Assembly (NCBI GenBank): GCA_025331445.1
Contig: JAIWNE010000030.1
Location: 1 to 64,000, forward strand
Source of the DNA: Blakeslea trispora
Lineage: Eukaryota > Mucoromycota > Mucoromycetes > Mucorales > Choanephoraceae
Direction of reading: 5' to 3'
DNA length: 64,000 nt
Below, one piece after another: positions 1 through 64,000 of the stretch. The notes beneath the pieces are model-generated. The model made no database searches and had not been told where the DNA came from. It saw only the letters and a list, made by a program, of their open reading frames with translations. Positions within the stretch are counted from its first letter, which is position 1, and each line of letters opens with the position of its first letter. Both the position numbers and the translations under genes were made by a program.

Positions 1-885
1 AGCAGTTAATCCAGGTCTTGCCATTGATTATTGAAAAGAATTTACTGACAATGAAGCTGATGCTAACGTTCTACTCTTGAACGAACCACTCAAAGGCTTG
101 GCAAAGCTTTGCTCTCTGGTGTTTATTCGTGAGACAGCAACAAACCTTGAAGAATATGCAATGGTAGTTATAAAAGCAGTTGAAGAGCTTACTCAAGCTC
201 TTTATAATTTCGATGTCATCACTAACAACGAGACACCATTTTTCAACTCGGCCTAAGGTCCATTATCTTCATCATCTTCATGAAGATATCCTTCGCTTTG
301 GATGTGCATTGAAATACGAGACAGAAAAAGGTGAAATGTACAACAAGTTTATCAGAGAGCAGTTGTTTCACACCAACAGACACTCTCCCTCAAAAGATGT
401 TGCTGTTCGTTTTTGGCAAGCAAGAAGTGTTACGACACATTATCGACGGTGGCTCTTGGGTGAACAAAGAAGGCAACAGAGTGAAGTATGGTCAAGACAT
501 CGAGAGTGTGATTAAGTCGAATAGAGACGAATTCATGCAGACCATTTTTGGTGTTCGTGGTTTATCTGACCCAGGCTACGATCCAGTTAAGGGCAAACTA
601 GAGCCAAGATTTTCGGGTGTCTTTGAAGATGAGTACGAAAACCGTTTTGTTGGTGTTGTTAAAGAAGATGGTGTGAGTGTACGAAAGTACACGGTAGCTG
701 CCAGAAGAAGTGAGAGCTTGTTAGAATGTCAAGCCACAGACGAAGTGTTTGAACTTGTCGCGTTACAACCATCGGGTATCTTGGATACACACTCTGCCTC
801 TCCTACAATCAATTTATATGTCAATCTGTTTAAGTTTGGAACTATCACGCTTTTGAATAGCTGTAACATCTACTCTTACCATTAA
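1..885 (+). pseudogene. Decayed transposase-like ORF (C-terminal part)
   Basis: The reading continues across three frames: an open stretch from about 60 to 255, then a second frame (about 240-415) with motif PKVHYLHHLHEDILRFG followed by HTNRHSPSKD, then a third frame from about 415 to 885 beginning GKQEVLRHIIDGG. The frame changes fall near 250 and in a T-rich run near 412. The PKxHxLxHLxxDIxRFG and sNRxxPSkD pattern resembles a C-terminal region I recognise from large fungal DDE transposase-type proteins (KDZ/Plavaka-like groups), but the subfamily cannot be fixed from the sequence. The left part lies outside the window. No intact product is possible, so it is read as a dead mobile-element gene. 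The domain assignment is inference; the frame breaks are seen directly. Confidence 0.45.
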
Positions 886-1170
886 TAAAAAAAAATTTCA
901 TTTGTAAAAGGACTTCTTCAAAAAAATGTGTCTGGGTAGAAAAGGACTTAGCAAAAAAAAAACAAAAAAAATCAGAGGAATAAGAGGGCAACCAATCGTA
1001 TTGCTCAGAACTTAAGCCTCTGAGCTTGTAGAAGTACTTCTCAATTTTTGAAGTAGCAAAAAGTAAAAAAATTCATAAAATAGTCTTTAAAAACGGTTTT
1101 CAGCCAATCATAGAGCTTACTGCAGTATTTTTACCAAATTTAATCGAATTTTTCACCGCGTGTGGTAGAA

Positions 1171-1200
1171 AAAGCGGAGTTTCCCCAGGCATGTCAGGTC
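1171..1200. repeat. Solo terminal-repeat-like motif shared with the DDE element at 46.8 kb
   Basis: The segment gtttccccaggcatgtcagg plus a few flanking bases matches, with one C fewer, the right end of the DDE element at 46801-46830. A shared cagccaatca word also lies upstream of both. It is probably the end of a related, otherwise decayed element. No second end is seen nearby. Confidence 0.5.
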
Positions 1201-1356
1201 CGCCCATAACTTTGTGAGGTCAAATTAATTAGCGGAGGAAGAATTTTGCTCCCCTGCTCGTCATCAACTTCCTGTTGCTGTTGCTTCTACACGATTTTCA
1301 TATTATAATAACAACAGTTTTTTCATCCTTTTTCTCAGTAAGCAATGCATGTATGA

Positions 1357-1433
1357 TTGCATCCGACCTTGAGGCTTTCAATACCTCTGCCTCTTGCTTA
1401 CCGACACTCTGGTTGCATCCGACCTTGAGGCTT
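1357..1433. repeat. Short direct repeat, 21 bp, period 56
   Basis: The word beginning ttgcatccgaccttgaggct occurs at 1357 and again at 1413. The function is unknown. It lies in a non-coding stretch. Confidence 0.6.
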
Positions 1434-2787
1434 CTAGGGTCGTTCACTTTGCATCTTGTGTCTGCACAAGTACTTTATTATACAAAAAATTGGTCTCCTT
1501 GAACCATTTGAAGTTGATAAACTTCTATGTAAGGAATAAACTTTGTTTTTTTTTCCTTCATTAGAAAAGGAAGAATGAGATGAAGTGAATCGTGGGGGTT
1601 TTCTAGGTGTGACACCTCTTTCTAGCAACTAATGATATGTCTAAATCAGACTAAGAAACAAGGGGAATGAGCTGAAAAGCAGCAACAGAAAGATCAAAGC
1701 AACCGTCTGTGCATATGGGAGTATTTACTGTCTGACTAACAAATTTTGCATTGTCCAAAAGAATGTCAATCTCTACTTTTTCAAAAGCTTTATAATAAAG
1801 GCAAATTTTTAAGTTTAAAGCACATTAGAAGATGTCATAGTCTTCTATGCATCACACATTGAGGATGGAATCATAGTATACTGCTTCTAAAATCGGATTC
1901 GAAACTTTAAATAAATACCACTGAGTGAAACGCAGTGCACCGTGCCACCGAGCGGCTGAGGGATGAAGACACCAGGGGTATACTACAATCTGATATGCGC
2001 AATGTTTTTCTGGGTATATTTTTTTGGAGTGTGAGTGTGAGTGTGGGGAAAGAGGGGGCCGCTGTATTGTTTGAATTCTCTCTTTGTAGTCAGATAGTTC
2101 TTTTACTCGAGCTAAATCAAAGACGCTAACACATTTTACTCGGCTATTCATACTCTTGTATCTGATTATTCTCACTCTCCAACTCCACAACCTTTTTCAT
2201 TCCGCAAAGAGAGGCTAGCCTGATCTGCTTCAAGCATCAGACAACATGAGAAAGGAAGAGAGGCAAAATGGCCAGAGAAGCAAAAAACCGGAGAATACTG
2301 GAAGCGCATAATCGAATCCAAAAAAAAGATTACAACACATCAGAGAACTGCGTCTGTCGTCAAGCAAATAAAGATGCTACCTCAAATTCGGAAAGAGTCG
2401 ACTAGAAATAAAGCTTGGCTACGAGATACCATTATCTTGTGTATTTGACATTGTGTGCCGAGATCTTTCGTCTGAAGACCACGGTCGTGATAGATGACTG
2501 TCTATAAAAAAAAAAGAACGACACAGAAGGAGAAGAAAAAGGGGAACTGCCAGCGTAGCTATTTGATTAGCCTTGTGTCACTTTCATTCAAGAGGAGTCA
2601 AGCTGTCAAAATAGACTTTGGTCGGCATAAACTACAACTGTCTCAGCAGGGCCCACAAGAGCCAAAGACAGCTTGTTTACACTGCCAAGCTTTCCTTCAG
2701 TAATTATGCAAGTTTGCTTAGCTTTGGCCACAACTCAAGCCGTAATGCAATGTGGAAATGTATCATTGTATTTTTCTTCTTTTACAA

Positions 2788-2789
2788 TT

Positions 2790-2820
<31 letters not shown>

Positions 2821-2825
2821 CATTT
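2788..2825. repeat. (TTTCAC)n microsatellite
   Basis: Six or so tandem TTTCAC hexamers are followed by a degenerate unit. No coding role is apparent. Confidence 0.85.
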
Positions 2826-3127
2826 CACTCATGCTTATTTTATTTTTCTGTAATAAATCATCATCGATTACCTGAACTTTACAAGCTCGCTCTTCATAAC
2901 AAATGCGTACACTCGAGCTTTTTTTTTCTTTTTATTTTTATGAACGATGTTAGATGCATATAGTTCAGTGCCCAAAAAATAGAAAAGTCAGCTTTGTTTC
3001 ATCTAGTAATTTGGGTAAAATTACTAGTAAAATTAGGTGTTTGGCAGACAATTTTACAAAGTATTTATCTCAAGAAGCTATAATTTAGAGGAACCACTTA
3101 AGGAAAAAAAAAGGACGAAATCTTTGT

Positions 3128-4640
3128 TCATTTGTCTTTATCGTCTTTCAAAGCTATTGTTGGTTTGACGAAGTGAGAATACTCATCAAACAAACTTGGT
3201 ATCTCTTCTTCTTCACTCACTAAGCTTTCCTTTATAAGCTCCTAAAAACATATGATACGATTTAAAAAAGTGGCCAACAACGCGAATATTCGTTACTGTA
3301 AAATTATTACCTTGAAGGAGAGGAAAGACTCCAAGAACACTTTCATGTGCGCTACTGTTGACTCAAAGCTCGGAAGAGATGCTTGACCATGCTGGAAATA
3401 GTTGTATGTACCATCTGCTGTGTCTAATCTCAATAAATTGAAGAAGACATGTTTGCCTAAAACAAGGTATAATCAGGTGGTTTAAAAAATTTGCATGGTG
3501 TAAGCAAAATATATCTCTTACCTACAAAGATTATGCCAAAAGTTGCAAATTCCTTTGTTGATCTGGCAACTTTCATTTGCAAATGTAACTGGCGTTTACA
3601 GATCTCAGCAACTTTGCATATATCAACATCAACGAGTTCTTTGTATGTGGTAAGAGGCTTAATTTCTATGGTACCAACTTCAATTCCATTGTGAGTAATG
3701 ATTAGACAGCCAGGTCGAAAAGCAGTGTAACTCTGTCGAATTTCTTTTACAGCAAGTGAAGTAGTATCCTTATTGTAACATCACAACATCACATAGTATG
3801 TTGATATGAATATATAATGACTATCTACTTTCGCTATATCTTACCAATCAGTAAAAAAGTAGATGATCCATTGAGAAGATGTTTTCAAGATGCCAGAGCC
3901 ATGCTTAATTATGTAATCAATTTCGGATTGGGTATACTTGAGCTTCAAATTGTTGCTTTTTCTGACTGGTTCTCTTTTGGTGTTGATGAAACTATGATAC
4001 ATGAAGTTAGTCAATGACAACCAGTCGTTGAAAGGCAATACATACATGAATGAAAGCATGAAGTATATGCAAAATTCTTCATTGGAGGTTAGCATAGTGT
4101 ATAGCATAAAAATCTCTTTCTTTTCTTTGAATTTCACTGATGTCAAGAATGTACTTCCTTTTCTTGCCTACAGGCTTCTCGTCAGCTTTGGATTGATTCT
4201 CTATAAATGCGAAATTATGAGAATATAGCCATATAATATTTCGATTCATTTTTACCTTCAATGTCTTTCAAAAGCACACCTTCGCCTTCTGCTTGCACTC
4301 TGGTTTGATCATAAATTCGCTTTACTTGCAAATAGCGAACTTCTGACTTTCTTCAGAAGGCTTCCGCGGCAGAACTTTTCAAATACTGAAAGAGTTTTAA
4401 ATGTCTCAATAAGTCATTTGAGAAAAAAATGTGATGCTTATCTCGAAATTGCTTGAACTTAGTAATGTCAATAGTTCATTGACACGTTTCTTGTTCTTTT
4501 TTTTTTATTTTTATTCAGTGCGAAAACTGTTCCTTGTAACGCATGTTCAGCAGATTGACGAGCCTCGAAATTGAAGTACTCGTAAAAGGCAACAAGGCTG
4601 AATTCTTCGGAGTTCTCTTTTAGATATTGCTTTTTTTTCG
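3128..4640 (-). pseudogene. Diverged PD-(D/E)XK-like multi-exon family member, broken
   Basis: Read on the minus strand, several exons with good splice signals can be chained: a piece near 4530-4640 (YLKENSEEFSLVAFYEYFNF), a piece near 4255-4370 with an in-frame TGA, a piece at about 4100-4200, a piece at 3845-3990, then 3520-3768, 3313-3457 and 3128-3242 with the stop at 3128. Introns at about 3243-3312 and 3458-3519 have clean GT-AG ends. The join at about 3769-3845 does not close in phase (one base short), and a frame change lies near 4080, so it is dead. The segment FRPGCLIITHNG then GTIEIKP aligns by layout with RPDYLV then GEVKP of the intact gene at 52876-54278. The Asp position is Gly here, while Glu-x-Lys is kept. 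Function is unknown; similarity to that gene is my inference by eye. Confidence 0.55.
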
Positions 4641-4959
4641 GTATTTCTACATAGATAAGAGATGTTGTTCAAAGGCAATTAAGCATTAAGAGATTAGAGC
4701 ATTTCTAGTGACCAACGATAAGTTTGGCGCGACAAAAAGGCGACTTAAGAAATCTTTCATCAACCAACATGTTGCCGAAGCAAAGGCAGAAAATGCGGTT
4801 AATGCCGTCAGAGCCATGCTTTGTTTTTCATATAAATATACCAAATAAATTTAAACCCCTTTGTTCCCCATATCTTGGAAAGCAAGTATAGTATTAGAAT
4901 TCAACTCATTTTTTTTGGGGGGTGGGGCACTATCAAAACAGTTTTCTTAAACGAGTGAG

Positions 4960-5596
4960 CCATGATTCTTAGATGGAATTTACCACAGTTTCTGCCTCCA
5001 CTTTGGCAACATGTTGATTGCTTGTCGTACCTAAAACAATGTCACTCGGCTTCGCTCCAACTTCCAATGTGGCTAGATTTTTTGTCAAGAAATGGAATTG
5101 GTGATACGAGTTTCCAAGGCCAGAGGTGTTGTCGATTTGTAATAAAACTTCTCATAAGTTTGTGGATCTGGCCTCAAACTCCAATATGTTGGTAATTGGA
5201 TATTTTGCCTGCTGACAAATATGTCTATGGTTAATGGGCCCCATCGCTTCCTGATGGTCTGGAAAAATTGTTTTAGAATTGTGCTTTGGTACAGCAGTTT
5301 CTTGATTCTTGAAAGCTGTCCGCTTCTACATTGTTGATTCCCTTGACATGTTGGTAGATGATCTGTAAGTTGTATCTGTTGCAAGTCTCTTGGACTTGTA
5401 CTGCAATGTCTTGTAAATATATCGACGCTATTCCCTCTGCTTTGGTGTGATACTTGATCAGTGTCATGTTGTCCGTCAGAATCTTGACGATAGAGTTTCT
5501 AAAGTTTTCTGCACTCTTATATTGAGCATACTCATAAATACAAGTTTGTGACTTCTTTTTTAAATCAGTCATTTTAAGTAACTGCTCTACTTTCAC
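4960..5596 (-). mobile_element. DIRS/tyrosine-recombinase-type retroelement remnant (RNase H region)
   Basis: Two overlapping minus-strand frames (5273-5596 and 5085-5384) carry ILTDNMTLIKYHTKAEG, then YQHVKGINNVEADSF, then RKRWGPLTIDIFVSRQNIQ and LPTYWSLRPDP. The order DN..., NxEAD, then LxIDxFxSRxNxQLPxYWSxxPDP is that of the RNase H and following domain of DIRS-like retroelements as known from fungi and animals. The change of frame near 5300 shows decay. No reverse transcriptase core, recombinase or terminal repeat is seen nearby, so only a fragment remains. Confidence 0.6.
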
Positions 5597-5781
5597 TTTG
5601 AAGTTTTGTCAATGCAGTTCGAAAAACCAATAATAATAGAAAAAAAAAAAGTGAGGGGGTGGATTTGGGACCAGCCGAGAAACAAAAAAAAAAAAAGCTT
5701 GAAATACGCGCTTTCTATTAATTTTTTCTTTTGAACAACAGAACATTTTTTCGTTACTCTTCTAACGTTCATGAACTATAT

Positions 5782-8700
5782 ATGCCATTACTCAACAAGA
5801 AAAGAGCACCACTGACACCACCTATTCCATACGACCCAAAAAAGAAACGCAAAGAGATCTGGTACCTGCGGTTTACAAACGAGATGTTCACTAGTTACGA
5901 GTAAATAACAGAAACAACATAAAGAGCCACACACCTATACATTGATTATCTCTTTTTATTGTTAGGTCCTATATTAAGAAATTAAATCTATACCATCAAG
6001 CTATATGGGAATGTGAGGCTACTGGACGAAGAAATTTAACATATGAACAAGCACTTGAAAGTGAAAGAGCAGAGCATGATAAAGCTGAATACAAATTCTG
6101 TCAGGCTCTAAGGAAGCAAATGTTGAACCGAGTTCAATTCCGTAAATAACCCTGATGATTTTTCTCTCTCTTCTTTTATTTCGAACTGACAATATCGTTA
6201 TTTAGAAACTGTTCGATTGGATGAATTAGTGGATGATGTTTATTACTATTTCGATCAAAACTATGTCATGGATGAAATCGTACACTGCAGAATGAATGGC
6301 TACACGTAAGATAGTCACCACTCACATTGATTGATTTCACCCTCTCTGACAAGATATAAAAACAAAACAAAAAAGCTATGTAGCTAGAATTGTTGATCTT
6401 TTACCTGGTAGAGTAGTTGTTCAACTAGAGAATCGAACGGACCAATCAACTCCACCCAATTCAGAAACTCAGAACACACCTAGAGACGAATCAGAAGATA
6501 ATGCAACAATTCCTAGACAACCCAATGGTAGATTACGATTTCCTGATGCCTTTCTTCATCCAACTCCACAGTCACCCCATGTTCAGCAGGAATCGAGCGA
6601 ACCAGCAGAGAACCACATGGTGGAAGAAAGACAGTATAAGGTTCAACTACTGAATGAAGTGGGCCAACCCTTGGAAGACTGTAGGCGTATTGTTTTAGAG
6701 CATCAGCTAGATAGAGATAGGCATGTGTTTAATCGAATGAACGTACAGAGCTTTATTCGTGAATGTGCCTATAAAGAAGCTTATTTCAACGCACCATGGT
6801 TGATCAAGGTAAGAAAAACATGATGGATGCTTGCTTCTTAGTTTTTGTTAAATGATAGCTATCAACTAATCATTTGTTTTACTCCCTATAGCCTTCTTTA
6901 GCGGTCACATATGGCATAGATACCACTTTACCTCATCACTTACAGCATTTACATGACCAATTTTGTCCACAATCTTCAAGGAAACGTAAAATGACACCCT
7001 TCAAAACAGCAGTAGAAAGGGAAGCCGAGAAAAGAGCCCGAAGACAAGAATCTTTGCTACAGAAAGCAAAGTTAAAAGAAGAAAAAGATCGTCTTCGCGA
7101 AGAGCGAAGAAAACAAGCAGCCATCAAATACCCCATTGAGGATCTCGACCTCCCTATCTACCGTAAAGACCCCAATCTAAATTGGGCTTTGGTTGATATG
7201 CATCCTCAAAAATATGATGCTAAAGAAGGTAGCATCATTCCATACCCCAGCGGAGGCAGATCTGAACGCCCTAAACCACACCATGACTTCCCTATACCGC
7301 CTGATCTATTTGATATCTTCCTCTCTATCTGGGCTTTTTTGACTGTCTTTTCAGAGCCCTTGAAGTTAACAGCCTATAGCATTGACGATTTCGAGCGTGC
7401 TCTTTTCCATGATACACATCAACCAAAAGCCACTGTACTTGTTGAATACAACGCATGCCTACTGAATGTGATAATTAGCGAACGCAAAGAAGATACAGCG
7501 AATGAGTTGATCAATGGTGAACTGATGGAAGCTTATGTAGAATCTCTCGAGGAAGACATGGAAGAAAACGAAAACGAGGAAGATGAAGAGGAAGCAACAG
7601 AGAACGAGACGGAAAAGCAACGGAATACCAGAAAAAGATCATTGCGTGAAGGATCTACACAATCTAGCGTTGGGCAACAAAAAAAACCTTCTGTGTTACC
7701 TCGGGTAGAACGGGGTTGGCGTGACAAAGAACATTTAAAGTTCGCTCAAAAATGGGATCATAAAGAATTACGCGCCAACTATGATCGTCGTGGTTGGGAG
7801 ACAACATTGATTGGTTGTCTAAATGATGTAGCCACACCTGAAATATTACCCAATGTAGATGAACTCTTACAGCACTTGGTGCCCAAGATGAGTTCTTCAG
7901 CTGCTGACAGAGAGAAGCAATACCCAACACTTAGTGTCAAACAAAAGCTAGATATTTTGAGTTTCTTGATCGATGTGGTCAATGAATCTACTTTGATAAA
8001 GTAAGTCTTATCTGTCTGTCTTGGCTTATCTAATCAGCTTGAGTCTAGGAACTATATGGACTATTGTCAAGATCAACTATCCGAATTCCGAAAGCAAAAA
8101 GTTGAGCTCAACAAAGAATCCAAGATATTGTAAGAAGGAGTATGAATGATATTCTTTTAGTTTTCTTAACACTTCTCTGTCTGCCTTTTTCTAGAGCTAT
8201 TAAGCGTAGCGAAATGGATAAACGAGATAAAGCCGAGAAATTTGAAGAACTAAGTGAAGAAGAGCAATCAGAGGGTGATGACTCCAGTTCTTCAGAACAT
8301 TCAGAAGACGAAGAAGAAGGAGATTTAGAGAGTGATTCGTAAGTCTCAAAGTCTCTTAACTACATCAAAAGACTCATCTTAAAGGATTTTACCATATAGC
8401 TCTGATACTAGGCTTGCTAATCGTGAAAAACGACATCAATCAAGACAAGAAAAATTACGGCAGAAACAGCTTGAGCGAGAAGAACAAGAAAAACAGCGCA
8501 AAAGACAATATGCTGAGCAAAGAGAAGTTGCAAAGGCAAAAAATCACGAACAACGTATCAAAGCGAATGAAAGACGTAAATTAGAGGAAGAAGAACGTAA
8601 TTTGAAGAAGAAGGTGAGTTTGACTATTGCGATTAGAACAACCTTTTTTTTTTTTTACTAAATACTAGCTCTATAGGAGGAAAATATAGAACGATCGATG

Positions 8701-9361
8701 AGGCGTTATATGACATTGCGCATACGTCCATTGGGTAAGGATCGATTTAATAATCGATATTTCTATCTAGATAATGTGGGTGTCTCCAACACACACGGTT
8801 CAGGCAGGCTTTATGTACATAGTCCAAGCGATGGTGATATTCTGTTGATGATGGAAAGGGATAGCCAAACAAATCCTCCCGAGCAACCATGGGGCTACGG
8901 AGGCGGTCGATGGTTTATTAAGAAGCTAATGCATGAACAAGGTCTAGTTGAGGAAAGTGACTGGCTCGAACAGCGTATGGATGAACTCAATACAGATCCT
9001 TCCAAAGAGTACCATGGTTGGTGGAAATATTATTCAAAGCCAGAAGAGGTAAAATAGAAAGAGGGAGAGAAAAAAACATGGAGCCTGTCGTGTTGCTTAT
9101 CAACCATTCATTATTTAGATCGAGCAACTACTAGGGTGGTTAAATCCAAAAGGCATTCGGGAGAACAAGCTAAAGAATGAATTGATAAAGCAACAGCCAT
9201 ATATCATTGAGTCTATCACTAAGCGAACACAGGTAAGAATTTAGTAATCTAGATTGATTGAACACTGCATATAAACCTCTTTTCTTTTTCTCTAGGCACT
9301 AAACAAACCTGAATCCGTTAGCAAGCGTCCCAATCGGTCAGCAGCGAGTAAATCCATGTAA
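5782..9361 (+). CDS. ITC1: WAC-DDT-WHIM chromatin remodelling subunit (Itc1/ACF1-like)
   Basis: This is a spliced gene of about 980 codons. The ATG at 5782 begins MPLLNKKRAPLTPP; the first intron (GTAAAT...TTAG, 5902-5966) joins in phase. A WAC domain follows (WYLRFTNEMF, then IWECEATGRRNLTYEQAL), typical of Itc1/ACF1 N-termini that bind DNA. A basic coiled-coil rich in Glu/Arg/Lys lies at about 6990-7120. A DDT domain follows (LFDIFLSIWAFLTVF, then YSIDDFERAL), then an acidic stretch (7550-7620), another Arg/Glu-rich helix (8400-8610), and WHIM-like motifs (RIRPLGKDRFNNRYFYLDN; then GWLNPKGIRENKLKNELI). The stop is TAA at 9359-9361 and an AATAAA lies at 9369. In yeast, Itc1 partners the ISWI ATPase Isw2 to space nucleosomes and repress transcription; the role here is inferred from the domain order. 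About ten introns were used; some inner junctions are by eye. Confidence 0.88.
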
Positions 9362-9639
9362 TACCATGAATAAAAAGAAATGGAATACAATGGACAAAAC
9401 TCCCCTCCCCCCTTTATTTCTTTGAGATGAGAGATTACTGTGGTTTAGCATAACAAACTTAAAGTGGCAATTAATTCCAATTGGATATAATGCTAATTTT
9501 ATAAATTTTTCGTGAAAATAAGCTATAAAAGGAAATGTGCTTTACGTGATACTAGTCAGCTTGAATTAGGAGCAAGTGGTTTCTTTGGCTTCCAACTTTT
9601 TCTTCATTTTTTTTTCTTTTTCTACTTTAACTTATTATC

Positions 9640-12600
9640 ATGAATGGGTACTTATCGAAACAAAAAAGAGAGGCAGAAAAAGAACTATCGCATTGAATAG
9701 AGCAAAGGAGGAAGAAGAGAGGAACGAAAAGAGCGTGACAGAATTATTTATTATACATCAATATTATAGGCTCGACTATGACCTTCATTCACGTATATTA
9801 GTCAGTCTGGCAAGTGTATTGGCTGACAGCAGAGCGAAAACAACTACAGATGAGGTTGCTCAACTGCTTTCTAAATGTCCAGAGATTCCTTTAGTTGACA
9901 TGACTGACTTGAATATAGTCACTAGTCTTCAAGACGAGCACCGCATAGAATTAGTAAGCAAATCTTGTTTTAGTAACGAGAAAAAGACAATTGATCATTC
10001 TCCTGTACTCTAGACAGCTCGTTATCAAAAGACATTGGAGGCATTTGTCAAATATGTAGTAAAAACAAATGCTTCAAAACAAATTGAGCATGTGCCTCGC
10101 ATTTTAAGCTTTTTGAAGCATTTACCAGTACTTGCGTGGGATGATGTTTTGACAGCAAAAGGTAAGCAGTTGTCTCTATATATCTTTCGAGCTACAATAT
10201 TCATTCCCTCTTTTGTATCCTTAGGTTCTACTCCTCCTGATCAAGTTACGTACAGCCTTGTTTCTGGATTATTGCAGGTTGCTCACCAACAACCTGAAAT
10301 TGCACAAACTATTTACGAGACCTTGTGGAATTATGGTCGATGCATTGTGGATTTAATGGAGACGCGCGAGAGTAAATAAAACAACATCTTGCTTGGAGAG
10401 CTGAATATGCTAATTGATTTTTCTTTATAGAGGATTACATCATTTCCTTCATCTTACCTTCCTTGGCTGGTTTGGCAAGAGCCTTGCAAGTGTCTCCCTT
10501 CCTACATAAACCTGATCAGCTTCAATCTCTCTGCGAAAACATTCAACCACTCATTGTAGACAAGACATTGGACAGAGTAAAGACTGCTATTGACGAATGT
10601 CTCAAAGAAGCCGAAAAAAACAGTTATAGTCGACGTGTTCTGGCTAATTATTGGGAGGCAGGCATTCCTCTCAGCGCTAACCGTATCATCCACGATCTGT
10701 TGATTATCCTCAGAAATGTAACAGCTCGAGTGATCGCTGTCTCATACCCTACTTCCACAGTAAAAGAAGAAGACATTAATCTTGATAAACTACACTTGAC
10801 TGTTCATATAGAACATGCATGGTCTAATTTGATGAAAAGAATAGCAGAAGGTGTTCGCTCTCAGCAAGAAGGGTTGTCTGATGTTGAAAAGAAGCTGAAC
10901 AAAAACCTGAGAGGCGCCTATGTTATGAGTTTAGGTTATTTTGACGATATCAAAAAATATGCTGCCAAAAGAGACAATGAAGGCAAAAATTGGGCACTCG
11001 ACTCTTATATGACTGAAATTGTTGGTACCAGCTTGGTAAGCATTATGTCCTGGTTTTAGGTAACACAACTGACTCAATACTGGTTGTAGCAAGTGGCCGT
11101 TCTCTCTTCTGTTTATTTGCATGAGGTAGACGATATCTTGATCAATTATGTAGATGAATGTCTCTTTGAGTTTCCTGTCAAGAATAATCCATGGGTTCAT
11201 GTTGCTTCGCTTGATACAGCTGTCTTGTTAGCCATAAAGTAAACCAGATTGGTCAATAGACTTGTTCTCTTGTACATGTATTTACTATTTTTTTCTTTAT
11301 GTCTTAGCTTCCCTTCCCTTAGCAACAAGATGTCTGAAACTATCTGTCGCTACTTGACTACACCTTCATCTGTCTTTGATTTAACTACTCAAGTAGATCA
11401 GACTAATGTGAACATGCAAAAATTTGCTATCATTCGCTTGGCACAATGTATTCAAGTAAGTCATTGGTCTATTCTTCTTCTTTGGCTCACCATGCTTTTT
11501 CTTTTTTTTTTTTTAAATAGACAAAGCCAGAATTGCAGATGCGCCAAGCTGCCAATTCCACTTTCTATGCCTTACTCAATGAAATCACTCGTTTTTCTGA
11601 ACAAGAGATTACAAGCAATCCGGCTCCTCTTTCACGCTCCAGTAGCATGAGTGGTGTCACATCTTCTCAAAGTTTAAATGAAGCCCAAAAGCAGCAAGTA
11701 CGTGTTAATGCTCTTTCAGCCATTGTAGGCGTTGCTGCTTATCTTAAAGATGAATCTGTGAGTATTTGATGTGCACCTATTGATACCTAGTAACTCATTT
11801 GTCTTTGTTGAACAGATTATTTCTCAAGCTTATTCTGTGCTGGCATTGCGTCGCAAGTCTTTCTCTGTTTCAACAATCTCAACTTTAACCAAAAATCTGG
11901 TTGATTTAGCTTTGGTGAGCAACGTGTCTGTCTTTAGAGACATCGCCAATCTTTTCTCTGTCTTGAGCCGGGAATCATTATTGACTGACGACAAGCAGCT
12001 TTCGACAGCTATTTTGGATGCACAGCTAGCGCTTGCTCAACAATTATCCTTACAACCTCGACACTATGATCTTTATCTCAGTAACCTCTTGAGTCTCTTT
12101 GTTGAGAACGGAAACACTATCCAGCGCGTTATGGCTAAAAACAAGGAGCAATCAGACATTCCCTTGGCCTCCAAGCTAGGCAAAATCCTACCCGTCATTC
12201 GTGCACTTTTAGAGCATTCAGACTTTGAACCTCACCTGAGTCCAAATGAGGAAACGGTATCTCTCTTCCGTAATACCTGGTTTCAATGCATTCTATTTGG
12301 TTTTGTCACTGAATCCATATGGATTCGTGAATGGCATGATTCTATGCTGATCATTGCAAAGAAAACACCTATTCTTGTGATCGAAAGTGCTACCAACTAC
12401 CTTGAAAGTGACCTCGAATACAACTCTGTCCTTCGTGGCTCTAGTATATCTGATCGTGATATCACATTGATGCGCCAAAAGCTTACCAATTTGTTGCCTG
12501 CACTTGCCTATGACAGCAAGAACTTTTCTTTTGCTCAAATCGTGTTTGCATTGAGTGTGTATCATATTGAGGTGATGCGAAGCAAGATGGGTGACTGTAG

Positions 12601-15600
12601 CTTCATCCTTTGTTATTTTATGAATGATGGTGTCAGTAACAGTACGATGGCCAACTGCTTGGAAAACATCCTGGAACGCACAACAGCCAATTATATCAAA
12701 GATGCCTCTGCCAAAGCTTCTTCTCAAAATTTAGATAATGAGTTACGTACTCAAATGAGTCATTTGCTTCAACTCTGTTGCCATCGATTGGATAAAGTGC
12801 ATAGTTTGGCTGTCAAAACTGTGGATCGTATTGTGACCACCTTCCCTCAAGTCTTTGCTGAAAAGTCTTTAATCACGTTGTTGTTAGAACTTGTTCAACT
12901 ACTTTGGTTAAGTTGTGAAGCTGAATACCGAGACGAGTATTACCCAACATTTCATTTCACTTCATCCCGTGTCGGTGTAACCATCGAACTAGGTGACTCT
13001 TTTGTCTATCGCCGCAATCTCTGTTCGCACATGTATGAGAATGGCAAGAAGTGGCTCCAGCTATCGATGGATAGAACGCCAATGGAAATCAATGGACTTT
13101 TGCAAGATTACCTTGCTGAATATGTCCGCTATGAACCTGATACGCCTATTGATGTTGCACATATGGGTAGAACCTTGGCTCTTGAAGTAGGCAAGGCTGC
13201 CGCCAAGAGTGAGATGACTGTAGATTTTGTTCCTCGTGTTCGTGGGGCCTTATTGGATGATTCCTCAGATTTCGTAGATGGATTTACCTCGAGACGATAC
13301 CACATTGGGGAAGTAAGCGGCATTCAACGTATGACCAACATTCACTCAAACAGCCATAAAGACGCTACAGGTACAAGCTTGGAAGACCAAGTACCTTCTG
13401 TTTTGCAAACCTTGCATACATTGATGGAGAGTGTAAAACAACAGAAAAAGATTCCTGTTGACCACCTGCGCCATTCTTTGCTTCAGGCAGCTAGCTTCAT
13501 TGCCTCTCTGCCCTCCATTCATCCTGACTTGATTGTTCCTATTGTTCGTATTCCGATTCATATTTTTACTCCTGAATCTCTCGAGATTGGTACAGATGTC
13601 TGGAACTGGATTCTTGTTGAAAGACCTGATGTTGAAAAACGTCTGATGGTTGAGATTTTGAACATGTGGAGTTGGGCACAGCGTTACCGTAAGGGCCTGT
13701 TTTCACCTCGTCTTAACTCAAAGCATCCATTTGTCACTAGAATGACTTACGCTCCTTCTGACAGAGAAATCATTGATAAGAACAACTACAATATGACACG
13801 TCTCTTTACTCCTCATGTCACTTGGATCAAGTTTTTGACAAGTCGCTTTTATGCTATTCGTCACCGCAGTAAACATTTGATCAATATGCTAATTCGTCTC
13901 TTACAAATAACTTTCCAAAATTCTCATTTGATGAGCACACATCCATTTGTTCGTCTTCCAAGATTCCAGCTTTTGATTCTTGGTATGAAGATCCTTCGTT
14001 CTTCTCAAATGGAAGCTTTGTCTGAATACCGTTTCCGTTCTTTGGTTTATGGATCTGCCTTCGATTGGTTTGCCTTGTCTCCCCAATGGCACTATGGTTC
14101 TCGAAAAAGCTATGCTCTTATGGAACAAAAAGTTTTGACTGACTTCTATTCGACCGTAGCTAATGATTACCCTCGTTTGACTGATCTCATCACTAGCACA
14201 TCTTCTCGCAATAGCCAATCTAAAGTAGCCTCAGGTCTCTATATGTTCTTGAGTGACAAGACAAAGGATGACATTTTGCGCGAACACAAGATGACTAAGC
14301 GTTTACTCTTGCTCTTAATGGATAGTGAGCTGTCCCGTCTCTCAGTTTGGTGTAATCCTCTAAACGCTCTTGGTCCCGGATATCCTGTCAACTATGTAGG
14401 CAGCTCTGACAAATCGCTTACGACTGATGATAGTTGGAAAGAGATTGTTCGATTTGCTTGGCAAACCTCACCTAAAGTGGCTGTTCAAATGGCAGCTCGT
14501 TTCGTTCAACCAGCTGTTCAACGTGAACTGCATACCTTGATTGCCAACAACACACTGGACGTAGTAGATGTTCCCGAGGCACTGGAGATTTTATTGGGTG
14601 ACAAAGTGCAACCAAATGCCAAATTGGATCTGCGCTACTTGAAGTATTGGGCCCCTGTGCCTGCTATCACTGCAGCCAACTACTTTATGCCAGCCTATGG
14701 TAACCATCCGCTCATTTTGCAATATGCTATGCGAAGTCTCGAGTACTATCCAGTTGATACAGTCTTCTTTTATGTACCCCAGATTGTCCAAGCGCTTCGA
14801 TACGATGAATTTGGATATGTTGAGCGCTACATTATGGAAGCAGGACAGGTGTCGCAACTCTTTGCTCATCAAATTATATGGAATATGAGTGCTAATTTCT
14901 ATATTGATGCTGACAAAGAGTGTATTAAGGTAGGAGTTGTATACAAGCAAGTACTTTTTTTTTCTCATTTTCTTTTTTTCGATTGTTGTGTTTAGCCTGA
15001 TCCTTTAAAACCCACACTGGAAAAGATTATTGATAACTTGGTGTCTTCTTTTACTGGCGAAGATCGCGAATTCTACGAGCGTGAGTTCAAGTTCTTTGGC
15101 GACGTGACAGCCATTTCTGGTTATTTGAAGGAATACATTAAATACGGTCAAAATGAAAAGAAGCCAATGCAAAAGGTAATATTTGTTACTGTTAGTACCT
15201 TGACGAGCTTCTTATCACTTTTTTTCTTTAGAAACGACTGGATGAAGAATTAGCCAAGATTAAGGTTGATGTAGGTGTTTATCTTCCGAGTAATCCTGAC
15301 GGTCATGTAGTAGACATCAATCGTACTTCCGGTCGACCACTTCAAAGTCACGCTAAAGCTCCCTTCATGGCCACTTTTAAGATTGAGAAAGAAAAGGAGC
15401 AGGTTGACATGATTGATGACAACAAAGATGATTCATCAGAAAAATCCTCTATCACTCTCTGGCAAAGTGCTATCTTTAAAGTGGGTGATGATTGTCGTCA
15501 AGATGTGCTTGCTTTGCAATTGATTGCCGTCTTCAAGAATATTTTCACCAGCATTGGTATGGATCTTTATGTTTATCCTTACCGTGTTGTTGCTACAGCT

Positions 15601-16239
15601 CCCGGTCGAGGTGTGATTGATGTGATCCCTCGCTCTATTTCTCGTGATCAGTTGGGTAGAGAAAAGGTCAACAGCATGTATGACTATTTTGTGGCTAAAT
15701 ACGGTGGTCCCAATTCTATTGCTTTCCAAAGAGCTCGTACCAATTTTGTTCAAAGTGTGGCTGCCTATTCTCTTATTTCTTATCTTTTACAGTTTAAGGA
15801 TCGTCATAATGGTAACATTATGTTGGACGATGATGGCCATATTATACACATTGACTTTGGTTTTATTTTTGATATTGCACCTGGTGGTATTGGATTTGAA
15901 AGCTCGCCCTTCAAACTAACAACCGAAATGGTTCAGGTTATGGGTGGCAATTCAGAAGAACAAGCTTTTCGACAGTTTTCTGAGCTAGTGATTAAGGGCT
16001 ATCTTGCATGTAGACCTCATGCTGAGCTTATTACCCAACTGGTGACACTCATGCTTCAATCTGGATTACCTTGTTTCCGTGGCGACACCATTAAACGTAT
16101 GCGTGCTCGATTCCAATCGGATAAGTCAGATAGAGCAGCTGCAGACTTTATGATCCAAAGAGTCAAGGACTCGTTTGAAAATCAACGTACTGTTCTGTAC
16201 GATTATTTCCAAAAGGTTACCAACGGTATTCCTTACTAA
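9640..16239 (+). CDS. STT4: Phosphatidylinositol 4-kinase alpha (Stt4 type)
   Basis: A large spliced gene, about 1,970 codons by estimate, with roughly ten introns. The best start is ATG at 9640: an 8-nt coding exon (ATGAATGG), an intron at 9648-9769 with GT and ATTATAG ends, then GLDYDLHSRILVSLASVLAD. An unspliced reading from 9576 gives a meaningless N-terminus. A long helical region fills 10-14 kb. A lipid-kinase unique (helical) domain precedes the catalytic domain. The catalytic domain shows FKVGDDCRQDVLALQLI, the loop KDRHNGNIMLDDDGHIIHID followed by FGFIF, and the C-terminus DYFQKVTNGIPY. These are PI4K type IIIalpha hallmarks. Stt4 makes PI4P at the plasma membrane for PI(4,5)P2, cell-wall and actin signalling (family knowledge). 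An AATAAA lies at 16247. The gene follows ITC1 by 280 bp in the same direction. Confidence 0.93.
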
Positions 16240-16951
16240 ACCCGAAAATAAACTTTTTTTCTATTGTTAATATCATCTGTTTATCGAATTACTGACTTCA
16301 AACACTCTTCTAAGGAGTCGAAGCAGGTGCTTTGACTTTCAGTTTGTCTTGTGTTGCTATACCATCAGATTGAATTCATTTGATCACCTATTTATCCTGA
16401 ATGAATAAAATCGTATTGACAACGTTTATAACGCAGTTGAGTTTTAATTGTGTCGTTTATGCAAGAAGGAATTTGATCGACATCAAACCCTGAAATCCCG
16501 TTTTGGTACAACCCCTTTTTTCTAATTCAGGTTGATTACTCATATGCATAAGCAGAGTGTTGGCATATTCTGTAGTTTTTTAATAAAATTGAGAGATATA
16601 TGATAGATGCCTAGTTAAGAGAATTTAGATCTATGATCCAACATACAGAATCCACAAGTTCTTCTCTTTATAATTGACCATCAAACTAAGTTCCAAAACA
16701 AGCATCCTCTCGATATTTATGACTGTCAAAAAACTGCTGTATTGAATAAACTCAAAGGAAAACTAAGCATATTCCTTAAAAAGAAAAGAAACAAGAGCAC
16801 TGATTTGTTCACTAGACTCCGATTGCTAATCTGATTGATTGTCATGTTTTGCTTTAATTTAAAGTTTTTTTTGTATTTCTTTTTCATCTTTTGTATTTTC
16901 GTTTTGTCTGTCTCGCACAGCAACTTATCAAACCAAAGCAGGATCTTCATC
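16240..16951. other. Intergenic, no gene seen
   Basis: AT-rich spacer between STT4 and the DnaJC28-like gene. It presumably holds the STT4 3' end and the next promoter. I see no conserved ORF or RNA gene. A pyrimidine-rich stretch (16860-16900) directly precedes the next ATG. Confidence 0.6.
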
Positions 16952-17971
16952 ATGCTTTCTAGAAACAGCAGTGCATATGCGTATTGTTTACGTACAAACT
17001 TTACTGCACCTTTTTTGGAACAAGCGTTGCTGCGCAAATCAATTCATTCGACAAGTCAATTACGACAGCGCAACATCTTTGAGCCTACAGAAGATGATAA
17101 AGAGGAATCGTCTACATCAATGACAAAAAAGCAACAGTTGCCAAGCGACAAGCCCTGGGATGGCGATGAGCCTGTGAGCCATAGTGTGTTGCGCATGATC
17201 ATGGACAAATACAGAGCACCACTAAGAGTTGAAGGTGCTGCTAGAAGAAATCTACCTCAACCTCAATCCAACTTTGACCCATCATCCTATGCATCTCAAG
17301 AAAAGGAAAAGAGCTCTCAACAAAAAAAGATGGAGCGAGACAATCAATTGAGAAAGAGAAAGCAGAATAGAATATCAAGCGCCAGAGATGCAGCATTTGA
17401 CTATGCCATGGACAAAAAATACCCAACCACATCAATACAATCTCAAAACGATACAGATTGGGATGAATGGGAAATGGATCCTACAGCAAAGAATATCGAA
17501 GAACTGGGGCAGTTGACAGATGCCAAAATTCGATCGGCCCGTGCAAAAGGTGCCTTTGATAACTTACCCGGCCATGGCAAGCCCATTGAGGTTGATCCAA
17601 TGCTGAGTAATCCCTTTGTTGATCGCACCGAATTCTTTATGAACCGTATTATTCAAAAAAATGGTGCTGCTCCCCCTTGGGTTATTATGCAGCAAGAAGT
17701 GGACATTGAGGTTAGCTCTTTGCGTTCGCAGATAAATACAGCATTGAAACGATGTATTCATGATATTGAAGATCGAGATAGTTATCTTGTCAAGTCATCA
17801 CTGATAAAAGAATTCAATAAGCTGGAGAAATCTTATTTCACAAAAGAAGTAGAGCGTATCAACGGCAGACTAAAGAGCTACAACGTAATGTGTCCCTCGC
17901 CTGTTCGCAAACAACTTTTAGAAATAGAAAAAGAACTCAAATGGAGGCTAGAGAAGCTTGGATTTGAATGA
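16952..17971 (+). CDS. DnaJC28-like (DUF1992) mitochondrial protein
   Basis: A single-exon frame of 339 codons from ATG 16952. An upstream in-frame ATG at 16835 would add 39 hydrophobic residues encoded by a pyrimidine-rich leader, so the inner ATG is preferred. The N-terminus (MLSRNSSAYAYCLRTNF, then RKSIHSTSQLRQR) is basic, lacks acids and looks like a mitochondrial targeting sequence. The middle (about residues 90-140) is charged. The DUF1992 signature follows: KIRSARAKGAFDNLPGHGKP, then NPFVDRTEFFMNRIIQKNG, then APPWVIMQQEV. In animals this domain sits in DNAJC28, implicated in Golgi or mitochondrial roles; no J domain is visible here, so a chaperone activity should not be assumed. The family call is firm, the function unknown. 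Confidence 0.85.
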   Translation: MLSRNSSAYAYCLRTNFTAPFLEQALLRKSIHSTSQLRQRNIFEPTEDDKEESSTSMTKKQQLPSDKPWDGDEPVSHSVLRMIMDKYRAPLRVEGAARRNLPQPQSNFDPSSYASQEKEKSSQQKKMERDNQLRKRKQNRISSARDAAFDYAMDKKYPTTSIQSQNDTDWDEWEMDPTAKNIEELGQLTDAKIRSARAKGAFDNLPGHGKPIEVDPMLSNPFVDRTEFFMNRIIQKNGAAPPWVIMQQEVDIEVSSLRSQINTALKRCIHDIEDRDSYLVKSSLIKEFNKLEKSYFTKEVERINGRLKSYNVMCPSPVRKQLLEIEKELKWRLEKLGFE

Positions 17972-19204
17972 AATTAAATAAACTGTTTTATTGCAATGTT
18001 GGACATTTCTGTACAATCAATAGAGAGATTATCCTATAGTTTGTAGTTAAAAGCTTTTATCATAGTCTGTAACTTACAACACTCTCCTGACTTAAAAGAC
18101 TTTGAGACTATACAGAAAACAATGAGGGGTTTTCTTGAATTAGATATTACAAGCATGTTTTTGTAGGTGTATGGATCCAATTTCCAGAAATAGCGTATTT
18201 TATAAGCACTTTGAATTTAAGGAATAAGAAAAAACAGGGCTCTTTTTATCCTACAAGTTCCTTAAAGTGTCATCATTGGATATTGTAGCCTAAAAGACAT
18301 ATTGAGCAAACAAATTTAGAAAAACAGTTACATGTAGTTCTGTCACAACAATTAAAAAAAAACTGTTTCTTTTTTATAAATTAAATTTCAAGGCAAAGAG
18401 CAACAAAGAAAGTAAAACAAAACAAAAGAGAAATAAAAGGAAGGAGAAAAAATACAAAAATAGGGGTTAAAGCCAGTTTTAATGAAGGACTTTCCATACT
18501 TTGCTAATGCACATTCATCCAGCTTAGAATGTTAGTTGAGGCTCATTCACTTATAGACAAAATACCAGCTTTACATGAGTGCTGAAGGCTGTTCGCTTTA
18601 GACAAGTCTACAAACTGATCTGCTTTATTATGATAGCACTTTTTCCCTTGAAATATGTCGAGATTGAATTTGATTATCCATACCCCGTCCCTTCCTCCCC
18701 CCCCCCCTTTTTTTTTTCTCTCTGACTGATGTGATAATGGCCAAGGAAGAAAAAAAGGGACTTGACAAATCTTAAGTTTCCATCAAATACTTTTTTCATC
18801 AATTGAGTTGCAGAAAAAAGAAAACTTTTTTACTATTTCTCTTATAACTACACTATCAGCACTTCATAAACAACTAAAAAAGTCAAAATGAATCCTTATA
18901 CAAGATATATGAATTTTAAGACATAAAGGAAAATCTTAGGATCAACTGATACACTTAGAATACTTTTTGACAAACAAATAAGCAGAGCAATGAATGTTAA
19001 AGCAAGATATACACAAGCCATAATGCAGGTGAATGCCCATCGCTAACGTATTAGACTTTTTTTTAAGGGTACATGCTTTCCTCAAATTCTAGTAACAAGC
19101 AAGTAAAGCAGGTTATCACATCTGATCTCTCTTTCTCTCTTTCCTTAGGCTCTCTTTCCTTTTTCTATTCTTTCCTTTCTGTTGTTTGTTTTTGTTTTCT
19201 AAGG
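17972..19204. other. Intergenic, no gene seen
   Basis: AT-rich spacer of about 1.2 kb with a C-run/T-run at 18698-18718 and several A-tracts. Open frames are short and show no family likeness. Confidence 0.6.
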
Positions 19205-20215
19205 ATGTGGAAGGCATTGGCAGTGTTCACTATACCATTTTATCTGTATGTAAATGCACAAGCAATAGGTGGCGGGACCCTTAAACAGTATCCAGCTATC
19301 ATCAACTGTACATGGCCTTGTGCCAACCCAGGCTATGTCTGTGTTGTTAATACAATTTCGGCAACATGTCAAGAAAAAATAGCCAACAGTTGGATTATTA
19401 ACGAACCATCAAAGGCACCTGTCTATACAGGTGCTTATATATCTACACAACTACAGCCTTGCCTTTCAGCACCTAGCCCACCTTTGTCATCCATCATCAA
19501 TCATCCAAACGCCTCAGCAGCAAGTCAACAGATCAGTAGTGATCAATCAATTATTATGTGGCCCATATACAATATGTATCGTCCATCTGATGCGTATCTA
19601 GGCAACTGTGGGCGCGACCTCTATTGTTCTTCAACAGGACAAGATGCCGATCGACCTGTGTGTCGTGAAAAGTTTGATAAGGACGCCTATTGCAATTCAA
19701 CAAATCAATGCCTTACAGGTATCTGCGAGAATGCAACTTGTCAATCTTCTGATGCACATGATTGGCGTAATCACCCTCATCCCAAACCTTCTACTTTTGA
19801 CAATCAGCCTCAACTAAAGCCCATTCTCGCTTCTGTCTTGAGCGTGGTCACTGCACTTGTTTTGTTTGTCATTGCTGCAAAACTGTATTGCCGTTATCGT
19901 CATCGCCTGTTTTCTCGTCGAAACGCTTCATCCTCTGAAAGACAACAAGCGACTGAAGAGATGCGAGTGGAGAATCACATACCAATCCATATGAATAGAA
20001 ACACAGTACCTATTCATAGTACAGTTTCATCTACTATGAAAGAGAGTCGATTTACTGCTGACTATCTACATGGCTTACATAATGATAGCAGACCTTCTTC
20101 TTCCTCTCTTGTTACTACCAATAGTTCCATTGTACACCATACAAATAATCCATCTAATCTACATCCACAGGAAGAAGATTATCCTCAACAACCACCACCT
20201 TCCTATAGGCCATAA
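19205..20215 (+). CDS. Type I membrane protein with Cys-rich ectodomain and PPxY tail
   Basis: 336 codons from ATG 19205; the frame is open 44 codons further upstream, but the leader there is pyrimidine-rich and the inner ATG starts a good signal peptide (MWKALAVFTIPFYLYVNAQA). The ectodomain (about 20-205) has some 14 cysteines in two groups and possible N-glycosylation sites at Asn34, Asn102, Asn164 and Asn176. One transmembrane helix covers about 206-226 (ASVLSVVTALVLFVIAA), followed by basic residues (YRHRLFSRR), which puts the tail in the cytosol. The tail is Ser-rich and ends PPPSYRP, a PPxY motif (331-334) of the kind bound by WW domains of Rsp5/NEDD4 ligases. I do not recognise a named family. 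The PPxY suggests regulated endocytosis or a ligase-adaptor role; that is inference. Confidence 0.75.
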   Translation: MWKALAVFTIPFYLYVNAQAIGGGTLKQYPAIINCTWPCANPGYVCVVNTISATCQEKIANSWIINEPSKAPVYTGAYISTQLQPCLSAPSPPLSSIINHPNASAASQQISSDQSIIMWPIYNMYRPSDAYLGNCGRDLYCSSTGQDADRPVCREKFDKDAYCNSTNQCLTGICENATCQSSDAHDWRNHPHPKPSTFDNQPQLKPILASVLSVVTALVLFVIAAKLYCRYRHRLFSRRNASSSERQQATEEMRVENHIPIHMNRNTVPIHSTVSSTMKESRFTADYLHGLHNDSRPSSSSLVTTNSSIVHHTNNPSNLHPQEEDYPQQPPPSYRP

Positions 20216-20644
20216 ACCTAATAAAAAAAAAGATTGAATGTATTCTGTAGTGCATCTGAATCATTACAATGCTTTCATCTTCCTTCCATGCTCAATTGAT
20301 TCAATCTAACCATCACTTGTTTCATCCATTGATTTATTTCCATATTCACTCAAGCGATAAATTGTTTAACTAGGTACTTTATAAAGCCCATTTAGAAAGA
20401 CTGAGGGGAGACTTGAGCGAGATCGAAAATAATAAGCACTGATAAACAGGCATTAAACATGTCATTAAGAAACCGAGAAACAGGGAATACTAGAACAAGT
20501 ATTGCGGAAGAAAGAGGGAGAAATTAGTTTAATAATTATTTAAAAAAAAAAGAAAGAAATGAGAAGGGGGGGGGGAGAATAAATTACAGTTTAGAGAAAG
20601 AAAAAAAATACTATACAAGATTTCATAAGAAATCAAACTGAACC
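20216..20644. other. Convergent 3' spacer
   Basis: Lies between the tails of the membrane-protein gene and the mitochondrial carrier gene. Contains a G-run of about ten at 20567-20576 and A-tracts; no gene seen. Confidence 0.6.
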
Positions 20645-22197
20645 TTAAAGCGTATCGAAATCTATACTTCTAAAGTCTACTTCACGCTTAACCAATTCAA
20701 AGACTAAAAAGCCAACACTAGTAGCAGGTACCACTCTGATGACTGTGCTACCAAATTCTTGATATAAGAATCGACGCCAACTACCTCCATTCAGCTTTAC
20801 TTGTGTTTTGCATTGTTCAAAGGTGCGTCTATACAAATCTTTGACAGGCTCACGTTTCATCTTGTTGGCGAATTCAGATTGTCCTTCTTCTATATAGAAT
20901 ATGCTATGTATCTTTGAAAGTGGATGTTCAATTGTTTGATATGCCTTGAAAAGAATAAGTTAGAAAAAGTAAGCAACACATTCAAGGGGAATGAACTTAC
21001 AATAGCTGCTGTAGCACCCGCTAAAATAACAAATAAGGGTTCTAGCATTAAGGGGGGTCTTTCTGCTTTTTTGCCCGAAGTACAGGTGATTTGATATCTA
21101 TCTTCTTCATTCATCTCATGCACTTCATGCCAACCTTTTTCAATTTCATTCAATGTAGATCTTGAATCTACTTGGAGACCATACATTTCATCCAAAAAGT
21201 AATAGTATCCCTGTTGTTTCATCCATTCAAATGTAGCAAAAAACAGCCCACAAGCTAAAGAATCCTAAAAGACAGAAAATAAGTCCATCACTCTCCTTCC
21301 TTTTTTTATTCATGACTTTACCCTGATCATGGTTAAAGTGAATCCTCGATAAGCACTAGCTATGCCCAACTCTTTTAAAGTGGATTTGGCAAACTGATAC
21401 ATGGATCGATGTTTTCCTTCCAACAAGTCGCTCACTTCGAGTCGAACTTTTAATGAATCCAGAGGTGTGGCAATGATGGATTGAGCTGCTCCTGCTAAGC
21501 AACCTAGTAAAAAAATCTTAGAAAGGCACCATTGAATTGTATGTTTTCTTTTTTGGGGGGGTTTTTTTTACCTGCCATAAATACTGAGGTAAAAGGTGGT
21601 GGAGGAAAGGGTCGGTGTAATTGATAAGCACTTGGGGGATGAAAGATGGGTAAGGTGGCAATATAGGTAGTGTAGAGAACAGTACCGATCAATGTGTTTC
21701 CAACAAGAGGAGGAAGAATATGCCGAGGTATAAAACTCCAACCTTTTGTTTTGACAGCATGTGTGATCATGCCAATAGAAGTGTACCGAAATGAGAATCT
21801 TCGTGTGGCCACATCGTCCATCGGCATCAAAGCTCTTGCCATAATAAGATAATCTACACGCAAAGGTCGAAACAGCTTTATGAAGAGCGAGAGGTTACTT
21901 TGAGAACATTGGATCAAGAAAGAGAGAGTAACTTACCTTGATGGGAGTTCTATAGAACAGGTAGAGTCCTTGCATCATCAGGGTTCGGGCAATAGCCGTT
22001 GTTCCGCCTACCGAAGTAGCCTCTCTTGCCTTCTTTTTCTTTTGGTGTTTGCTGTTGTCGATATAAGGTGCCTGAACAAACGATGGCATATTTCGACTCG
22101 AGAGTACGGAAGAAAACCACTTTTTGTCGTTGAGCACAGGTGTATCAGTTGCAATAGTACTAGCATTGCTACTGATAATAGCAGAAGATGAAGACAT
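20645..22197 (-). CDS. Mitochondrial carrier family (SLC25) protein
   Basis: Minus-strand gene of about 400 codons in five or so exons. The ATG at 22197 begins MSSSSAIISSNAS; the frame continues upstream only through a TTG. Exons are read at 22197-21935, 21880-21575, 21512-21325, 21270-21002 and 20946-20645, with GT-AG introns between. Carrier repeats are visible: the second has the signature PLDSLKVRLE (Px[DE]xx[KR]) after CLAGAAQSIIAT; the third has FVILAGATAAI followed by EHPLSKIHSI. The first repeat is weakened, and an Arg/Lys-rich N-terminal extension and a Glu-rich insertion between repeats are unusual. The substrate cannot be told. It probably sits in the inner mitochondrial membrane. 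It is divergent from NDC1, with about 600 bp between starts. Confidence 0.8.
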
Positions 22198-22804
22198 CAA
22201 TTGCTGCTGGTAGTAATGATAGCGATTATAGAAGGGATAGGATAGAGTAGGAAGAGTGGCAATGTGATCATGCCCCTTGATTAAAGATTAAGTAACTGGA
22301 AAAATAAAAATAAAATATAAATATCTTTAAAAAATTAAACACCAGATCATCAACACTGATGGTTACCTAGGTCAAGAGAGAGAGAATTGTAATGAAAGCA
22401 TGAGAGAGGCCGGATTGTTGATCTCTTCTAATAAGACATGGTTGACTCTACGAGATTTCTCTTTTCTTATAAAGAGTCATTCTCTTTGATGTTTTGCACG
22501 CCAAAGTCTATCCTATCCTTGATGCCACAATAGTGGAACCAGAAAGACAGATTTGCTACTCTTTCTCGACTTGGAAATGTTTTATTCTGTATACTGATAA
22601 GATCGAGTTTAGTTTCATAAGGTATTACTCCATTGTCTCAATTTAATTATCCAAAAATAGTCTCAATTTAAGTGAGAGAAATTGCAACTTTCCTTGTGAC
22701 GTTTCTTTTCATTTTATTTTATTTATTACGCGTGAAATCAAGGTGCATATATTTTATCTTCGTGTTTTATTTTGTTTTTTTTTATAAAAGAGATTGTTTA
22801 AAAT
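22198..22804. promoter_or_regulatory. Divergent promoter region of the carrier and NDC1 genes
   Basis: Both genes start outward from this 607-bp spacer, so it must hold both promoters. An AT-rich TATAAAAGAG lies at 22782-22791, shortly before the NDC1 ATG. No other element can be defined by eye. Confidence 0.5.
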
Positions 22805-25129
22805 ATGAACTATTCTCCACCTTCAACAACACCTATGTTTAGAGATCCAATAACGACAGCACCAAATATAGCAACGATAGCACCACAACCACCAACAGCA
22901 GCACCCGTACCAGCTAAAGAACCACAACCTGTTGAAGCACCAGGCATCGTTAAAAAACACTACAACTCATATTCCGAGATCCACTTGTCTTCTATATCAC
23001 ATTTTGGTTTGCGTTTCTTTCAAATATTCGCATGCTTTGTCGTTCTATTTACTGTCTTTTTCCAACTTCATGCTATTTTCAGCAAAAGTACAGTTGATGT
23101 TTAGAAAAATAAGAAAAAGATAAAATTAACCATGTTCCTTTTTCTAGATGGCCTTTATGAATTGTTTTCTTTTACAAGCATTGCTTTTATTAGCTTGTTG
23201 CTTTTGACAGGCTTTACCTTTTTCGTTATTCGTAACTTGACTTTTACTGGTAAGTGGATAAAGTATCTTCTTGTTTCTTTGACTTAACTTTCTTCTTTTA
23301 GTTTGGGAACCTACTTATCCTAGCTTACTTGCAGAATTGATGGCTACTTGGACTTCTTTAGATAACATGCTTTTATTAGGTGCACACAGTACCTTTAGTT
23401 GGCTTCTAATTCGATTCTATTTTAATTATATTGCCAAAGAAAAGTATATTCAAAGTATGCTTGTGACTCCATTAGGGTACGGAACAAAACCAAGTCCATT
23501 ATGACAAGTGATTTAACTCTTTTCTAGTCATTATTTAGGTGCTCGTCAATTGAATCAAGAACACATCTTTATCAACTATTACATTATTACTTTAGCCTGT
23601 TTTTATACATACCAGTACATCAGTAAGCGTATCTATGTCATCAAACTCAATATAGTTCAGGTAAAGAAGGACTTGATGATTCAACAAAGAAACAAACCTA
23701 ACAAAGTACATTTGCTTAGCAACCCTTGATGGAAGAACTGAAGACAGGACTTGCTTCTTTGATCTGTCAATCCTGCATGACTGCTATTATCACTCTTTTG
23801 TTTGCCTATGTGACTTATATCATGTTTAACACAACCATTTATCATGCAGTCGCTTGTTTCTTTGGCTTGTTTTATAGGTAAGCCTCTTTTATGTATACAT
23901 GCGTATTGGATAACTGACTCTTTCTTTTGTAGTCTATTGGATTCCCCTGTGATCGGATTCAATTGGACTGATTTCCGTTTACTTTTCCGTATTGTATTAT
24001 CAGGCTCATTGACTGTCATTACGTTCAATTTCATTCACCGTCTTTACAACCTTGTCTTCTCCCAAGTTCCTCCTTCTACTGATGCCTGTTCAAATCAATT
24101 CCAGATCTTGACCGATGGCATCACCGATCAAAGAGAACGATCCCGAATCTTTGCCTTTTCCGAACTGGCTACACTTGCCAGTAAGCGTGCCGATAAGCGT
24201 CAAGAATTGTATCGCACTGTCGGTAAAGAAGTCAAAGACACAGCTTGGTTTAAGATTATGGAAGTCTGTCTTCAACAATTGAATCAGTTAAAGACAAAGA
24301 TTGATATTGAATACAATGGTGTTCCTAAAGGTAATCTTCTTGCTTATTGTTATGTATGGATGACTCAATCTTTTTTTTTGTTTATAGTTCAACCTGTTCA
24401 GGCAACTACCATGACTACACCTTTATCTACTGGTCATCGTCGCCTTCAACTAGAAGAAGGTCAAGATATCTATGCTCGTCATGTCAAGAAACCTGCTGAA
24501 TTGGATGATCGTACCCATCGTATCTTTTGTGATCTTACAGAGCAGTACGAGGCACCTGTAGTCACAGTGACAGATGACTATAGCAACCAATTACACCGTT
24601 ACCTTTGTAAACTAACTCAAAACAGTCTAAGAGAATTCATCCAGGCGATTGAATTGAAGGCAGGCTATGCTGGTGCCCTGAAGAGTTTCTATTCTGAATC
24701 AACCACACGTCGTACTCAATCTATCTTTAAGGAATACCAGTTGTTTATTTGGGCTATTCAGATCTTGTCCTGTTTGGTCTCCTCTTCCTTGACCGAGGAT
24801 CCTTATGGTTATGTTCAGAACAATACAAGTGATGTTCTCAATGCCCTTTTGGATTTGCTGATTCTGGTAGAAAAGTATGAGTCTTCACCTCCTATGGGTC
24901 ATGCTGGTTTATATCAAGACAAAGTAAAAGCACACGAACCTCATGCTATTATCTTGGGTAAGTACCAAACACACACACATATATAACCTATCACTAATAC
25001 ATTGTGATGATAGCATTGAAAGAAGGCATCTATCATATTAGAATCACCTTTGCTGACTATATCAGATACTTTGAAGTGAAGCGTGAATACAGTCAGAAAT
25101 GGCAAAGTTTTATTGAATTTCAAGAATAA
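22805..25129 (+). CDS. NDC1: Nucleoporin NDC1 (pore membrane protein)
   Basis: A spliced gene of roughly 640 codons. The ATG at 22805 begins MNYSPPSTTPMFRD, with a Pro/Ala-rich N-terminus. About six hydrophobic segments follow across the first half (for example HFGLRFFQIFACFVVLFTVFF; then SIAFISLLLLTGFTFFVI; SSILIRF-type helices; ITLLFAYVTYIMF). The soluble second half carries WTDFRLLFRIVLSG, RSRIFAFSELATLA, and WFKIMEVCLQQL, then SLTEDPYGYVQNNTSDVL near the C-terminus, which is the NDC1/Ndc1-Nup pattern. The stop is at 25127-25129. Ndc1 anchors the nuclear pore and, in fungi, the spindle pole body in the nuclear envelope (family knowledge). The SEC12 ATG follows only 15 bp after the stop. 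Confidence 0.85.
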
Positions 25130-25144
25130 AATAAAAAATAAAAA

Positions 25145-26693
25145 ATGTACGGAGTGAAATTATTCTTCTTCCTTTTCTTCTTTATGTCTTGTCCTCATTT
25201 CAGTGCGCCTATTGGCATTCCTGTGTATGCTTTAAGCTTTACGTTTGATAACCAACTCTTGATTGGTGTAGGTGGGGGTTCTTCTCGTTCTGGTGTCAAG
25301 AATAAGCTTGTAAGAGTGATTAAATAGATATTCCTTATTTTCAACATTCTCATAAAATAAAAGGTGTCTTATAAAGTAGATGTTCGAAGAAAAGCATTAG
25401 AAGAAGATGCCACGTTTGAGTTTGAGGCAGATGAAGATGCTCCCATGTCTATGGATGCCCATCCTTCAGTAAGTCATTAGTTTTTCTCTCTTTTGTTATA
25501 TTAACCTTTCTTTATAGAAACCCATTGTGGTAACAGGTGTTAATGAATCAGAAGAGTCCATTAAACAAAGCAAGAACAACAATTGTCGTGTATTTCAAGT
25601 ATTAGAAGACAAGTAAGTAACAGCATAATACAGAAAAAAAAAGGTCATAAGCCCTTATAAAACCATCCATAGATTTGAATTAAGGAAATCATTCAAGACT
25701 GTTCAAAGTAAAGATTCAGTAGATTATCAGGTAAAAACAACAGTAGAATACCATCATGTCTCTATGTTTAATGCTGGATAGTAGCGAGTCGTTCGCTTCA
25801 GTCAAGATGGTACACTTGTGGCCACAGGGACTACAGATGGCTATCTTCATGTTTTTCAATCTCCTGAATGGCAGTCCCTTTCAACTGAGCCTATGCGTGT
25901 TGCCACAGAGGATGAGGTATTGGATGTAGATATTAACCTCGAGAAAGAGAAGCTGGTGTGTGTTCTACAGGATAGACTACTGTTGATCAATTTGCGTGGA
26001 AAGAACATGGGCAAGACAGTTCAGACCATTGAGAGTGCGAGTGTCATGAAAAAGGCTGGCACAGTTCATTTTAGAGCATTTAGGTAAACTGCTTGTACTA
26101 AACACCTTGGTTTCATTGACTTATTTTCTAGATATGGCCGAGGCTTTACAAAGCAAATGGGATTTGCTGTTCTAAATGGTATCACTCAACGCGGTGCACA
26201 CATCATCCAGTACGATGCTTATTCTCTGGATGAAACAAGACGTGTCAAAGTCAGTAAGGCACCCATCACTGCTTTTGCCATCAGTCAAGATGGTAGCCTA
26301 CTGGCCTTTGGTACCGCCGATCTCTCCATTCACGTGTTGGATGCTATCTCACTTAAACAATTAACAACCATCAAGAATGCCCATGGTTTCGCTATTACAT
26401 GCATTGGCATCAGCCCTGACAGACGCCTGTTAGTCAGTGCTTCGGCTGACAATACTTGTCGTGTTGTCTCATTACCACTTCAATTCCCTACAGGCGTCCA
26501 AATCAACCCACTCTATACATTACTCTTAGCCTGTATTGTAGCTGGTCTTATGTTATGGGTCACTAGTGTAGTTGATATTCAACCCCTTTTCCATCAACAA
26601 CATAGGCAGTTGATGACAACAGAACCACACGAGATTCAAACTACCACTGCAGAACACATAGAGTCTACTGTCCTTTTGAGAGATGAATTCTAA
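25145..26693 (+). CDS. SEC12: Sec12-type guanine nucleotide exchange factor for Sar1
   Basis: Spliced gene, about 420 codons, of the Sec12/PREB family. WD40-like blades are readable: IGIPVYALSFTFDNQLLIGV followed by GGGSSRSGVKNKL (the potassium-binding K loop region of Sec12), VVRFSQDGTLVATGTTDGYL, FAISQDGSLLAFGTADLSI and IGISPDRRLLVSASADNTC. One membrane helix follows near the C-terminus (LYTLLLACIVAGLMLWVTSVV), with a luminal tail of about 45 residues ending RDEF. Start choice: ATG 25145, either spliced (MYG, then a 50-nt intron GTGAAA...TTTCAG, then CAPIGIP) or read through, or the in-frame ATG at 25184. Splicing removes an unexpected hydrophobic N-terminus and is preferred. Sec12 loads Sar1 with GTP at the ER to start COPII budding. 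Confidence 0.85.
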
Positions 26694-26798
26694 TGCTTTT
26701 TTTTTATCATAATAAAATAAAAACGCTTTATTGTTGTTGATCTTTGTATTGCTTGGCCCACTATAGAACACTTTAATAAACACATATTCAGTCATCAA

Positions 26799-27188
26799 TC
26801 AAAATTGCCTTACCATCATGGAAGGAATCCAACGCTTAGGTTGTTGATAACGAACCTACAATAAATAAGGTGTGATAAGTATGTATGGTTTATTATCTAT
26901 AGGCAATCTTACCTCCTTTTCAGCAGAGTACTTCCAGATAGCACCGAGTGTGACAGCCATACCGATGGCAGCAACAGCAGTGTTGGATTTCCAATTCTTA
27001 GGTCTGGACCACCAGCCACCAGCAGGAGACCTAAACAGTATGAGTTTATCCCTGTTGACTCTAATAAATAAATAAAAAAGAGGGACTTACCAGACATCTT
27101 TAGGATAAGGATAACGACTGACAGCACCCTATTGAATAAAAAATAATATTGAGCTTGTTGTGCTGATCCTAATTCAACATCGTACCAT
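26799..27188 (-). CDS. Short conserved membrane protein (PKDVWSPAGGWW type)
   Basis: A small spliced minus-strand gene, about 70 codons. An ATG at 27186-27188 is immediately followed by GTACGA, and the intron ends AATAG before GAVSRYPYPKDVW. A second intron (GTAAGT...TTTAG) leads to SPAGGWWSRPKNWKSNTAVA, then AAIGMAVTLGAIWKYSAEKE; a third (GTAAGA...TGTAG) leads to VRYQQPKRWIPSMM and the stop at 26799. All phases close. One membrane helix is likely (AVAAIGMAVTLGAIW). I recall similar short fungal proteins with the VWSPAGGWW...IPSMmW layout, some mitochondrial, but cannot name one. It is tail-to-tail with SEC12 (about 105 bp). Confidence 0.7.
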
Positions 27189-27607
27189 AGTTTAAATGTA
27201 AGAGAGAATAATAAGTAGAAGAAAAAAAGAAGTGTACAAAATATGCCTGCTGTCATTCATCTTTTTCGGACACATAGTGAAGTATGGCACACATTTATTT
27301 CGGTTCCCTAATATGAGAAAAAGACTGCTCCTCTTTTTTTGTGTGTGTTAACATGATAGACTTTGATTGGATGAAAAAAGGATGACGTTTTAAAAATCAG
27401 TGTACAACGAAGCATCATTTTATTTCCAAATGGACAAGACAATACTGCTCGGGAAGAAATGGCTTAGATGGTATCAATTGGATAAAAGAGAAGGGCAACT
27501 CGTCAAGAAGTTTTTGGATAAAGCACCAGGAATCAAAACTTCATCAGGAGACTGCTACAATTCAACCTACTCGAAAAAAAAAGGTAGCAGACGTATTTCA
27601 TTCGGTT

Positions 27608-28525
27608 TTATAGGCTTTGATAAATCTTGCGCACTTTCTTTAGAAACGCATAATAATCGCGTGTGTTGTTCAGCTCATTCAGTATAGGACTCATATAAGC
27701 TTGTGGCAGAACTGGGTCAGACTGAACCACTATTAAATAGAAATGAGCAAACAATCTCGAGCCTTTCCTTTGAGACTTACATCGATAACGTTCTTCTTCA
27801 TCGAGATCATGAACAAGTGTGAAAGCTTGTTCGGGATTATGAGGATTCACATGCTTCATAACAACCTTGATGAGATTACCGTTATCTAGCACAACACATG
27901 AGACGCTCAAGTCTTACTGACGAAACAAGTTACCTTTTGCGTTGATCAACTCGAGTTGCATCAGATTGATACTGGCTTGAAGTTGAGTCATGGTCTCTTT
28001 CACTAGTTTGTCATCGAGCGTTTTTTTAGCCTGTTGCTCTTTTCGCTTTTTCTGCAAGATGGATTCGAGTTGATCTCGCTCAGATCTTAGCAGTTGATTG
28101 TGCTGTTCTACTGATTCTAATGTCTGTCGTTTTTCATATGCTTCTTGAGAAGAGAGTGTCCGAGAATGAATTTCATTGAGCTCTAGTGGTAACCGTATCA
28201 GTCTGATTTTTCTTTCTTAAAAAGTCGATTATTTTACTTTTCTCTAATTCTAATTTGCGGTCATTGACTGATTCAATCTCGCTTATGAGACGGCTCTTTT
28301 GTTCTTTTCTAGTTGAATGAGTGATTAAAGAAAAAAGCAAGAGAGGGAGAAAAGGATGCCTTGAAATAAGCTACCTTTTAATTGAATTGCTTTCTTTTTG
28401 CATTCTTCAGTAAAGTTCAAGACTTCAACTTCAGTTGTTTCAATATGATTGTCTACATCAGTTTGTGCTTGAACGATCAAATTTTCTATGCTATTGGCAA
28501 GTTCAAATAGAGGTGTTTTATCCAT
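27608..28525 (-). CDS. SPC25: Kinetochore protein Spc25
   Basis: Minus-strand gene of about 230 codons with several introns. The ATG at 28525 begins MDKTPLFELANSIENLIVQ. A long coiled coil follows (SRLISEIESVNDRKLELEKS; RQTLESVEQHNQLLRSERDQ). The globular C-terminal domain contains KVVMKHVNPHNPEQAFTLVH, SDPVLPQAYMSPILNELNNT and RDYYAFLKKVRKIYQSL, matching the Spc25 head layout (Px(L)...LNxTxDxxxFLxxxRxxF). Spc25 pairs with Spc24 at the inner end of the NDC80 complex (family knowledge). The head joins across an intron at about 27718-27780. Spc24 is the main alternative; the LN.T.D..FL..R ending favours Spc25. Confidence 0.75.
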
Positions 28526-29411
28526 GTTTCAAAAAAAAAAAATATCAGAAATAAAATAAAAATAATAAAAAGATTTCGCGAAACAAATAAATAAAGTACG
28601 CGTCGATTTAAACCGCGTGACTCTGTGATGCCCTATACAAAGATAGACACTACATGTTGATCTTTTTCAATTGCTGTTTCTCTGCTAGATATGACAATGA
28701 TCATCATCGAAACATAGAATGCGAGAATATAACTCTATCTGCTCGTGTGCGCGATACAAAGTATCATCAGGAAAGGAAAAAGTAAAATCCTACGCTTATG
28801 CATAAGTGAGGACATTACCAAGATTTACAAAGTAGTTTTTTGTTCAATTGACATGATCCTCAGCCCATTCTAAGAGACTCTTCTTTTTAATGCTCTCTTA
28901 CAGCTAGCTTGAGGTTTGTGTAGTGCAGATAAAGTCCTTAGCTCTCAAAGATACGATACAAAATGTCTTCTCTAATAATATCATTTGCTTTAACCTATTC
29001 TTCACTTAGTTGATGTCTTATTAAAGAACTACACAATAGTATCTTCTTTTAGCTTTTTTTTCTAGTTTGTTTCAGGAGGAGTATGAGCTAGGGGAGTTTT
29101 AGTTTGTTAAATGTAGTTAAGCATATTTTACACAGTCTTAACCTCTGCACTTGAAAAAGATTTCGATTAGAGCCAATGTAAGCACTTTTCTTTTTTTGGT
29201 CTTTGTGTCTCTTGTAAAAGCCACAGTTATGCTTGTTGTTTGCTGTGTTTGCTACAACCTTTGTATAGTAGATTATCTGGAGCGGAATATGAATGCTGCA
29301 TTTACAATTAAAGTAAAGTCGTTTGATGAAGACAAAAAATAGCTAAAAAAGTTTTTTTTTTCTATTTTCGCGTTTTTTTTTCTCTCTTTTCCTTACTTAC
29401 TTTTTCCAATC
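28526..29411. promoter_or_regulatory. Divergent spacer between SPC25 and the SET/NAP gene
   Basis: About 890 bp between outward-facing starts. A 63-codon hydrophobic open frame at 29151 lacks an ATG and any likeness. A pyrimidine tract (29350-29400) precedes the SET start. No defined site. Confidence 0.5.
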
Positions 29412-30230
29412 ATGTCTATTGAAGAAGCAATTATCGACGACTTTAATGTTATTCAAGAAGAGACTTTTGAAGTAATTCAACAAGTCGAAGCTTATCAACG
29501 CAAATTGATGGCTCCTATCTACCACAAACGTAGAGAAATTGTCAAGAAGATTCCTCAGTTCTGGTCTCATAGCGTAATTTAAAAATATGACAGAAGAATT
29601 AACCATTGGAAAGTCTTACTCATTTTTCCTTTTGATAGATGGGCAACAGTCCTTTGTTCGCCTTTGAACCTAGTGACAATGACGTTGAAGCTTTAGAAAA
29701 CTTGACTGACCTTCATGTTGAATATGATGATAGTAAGCCAAACTATCGCAAAGTTGTTGCTGTAAATTATCCATGAAACCCTTGGAGGACGGTGATACTA
29801 AGACATTTCTATAGACTTTCAAGAAAAACGATTTGTTCAAGAATGAGACTTTGACCAAAGAATTTTCTGTTGATCCCGAAGAGGAAGGCACTGTTATCTC
29901 AAAGACTACGGTCGAATATCATGACAACAAATCTCCCAAGAAGAGAAAGTCTAGAGACGAGGGAGAAGATGAAACCTCTTTCTTGGAATGGTTTGGAAAT
30001 AATGATGTTCGTACCGGTATCTTGATCACGTAAGTCATTTGCATTTAAGCCCGTCGGAATCAATTTTTTGTTGACATCTCAATTTTAGTGAAGACTTTTT
30101 CCCCAATGCTCTCGAATACTACAAGGGCGATGAAGAAAGTGGCGATGAGATCGATGATGACATTGAACTCGGATCCGAAGACGAAGATGAGGATGATGAA
30201 GATGATCATATTCAAAAGAAAAAGAAATAA
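29412..30230 (+). CDS. SET/NAP family histone chaperone
   Basis: Spliced gene, about 230 codons, ATG at 29412 (MSIEEAIIDDFNVIQEETFE). The N-terminal helix continues (VIQQVEAYQRKLMAPIYHKR, then REIVKKIPQFW), the dimerisation helix of SET/Vps75. The earmuff region follows: LENLTDLHVEYDDSKPNY, then an intron (GTAAAT...CTATAG, about 29769-29814) into TFKKNDLFKNETLTKEF, which matches the NAP pattern TFxxNxxFxNxxLtKeF. SFLEWFGNNDV and DFFPNALEYYKGDEES complete the fold. The C-terminus is an Asp/Glu run ending in a Lys-rich HIQKKKK. SET/Vps75 proteins bind H3-H4 and partner acetyltransferases; length and order fit SET rather than the longer Nap1. Confidence 0.85.
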
Positions 30231-30319
30231 AGTATCTTAATGTATATGAATATATATGCATACATCTTTTTTGTGATATGCTATTATGATGCTTTTATTT
30301 TTATAAACAAATTAAACAG

Positions 30320-30472
<153 letters not shown>

Positions 30473-30514
30473 GAAAGAGAGAGAGAGAGAGAGAGGAAGA
30501 AAGAGAAAAAGAAG

Positions 30515-32719
30515 CGATTTATTATATTGAAGATGTATCCATCAAGCTGATGCATGCAGTAAAGTACAATGTGAACAATATTTGACTTGCTATTTTCCTT
30601 TTTAATGTATGTTTATATGTGTTTATTTGATATATTTGATATATTTGATATATTTGATATATCTATCTTTTCAAACATTCATCCATTTGCTGAATTCTTT
30701 TTATTCGTCCAAACTGTCCCATCTTCTCATTTCACTGCATGCTTTTTATCTTTACCATTGTAATAGATGTCTTGACAGCTAAAGCAAAGAAGAATCTATT
30801 ATTTCTCTCACTAGCTGACTGTATGAGCTAGACTATTTTCAGTTTGATTCTGGAAAGTCTGAATTAAAAAGCGTAACAACAAAAAAAGAAGGGCTAGGGC
30901 TTGGTGTGGAAGAACCTGCTGCTCAACAAATCGATTTAGAAGCATTCAATGACAAAATGATTTTTAAGAGGGCATTGTGTTGTATTTGTCTTTTGAATAG
31001 GGTTTTGTAACTTAGCAAGTTAAGTGAGACAAATTATAGGCCTTTATTAAGGTGAAGAGAAAAAGTGTCAGACACGATAAAAAACTCTTCTTAACCAGAT
31101 CGGTATTTAAATTATATAAATGAGCTGTGGTGAATACCACACATTGAACTCAATAAAGTACAAAGTGCCAATACAAACAAACATAATGGAAAAGGAGGAG
31201 ACAAGAGACTAATCTTTGAGACTAGCTACACAGTTTGGTTTTGTAAAGTTCCTTCAAGCATAGCAGTTTCTTATGAATAGACTGATTGCTTTAGATACAA
31301 TGGTTTCTTATGAATAGTTCCTTTTTTGTTTTAAACATCTGCCTTTAGAATTATTTCTCAGCAAGATAAAATGCTACTGTGTAAGGTGAGCTTTAGCTAT
31401 AATATATATTTGTCAAAAGGTGTTTGATTTTTTCTTAGTATTCTATTCAATCAGTTGAGAAAGCAAACGTTTTTGTTTCGTTTTCCTTTGTTACTCAACG
31501 AATACTGAATGCGTTTATCAGTGTCTGGAAATAGGCCTTTTCTTTTTTTCTTTTCTACTGTCTATTATGCTTCTATTGTTTTGTTTGTTTGTCTCTATCT
31601 TTTGATGTACAAACAATAATGATCCTCCTTTTAACTGAAGTGCCTATCTGAACCATATACATAAATGGCAATTAATAAATTCTCTCCATCGAAGCTTTTT
31701 TGGTCAGTTATCATTACCTCACAAAATTAAACTGTTTGTATTGAAATCTCTACAGATAAGCTTTGTATGTATGCCATTTACTATTGGGTACAACGTCTTT
31801 TCCTTCGCCCTTCTCTTGTTTCCTGATACAAATAATGAGATTCTATCAATTCTTGTATCATACACTTGCTGCTTCTTTTTTCTTCTTTATTTACCCATCT
31901 CTTTTCTTACTCTTCATTGGCTCTTATTAAAAAGAAATGTTTTGAAGATCTTTAAATTATGCTTTTTGTTTGTTTTGATTTTCTCATTTACTTTACGAAA
32001 CCACGACACGCTAACATGGAAGCTATGCATTTTTAAAGGGATACAAACTGCTTTTAGAATGAGGAGAATAAATTTATGGGGCTGTCTTTTCTTTTTTTTT
32101 TTTCTGCATACATAGTACAAAGACTTGGAAATAAAGAAAATTGAGTTTTTTTTTTCTCGTCAAAACTTTAGCAATAATTTGAGATTGTGTCATCAGGTGC
32201 TTGAAAGAGGCTCTGAAAAAATTCCAAGAAGTGGGCACTTGGTTTAGTTTCTTGAAAGATGCTTTATTCGATTGAATAGAACAAGAAAAAAAAGGAGACG
32301 CGCTCTTTGGTGATTTATCTGATCAATATCAAACACATGTAATTTGATATTTAGTTTCTAATTAGCAATATGAGATCTCCTATTTTAATGCTTCATAAAT
32401 CGAATAAAGTTATTCTTATTTGCAATTATACAAGAGTGAGGCAGGTTTGTTTGGTATATGTGCTTGTTAGGTAGTCAAACTTTTTTTTTACAGATCTACC
32501 CGCATCTAGATGCTCACGAATTGAAAGCGATCTGCAAATCTAAAAGCTAATGCACAGCCAAGATCATTTAAACTTGTGACAAAATAGAATTTTATTGGTA
32601 GATCAAGACGAATTAGATTTATGAAATTAGATCAAGCATGCAAAATGAATTGAGAATGTGTCTTTCTAGAAAAGATATGCAAAAGAGATGATCAAATGGA
32701 GAAACAGATGCGAATCCGA
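30515..32719. other. Long stretch without a supportable gene
   Basis: About 2.2 kb of AT-rich DNA. It holds four tandem copies of a 9-bp unit (atatttgat) at about 30624-30662. A hydrophobic open frame at 31741-32115 starts at TTG and has low-complexity T-rich composition; I do not believe it is coding. Confidence 0.6.
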
Positions 32720-33229
32720 TTAGAGGACATCGGCGTTAAGGTTGTTGGCAATGTCTTGAACGGTAAGATCATTGAGGATGTTGTTGCCACTGACAAGGTG
32801 ATCAATTCGAAGACATTTAGCAACGTTTTGTGCATCGACGTTAATAAGACCATCCATTCTGGGTCCTGCGTCAGGAGAGTCACAGTCGACGTAGTTATCG
32901 CCTTCGTAGTAGTCGTTGCCACCGGAACCACCGCCATTGTTACCATTGTTACCATTGTTACCGTTGTTACCGTTGTTACCACTATCACAATCGCTATCAC
33001 ATCCACCGTCGTTGTTACCGTTGTCGTGATCGTGGCCATGTTCGTTGTCGTGGCCATGGTCGCGGTCGTGATGGTCGTGGTCGTGATGGCCATGGTGGTT
33101 GTCGCTTCCACAAGGAGCATCAGAGAAACAACCATGGTCTACTTCATCGCCTCCGTGACAGGGAGCAGCAGAAGTAGCTACAACAAGCAAAGCAAGAGCA
33201 AAGAGAGTGATTTTGGTAAGACGAGCCAT
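32720..33229 (-). CDS. Secreted His/Asp-rich, Asn-Gly-repeat protein
   Basis: 169 codons in one exon. The ATG at 33229 (MARLTKITLFALALLVVATS) is preferred over an upstream in-frame start 18 codons earlier, because it begins a clean signal peptide with likely cleavage near residue 21 (SAA-P). The mature protein has cysteines near residues 24, 34 and 40, a His/Asp cluster at about 45-70 (HHDHDHHDRDHGHD), a second Cys pair (CDSDC), then about five NGN repeats and a Gly-rich linker. The C-terminal part (DAQNVAKCLRIDHLVSGNNI) looks like a small folded domain. The His/Asp cluster could bind metal ions; that is inference. I do not recognise a family. A TATA-like box lies 65 bp upstream. Confidence 0.78.
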   Translation of the reverse strand: MARLTKITLFALALLVVATSAAPCHGGDEVDHGCFSDAPCGSDNHHGHHDHDHHDRDHGHDNEHGHDHDNGNNDGGCDSDCDSGNNGNNGNNGNNGNNGGGSGGNDYYEGDNYVDCDSPDAGPRMDGLINVDAQNVAKCLRIDHLVSGNNILNDLTVQDIANNLNADVL

Positions 33230-33293
33230 TGAGATTACTTTTTTGATTGAGAAGATGATGAGAGAAAAAAAAATTTCATCCAAATCAGTAGCC

Positions 33294-33302
33294 TTTATAT
33301 AT
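33294..33302 (-). promoter_or_regulatory. TATA-like box of the His/Asp-rich secreted protein gene
   Basis: On the minus strand the sequence reads ATATATAAA, about 65 bp before the ATG at 33229. Position and sequence fit a core promoter TATA. Confidence 0.55.
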
Positions 33303-33468
33303 GTTTTGGAACAGTTACGATCAATAAGGAAAATAATGCCTAAAGCGACCCCTCTTTTTTTCCTTCTAACTGAATAATGCCCCTTTCCCCTTCTTTTTCT
33401 AAAAAAAGCAAGAACTATATCCGGATTTCAAAACAAGCATGATGAATTTTATTGGAACTGACGAGACT

Positions 33469-33499
<31 letters not shown>

Positions 33500-34108
33500 G
33501 CAGAGATACATTCAAGCGTAAGGGATAAACATGCAGAAGGGGCTATGATATAGTATAGATAGAATAGCGACACTTGCATATGTTTGCATATGTCGACTTT
33601 GAACAAGAATAGGAGAACTTTTGGAGATATGCTATGAGGATGACCAGCTCTTCTTCTCATCCATGAACTCATGCATTCAAAAAAAAAAGGCATTCTAATT
33701 GCTCTGTCAAATATTCATTGTATACTCTTAAAGAAAATACTTGACAAGATAGTATAATAGACTTCTTAAAAAAATGCTACAAGTTCAGTCAGCAAATCAA
33801 GATGGATTGTCGTGTCAAACTCATATTTAGCTTGTTAGCATAGCATTATCATTGCTTTTGTCTGTAATTGATACAAATAAAACAAAATTGAGGATATGAC
33901 AGAGTATGGCTGGAACTTTGGAACGATGCATACTATTATGGCCGGTACAGCTGCTGCTAAATCAAACTTTTCTTTATTTTTAATTAAACTCAAATAAAGG
34001 CAGAGTATTCCCCATTACTATTCTATCGACTTAGGTACAGTGATATTGCTTTTGAGCACTACACTACAGAGCAAATGTCTGTATTGTTTATTGTTTTATT
34101 TTACATTT
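33303..34108. other. Intergenic, no gene seen
   Basis: AT-rich, with an A-run of about 22 at 33477-33499. It holds the upstream region of the secreted-protein gene and the 3' end of the phosphogluconolactonase gene. Confidence 0.6.
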
Positions 34109-34867
34109 TTACAATTTATATTCGGAACACGATTCTTTTCTTAATTTAGAAGCAGCAGGTTCATCAATAAACCAATAAACTTTGCCACCTTGAGAAGGCT
34201 TCACCCTTTGGCAAGGCAAATTCTTCTCAGGCTGTTCAATAATTTGCTGAACCATATCCTTCTTCCCATCTCCAGCAGTGACAAAGACTACTAGCTTGGA
34301 GTTGTTAACAACGGGATAAGTCAAAGTGATACGTTCTGGTGGAGGCTTAGGTGAATCAACAATGGGAGCAACCCAACGCTTATCTTCCTCCAAAAGAGGA
34401 TGACCAGGAAACAAGGAGCAGCAGTGACCATCAGGACCCATACCTAACAAAATAATATCGAATTGAGGGAGTTCGTTTTTGAAAAACTTTTTGAGTTGCT
34501 CTTCATAGTCTGTAGCAGCGCTTTCAGCATCCTTAGCAATAGCATATTTTTCGTTTATAGCATAAATGTTTTCCTGAGGAATTTGAGGAATATGATCAAA
34601 GAGAGATTTCTTGACTTCAAGATAGTTTGAGTCAGGACTACCATGAGCTACACAGCGTTCGTCGGCCCAAAACACGTGCCACTTGCTAAAGTCAACATTC
34701 TTGTTGAATGCAAGTTCTTTTGACAGAATCTTGGGTAAAGACCCACCTGAGATGGCAACAGAGAAATAGCCGTGATCAGCAATGGCCTCTCGGGAGACTT
34801 TTTCTACGAAACTGTTGAGACCACTAGAAAGGGCATCACCATTAGCAAAAGGGTAAACGATAGACAT
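34109..34867 (-). CDS. 6-phosphogluconolactonase
   Basis: A single-exon gene of 252 codons, the normal family length, from ATG 34867 (MSIVYPFANGDALSSGLNSF). It hydrolyses 6-phosphogluconolactone in the oxidative pentose phosphate pathway. The family motifs are in order: FSVAISGGSLPKIL (phosphate-binding SGGS), WHVFWADERCV, SPDSNYLEVKKSLFDHI, FDIILLGMGPDGHCCSLFPG (the GxGxDGHxxSLFPG catalytic loop with its His) and RITLTYPVVNNSKLVVFV. It is the equivalent of yeast Sol3/Sol4. No targeting signal is seen, so it is probably cytosolic. No introns. Confidence 0.95.
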   Translation of the reverse strand: MSIVYPFANGDALSSGLNSFVEKVSREAIADHGYFSVAISGGSLPKILSKELAFNKNVDFSKWHVFWADERCVAHGSPDSNYLEVKKSLFDHIPQIPQENIYAINEKYAIAKDAESAATDYEEQLKKFFKNELPQFDIILLGMGPDGHCCSLFPGHPLLEEDKRWVAPIVDSPKPPPERITLTYPVVNNSKLVVFVTAGDGKKDMVQQIIEQPEKNLPCQRVKPSQGGKVYWFIDEPAASKLRKESCSEYKL

Positions 34868-36604
34868 ATTTGTTATTTCGTGTTTGACACTAAAAGAAGT
34901 TTATGACACATACTTCAACAATACGTAGTGAATCCGACGGACTTTATTTTGCGGATGAAATTTTAAGCTTTCAAGTAAAAAGTACTAAACAATAAAGAAC
35001 TGTAATTGGTTAGCCTAATTCACGCAGCCCTGTCATGGAAGAATTCTGATGTTCTAACTGAGGCTCTCATTGACAATAAGGTAGCTTGTTCTGGGGTTTT
35101 GTTTGATTTTTTTTTCGTTTGGCTATACAGCTTAATTGGGCTCACGAAAGGCAAATAAAGTAGGATGATAGTCAGTCTCACAATCCTTGACAGAGATCTA
35201 TTCGAAAAGTTTCAGCAAGAATCTTATTTGTAAATGACTATTGCTCTTCAATGAACAGAAACACAGTAATTAAACTAGAATCGTTAGTTAGCTTTTGTTT
35301 TTCAATCACCATCAAAGTAACTTGAACTACTACATCTCTATTTTTTGAAGAGCAATAGTCATTTACAAATAAGATTCTTGCTGAAACCTTTTGAAAACAT
35401 CTCCAATGCTAATTTTCTGCTTTGCAACTAGCCAGCCTACCAGTATATTGAGTGTGTAAATCAATGAGTTCTTGAAGCATTTGACTAATAAAGCGCAAGA
35501 TCTATAATATTCTTTCTGGTAAACTACTTGAAACTAGTCTAAAGACCAGCGAAGCAATAAGAGTAAGATATTGACAAGGATTTGATAAGTTGGTTGATAC
35601 AACTCAAAAATATATATCAAGCAATGTATCCTTTGCAAACTGGAGTATTACTTCAAATCTTATAATACTTAAGAAATTATCAAGAGGAAACGTAACAATA
35701 CAGACACTTTTAGATGCTTTAGATTGAACTCCTTTTGTCCAGAATACTTAGTTTCTGGTTAGACCTCTGCTGAACACTCATTCTTTCAACTGTGCCTAAA
35801 AGAGAGTTGGCTCGCAACAGTGAGATATTTTTCATGGAGCTATGAAGCTTATATGGAACTAAGGTGCTGTTCTAAGCTTCTTTCCTAAGTTAGATAAACT
35901 GTTCCTAGGTACAGTATGAATGTGCTTAAGCCTGATTTTGCTTCAAAGCATCTTCATCTTCTTTTAGAAAAAAAAAACTACAGCTTGTAATGTACAGATG
36001 TTTTCTAAGACACTTATTGATTTCTCAACAATGATAGCTCAAATAGGAAACTCTGTGCCCATTCCATCTCTAGCAATATTGCTGCCCAAACGATATGTTT
36101 TGTTTGGTACAAGATACAATAAGATCTTGCTAATTGAATATGGCATCTTTTTTTTTTTACTGTGCAAGATAGACAAGAACTTTTATCTAGCAGTGCACGA
36201 ATTTAGAGAGGAAACAAAATCCGCTTCATGATGAATTGCAAAATTAAGCTTAATTCAACCTGACAACTTTCTCAGTTATTTTATAGATAACAATTCTTGT
36301 TTGGCTCAACAAAGCTCTGTCAATCATTGCGCAATAACGATTGCATAGACTGTTGTGCTGTAGTAATCAATCTGGCCTAAAAATAGTCATTTTATGTAGA
36401 TGAATAATATATAGTATGTGATTTTATGATATTGCCCAGTTAACGCGGTAAACAGTTTTTTTTTTCTGGTTTTCAAGTACGTGTATCGGAAATTCAATAG
36501 AAATAATGCACCAATCTTTTTAATGTTACTCCTTAGATTTTATGCAAAAGCGATTTAATGAAAGGAAGAGTGCAGGCTTTTAATCAAGTGGACTCAGATA
36601 CACA
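34868..36604. other. Intergenic with one foldback element
   Basis: About 1.7 kb without a believable gene apart from the foldback at 35195-35400. A 77-codon open frame at 35998 starts at ATG but has no likeness and AT-driven composition. Confidence 0.6.
35195..35400. mobile_element. Foldback element (MITE-like), diverged third copy
   Basis: Arms at about 35195-35251 and 35345-35400 are inverted copies with a few mismatches around a loop of about 93 bp: one arm has gaaaagtttcagcaagaatc, the other ends gattcttgctgaaacctttt. The outer ends (gagatc..ttcgaaaagtttca and tgaaaccttttgaaaacatctc) match the ends of the foldbacks at 40531 and 51821, while the arm bodies differ. No coding capacity. Confidence 0.8.
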
Positions 36605-38184
36605 TTAGTTGGAGCCATCATTTGATCTCTCAACTGAAATAGGCCGTCTGGGACTTGATGATCTACGACGAGGACTAAGGGATCTACGACGAGGGCTAGG
36701 GGATCTACGACGAGGACTCACGGAACGGCTATCAGAACGACGTCTACGACGAGGACTTGGAGAATGTCTTCTTGGGCTTCGAGAACGTCTTCTTGGGCTA
36801 CGAGAACGTCTTCTTGGACTGCGAGAACGTCGAGGAGATCGAGAACGGGATAAAGAGCGAGATCTGCGTCTTCTGGAGGAATTTCCACCACCATTATTCT
36901 TCTCACTATACAAACATGCATGGCATGCATAAATAAGCAAGTGCGATATTTGCCACTATTATTCTAAATACTTACGGACAATCGCGGGCTCTGTGACCGG
37001 TTTGACCGCATTCACTGTAAGTTGTTGGTAATAAAGTTTAGTTTACTATACGTCGATCCCTGTCTGATTTCAATCCAAACGCTTTACTTACAAACAACTA
37101 CCCTTTTGGAATCTCAAGGCACGCTCACCGCTATAAATAGATGTCAATAAACAGAAGACTACAGAACATTACAAATACTATACCTTCCTTTTGGCAAAGA
37201 ACTAAACATTCATTAATAACAACGTATAATAATAAAAGTTAACAATCAATCTAAAGTATGAACACAATCGAATTTTTCAAACCCACCATTCATTAGCACT
37301 AAAAAGAGTAAAAGAATTATACGGCAAAAGAAAAAAGAAGCAATTAGTTGTACAGAATAAGATGAAAACAAATCAAGAGTCATAAGAGAAGTATCATTCT
37401 TACATGTGCCCTAATATATGGAGAGAAACACACATAATGTCAATAGACTGTAACAACCTTTGTGTATTGAAAAAAAACACCAACCGAATTCACCGCAGTT
37501 ATAGCATCTGTCGTTGCTATCGTTGTTTGGAACATCTCTTCTACCTCTGTCTGATCTATAATCGCGGTCACGATTGCGACGACTGTCACGGTCACGCGAC
37601 TCCAATCGGTTACGAGCAACATTCGCGACTTGAACAACTAGTCTGTCATCTTCAAGTCTATAACCATTCAGCTCTTTAGCAGCATCATCCGCTTCTATTT
37701 ACAGTCAACAAAAGAAGAAGAAAATGAACAATAGCCATAAAAAATAAAGAGAATAAAGCTATCACTTACCTCTGACACTCTTTTTTTTGTTCCAGAAAAA
37801 GTGAGTCAAGTTAGCAAAAACAATTCTATCTAAACTAGTACCCCCATTCAAACAAAGCCAAGAAGAAAAAAGATACATACATCAAATTCAATAAAAGCAT
37901 AATAGTCCTAGATAACAGTTATTACTACTATCACTCTTCCGCTTTTCTATTGGCTTACTCTGAGAATAAAGTCTCGTACTCGGCCGTATCGAGAAAAGAG
38001 GTCCTTTAAGTCTTGCTCGCGTACATAACGGTTAATATTGCCTAAGTAACAATAAATAAAGACGAATTTACTTTCCTCTTATCAAGCTTGTTTACATACC
38101 AACATAAAGGCGACAAGGATTAGGTCTGGCTCGATCTCCTCCTCTGTCACGATCACTACGATCTCTATCTTCGTAATATGACAT
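36605..38184 (-). CDS. SR-type splicing factor: RRM, zinc knuckle, RS tail
   Basis: A spliced minus-strand gene with at least seven short exons, ATG at 38184 (MSYYEDRDRSDRDRGGDRAR). The RRM shows RNP2 RLYVGNI, then LKDLFSRYGRVRDFIL, RNP1 (DYYAFIEF) on its own small exon, and AAKELNGYRLEDDRLVVQVA. An Arg/Asp linker leads to a Cys-rich region: CYNCGEFG (first knuckle atypical, its His is not seen with the junctions I chose), then a canonical CFECGQTGHRARDC knuckle. The RS domain (36605-36890) is a long run of RRRSRSPRR units. The order resembles SRSF7 and plant RSZ factors. It should act in pre-mRNA splicing or export in the nucleus. Exon joins around 37140-37500 are tentative. Confidence 0.8.
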
Positions 38185-38714
38185 AGTGGAATTACAAAAA
38201 GGGGCTGAACTTTTAATAAAAAAAAATCAGAAAATACAGTGCTTACGGTCCCAAATGGCGGATTTCAAAAATCATTTGGCGGTTTCCAAAAATCCATTTT
38301 AGAAAAGAAGCTTTAAATGTTGTTGTTCGAACCATTCGAAGGTGACAAATTAAATCTCTTGTTTTGAAAATGCAGATTTAGTTAAGCACCGATATCTGTG
38401 AAAGGCACATACATGGAATAAGTATGTTCGAACCACTGAAAAGGTTGAAACATATTAGAGGAATACTCTCGGATTATTTTACCAAATTCGAATGATCTTA
38501 AAACTACAAATTGGGAGTATAGAAAAGGCACATAGAACAAAGAACAGCCTAAGAAAAGCATACAGAAATGGAACATATCTGAGGACTTGGAAGAAAAAAG
38601 TGCAAAAAAAAAAGTTGAAAAGTCTTTGCAAAGGTGATGGCCCAAAGACTTAGAGAAAAAAAATTGTTTTAGATTCATAGAAAATCAACTTGGAGGTGGT
38701 GATGAGTTGTGAAC

Positions 38715-40065
38715 GAAAAAAGCCAATTTCTTTCTTTGCCTGTTACGCTTAAAATGCTCAAAATGCCCAAAATGCCCAAAATCGCTGCTTGGGCGTGGTG
38801 ATGGTGATGTTTGCCTTGTTTGTATTGAAGATATAACCCTAAATGTTTTTTCTTCTCTTCAATGGATATCATTGTTTGCTCTTTTCTGTTTCTTTTTATC
38901 TATATTAAACTCTGTATCTGAAGACAAAGGTAAAAAAAAAAAGATGGAGAAAAGTGTTCTATATCAACAAGAAAGGAAAGGAAAGGAATGGGTTTATTGG
39001 CATATTTTTTGTTTCTTGTTGTTGGCATAGATGTTCTTGTACATTTCAAAGGATGGGAAGGGGGTTGACAGAGGAGAAGAGGAGGGATTTGGCTTACAGA
39101 ATTGTTCATAGATGTGCATAATGTTAAAAATCGAGTTCAATTGTGAGGGGAATGTCTTCAAGTCGGAGTAAAAGAAGGGAAGGGTGATGGTTTCAATATG
39201 GTTCATAAGGAAGACATTCTTTGCTTTGGTCATAATATAAAACTTGAGTTGCTTTCCAACAACATGAAAGCACACAACAGCATCAACACCACCACTACTC
39301 AAGATTTGGCGTCCAAAGACACCCAAACGAAGCACGTCCCACTCAACACCGACCTTGCTTGTGCCCGAAGGCTTCACTTCACCGACAACGTTTTTTTGGG
39401 CGCCCTTGACTTCAACAAGGTAATCTGGGCGGCAGTTCTTCAAGATTTCATCGTCTTTATCAAAGACCAAATTTGATCTACAAGGAAAAAATGCGTAAGT
39501 TTTTTTTTTCTGAACAAATTAAAACGGGCAACCAAGACTTACGCATAGGCATCATGGTCTTTGCTTATTTTGAACATAGCCTTCATCAGGCTATGAACAA
39601 ACGATGTCTGAAGCTGCATTTCTCCTATCTTCTTTTCTTTGGCAACCAACTCATCAGCACTAGGTAGTGAAAGAGATAGAAGAGTGTCAGTCAGAAATAA
39701 CAAATGGTTAATTCTTATATGTACTTACAGACAAGTAACAAGGCTGATCAATCTCTTGACTGCAGGGTTTGTTTGGTTCAACCTCATTTTGCTCAGCTTG
39801 TCTTTAAATTCTTCTAGGTCCTCGAAACGATCATCCTCAAAGTCCTGTGGATAGAGACGATATCAGCTGTAAAGAAAAGAGATCAAAAGAAGACAATGTA
39901 TACTTACAGAGATCACATCTTCCAATTCTGCTTTGACACAAGAAGGAAAACGCTTGGGAGGCCCCCAGATCTTCTTCTTGTATCTCTTGTTAATTTTAGA
40001 CAAGATGTCGGCGCTGATGTAGTTGTCATAGGCTGAATCAACTACCAAATTAATTTTTACGACAT
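38715..40065 (-). repeat. Left arm of 1.35-kb inverted duplication
   Basis: Matches 53207-54548 in reverse orientation, through exons, introns and 3' flank, with only scattered differences by eye (for example one His/Leu codon change and one extra aaaatgccc unit at 38757-38780). Likeness stops at 38715 and about 40065. Because introns are shared, this is a DNA-level duplication and not a retrocopy. Confidence 0.92.
38994..40065 (-). pseudogene. 5'-truncated copy of the PD-(D/E)XK-like gene
   Basis: Corresponds to exons 3 (part) to 6 of the gene at 52876-54278. Exon 6 (39477-38994) is open and encodes the same RPDYLV and GEVKP motifs with the same stop. Exons 1 and 2 are missing: at about 40065 the likeness ends inside exon 3, and a Tc1-like transposase fragment on the other strand begins at once. 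An upstream open frame starting at 40174 is the antisense of that fragment and is not a replacement N-terminus. Probably not expressed as a working protein. See the entry for the complete copy for domain details. Confidence 0.8.
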
Positions 40066-40355
40066 GGTGCTTACAGAATTGCATTTTTGTTGATGAAACT
40101 GGGTTCAACTTGCACATCAACCGTACCCAAGCCAGAACAAAGCGTGGTGCTCCTTCAAGAATAAAGGCGGACATTTCTTCTCAGGGACGAAACCTCACTG
40201 TTTTTGCTGCAATGAGCCACGCTGGTTTAGAGATCTCAGCTTGCCACTGTAATCGAGGTACGACCAGGTCAGAGCAGTTCGAGGATTTCATCAACGTCTT
40301 GATCAGGCACATGAATCAACGAGCTTTGAAGAAGCTGCTTCAGAGAGTTAGATAA
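40062..40355 (+). mobile_element. Tc1/mariner (IS630-type) transposase fragment
   Basis: An open stretch in one frame reads CIFVDETGFNLHINRTQART, then KRGAPSRIKADISSQGRNLT and VFAAMSHAGLEISACH, then FEDFINVLIRHM, ending at a stop at 40355. The DE-x-GFN...R..(A/T)KRG...GRNLTVxAAxS pattern is the middle of a DDE_3 transposase. The first Asp motif is upstream of the break and the last Asp/Glu part is absent. It abuts the end of the inverted-duplication arm, so the rearrangement broke in or next to this element. Confidence 0.75.
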
Positions 40356-40530
40356 TCCGCTTCTCTCATTATTTCCGAGGACTGCAAAGGATGGATTAGA
40401 CATTCTTTTCCTTTTTTTTTTTGCCAGATGTATCCGTGAAGAAGAGATGCTCTAAATAAATTCAATCACAAAAAGAAGCTGCTTTTGTTGCATTTGACTA
40501 CTGTCTTGATTTTATTTATTGAAAGCCTAT

Positions 40531-40744
40531 AGAGATATATTCAAAAAGTTTCACCCTGAAATTTATCTGTGATTGATAGCCATTCTACAAGAAATAGACC
40601 TGCATGAATCAGGATGTCATAATATGCTTGGAAAAAAAAAAGAGCTTTCTAGCCATGAGATCCTGATTCATGCAGGTCTATTTCTTGTAGAATGGCTATC
40701 AATCACAGATAAATTTCAGGGTGAAACTTTTTGAAGATATCTTT
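40531..40744. mobile_element. Foldback element (MITE-like), copy 1
   Basis: Two arms of about 85 bp (40531-40615 and 40660-40744) are near-perfect inverted copies around a 44-bp loop. The outer end is agagatatattcaaaaagtt. It is almost the same sequence and length as the copy at 51821-52033, including the loop. No open frame of note. A transcript would form a long hairpin. Confidence 0.92.
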
Positions 40745-41621
40745 AATATACCTTAGCAAAATTAACGATACCTAAAAACGAAATCTATGGTGCACACTTC
40801 CGAAATCAATAATAGAGACTTTTGGGAGAAAAACTCAATGGCCTTAGGTTACTCCATAAGAAAATAACTCTGCAAAAAGTTACATTATCTAAACAGTTCT
40901 ATTGGGTGAAATTCGGTTCCGACTAGCAAGAATGAGCAAACAATGAATAAATATCAGGATGTAAAAAGGAAGAGTGAGGTCATTGTGCTATCTCAATTCA
41001 ACTAATAATGACACAATAGAATCAAATGACTAAGGCCCACATTGCTACCAACCCAGATCTTGATATTTTGTATGATAAATCAAACCATTGACCATTCAAT
41101 TTCTTTAATGGTGTATCACATATTCCTTACAAAAAAATAAATAATGAGTATCAAAATGAAGCAAAAGAGAAAAGTGCATTTGCGTTACGGAATAAATGTG
41201 CTTATTGTAGAGCATTTGATTGTTTTAGTGTCTTTATTAATGACTGATTGAAATGCTCCCTTACAACACCTACTGTTCAAATGCTTCTCTCGAGTGAGAT
41301 ATAGTCTAGTGAATTGCATGAAATACTCTACAGATTATAGCCTTGATATATTGTAGTATCGCAGAACACAGTCATGAATTATGCTACTTACATTAACCTC
41401 ATGTACTTAATAGAAACATTCTCCTTTAAATATCAATAAATGAGCCAAAATACACAACAAACTAAGCTCAAATCATCATCAATCCTGCCTAGAAGTATTC
41501 TAATAATTATTGAGTAAAAACATTGCGTTTCTGTATTGGTTTTATTGCTTTCATAGCCAAGTATTCCAACGTAAATGTAAACTGCTTCAGGGCTGAAAAC
41601 TGATTGCTCAATTCATTTAAA
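40745..41621. other. AT-rich spacer, no gene seen
   Basis: Short open frames only, no recognisable repeat or RNA gene. Confidence 0.55.
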
Positions 41622-41639
41622 GGGCTCGTATGTCATGTC

Positions 41640-42345
41640 TTTTTTTAGGGGAACAAGTCCAGTTTTATTTAAAGTCCTTTAAATGTCAGAAGAGGGAAGA
41701 AAAAGACTGGATATATAAAATTTAAAAAAAAAAGCAATAAGGAGGCGAGGGAAACTATTAGTGATCTAAATGTAGCGTTGACTGTCCAGGAAATGTAGGT
41801 GGCTATTGATAGTATTCAAGGTAGCGGTAGGAGAGAAGGGCTTGTTTTCGAAGACAGAGTGCCAGTGCGTTTGCCAGATACCCAAAAGGGTACAGGCAAA
41901 GATCTGTTCCTGTGAGAGGGAGGAGAGCGGAAGAGAGAGATCACGAATGCGTGTGACAGGGAGGAAGCGGTAAATACAATGAAGGAGACGAGGGACATCA
42001 GAGGGGACAAAGCGGATGAAAGGAGGGATGTAGGTGGTGAGGACGGTCAACCAGATCGAGGCCTTAGCCGGACAGAGGAACAGGAAATGATCGATAGTAT
42101 CGTCAGAGGCAGAGCAAATGGGGCAGAGAGGAGATGGGAACGAGGACGGAATTAATTGATGGAGTAATGAGCGACAGAGAATCTTTCGATGAAGGAGGCG
42201 GTACCAAACCGTCCGAGCTTGCAACGGGATAGCTAGAGACCAAAAGGTTTTCCAAGTAGGGGTGGCAAGTATCGAAGGTTGGAGGGGAATGCGAGAACGA
42301 GTGAGAAACTTATAAGAGCGGATAGAGGAAGGTGGATGCCGAAAG
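41640..42345 (-). mobile_element. 5'-truncated LINE copy 1 (3' end only)
   Basis: 699 bp plus an A-tail of 7 are the same as 48942-49640. The frame 41766-42345 encodes the LINE ORF2 C-terminus with the CPICSASDDTIDHFLFLC zinc motif. The flanks are 11-bp target duplications: tatgtcatgtc at 41629-41639 and tatgccatgtc at 42346-42356 (one mismatch). This marks a target-primed insertion into the end of the DDE element. Confidence 0.9.
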
Positions 42346-42582
42346 TATGCCATGTCTGGGGGGGATACAAAACTCTATTTCCAAATTTAGTAATTTTGAA
42401 AAAACAAAAAGAAGAGAAAGAGATTTATTCATAAGGCATTATATAGTACTGCACTTGCTTGGATCAAACAATCTGCCGCAGTCTTTCTCTTTTCTGCATT
42501 TCAGGCATATTGGAGAAATACACCGCTTTCTGTTGATTTTGCCGGGACAAGTGTGAGATCCACAGCCTTTGCATGTTCTTCG

Positions 42583-45500
42583 CTAGGCTACATCTATTGT
42601 AATGTTAGATGGTCCTGCTACTGTTGCTACTGCTACCAAATTGGATGTTCTCACATCAGCAGTTCTGTGGATATTGGGCTGCAGTATTTGCTGGGCTGAG
42701 CTTGATATGAAAGGCTGTTGTTGACGAATTTGCATGCGTGGTATGCTAAAAGCAAAAGGTATGTTTTGTGTTTCAAATAGAAACACAACAGCAGGAGGAA
42801 CAGAAGTTGGCACAGGCATAATTAACGGCGATTCAGGTAGCATAGCATTACCTACTGTCATAGGAAGGCTAGGTACACGAGCTTGTTCAGTCTGCTTAGG
42901 TGCATTTACAGATTTTTGTTCAGTCATAAACGACTCAATGATACCAAAATGAATGCTATTGGTTTTCTTAGCCGCTTCCTGCTCTTTCCAGTGGCCAAAA
43001 TGCTTTTCCAAATGCTCTGGCGTCTTGTAGAAAATGTTCTCACCATTTGCATGAGCATTCCAAATGGAAGCAAATTTCTGAAAACCAGGGCTATGAACAT
43101 TTAAAAACTGCTCGTTATACAGCCGAGGAAACAAAAACAACTCTTCTAGTGTATGCAACGCAATAATAGCAAATTTGGTCCTTTGAGCATGAGCAACGTA
43201 AGTGTATCTGACATTTATCGGACGACTTGTTGAACCGACAGACAGATGTATAGTATCTTCTATCTTTGGAATGGTCAAGTCTGAAAATCCAGAAGCAACC
43301 GTATTACCATTGCTACTTTCAATGCCAAGTTTTCTCATTTCATCTTCAGGAAATGGGCAAATTCCAAAAACTTCTTTCGAACTTGGTAATTGAAAGCATT
43401 AATATCGACGGATATATGCTGCTTTAGATCACTGATGCCAAGCTTGCTTCGTAACAATTGGATATGTTGTACTAGCCATGGATCATAGTGACCTTTATGA
43501 AGACGACTGCATCGATTGGCAGTTCCAACGTCAATATTGTGGCGCAGTCGATATTCTGTCAACATGGCATCTGCCAATTCAGGTCCTGCTCCAAACGAGC
43601 CAAACTTTCGAATCAAGTTTTGATGGACACCACCCTCAAGGGAGTTGGTGTCTCTTACACATCTATACAAAGTAAGGCCAAGTTTGTCTTTTTTGCCAGT
43701 CTTGAAACAGAGCTGAACTCCTGGGGGATCAGAGGCGTGCCCTAATTCTACAGTTCTAAGAACACTTAAAGCCTGTTTTAAGAAAGCTTGTCAAACAAAG
43801 GTCTTGCAGACTTCGAGCACTTTAGCGGTCCACAAGACAAAAACAATGATTTCAACAGCGGCAACAACTGCTCAGGAGCAGGAGCTTTTCTTCTAATATG
43901 CTTCATGATCCAGGACATGTCATACTTCATCTTTACTTCCCAAGAAGATCCATTGCTTTCGAGTGCTTCTGCAACAACTCTCCTATCTTCCTCATCCAAG
44001 ACAAAAAGATTGTCACTGAATCTACGAGTAAATTCTTGGTAGACAGAGTGCTTTTTGTAAGGCTTGATCATGTCCATTAGATGGAATATATCTTTCACTA
44101 CTCTTGTACGAATTATGGAGATATCGACTCCATCGTTATTGCTTGGACTTAAATTGACATTCAAAAATGCTTTGTAGCCAGCAGAAAAGCTTTCTTTGTC
44201 TACCATCGCCGTGTCTTCTCCAAACATAACTACAAAAGCTTCCTCAACCTCACTTTCTGTAGCACTTCGATCGCTTGCGGATTGAACATCAACGCTTTGC
44301 TGAAAGGAGGCTGTAAGATTTTGCTCATGGTTACTAAACTCATCCATGCATTCTACATCTTGCTCGGCTACTGTTACAAGATCCTTCATTGGTATACTCA
44401 ATTCAAAGGGAACTGCACCAAAAGAGTTGAGAGGTCTTGAGTTTCCAGTGATTGTACCTGGGTTCAAAGAGAAAAGAAATCCTGGGAACTTAACACATAG
44501 TATGTTTACCATGACTACATCTTGATTGGTGATATCACTGCAAACTTTACCAAGCGCAACTATACTCTTTGCTTGCCTAGGCTTGTAAGCTACACAAATA
44601 CCTGGAAGACAGTTTCTAGAACTTATTCTAGTACCAATCTCATGTTTGCCTCTTACAACGCTGCATATAGCCATGCTTGCCCAAGCATCAATGGCAGCAT
44701 ACTCAATTTGTTGGGCGGACAAAGGTGAAATGCTCCAGTTATAAAGCCGCTCATCTTTCTTGATCTTCGTTCCAAGAACTTTGAACGCAATTTCGGTCAA
44801 AGACATTTGGCCATTTGGAATGCATTTTCTTGCAGAACAAAAGGAGCCAAACTCAAGAGCGCCACGACACATAAGGTGATAACCTCGGTTGATTCTTCCG
44901 AGATCGCCGCTCACTTGCCTTCCCACCTTTCTGATAGTTGCATCTCTCAGAAATGCTTGGAAATATGGAGGTAATTCCTGCCATAATTGATCCAAGTGGA
45001 TTACCAATACCTTGTTCTTGTAGGCTACTTGGACAACATCCACATTATCTCTAGCAGAGAAGGGTACCCATTCAGTATCAAACCCAACAGTCTTATCTTC
45101 ATCGGTCTTCAAATCCTCAAGAAGCTGTCTAAAATGATTGTTGATAGCTTCATAATCACGAGTAACATAAACAGCTTCAACAGTTTCAGGCAACTTCAAA
45201 AAATCAGAGTCTTCATCAACAAGAGATGCAGCAATGTCTGGTAAGGGTTGCACTTGATGTTTTAGAGATTCGAAAACGCCCTCCAAAAAATTTTTATCAC
45301 CTTTTACATTATCTGTAAAGAAAGCAATTGGCATTTCATGGCCATACAAGGAATAACCCTCACGCATTTTCTCAAAGGAAAAGCGAAGACAACTCAATGC
45401 TTTTGAAGGCACCAGCATTTGTTGCAATATCTCTTCATATTCATTCGTTACTGTATAGAGTGCAGTAAAAACACTGGCTTCATTGATTTTTGCCATGTGC

Positions 45501-46688
45501 TTGGGAAACTTAAAAGAATGATCTCCTTTCAAGATCTTTCCATCTAAAAGCATCATATGCTTATCCATCTTTGGTCTAAGAGTCTGAATAATAGCAGTGT
45601 AAAAAGTACGAACATATGTGCCCGAAGGCACAAATCCTGCATATTGCATCTGATTTTCAAAAGAAGAAAAAACATCAGGTTCAGAGTTAAGAAAGTATCT
45701 TGCAGTACCGCTTCTTTTTCTGTAAACAGAAAGCAAATACTGAAGCTCTATGCGATCATGACGACGATGGTGCAATTCAGCAAGAATTTTCAGAAAACGC
45801 TCAGGTCCAACAGAATTTTGAATGCATGGTCTCAACAAGTCAGCAACAGTCTTAGAGACACCTCCTCTGTGTGTCAAGATAGCAGGGAATTTTAACTGAA
45901 GCTCATAGGGTAGCTGTTTGATAACTTGACTATCATGAGCGTTGGTCGTTTTTCCACAACCAGACGATAAACACCTATATCTCATTGACATAAGGTAGAA
46001 GCAGCTAGAAATCAATATGTTAGAAGAAAATATAAAGAACGACGATCTGCATCTTACCTATCAATATCAATTCTTCTTGCATGAGGCTGTTTGTTGAATC
46101 CTTTAGTAAGCCCTTCGCTAAGCAACAAACGAGGAATCCATAGAAATACTCGAGGGTGATAAAGGGATTCAATTTTCTTGTTTTTCTTAAGCATAAGAAA
46201 GGGCATCATGGGCTTTATCCAGAAAGTACCTCTTGCATATTCTGAGGGATGATCTTCCCGAGAGAGTCTGTTTTGGATACTCTCCAAGTAAAGTGAAATA
46301 GCACTTTCTTCGGGCAAACTGTCAACTTGTTCGCTCTGCTCTTGCTCTTCCTCTTCAGTTGCCAAAGCAGTGCCAATAACGCCACTCTCTGAATAGTCGG
46401 TGACCTACTCAAATAGCACATATAATTCTAGGTCAAATATCAAAACTATAGCAGGTTCATTTTACATACTACTTCTTCTACGGAAGAATCCGCGGCTTGT
46501 GATGCTGAAGCTGATGGGAAGTCAACATTGTTTTGAAGGCGATAGAAAGCATTCTGGATCGTTTGCTGACTACTGTCAAAACCTCTGGTGGCAGAAAATC
46601 TGCCAGTGCTAAACTGTCTAGCAGAACTTTTAGTTATCTTGTGCTTTTGGTTGTTTTTCATAATTGGTAACAGAAAGCCTAAATGCAT
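42583..46688 (-). pseudogene. Transposase-like protein: zinc/DUF6729-like, RNase H-type core, DEDDy exonuclease
   Basis: One protein of about 1,250 residues, read on the minus strand. Exon 1 starts at 46688 (MHLGFLLPIMKNN); an intron (GTATGT...GAGTAG) leads to VTDYSESGVIG; then WIKPMMPFLMLKKN and FLWIPRLLL; an intron at about 46055-46000 leads to MRYRCLSSGCGKTTNAHDSQ and FPAILTHRGGVS, the DUF6729-like zinc region. The transposase core reads KGDHSFKFPKHM...FTALYTVTNEYEEI...FFTDNVKGD. A 3'-5' exonuclease follows with all DEDDy positions: GFDTEW (Exo I), VGRQVSGDLGRI (Exo II), YAAIDAW (Exo III). The C-terminus has DPPGVQL, RCVRDTNSLEGGVHQNLIR and YRLRHNIDVG. Two frameshifts (about 43780 in ctttcttaaaac, about 43375 in a T run) kill it. 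The family name is from memory; domain order is seen. Confidence 0.75.
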
Positions 46689-46876
46689 TCTCTTCTAGCA
46701 ATACAAGAAATCAGTATATCTGAAGTCGAAATTTCAAATCCAGATGTTAATAAGAAGAATGATTGGTTAAATTCAGCCAATCAAAACTGTTATTAATACC
46801 GGAGTTTCCCCCAGGCATGTCAGGTCCGCCAGAATCACCTGAGTAAAATAAAAAAACAATCAGCTGTCGCGGTGCT

Positions 46877-47115
46877 TTAATGTCCCCATTTCACACTAAT
46901 ACATCTGTTCAGATTTTCAATGTAGTGCTTAATCCATCCTTCACAATCTTCCGGCCGGATGCTTCTTTCTGCTTGCTCGATGACCTTGTTCGTCATCTCC
47001 TTCTCTCTTGGAATGCATTTTCCTCGAATTTTAGCTGTTAAATCCGCGACATTGATTTTGCAGATTCGCGAATTTACGATATTCTCAACAGAATATTTTA
47101 TACTCCGAGTATCAG
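46877..47115 (-). mobile_element. DDE transposase C-terminal scrap (Tc1/pogo type)
   Basis: A minus-strand frame reads CKINVADLTAKIRGKC, IPREKEMTNKVIEQAERSIR, PEDCEGWIKHYIENLNRCIS and a stop at 46877. The xxDCxGWIxHxxxxLxRC ending is typical of fungal Tc1/pogo-like transposases. The catalytic part upstream is unreadable. It lies directly outside the right end of the DDE element. Confidence 0.55.
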
Positions 47116-47720
47116 TCTACCATCAAATAGTAAAGCACAATATCGAATCTCATGAAGACAAAGTAACAGTTTATAAAAAAATATTAATTAGCGAAACAGT
47201 ATAGATAGCTCCCTGTAGATAGACGATTTAAGTCTTTATCTTATATTCAGATAACTTATATTGTCTATACTACAGAGTTGTCTAAACCTCGCACACAGGC
47301 CTCAAAATATTAAATCCTGACAAACATAAAATAAGCCGGATTGACGGACTTTAGACTTGTTATAAAATAGAGAAGAATAAAAGAGATTACTTCAATTGAA
47401 CTCAAGTAGAGACAGAATTGATTGAGTAAGATAAAGATAATGTTTATTGAAATAATGATGAAGGCTATTTATACTAATGAAATACGGATGAGAATATATA
47501 ATAGGAAAGATTGGATAAAGCCAATTGTCAAGAGAAAGGTGAACAGATCAAGAAAGGAAATAATGGCAGAGCAAACTAAAAAGGAAATGTTCTTGTCAAG
47601 AGAGATTCAATTACCGTAGCTGACGTAGAACCTCAGCTCACAACAAACATAATGTGGCTTGCCTTGCAAGCACTCAATAAATAGACAAAAAAAGAGGGCT
47701 AACAGTAGGTTGGACTTAAT
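47116..47720. other. No gene seen
   Basis: AT-rich DNA between the transposase scrap and the tandem duplication. Short open frames only. Confidence 0.5.
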
Positions 47721-48228
47721 ATACACATATTGTTTGACACTTGTTGCTTGGTTGGCTATGAAGAGATTCGAAAGAGGGTGCTCTCATGGCGTACCATCTC
47801 TGATCGTTTAACACCCTTAGTTTTACTTAAGCCTTGTGTTTCGTGTATCTTTGCTTATAGGGGCTGCTTTGCGATGTGTCTGCTACGTTGAGCTCGCGGC
47901 ATTAACCGGGTGTAGCAGGCATGTCCAAAGTATGTTCCTATGGGTATTGGTATGGCACTTTTACACTAATCACTACCTTTGCTTCAATACACATATTGTT
48001 TGACACTTGTTGCTTGGTTGGCTATGAAGAGATTCGAAAGAGGGTGCTCTCATGGCGTACCATCTCTGATCGTTTAACACCCTTAGTTTTACTTAAGCCT
48101 TGTGTTTCGTGTATCTTTGCTTATAGGGGCTGCTTTGCGATGTGTCTGCTACGTTGAGCTCGCGGCATTAACCGGGTGTAGCAGGCATGTCCAAAGTATG
48201 TTCCTATGGGTATTGGTATGGCACTTTA
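47721..48228. repeat. Tandem duplication, two 242-bp units, period 266
   Basis: Unit 1 is 47721-47962 and unit 2 is 47987-48228, with a 24-bp spacer and no difference noticed. Each unit begins atacacatattgtttgacac and ends near ggtattggtatggcacttt. On the minus strand an open-looking stretch with Thr/Arg-rich composition is interrupted by stops, so the units may be retroelement-derived; origin unknown. Confidence 0.88.
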
Positions 48229-48932
48229 CTCGAATCAATGACCCCTTTTAGGTTTGAAAGAAATAAAGACTGCCATTGATTCAACGACACAACAAGACTC
48301 ATCTTACAAGTCTTCCTCCTTCCTTTTTTTTCTAATGATTATATTTGTAAACTCCAATCATATCGTCTCTGGAATTCTGGAAACCAACAATTTATGCTAC
48401 TACTCTGTCTTTTTAGCCCGAATCACAAGCAACAGCTATACAGCACTATGCGATGAGTTGCATAGAGATACGAGCACTGTACAATAGCACTATGCCGTCT
48501 AGATAAGTCAAAGAAGTAATATCTAATAGAATGCTTTGTGTAAATATTTAACATGATGAAATGAAAGCAGCATTAGCAATAAGCAAATAGAGTATAGTAT
48601 CTGGTAGAGGTTCACGCTCGATGGCCACTGAAATCAATTATAAATCTGCAAGTTCAGAACTCAAGGAAACATTAGTGACCCGGGTATCAAAAGTCTCTGT
48701 TTATAATAATTTGCTATCTGTTCTATAATGTAATAGCATGTCTTTTTCACCAATTAAATACACAAAAATTATTCAAATACTTGACAACAACCAGTAGAGC
48801 AAGTCAGTAACTATCTCTATCTCATGAAGTACTAAGGACGAAAAACATGGCCTCAATCATTTTGACACTGATCAAGAAACAGAGACATCTTTACAAATTT
48901 TGTTTTGCTAATAGAAAATTAATGGATTCACT
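48229..48932. other. No gene seen
   Basis: A 77-codon frame at 48254 has no likeness. The rest is AT-rich spacer before the LINE tail. Confidence 0.5.
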
Positions 48933-50904
48933 CTTTTTTTTAGGGGAACAAGTCCAGTTTTATTTAAAGTCCTTTAAATGTCAGAAGAGGGAAGAAAAAG
49001 ACTGGATATATAAAATTTAAAAAAAAAAGCAATAAGGAGGCGAGGGAAACTATTAGTGATCTAAATGTAGCGTTGACTGTCCAGGAAATGTAGGTGGCTA
49101 TTGATAGTATTCAAGGTAGCGGTAGGAGAGAAGGGCTTGTTTTCGAAGACAGAGTGCCAGTGCGTTTGCCAGATACCCAAAAGGGTACAGGCAAAGATCT
49201 GTTCCTGTGAGAGGGAGGAGAGCGGAAGAGAGAGATCACGAATGCGTGTGACAGGGAGGAAGCGGTAAATACAATGAAGGAGACGAGGGACATCAGAGGG
49301 GACAAAGCGGATGAAAGGAGGGATGTAGGTGGTGAGGACGGTCAACCAGATCGAGGCCTTAGCCGGACAGAGGAACAGGAAATGATCGATAGTATCGTCA
49401 GAGGCAGAGCAAATGGGGCAGAGAGGAGATGGGAACGAGGACGGAATTAATTGATGGAGTAATGAGCGACAGAGAATCTTTCGATGAAGGAGGCGGTACC
49501 AAACCGTCCGAGCTTGCAACGGGATAGCTAGAGACCAAAAGGTTTTCCAAGTAGGGGTGGCAAGTATCGAAGGTTGGAGGGGAATGCGAGAACGAGTGAG
49601 AAACTTATAAGAGCGGATAGAGGAAGGTGGATGCCGAAAGGAAGATGGGAGGCTGGTGAAGGAGGTAATGAAAGGAGAAAGACAAGAGGAAGAGGAAGGC
49701 GGTTGAGCAGTGCGGGGGGCTGGTTGCCGATTGTGTTGAAGGAAAGGAAGGAAGGAATTGGAGCCAGTAAGGATGGATCGTAAGGCCTGATGAGCTAGAG
49801 TTGGATGTCTAGATTGGTGAAATGGAGGTTGGCGAAGTTCTAATTGAAGGGTGATCGAATCGAAGTAGAAGAGGTCGGAGCAGAGTAACGGTGTCAGGTT
49901 GGGTGTGCGAATTGTAGCCACTGGGGCGGTGGAGAGGTGTGAAGAGGAAATTACCGCATTCAGAGGAAGTGACAGGCAAGTGAAGGGGTCAATGTAACAA
50001 GAGTCAAAGGATTTTGGAATGGCGTCAATAACCTGAACCAGAGAGGAAAGGATGTTGAGGAGCGAATAGGAGCTAGAAGGACGGTGAGGGAAGTAGTGGG
50101 GTTGGCGACAAGAAGGAAAGAGGAGAAAATATTGGGGACTAGGAGATGTGGGGGAATGGTAAAACCATGCGAAGGTGTAACGAAGAAAGGAAGCGGTGGC
50201 TAAAAGGTTGGACGAAGGGGTAGAGAGAAGGAGATTAGAAGCCCAGCGCCATCGAAGAGCTCGTTGTTGAGAGATGAGATTCATGACTTGTAAGCCGCCT
50301 AATTTGCGGGGAAGCTAGATGGTATATAAGGAAAGAGGCGGGAAAATATGATGATTAATGAAACGTGTGCCAATACTTGAAAGTCGCTGTAGCTGCTGTT
50401 GTGTAAATGTGGTGAATCGTAAAACATGCCACAGTTTGGAGAAAATGAGTGTGTTGAGGACAGTAGCGCGGCCCCGAATGGAGAGGTTACGTTGTGAATG
50501 AATGTGACAGGCGGAGGTATTGGAAGCTTCAAGCTTTTCAAATGCGATGGATCGTTGTTTTATACTGGATATGATGGGAAAGCCGAGGTAAGTGGAGGGG
50601 GAAGGCGAGGTGCGTTCGTGCCAGGAGAGGATGTTATGTTGGGCGAGCAGATGTTGCCATTGGGGAAGGAGGAACGTGTGTGGGTGGCGATTGCTTGTGT
50701 GAGGTGGAGAGAGAGGCCATGATCGGCGATGAATCTTTTCGGCATAAATCCTAATTGATGAGAGCTGATATTGGTACTTAGATGGGTCATCAGTCGGGTA
50801 TTTAGCAGGCGAATGAATGTTTTGGCATCTGTATTGATCATTGAGATAGGTCTCAATGGATTTACTCGACATATATGGAAGATAAAAAATCGACGAATAT
50901 GGTA
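48933..50904 (-). mobile_element. Truncated and internally deleted LINE, copy 2
   Basis: The A-tail (8 bases) is at 48934-48941. On the minus strand the order is: RPISMINTDAKTFIRLLNTR and SSHQLGFMPKRFIADHGLSL (start of the reverse transcriptase domain, 50922-50720), then in another frame LLPQWQHLLAQHNILSWHER, STYLGFPI and SIRGRATVLNTLIFSKLWHV (post-palm region), then a 407-codon frame (50284-49061) ending with the CPICSASDDTIDHFLFLC zinc motif. The palm with its catalytic FADD-type motif is missing, as is the endonuclease, so the copy cannot move by itself. A possible imperfect target duplication is aatggattcact (48921) and aatggcattcacc (50905). Confidence 0.85.
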
Positions 50905-50934
50905 AATGGCATTCACCGTCATACGGCGTTACTA

Positions 50935-51820
50935 GACATGGTAATTTTTTAAGCAGGGAATCTTCCTATATCTTAGTAGTAGTATAGTAGTAATGGTAGT
51001 TAAGAGATCAACTTGATGATTGATTCTTACTAGAAATGCCATCGTGCACTTTGACTTAGTTGGAAGACACAAATAGCGTGATTTGGTCATTTTGATACAA
51101 AGCCATATGTGTTTACCAAGAAAGCTCTAGGTAATGAATGTTTTTAAAGATAGAGTAGTTTTTCGGTTTTAGAGCTTTTGTTTGTATATGAAACCATACG
51201 TGATTATGTCCTCAACGACAAAATTGTTCTCATCCATTTGAGGAGAGAGAGAGATGATTTCAGGCTAAGTGATGTGTCTGTTTGATTTCATCTACTCAAT
51301 ACGCATCCAACAAGATATTTCTATCTCTGCTTAAGTATGGGCTATCTTGTGGCTTCTACATCGCCTGCTGTATCCTTTCTTTCTTTCTTTTTCTTTTATC
51401 AGTGTTAACAGTGCTCCGCACCAGTTGCTATACGGAACATAAACCCTAAGACACAGCCGTCAGTTGCGACCGACATGTACTCTTTATATTACTGCAAGCG
51501 CAGACAGTCATCTCTTAAACGGTCAATAGAGTCAAACTTATAACTAGTTTTGACAAAATCATTAGATATCTCAAACAAAGAGCTGATAAGCGACATCCCA
51601 TCCGGAGCACTTTCCGAATAAAACAGTTTGACAATGGGATTAAACAGTTATAAGTACACCTGTTATGCAACACTATCTTTTCTCCTATTTTCTCTTGCTT
51701 TCATGTGAAACACTCAATCAGCTAGGAAAACTTGGGACTAAAATCTATGATGTGTCTTCAATTTTAGGAAGACAATTACTTGGCTCTTGGTTACTTGTTA
51801 CAGAAGGGGCTTGAAGAGAT
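50935..51820. other. No gene seen
   Basis: Spacer between the LINE and foldback copy 2, with short low-complexity stretches (TTTC at 51375-51400, GAGA at 51241-51252). Confidence 0.5.
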
Positions 51821-52033
51821 GGAGATATTTTCAAAAAGTTTCACCCTGAAATTTACCTGTGATTGATAGCCATTCTACAAGAAATAGACCTGCATGAATC
51901 AGGATATCATAGTATGCTTAGGAAGAAAAAGAGCTTTCTAGCCATGAGATCCTGATTCATGCAGGTCTATTTCTTGTAGAATGGCTATCAATCACAGGTA
52001 AATTTCAGGGTGAAACTTTTTGAAAATATCTCT
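51821..52033. mobile_element. Foldback element (MITE-like), copy 2
   Basis: Arms 51821-51905 and 51949-52033 pair over 85 bp around a 43-bp loop. Ends read ggagatattttcaaaaagtt. Arms and loop are nearly the same as copy 1 (40531-40744): the few differences are compensated in both arms (tttatctg against tttacctg, with atcacagat against atcacaggt), so each hairpin stays paired. Confidence 0.93.
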
Positions 52034-52875
52034 ATGTAATAATCTCCTTTATTCATTCCTTTTTACTTACGATAAATAAAACATCTGAAACAATAGATTG
52101 GCCATATGCATTTGTCGCTTATATAATATCGCATTAATTATACGAGTATTGCATAACTAAATGGCCTTCATCTACCATTCTGAGGTTACACCCACTCTTA
52201 ATGTTTCATGACAATCTACTGTACTGCCTAATCTATAACGCCAAATGACAAAAGTCACAGAAGAACGGAAGAGCAACAGATCACGAAAACAAGAGCTAAC
52301 AGCAGAAAGAAGAAAGAGTAGCAGATCATGATAATACAAAGCAGCGACAAAAAGAAGACAGTGATATTTCATTCAAACGCATTCTTTATTGCTGACCTGT
52401 TTCCATAGCTTCCAGCATCATGACAATATTCATACACAGTCGACAAGAAATAAATCCATTCCGATAAATATTCGCAGTCTAGGTAGTAAACTATTTTTTT
52501 CGTCTTTTCTTTTTGATCTGTTCATTCTATTATTCATTGATTTCATTTACTGCTAATTTTAAATTTGTTACTACTACGCTATACACTGTTTTATTATGTC
52601 TACAGTAAGATGTTGTCTATTATCGCATAAATTATTTTTGTCTATATGTCAAAGAATATTCTAATCTATTTTTTTTTTTGATAGCTTGATTGCTCAGAAA
52701 AAACAACAGTAAGTTCTTAATCGCGTTTTGTTTTCTAAAGAAACAGATTTGGCTAATTTGCACTTTCATCTAGTCTATAACGTAAATATTGAAGATATAA
52801 AAAAGGATAGCTCTTGACATGTATTTATCTTAACCTTTTGTTTCTCCCTTCAGTATTGCTTCATCTTCAAAGCGA
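52034..52875. promoter_or_regulatory. Upstream region of the complete PD-(D/E)XK-like gene
   Basis: No gene seen. It should hold the promoter of the gene that starts at 52876; AT-rich stretches occur but no site can be fixed. Confidence 0.4.
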
Positions 52876-54278
52876 ATGTTCTCCCAAACATTCAAAAAGT
52901 AAATGTTACACTGAAAGAAAAACATTGTGTAACAGATTAAACTCATGTAATTTGATAGACTGAATGAATTTAAGTTGCCTGAGCTTACTGGAGCTCCATT
53001 TGTAGCCGATCATGTTGATGTCAGCGCTTGCTTGAAGAAAATGAAAGAAGAAGCTTATAACCAATTGAAGAATGATGAGTACCGTGACTACTGTACTCAA
53101 ATGCCCAAGGACATTGCCAAGCTCTTGTATGTGGCGTCTTATCCATCATTAGTTGCATTAAACCTACCTCACAATACTAATTTCTTTTTTGATAGGGCGT
53201 TGGCAGATGTCATAAAAATTGATTTGGTAGTTGATTCAGCCTATGACAACTACATCATCGCCGACATCTTATCTAAAATTAACAAGAGATACAAGAAGAA
53301 GATCTGGGGGCCTCCCAAGCGTTTTCCTTCTTGTGTCAAAGCAGAATTGGAAGATGTGATCTCTGTAAGTATACATTGTCTTCTTTTGATCTCTTTTCTT
53401 TACAGCTGATATCGTCTCTATCCACAGGACTTTGAGGATGATCGTTTCGAGGACCTAGAAGAATTTAAAGACAAGCTGAGCAAAATGAGGTTGAACCAAA
53501 CAAACCCTGCAGTCAAGAGATTGATCAGCCTTGTTACTTGTCTGTAAGTACATATAAGAATTAACCATTTGTTATTTCTGACTGACACTCTTCTATCTCT
53601 TTCACTACCTAGTGCTGATGAGTTGGTTGCCAAAGAAAAGAAGATAGGAGAGATGCAGCTTCAGACATCGTTTGTTCATAGCCTGATGAAGGCTATGTTC
53701 AAAATAAGCAAAGACCATGATGCCTATGCGTAAGTCTTGGTTGCCCGTTTTAATTTGTTCAGAAAAAAAAAACTTACGCATTTTTTCCTTGTAGATCAAA
53801 TTTGGTCTTTGATAAAGACGATGAAATCTTGAAGAACTGCCGCCCAGATTACCTTGTTGAAGTCAAGGGCGCCCAAAAAAACGTTGTCGGTGAAGTGAAG
53901 CCTTCGGGCACAAGCAAGGTCGGTGTTGAGTGGGACGTGCTTCGTTTGGGTGTCTTTGGACGCCAAATCTTGAGTAGTGGTGGTGTTGATGCTGTTGTGT
54001 GCTTTCATGTTGTTGGAAAGCAACTCAAGTTTTATATTATGACCAAAGCAAAGAATGTCTTCCTTATGAACCATATTGAAACCATCACCCTTCCCTTCTT
54101 TTACTCCGACTTGAAGACATTCCCCTCACAATTGAACTCGATTTTTAACATTATGCACATCTATGAACAATTCTGTAAGCCAAATCCCTCCTCTTCTCCT
54201 CTGTCAACCCCCTTCCCATCCTTTGAAATGTACAAGAACATCTATGCCAACAACAAGAAACAAAAAATATGCCAATAA
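52876..54278 (+). CDS. Complete multi-exon gene with PD-(D/E)XK-like motif, unknown function
   Basis: Six exons close in phase: 52876-52898, 52959-53126, 53196-53364, 53428-53543, 53613-53729 and 53795-54278, giving 358 codons. Donors are GTAAAT, GTATGT, GTAAGT, GTAAGT, GTAAGT. The start is ATG 52876 (MFSQTFKKLNEFKLPELTG). No signal peptide or membrane helix. The N-terminal half is helical and charged (KKMKEEAYNQLKNDEYRDY; NKRYKKKIWGPPKRFPSC). The C-terminal half has RPDYLVEVKG (Asp216) and VVGEVKPSG (Glu231, Lys233), the spacing of a PD-(D/E)XK nuclease core, then GVFGRQILSSGGVDAVVCFH and VVGKQLKFYIMTK. A possible extra intron begins GTAAGC after EQFC, which would change the last 25 residues. 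Relation to restriction-like or Crinkler-type nucleases is inference. Confidence 0.75.
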
Positions 54279-54548
54279 ACCCATTCCTTTCCTTTCCTTT
54301 CTTGTTGATATAGAACACTTTTCTCCATCTTTTTTTTTTTACCTTTGTCTTCAGATACAGAGTTTAATATAGATAAAAAGAAACAGAAAAGAGCAAACAA
54401 TGATATCCATTGAAGAGAAGAAAAAACATTTAGGGTTATATCTTCAATACAAACAAGGCAAACATCACCATCACCACGCCCAAGCAGCGATTTTGGGCAT
54501 TTTGAGCATTTTGAGCGTAACAGGCAAAGAAAAAATTGGCTTTTTTTT
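53207..54548 (+). repeat. Right arm of the inverted duplication
   Basis: Reverse-complement partner of 38715-40065. It includes exons 3-6, their introns and about 270 bp of 3' flank. Exons 1-2 lie outside the arm and exist only here. Confidence 0.92.
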
Positions 54549-55840
54549 ATTCTTTTAGCTCCTACTACAACACTTTTTGTCTTAGAGTGATGAAAAGTCA
54601 TCCCAATCTGACTTGAATATAGTGAACAGCATTTTACGTACACGCTGACTGAGCTTCTCTTTCTTTTTAGCAACCTTTTTAAGCACTTACTATTCACTTT
54701 TCTATTAGCTTTAACTTTTATCTATTCGACTATGTTCATCAATAAATTCTTGAGTTCATTCTGGACTATCAAACTTTCTTTGAGTTTTTCCATGACAAGG
54801 CTTGAACAGCCTTCTAAGCTTCATATAAAGATGTATGACCAAATCCGTTACAAGTAAAACCAATAAGATACTTTCAAGAGGAATCAATACTTGTAGCATC
54901 GCTTATTCGAATAGTCTTAAAAGATTGTATCATTATACCAGTTTAAAGTTGAAGGAGCTTCTTTGTAGTTACAGCTAATTTTCTGAGCATTTCTTCTTTG
55001 CAGGTACACTACAATTAAAGAATAATTGAACACGCTTCAACATATGTTTCTACCGCAATATTAAAATTGTAGACCTATATATGAACTAGCTTAACAAGAA
55101 TACTGTAACTTGAGCTCTATATCCAAGAATATGGTTAAAACAGATACTTCATAATGTAAAGCTCAGTAGCTAGCCGAGAATTACCAATTTAGTCCATAAT
55201 CTTGCTTCAAGATCTTACATTAAAAGCTCCATTTCCTTTAAGATGACACAGTTGACCTTTTAACTTGGTTATCTGATACTACTGCCTATATGTTTTCAAT
55301 GAGACAGAGTATAGTTTATTTGACATGCAGAAGCTTTTACACCACCAAATCTTTACGATAGCTATCAAGCAGTAAAGGATAATACAAACATTTCTAAAGT
55401 GTTAATTTTTGATATCAAGTGCAACTTATGAAAAAGAAACTGCATAGAACTAGGGGTGTCTTCTTTTTGAAACGCTTCTTGACCTCAATAACCAGAATGC
55501 CACAAAAATACCGAATAACAGCAGATACCTAGCGCTTTACACTTCTTCTTGACAGTGCCTTATTCTTCATCATTAAAAAATGATAGATAGCAAAAGTTGG
55601 TGTAACCATATAATACTTTTTTTAATCCATTGAATGTTAGAAAAAGTGAATCAAACAAACAGTTCAGCTTCCTTCAATCAGCTATATTCCACAGTGCGAA
55701 ATGAGGTTTAGAATAGAATCTAAATCAAGAATTTATTAGTGTACCCTTAAAGTTCCGCACGATTTACTAAAACAAATTCCGTCAAATTTATTCTTTTCCT
55801 TTGTTTATTTTTATTTCTTCTTACTCATCAATAAAAAAAA
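54549..55840. other. Intergenic, no gene seen
   Basis: About 1.3 kb of AT-rich DNA with short open frames only. Holds the promoter of the trimethyllysine dioxygenase gene; no site defined. Confidence 0.6.
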
Positions 55841-57115
55841 ATGCAAAGCACCTTTGGTAGACGGATACTTGCAAGCTCGAGGCAAATCAATAGAGCTTTT
55901 ATATCTACATCGTCTTCATGTTTACATAAGCCAAATGCCCGCAAGCAATTGCAAGGCACAGGTGCAGTACCTCAAAGAGCTGGTCTCGCAAATGACAAGG
56001 AAGTCTATCTTGACTGGAATGCACGAAAAACAAGCTTATTCAGTCACTTTTGGTTGAGAGATCACTGTCGTTGTAAAGATTGTTATCATCCTGTCACACG
56101 TCAACGTCTTGTTGACACCTTTTCAATTCCTCGAGATATTCAACCGACAGCCATTGATAGTGCCGAGGAAGGATTATCTGTCACATGGGCTGACGGGCAT
56201 CAATCAACTTACGCTTGGGATTGGTTGCACACGCACTCTTACAGCCCTATACTTCGTACTTCTCCGCCCTTGGTACACAAACGACCCAAGCTATGGGATG
56301 CCCAATTGCAGCTGACGCCTATCGATCATGACGCAGTAATGGAGACAGATGATGGTCTGAGGCAATGGCTGGATCAGTTAGAAATCTATGGCATCTCTTT
56401 TATTGAAGGCTGTCCTACTACTGTAGAAGCCACTGAAAAACTGGCCCGACGTCTCTGCTTCTTACGCGAGACGCATTATTCTCAAGGCATTTGGTCCTTC
56501 ACAGCTGATTTGGCTCATGCGGATACAGCCTATACTCAATTAGCATTGGGAGCTCACACGGATAACACTTATTTCACAGAGCCTGCAGGTTTACAAATGT
56601 TTCACAAGCTAGAGTTTGAAGGTAAGGGTGGAGATTCATTGTTTGTGGATGGCTTTGAAGTTGCCAAGCAGTTAAAAGAGAAATCGCCCAATGCATACCG
56701 TACATTATCGAATACACGCATACCTACACACTCAGCTGGTGATGAACATGTTCTCGTTGTGCCTACTCCTCGTGCTTTTCCTATTTTGAATCACGGACCT
56801 GACGGTGAACTCTATCAGATTCGCTACAACAACGACGACAGATCAACATTGGATCATCTGAGCTCAACGCAGTTGGAGGAGTTCTATGATGCTTTGTTCT
56901 TGTGGAATGACTTGCTAAAGTCTAAGAGTAATGAGCTCTGGGATACACTTGCTCCAGGACGCGTTGTCACATTTGACAACTGGCGTGTTTTGCATGGTCG
57001 CAGTGCCTTTTCGGGTCACCGTCGTATTTGCGGCGCTTACTTTCCTTGGGATGATTACAAGAGCCGAGCTAGAACACTTAGAATGACATCCCAGGATAAG
57101 GATCGTCTTTTGTAA
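55841..57115 (+). CDS. Trimethyllysine dioxygenase (carnitine biosynthesis)
   Basis: Single exon, 424 codons, ATG 55841. It is an Fe(II)/2-oxoglutarate oxygenase that hydroxylates N6-trimethyllysine, the first step of carnitine synthesis. Residues 1-35 are basic with few acids and suggest mitochondrial targeting. The N-terminal zinc region reads WLRDHCRCKDCYHPVTRQR (Cys76, Cys78, Cys81). The catalytic domain has the iron ligands in GAHTDNTYF (His239, Asp241) and RVLHGRSAF (His385), and the 2-oxoglutarate Arg in GHRRICGAY (Arg394 or 395). LYQIRYNNDDR is typical of TMLH. Gamma-butyrobetaine dioxygenase is the close alternative; YFTEPAGLQMFHKL and the NNDDR segment favour TMLH, but the two are easily confused. 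The family is certain. Confidence 0.87.
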   Translation: MQSTFGRRILASSRQINRAFISTSSSCLHKPNARKQLQGTGAVPQRAGLANDKEVYLDWNARKTSLFSHFWLRDHCRCKDCYHPVTRQRLVDTFSIPRDIQPTAIDSAEEGLSVTWADGHQSTYAWDWLHTHSYSPILRTSPPLVHKRPKLWDAQLQLTPIDHDAVMETDDGLRQWLDQLEIYGISFIEGCPTTVEATEKLARRLCFLRETHYSQGIWSFTADLAHADTAYTQLALGAHTDNTYFTEPAGLQMFHKLEFEGKGGDSLFVDGFEVAKQLKEKSPNAYRTLSNTRIPTHSAGDEHVLVVPTPRAFPILNHGPDGELYQIRYNNDDRSTLDHLSSTQLEEFYDALFLWNDLLKSKSNELWDTLAPGRVVTFDNWRVLHGRSAFSGHRRICGAYFPWDDYKSRARTLRMTSQDKDRLL

Positions 57116-59777
57116 ACCAATGTTTGTTTTTATAATACATATTAGAGTATAAACGAATAGAATGTTTACTTTCTCTTACTTTGCTTCTTGGGCTCAAGTG
57201 CCTGTATTCAAATGATGTTTGTACACCTGATTTTTATGCATTTACCAGATTTGGGAGTATCCTTAATGTGTTGATGCGCAACCTACCAAGCTCTTGTGTG
57301 GTCGTTTTTCTAATGCCATACGTATCTTTACCTACATCTCTCTTGCAAATCTATTATATGTTGAGATCCCTCTTTAACCCTCACAAGAAGTACTCATTGA
57401 ATACAATACCAATATTATAATTAGGTATCACTGAACAATAGAATGTATAGCAGTCAGACATTCGTTCTTAAATCTCTTTTCCTTCTCTGAAGTTTGGTAA
57501 ACCTCTTAAAGAACCTAACAACATACATAACAGTCTTTGTTATTTCTATTCGTACAAGATATACACAATACATAAAACTTTTGCTTGTTTTTTAAGTAGA
57601 ACAAAACTCTCTCTTTTTTTGCACGAAGAACAACATTTTGTTGTTTCTATAGAGTTCCAACGACATATGTTTGATTTTCCTTTGTTTCGCTTATTGTAAA
57701 AGAAATCAGGTTGCTCTATTCTACTAAGAATGAAAAAGTTTGTTGCAACAATCGATCTGATCGTCCAAAAGCAATGTTTTGCTTTCTAAAGCATGAAAGA
57801 GTAAACTACCCTTTGTCTCATCATTCCTCGTTGACAAAAGATACCACAAAATTTGAATAAAATACTTCTTTTGGTCTCACAATCTGCATTTTTGGTGGAT
57901 AAGTCACATAGATTGCCAAGTCTTTTATTATGCTGAAATGAGCTATTACGATTTGATTGCAATTGAAATTCATTCATAGTGGTGAAACTTCATGAGTCAT
58001 TAAGATAGCAAGAACATTATAAATAAGATTAATCCAAGTACATCCTCGCTTAACTAAACAGTCAAATGTAGATCAAAAAGGCTTTCGTTAGACAGAATCA
58101 GATTCAACCGACACTAAGCACTATTCTTTAAGATACGCTCTATAAAAAAAAGAGAGAGCAAATGAAACATGAGAAGAACAATAATTTAGGATAAGATGTA
58201 ATGACTGTGACAAGTAATAGTTTATGAAAAGCATATAAAAAATAGTGGCGATTGCAAACAATAAATCTTTTTACACTCTGAATTTTCTAACAAGACTAAA
58301 CATTGAAAAGCGTTTACAAAGTGCTTGTCCCTGTCATTCTATTTTCTATCTCTCGCATAGTCTATTACAAACAAAATAGTACATATATTGCCCACTACAT
58401 TTACAAATCTGCTCTTGCACTAGCGCATCTGAGCAGAACTTGTGCGGATTGAGCAGACTTTCCGGCTCGGACTTTTGTCGGACGAACAAATTTAATAAGT
58501 GATATATTAAAGCTAGTTGTCCAAAAAATGTCACCAATACTAGTACTGACAAGCGTAAACAGCCAATCGAGGTTGAATACAACCTTCCGCATTTGTATAA
58601 TCCAAATAAGAGAAGGTTTAAACCTCAAATATTGAACAAAAGAAGAAAGAAGATCAAACTAAACTCGTTACGTATAAGGAAGTTGCCTTTAGCGAAAGTC
58701 AGCTCGTTATTACATTCGTCAAGACATAAGGATCAATCAAGTTGAAGCGTGTAATTGATTGTTGCTTTATTTGAAATAGTATAGATATTTAGTATAGAAT
58801 AGAAAAGTATAAAAGACCGTATTTTGGATAATTGTAAGCTCTTTATCAAAGACTTATTATCAAAATACAGGTAAAAGATAAATAAGAAAATAAATAAAGA
58901 TAAAAGACTTATTATCAAAATACAGTTGACTACGTCAAGCTTTTCCAGTGATCTTATTGGCTCAAAAGCTCTACTTTAGTCACGTGACCGCGTTTATAAA
59001 AGATAACAAAATATAAAGACGACAAAAATTGAAAAGTCTAATATAGGCTTTTGAGGGTAATTATCGGTTTGATAAAAAGTTGCGGAATTGAGTAAGTAAA
59101 AGAATCGACGAAAGGAATTAACAACGCCTAAACATGAGAGTAAGAAAAGGACAATGTTAATAACCTCTGTCAATCTTTCTCTTCCTATCAAAGTCATACC
59201 TAATAGCAGATAATAGAGATTTGTATGTATTTCACTAATTCACTACTTCTACTACGAATCAAACAATCACACCCAATATTTAATAAAGAAAAACGACCTC
59301 GATTTTATTATAATAAATGTCTAGTTTTTATACTACTTCTAAAGAATTTCTATCTAAATAATGTTGAAATGTAAAAAATAAAGTAAAAATCTAATATCAG
59401 TTACGTCTAAAATAAAATAAAGTGGGAAAAAGAGTAATTAGCAAGTATGGATCAGAAGTAACAAATGGAAATAGGAATCTAAAATAAATAATATGGAGTG
59501 ATTTGAAATAGTAACAAGATAAAGTAGATGATTGAAGGGAATTAGACAACAAAAGGAAACAAAAATATCAGGAATGTAAGCAAGACCAAAAGAGATTGAG
59601 AGTCAGTCAAGTCGATGGAAAACTAGTAAAAAGGGTCTTCAGGGTCTTCAGGGTTCTTCTTACTAACAATTAGTGACGTAGACTAGTATTCCGATTCGAA
59701 CATTTGCCGGAGTTTCACCGGACAACGGTTAAACTTTTTGAGCTGATAAAATCTCTATACTATATCTCAAAATATGT
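57116..59777. other. Long stretch without a supportable gene
   Basis: About 2.6 kb of AT-rich DNA. A 20-bp word (gacttattatcaaaatacag) repeats at 58851 and 58905. A 79-codon frame at 57181 starts at TTG and has no likeness. No other repeat or RNA gene seen. Confidence 0.55.
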
Positions 59778-59860
59778 GGAGAGATGGCCGAGTTGGTCTA
59801 AGGCGTCACGTTAAGGTCGTGATCTCTTCGGAGGCGTGGGTTCAAATCCCACTCTCTTCA
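59778..59860 (+). tRNA. tRNA-Leu (anticodon AAG)
   Basis: Acceptor GGAGAGA pairs with TCTCTTC (one G-T) before discriminator A. The D arm has TGGCCGAGTTGG (A box). The anticodon stem TCACG/CGTGA holds the loop TTAAGGT with anticodon AAG. A long variable arm (about 13 bases, type II) and the T arm GTGGG-TTCAAAT-CCCAC (B box) follow. No intron, and the 3' CCA is not encoded. Five T residues at 59862-59866 are the Pol III terminator. Type II arm and AAG both fit leucine. Confidence 0.96.
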
Positions 59861-59861
59861 C

Positions 59862-59866
59862 TTTTT
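59862..59866 (+). terminator. RNA polymerase III T-run after tRNA-Leu
   Basis: TTTTT two bases after the discriminator. Confidence 0.8.
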
Positions 59867-61307
59867 CAAATCTTTCAATTAATGTTACATGTCAGTTTTT
59901 TGTCAAAATTCTAGGATAAAGGATAGTTTTTGTAGAAACCAGTGAGAAATATTTAACAAAGCAAAGACAGAAATTTGCTTAGCTAACCAAGTATAAGATA
60001 GAAAAGAGAGTACAATGACAGAGCAAACTATCAAGGAAACATTTTATTAATACTAAAATAACTCAAAGTGTATATGAATCATTAGCATATAAAATGGGAA
60101 GTAGAACAAAGATTTGCATCTAATTCATGTATGGTAGGAGATCAGAATGAAGAAGACATTGAATAGGAGACACAGAGTTGGATTCAGACAAGTGAGAAGA
60201 AGTAAAAAATAATAAAGTGTTAGGAAAATCTCTGTGCATAACAGTATGTGATGAACATTAGGTCTTGAATCATCCAATATCAATAAGGGTAAAGGCAAAG
60301 AGGATACAATGGAGGGAATGTGATGAAATGCAACGAGTAGGGAGATATCAGAGGCCTCGTAGAAGAAATGCTAATGATCGAGAGATAATGAAAATGCTTC
60401 AAATATATGCAATATGATGTATAGATATAGTTCCAGCAAGTATAAGAAAACGAAATGATGGTGTTTGTAAACTGCTTACGCTTGGAAGTTGATTACAACT
60501 TTAAATAAAATAGAGTGAGCGTCACTTTGAACTAGAAAAGATGCTTAGAGTGGTCCTTAAAAATGACAAAGAAATAAAGGATAAAATACCAGATAAGATC
60601 TATTTAAATGGTTATGCTCAGCTTAAGAGGTGTCAACTAGTTAGAATCAAGTACAATATTTGAGTCAGATTAAACAATTGGTTATCAAAGTTATCTGTTA
60701 CTTAATAGGTTGATTGAAACCACTGAATTAGAGCATATGTTGATAGTACTTTTGCAAAACTAAAATTTCATCAATTTAAACTTGGCTCATATAACAGTAA
60801 CTCGTGTGAAAACAAAATATTATCTAGAAGAACCAAGAGACTTCTATGAGCCTCTCTTTGTGACTTGTAGAACTCTTTCTGCTCCTTGGTGTTTGTTTTG
60901 TTGTTTTGTATTGTATGACAGGGCGTCATGACTGACATGCGCTTTTTATCAACTTTTTCCCATTCTAATCAGTAATGCAACATTGAATTAATATCTTACT
61001 AGTTTTAGAGCTTAGACAGTGCAAAAATGTCAGCGTAAGAGCAAATCGTTTATGGGCATAAAAAAGTCGGATGATATACTCTCAAAAAATGGGTTTATCG
61101 ACGAGTTGTCTTAAGGTAAGAAAAAAGGCAACCACGCATTTAGTGTACAAACATAACTCTATAAGTAAAATGCGCATAATATACTTTGGTATAGTACAAA
61201 TATTTTGGCTTAGTGGGAAAAGAATGCTAAAGCTGAAAATATATAAAAGTTTGTTTCTGCTATCAGAGTTAGAAAACTACTTTCTTCCGCATAAATCAAC
61301 TTTGGAT
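59867..61307. other. Intergenic, with a likely old LINE remnant
   Basis: AT-rich, no intact gene. The part 60060-60400 shows patchy likeness to the LINE 3' region (aagggtaaaggcaaag against aagggtacaggcaaag; on the minus strand IFA-TL-I in place of IFACTLLGI), so it may be an old, decayed LINE. An open stretch upstream of the b5-ACAD start (61071-61307) starts ahead of the b5 domain and is probably 5' UTR or intron. Confidence 0.4.
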
Positions 61308-63094
61308 ATGCCTCAAGAAAAGCTTTATAGTGAAGAACAAGTACGCAAGCATTCAACTTTAGGCGATTTGTGGGTGATCATTGATGGGAGTGTGTATGAT
61401 CTCACTCGCTTTGCAAACCTTCACCCAGGAGGTCAAGCACCATTGGTAGAACTTGCAGGCAAAGACGCTACCGAAGCCTTCTACAGTCTCCATCGACAGG
61501 AAGTTTTGAAGAGATATGCTCAGTATAAAATTGGTGTGCTTGAAAATTTCGAGCCTCAAATTGAATGGCAAGGGGATGGTGCTTTATCCAATGTTCCTTA
61601 TGCTGAGCACAGTGCGTTTCAGGGATTCAAATCGCCTTATTATAAGTATGTCTCATTTAATGTCTCATTCAACTTTACTAGCCCAGTTGACTTACCAAAA
61701 AACGGTTGATTTTGATTAGAGAATCACATTTTGCGTTTAGACAAGCTATTCGTAAAATACTAGACCCAATGATGGAGGAAGCACGCGATTGCGATGGTTC
61801 AGGCGACAAGCCTTCAGATAATTTTGTCCGAAAGCTTGGATCCCTTGGCATTTTTGCTCTCACTGCAGGACATCCCGAGTATCTTGGTGATTCTGCCTTA
61901 CCTGGTGGTATTAGTGTAAAAGACTATGACTATTTTCATAGTCTGCTTCTGCATGCTGAATTTGCTCGCTTCTGTACGCCTGGATTCAATTCTGGTTTGA
62001 TGGGTGGTTTGAATATTTCTCTACCCATTGTTGTGAATTTTGGAAGACCAGAACTTAAAGCCAAAGTAGTGCCTGAGGTTTTGTCAGGAAGGAAGAGAAT
62101 CGTGTTGGCTGTCACTGAGCCTTATATAGGTAGCGATGTAGCGAACATTACAACATCAGCCGTCAAAACCCCTGATGGAAAATACTACATTGTAAATGGT
62201 GTTAAAAAATGGGTTACTGCTGGTAAGTACTTTCTTTTCTTTAAGAAACCAAAAGAGTAAAGATGGTTTCGTAATTGACAAGTACGGTTGTAGGACAATT
62301 CTCAGATTATTTTTCGACGGCCGTCAAGACCGACAAAGGGATATCTATGCTACTGATCGAGCGTACAGATGGTGTAGAAACTAAGCCAATACCTACTTCT
62401 TATTCAGAAAGCTCAGGCACATCATACGTAACTTTCACAGATGTAAAAGTACCTGTTGGTAACCTTTTGGGTAAAGAGAACAAGGGCTTTCATGCTATTC
62501 TTTCAAACTTCAATTATGAGAGATGGTCAATGATAGCATCGGGAACGATGAGTGCTCGGATTCTTGTTGAGGAATGCTTCAAATGGGCTCATCAGCGAAA
62601 AGTGTTTGGAAAACGATTGATTGATCAGCCTGTCATCCGATTCAAGCTTGCTAAAATGGTAGGTGGCATTCTTATCTGAGGGTGTATTCATCTTAACACC
62701 TCTTCTTGCAATAGATAGCTGCAGTAGAGAGTGCACATAGCTGGGTTGAAAGCTTGACCTATCAAATGAATCAAATGAACTATAAAGAACAAGCTGATAA
62801 GCTTGCTGGACCCATTGCTCTTTGTAAGTTCCAAGTAACCAGAATAATGCATGAAGTGTCGGACGATGCTTGCCAGATATTTGGTGGCAGAGCTGTCACA
62901 AAAACAGGCATGGGCAAAAGAATCGAAAGTTTCCAAAGATGTTACAAGGTAAAATTATGGATTGCTTCCTGGATATCACATATGACTAAATTTCACTCTA
63001 GTTTGCTGCTATTTTGGGTGGCTCAGAAGAGATCGTGGCTGACCTGGGTGTAAAGCAAGCAATGAGAAAGTTTCCTGCTGGTGCTCGATTATGA
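61308..63094 (+). CDS. Cytochrome b5-acyl-CoA dehydrogenase fusion protein
   Basis: Five exons close in phase (61308-61645, 61720-62222, 62294-62658, 62715-62948, 63002-63094), 510 codons. ATG 61308 begins MPQEKLYSEEQVRKHSTLGD. Residues 1-80 form a cytochrome b5 domain with the heme ligands in NLHPGGQAPLVELAGKD (His39) and FYSLHRQE (His62). Residues about 115-510 are an acyl-CoA dehydrogenase: LAVTEPYIGSDVANI (FAD/substrate loop), GVKKWVTAGQFSDYF, NYERWSMIASGTMSARILVE, WAHQRKVFGKRLIDQPVIRF, and the C-terminal CQIFGGRAVTKTGMGKRIE and GGSEEIVADLGVKQAM. This fusion is known in fungi; the b5 may pass electrons from the flavin. No clear peroxisomal or mitochondrial signal (C-terminus ARL is only a weak PTS1-like match). 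The substrate is unknown. Confidence 0.9.
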
Positions 63095-63153
63095 GATGTG
63101 ATTCAAACCCCTTTAAATAACAATAGCCATATCAATAAATAGGTGCTGTTTAT

Positions 63154-64000
63154 TTAGTCTCTTTGACTTGCATTCAATATTTGAAGAATACGAAGGAAAA
63201 GGTTAATCATGTCCATATAAAGACTGGTTGAGGCCATAATATAGTCTTCAGGTGAATGTCGATTAAAAATCAAATAGGTGTCAAATATGATATAACCCGA
63301 AAAAATAATCACGCCACCAATGGCAAGTGGTATATCCATGCCAGAAAAAAAGGGCAGAAGCATACCTCCTATAAGCAAAGTACAAGCACCAGCAAAAAGC
63401 CTATTGAACGATTCCAAGCGAAGCAGTTAGATAATTTTTGCAAGTAAATCAATAAGCAGATATAGACTTACAATGGTCCCATACCGCTAAAGTCCCATTT
63501 CGATTGAAGCGTAAATAAGGTCAATCCAAAAAATACGCCGAGTGTAATAATCAGAGCTTCTAGTACAATCATTTGATCATAAAAGGAAGTGATAGTGCCC
63601 ACCATATGGCTTTCTAGCAATGTGAACAATGCAAGCAGGTAGTAATTTAGCGGTGTTGAACGAGCCTTCCACATAAGTGCAAAGAGGACACTCAGTGAGC
63701 CAAACATAGACATAAATATCATCCATGGACTAAAGAATAAAAAGTTTAGTTCACTTTTAGTGTAAGATGAACTATAGCATTACTTTGTCTGAACCCAATG
63801 CTTGATGCCATCATTGAACATGTAAACACTTGAGAGCAAACTGGTAGCCAGCAGTTGAACAGTCAAGATAGAATACACCTTCCTAACAAACTCTACATGG
63901 GCAAATAAGGATGCAGCTTGATTGTATGCATAATTAACGTACGCATTCTAATCTCAGTTGTACTATTGGCAACTGTTTCCTTCATCATGTCATCAACAAG
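63154..64000 (-). CDS. Bax inhibitor-1 family membrane protein (LFG4/Bxi1-like), partial
   Basis: Runs off the right edge, so the N-terminus is missing. Minus-strand exons read VRKVYSILTVQLLATSLLSS and VYMFNDGIKHWVQTK, then PWMIFMSMFGSLSVLFALMW, LVGTITSFYD-like and VLEALIITLGVFFGLTLFTL, QSKWDFSGMGPL, then LFAGACTLLIGGMLLPFF, GGVIIFSGYIIFDTYLIF and MDMINLFLRILQILNASQRD to the stop at 63154. The FTLQSKWDFSGMGP segment and the seven-helix layout are those of TMBIM4/LFG4 and yeast Bxi1, ER or vacuole/Golgi proteins linked to calcium and stress. It is tail-to-tail with the b5-ACAD gene (59 bp between stops). Confidence 0.9.

Follow-up and report, generated by a model that had tools for sequence, protein, structure and literature searches.

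Among the described systems closest to the gene family presented here are a fungal spore killer, a group of effectors, and two ribosomal proteins. According to PMC9972908, Spok1 kills in a nuclease-dependent manner, through DNA damage. In the fungus Rhizophagus irregularis, Crinkler (CRN) proteins bear REase domains (PMC6131194), and mL37 and mL65 are described in PMC8998825 as repurposed endonucleases. The window analysed here, a stretch of 64,000 nucleotides on contig C210 of the 37.2-Mb assembly of Blakeslea trispora (Mucorales, Choanephoraceae), contains two copies of a gene whose product lacks the Crinkler motifs and, by Pfam, the kinase-like resistance domain of Spok proteins. We put at about 0.6 the probability that its family consists of nuclear PD-(D/E)XK DNA endonucleases engaged in genome conflict. 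The window gene would encode a nuclear, metal-dependent endonuclease whose catalytic core is preceded by an N-terminal helical region and followed by a basic tail. Of the core residues, Glu172 would lie on the first helix, whereas two adjacent strands would carry Asp216, Glu231, and Lys233 or have them at their side. Such a protein would cut nucleic acid, probably DNA, in conflicts within the genome or against invading DNA, and the family would spread by segmental, notably inverted, duplication in transposon-rich DNA, with a fast turnover. A role in host defence is conceivable.

The first-pass annotation, made from the DNA letters, joined six exons in phase into 358 codons. The splice check agrees, as the exons add up to 1077 nt (358 codons and the stop) and all five introns (60, 69, 63, 69, and 65 nt) are GT-AG. 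The introns are T-rich, with a GC content of 32% vs 41% in exons. P0001, the spliced NCBI protein encoded by the C12 paralog, is 97% identical over 81% of the window protein and has the same join points at introns 3–5. In paralogs C57, C235, C222, and C113, a GT-AG joiner run on open frames supplied by the analyst gives intron phases 2, 0, 2, and 2, as in window introns 2–5. The joined C57 product equals NCBI protein P0007 across all 287 residues of the latter; hence an independent gene call bears out one of the four joiner-built models. Support for exon 1 was sought among the relatives and none was found: the ENA protein P0006 (60% identity, covering 42% of the window protein), the only one beginning there, has Met at window Leu9. 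The dN/dS ratio is 0.28 between the window gene and C113 (352 codons) and 0.21 between C8 and C235a; four comparisons were saturated, and recent copies gave 0.57 and 0.19. The equal intron phases and the ratios of 0.28 and 0.21 indicate that the family proteins are, or formerly were, under selection. Close downstream of the gene, at 55835-57115, there is a 426-codon open frame whose translation presumably is that of a carnitine-pathway (gamma-butyrobetaine-type) dioxygenase.

Table. Features of the window, and inverted pairs of family genes elsewhere in the assembly.
Feature	Position in window	Strand	Arm length	Arm identity	Remarks
Exon 1	52876..52898	+			8 codons, MFSQTFKK; weakest portion of gene model
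Exon 2	52959..53126	+			N-terminal helical region begins here; matched by P0006 and C113 paralog
Exon 3	53196..53364	+			N-terminal helical region; boundaries backed by C12 and C113 paralogs
Exon 4	53428..53543	+			Boundaries backed by C12 and C113 paralogs
Exon 5	53613..53729	+			Encodes Glu172 of first core helix
Exon 6	53795..54278	+			PD-(D/E)XK core (RPD 214-216, GEVK 230-233, D245), stop included
Right arm of inverted duplication	53207..54546	+			Begins shortly after the start of exon 3 and extends 268 bp beyond stop
Left arm, second gene copy	38716..40065	-			Lacks exons 1-2; from self-comparison of window
Foldback (palindromic) short element, 217 bp	51819..52035				Upstream of window gene; DNA fold z = -26
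Second foldback copy	40529..40745				Upstream of left gene copy
C113 pair			1.9 kb	99.9%	
C272 pair			palindrome of 4.6 kb	99.4%	Palindrome, no spacer
C222 pair			4.4 kb	99.7%	
C57 pair			at least 1.7 kb	99.7%	Inward-facing
C232 pair			2.1 kb	99.9%	
C242 pair			1.6 kb	99.8%	
C157 pair			at least 3.2 kb	99.8%	Inward-facing
C74 pair			3.4 kb	99.97%	

RPDYLV starts at residue 214 and GEVK at residue 230, so that Asp216, Glu231, and Lys233 stand where they had first been read. The conservation of these residues was assessed on a core alignment of 22 paralogs, drawn from the ~65 loci after collapsing duplicates, the counts being of rows with a letter. Asp216 is kept in 21/21, Glu231 and Lys233 in 20/21 each, and the helix residue Glu172 in 19/21; Gly230 and Asn227 are present in 22/22 and Asp245 in 21/22. 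The PD-(D/E)XK-like core of the first-pass annotation thus has its three named residues, and Glu172, conserved across divergent paralogs. The exceptions are scattered: Glu231 is Lys in C113, Lys233 is Met in C13, position 172 is Gly in P0008, C1 lacks the Asp, and C137 lacks the GExK stretch. This pattern would fit a nuclease family having some dying copies. With the motif kept and with signs of selection, the members are probably active nucleases. Several subfamilies have basic C-terminal tails, in the window gene encoded by exon 6 (NNKKQK), and these suggest a nuclear site.

AlphaFold models of two relatives, P0001 and P0004, are of low-to-medium confidence. The P0004 model (pLDDT 64.6) has a helix at 183–199, strands at 205–211, 228–234, and 239–249, a helix at 255–276, and a strand at 280–287; RPD immediately precedes strand 2 and GELK closes strand 3. 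This is the helix-strand-strand-strand-helix-strand order of the PD-(D/E)XK core, the motif being placed, as in that fold, at the second and third strands. In the P0001 model the first two strands are unformed or of low confidence. Both models nevertheless show the expected order, helix-strands-helix-strands, despite an identity of 20% between the two subfamilies. Foldseek, which had been proposed as a check, returned no match reaching E 0.001 for either model, and nothing below E 0.001 against viral models, but a second-look alignment placed restriction enzymes among the neighbours. Its top neighbours, for which the N-terminal helical region was covered too, are mitoribosomal chains 5 and s, listed by entry name and taken here to be mL37 and mL65. 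The ranking also includes DrdV, BpuSI, the DUF820-type 3ot2, the Holliday-junction resolvases 1ob8 and 2eo0, and other nucleases. As no Foldseek match reached E 0.001, the fold call rests on the motif, the topology, and the second-look alignment; a PD-(D/E)XK fold for the family is supported by prediction. Neither a confident match to an unrelated fold nor a lack of conservation of Asp216, Glu231, and Lys233 among the homologues was encountered.

The family is large within the genome. Queried with the C-terminal 160 residues and with P0008, the assembly gave 62 and 103 matches (75/75 and 119/121 candidates scored), and the two lists, merged by hand, amount to ~65 loci. Identity to the C-terminal query ranges from 100% down to 23%; that of full products to the window protein is 45% for C113 and 29% for C57, and core identity is 25–36% in paralogs and 55% in C113. 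Some genes are intron-rich (C57, C113, C222, and C235), and others consist of a single frame that reaches 488 codons (C218 and C272). In a set of 5.8 billion proteins, the matches listed include at least nine members, the nearest named ones being 'hypothetical protein BD560DRAFT_...' of B. trispora. Outside Blakeslea, the matches listed comprise P0005 and P0009 of Choanephora cucurbitarum, both partial, and a short ENA contig (P0006); so far, and among these matches, the family is thus seen in Choanephoraceae and in one ENA sequence. Pfam assigned no family to the window protein, to nine members, to 15 cores, or to six other proteins and protein pieces, nor did NCBIfam, PADLOC, PHROGs, or PDB sequence searches assign one, and no description was found in the literature searched. 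Judged by that literature the family is undescribed, and its members in the protein search carry hypothetical-protein names. It adds to the PD-(D/E)XK fold a group without detectable sequence kin in the searched libraries. Transposases and reverse transcriptases are present at several family loci, and the earlier description of a nuclease-like family living among transposons holds. Some family members (L033 765-1412, L022 3257-3646, L029, and L013) are extended at the N-terminus by a region in which they share a motif near PSFxxFI; this region was not seen in the window gene and has no Pfam match of weight. Contig C224 contains five family matches within ~50.7-94 kb, two of them 14.4 kb apart and flanked on either side by a foldback element; match L031 of this contig has a frame change within the core.

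Self-comparison of the window places its two gene copies, the second of which the first-pass annotation had not mentioned, on the arms of an inverted duplication. The arms have 98.8% identity over 1350 bp, and a stretch of 1310 nt scored as 100% complementary. The DNA upstream of the left copy is common to C12 and C137, and in all three the homology with the right copy ends at one identical point. The two window copies are 100% identical over 1310 nt and either is 97% identical to C12; being closer to each other than to C12, the arms appear to have been made alike recently, probably through gene conversion between the inverted copies or through late duplication. Within the spacer between the copies, a 706-nt sequence is directly repeated with 100% identity, at 41640-42345 and 48935-49640. 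The latter repeat overlaps a 417-codon minus-strand frame that, judged by its translation, we take to be the tail of a non-LTR reverse transcriptase.

With this one, the inverted pairs found in the family number nine, all of them near-identical. All but the C272 palindrome have spacers, of 0.6 to 13 kb, and arms differ by at most 1.2%, with variable ends. Seven pairs face outward; in these, the outer arm end lies 268, 43, 593, 2290, 1510, 39, and 186 bp beyond the stop, the ends of C113 and C242 (43 and 39 bp) being alike. Pairs were counted by hand as matches on opposite strands, at most 20 kb apart, whose bit scores agree in one search or more; this excludes the C58 and C68 nuclease pairs, 32-33 kb apart. 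In the nuclease family, the 65 loci make 56 units and include 9 pairs. Among the control matches listed, the DDE_3 transposases have 5 pairs in 145 units (odds ratio 5.4, p 0.0035), RVT_1 has 1 in 149 (odds ratio 28, p 4e-5), and kinases 0 in 122. Sequence comparison was used to check the nuclease pairs, whereas control pairs were judged from place and score alone; the control lists comprise the best 150 typed loci, or 122 scored, vs a nearly whole nuclease list. The single RVT_1 pair flanks the C157 nuclease pair. With a looser rule (1% in score), RVT_1 has 4 pairs in 146 units among the matches listed (odds ratio 6.8, p 0.0016), the added ones (C245, C10, and C271) having matches that differ in length or score. 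Pairs are present in DDE_3 and RVT_1 too, hence inverted duplication is not peculiar to the nuclease family; nonetheless, among the control matches listed, all three compared families have fewer inverted pairs for their size, the rate in the nuclease family being about five times that of the DDE_3 transposases. Contig C2 (L028) shows the reverse of the usual layout, in which the gene sits within the arms: there, a family gene lies in the loop between 1.3-kb inverted arms (99.9%) at 1488-2809 and 4891-6213.

The family gene might belong to a mobile element, either serving it or moving as its cargo; the first-pass annotation had also proposed the cargo option. Near-identical gene-bearing segments of ~3-3.5 kb do occur on the separate contigs C218, C272, and C37, with a minus-strand transposase-like frame within the segment (read in C272 only), and the number of short foldback elements close to family genes exceeds expectation. 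The ends of arms and segments, however, vary from copy to copy: the segments of the C218/C272/C37 group end differently, and the outer arm ends of the seven outward pairs, 39-2290 bp past the stop, are not the constant ends of an autonomous DNA transposon and lend the cargo option no support. Because the arm ends differ, we also rejected a reading of the arms as the terminal repeats of a single element. We regard the mobile-element reading as unlikely. In C137 (L012 3309-4650), a DDE_3-bearing element with 50-bp inverted ends is inserted inside the gene copy, and an element 97.9% like it lies beside the C8 paralog.

The 217-bp foldback element has near-perfect inverted arms and apparent TA-type ends. 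Two probes gave 167 and 171 candidate copies, the best 40 of each being scored. With the first, 15 of the best 40 copies have a family locus at a distance of at most 3.5 kb, where 0.49 would be expected, and 12 of these 15 are upstream of it; 2/40 are near DDE_3 and 2/40 near RVT_1 (~1.2 expected each; best 40 of 167). The second found 22 further copies among the best 40 of 171, and the only one near the family is the probe itself, which speaks against a mobile element. Several of the 15 family-near copies are segmental duplicates; with duplicates collapsed and probes dropped, ~7/53 copies are near the family, with 0.65 expected (best 40 per probe). The C272 palindrome is centred on a foldback element (L015 4943-5159, centre 5051). 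As it is the only pair so centred, foldback elements were rejected as the cause of all inverted pairs: both elements of the window spacer are off centre, and none was found in the C113, C57, C232, C242, and C157 stretches or in the C74 self-comparison; of the C222 spacer, a part was read.

The structural neighbours raise the alternative of a non-catalytic relative, in which the fold would bind RNA or DNA without cutting, as in mL37 and mL65 of the animal mitoribosome. Pure binding would not need the motif residues, yet no fewer than 19 of 21 paralogs retain them. The Pfam profile PDCD9 (PF07147), presumably that of the mL37/mL65 family, is silent in the Blakeslea genome, though equally so in all 14 control genomes. 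This alternative seems rather improbable. We judge with similar scepticism a selfish killer of the Spok type, i.e., a nuclease toxin favouring its own transmission: the nuclease-dependent killing by Spok1 would suit it, as would the many copies and fast evolution of the family and the transposases and reverse transcriptases present at several of its loci, but Pfam found no second, kinase-like resistance domain, and no partner gene came to notice.

The inverted pairs themselves could be assembly artefacts, as mirror-image reads are a known long-read error, seven of the nine pairs exceed 99.7% identity, and the C272 palindrome has no spacer. Against this stand the spacers of the other eight pairs, the arm divergence of up to 1.2%, the variable ends, the differing gene halves beyond the arms of the window pair, and the low counts in kinases (0) and RVT_1 (one) among the matches listed; an artefact is very improbable. 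A more specific version of the endonuclease reading holds that the protein cuts hairpin or cruciform DNA and that repair into inverted duplications multiplies its own genes, with no transposase. It is suggested by the nine inverted pairs, the C272 palindrome centred on a foldback, the resolvases among the structural neighbours, and the roughly tenfold foldback enrichment near the family with duplicates collapsed, to which the second probe added only itself; we consider it a long shot. With the excess of inverted pairs, a tie between a gene family and the formation of palindromes becomes accessible to testing in a Mucorales genome. A Crinkler effector with a REase-type C-terminus, the other option of the first-pass annotation, is hardly credible, as a pattern search of the 358-residue protein found no LFLAK, HVLxxP, or DWL, its N-terminus is neither hydrophobic nor secretion-like, and the Pfam rows contain no CRN match, even if such domains are on record in CRN proteins of a fungus.

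The nuclear PD-(D/E)XK endonuclease reading can finally be set against the known systems. Crinkler REase effectors share with the Blakeslea family a REase-type C-terminal domain, a fungal host, and multiple copies, and differ by their LFLAK/DWL header and HVLxxP. Spok spore killers are likewise fungal and multi-copy with a nuclease-type domain; they carry the resistance domain in the same protein, whereas Pfam shows none in the Blakeslea family. Membership among the Spok proteins fails on this domain; a killer role through another layout would be conceivable. DrdV and BpuSI, type IIG enzymes with N-terminal nuclease domains, have 7-13% identity with the Blakeslea proteins and gave no sequence match in the PDB search; unlike them, the window protein has no methylase or specificity domain in its 358 residues. 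Identity with mL37 and mL65 is 6-11%, and the Blakeslea proteins, unlike these, retain the catalytic-type residues. If this likeness reflects real descent, they would be living, motif-complete relatives of the enzyme that animals made into ribosomal proteins.
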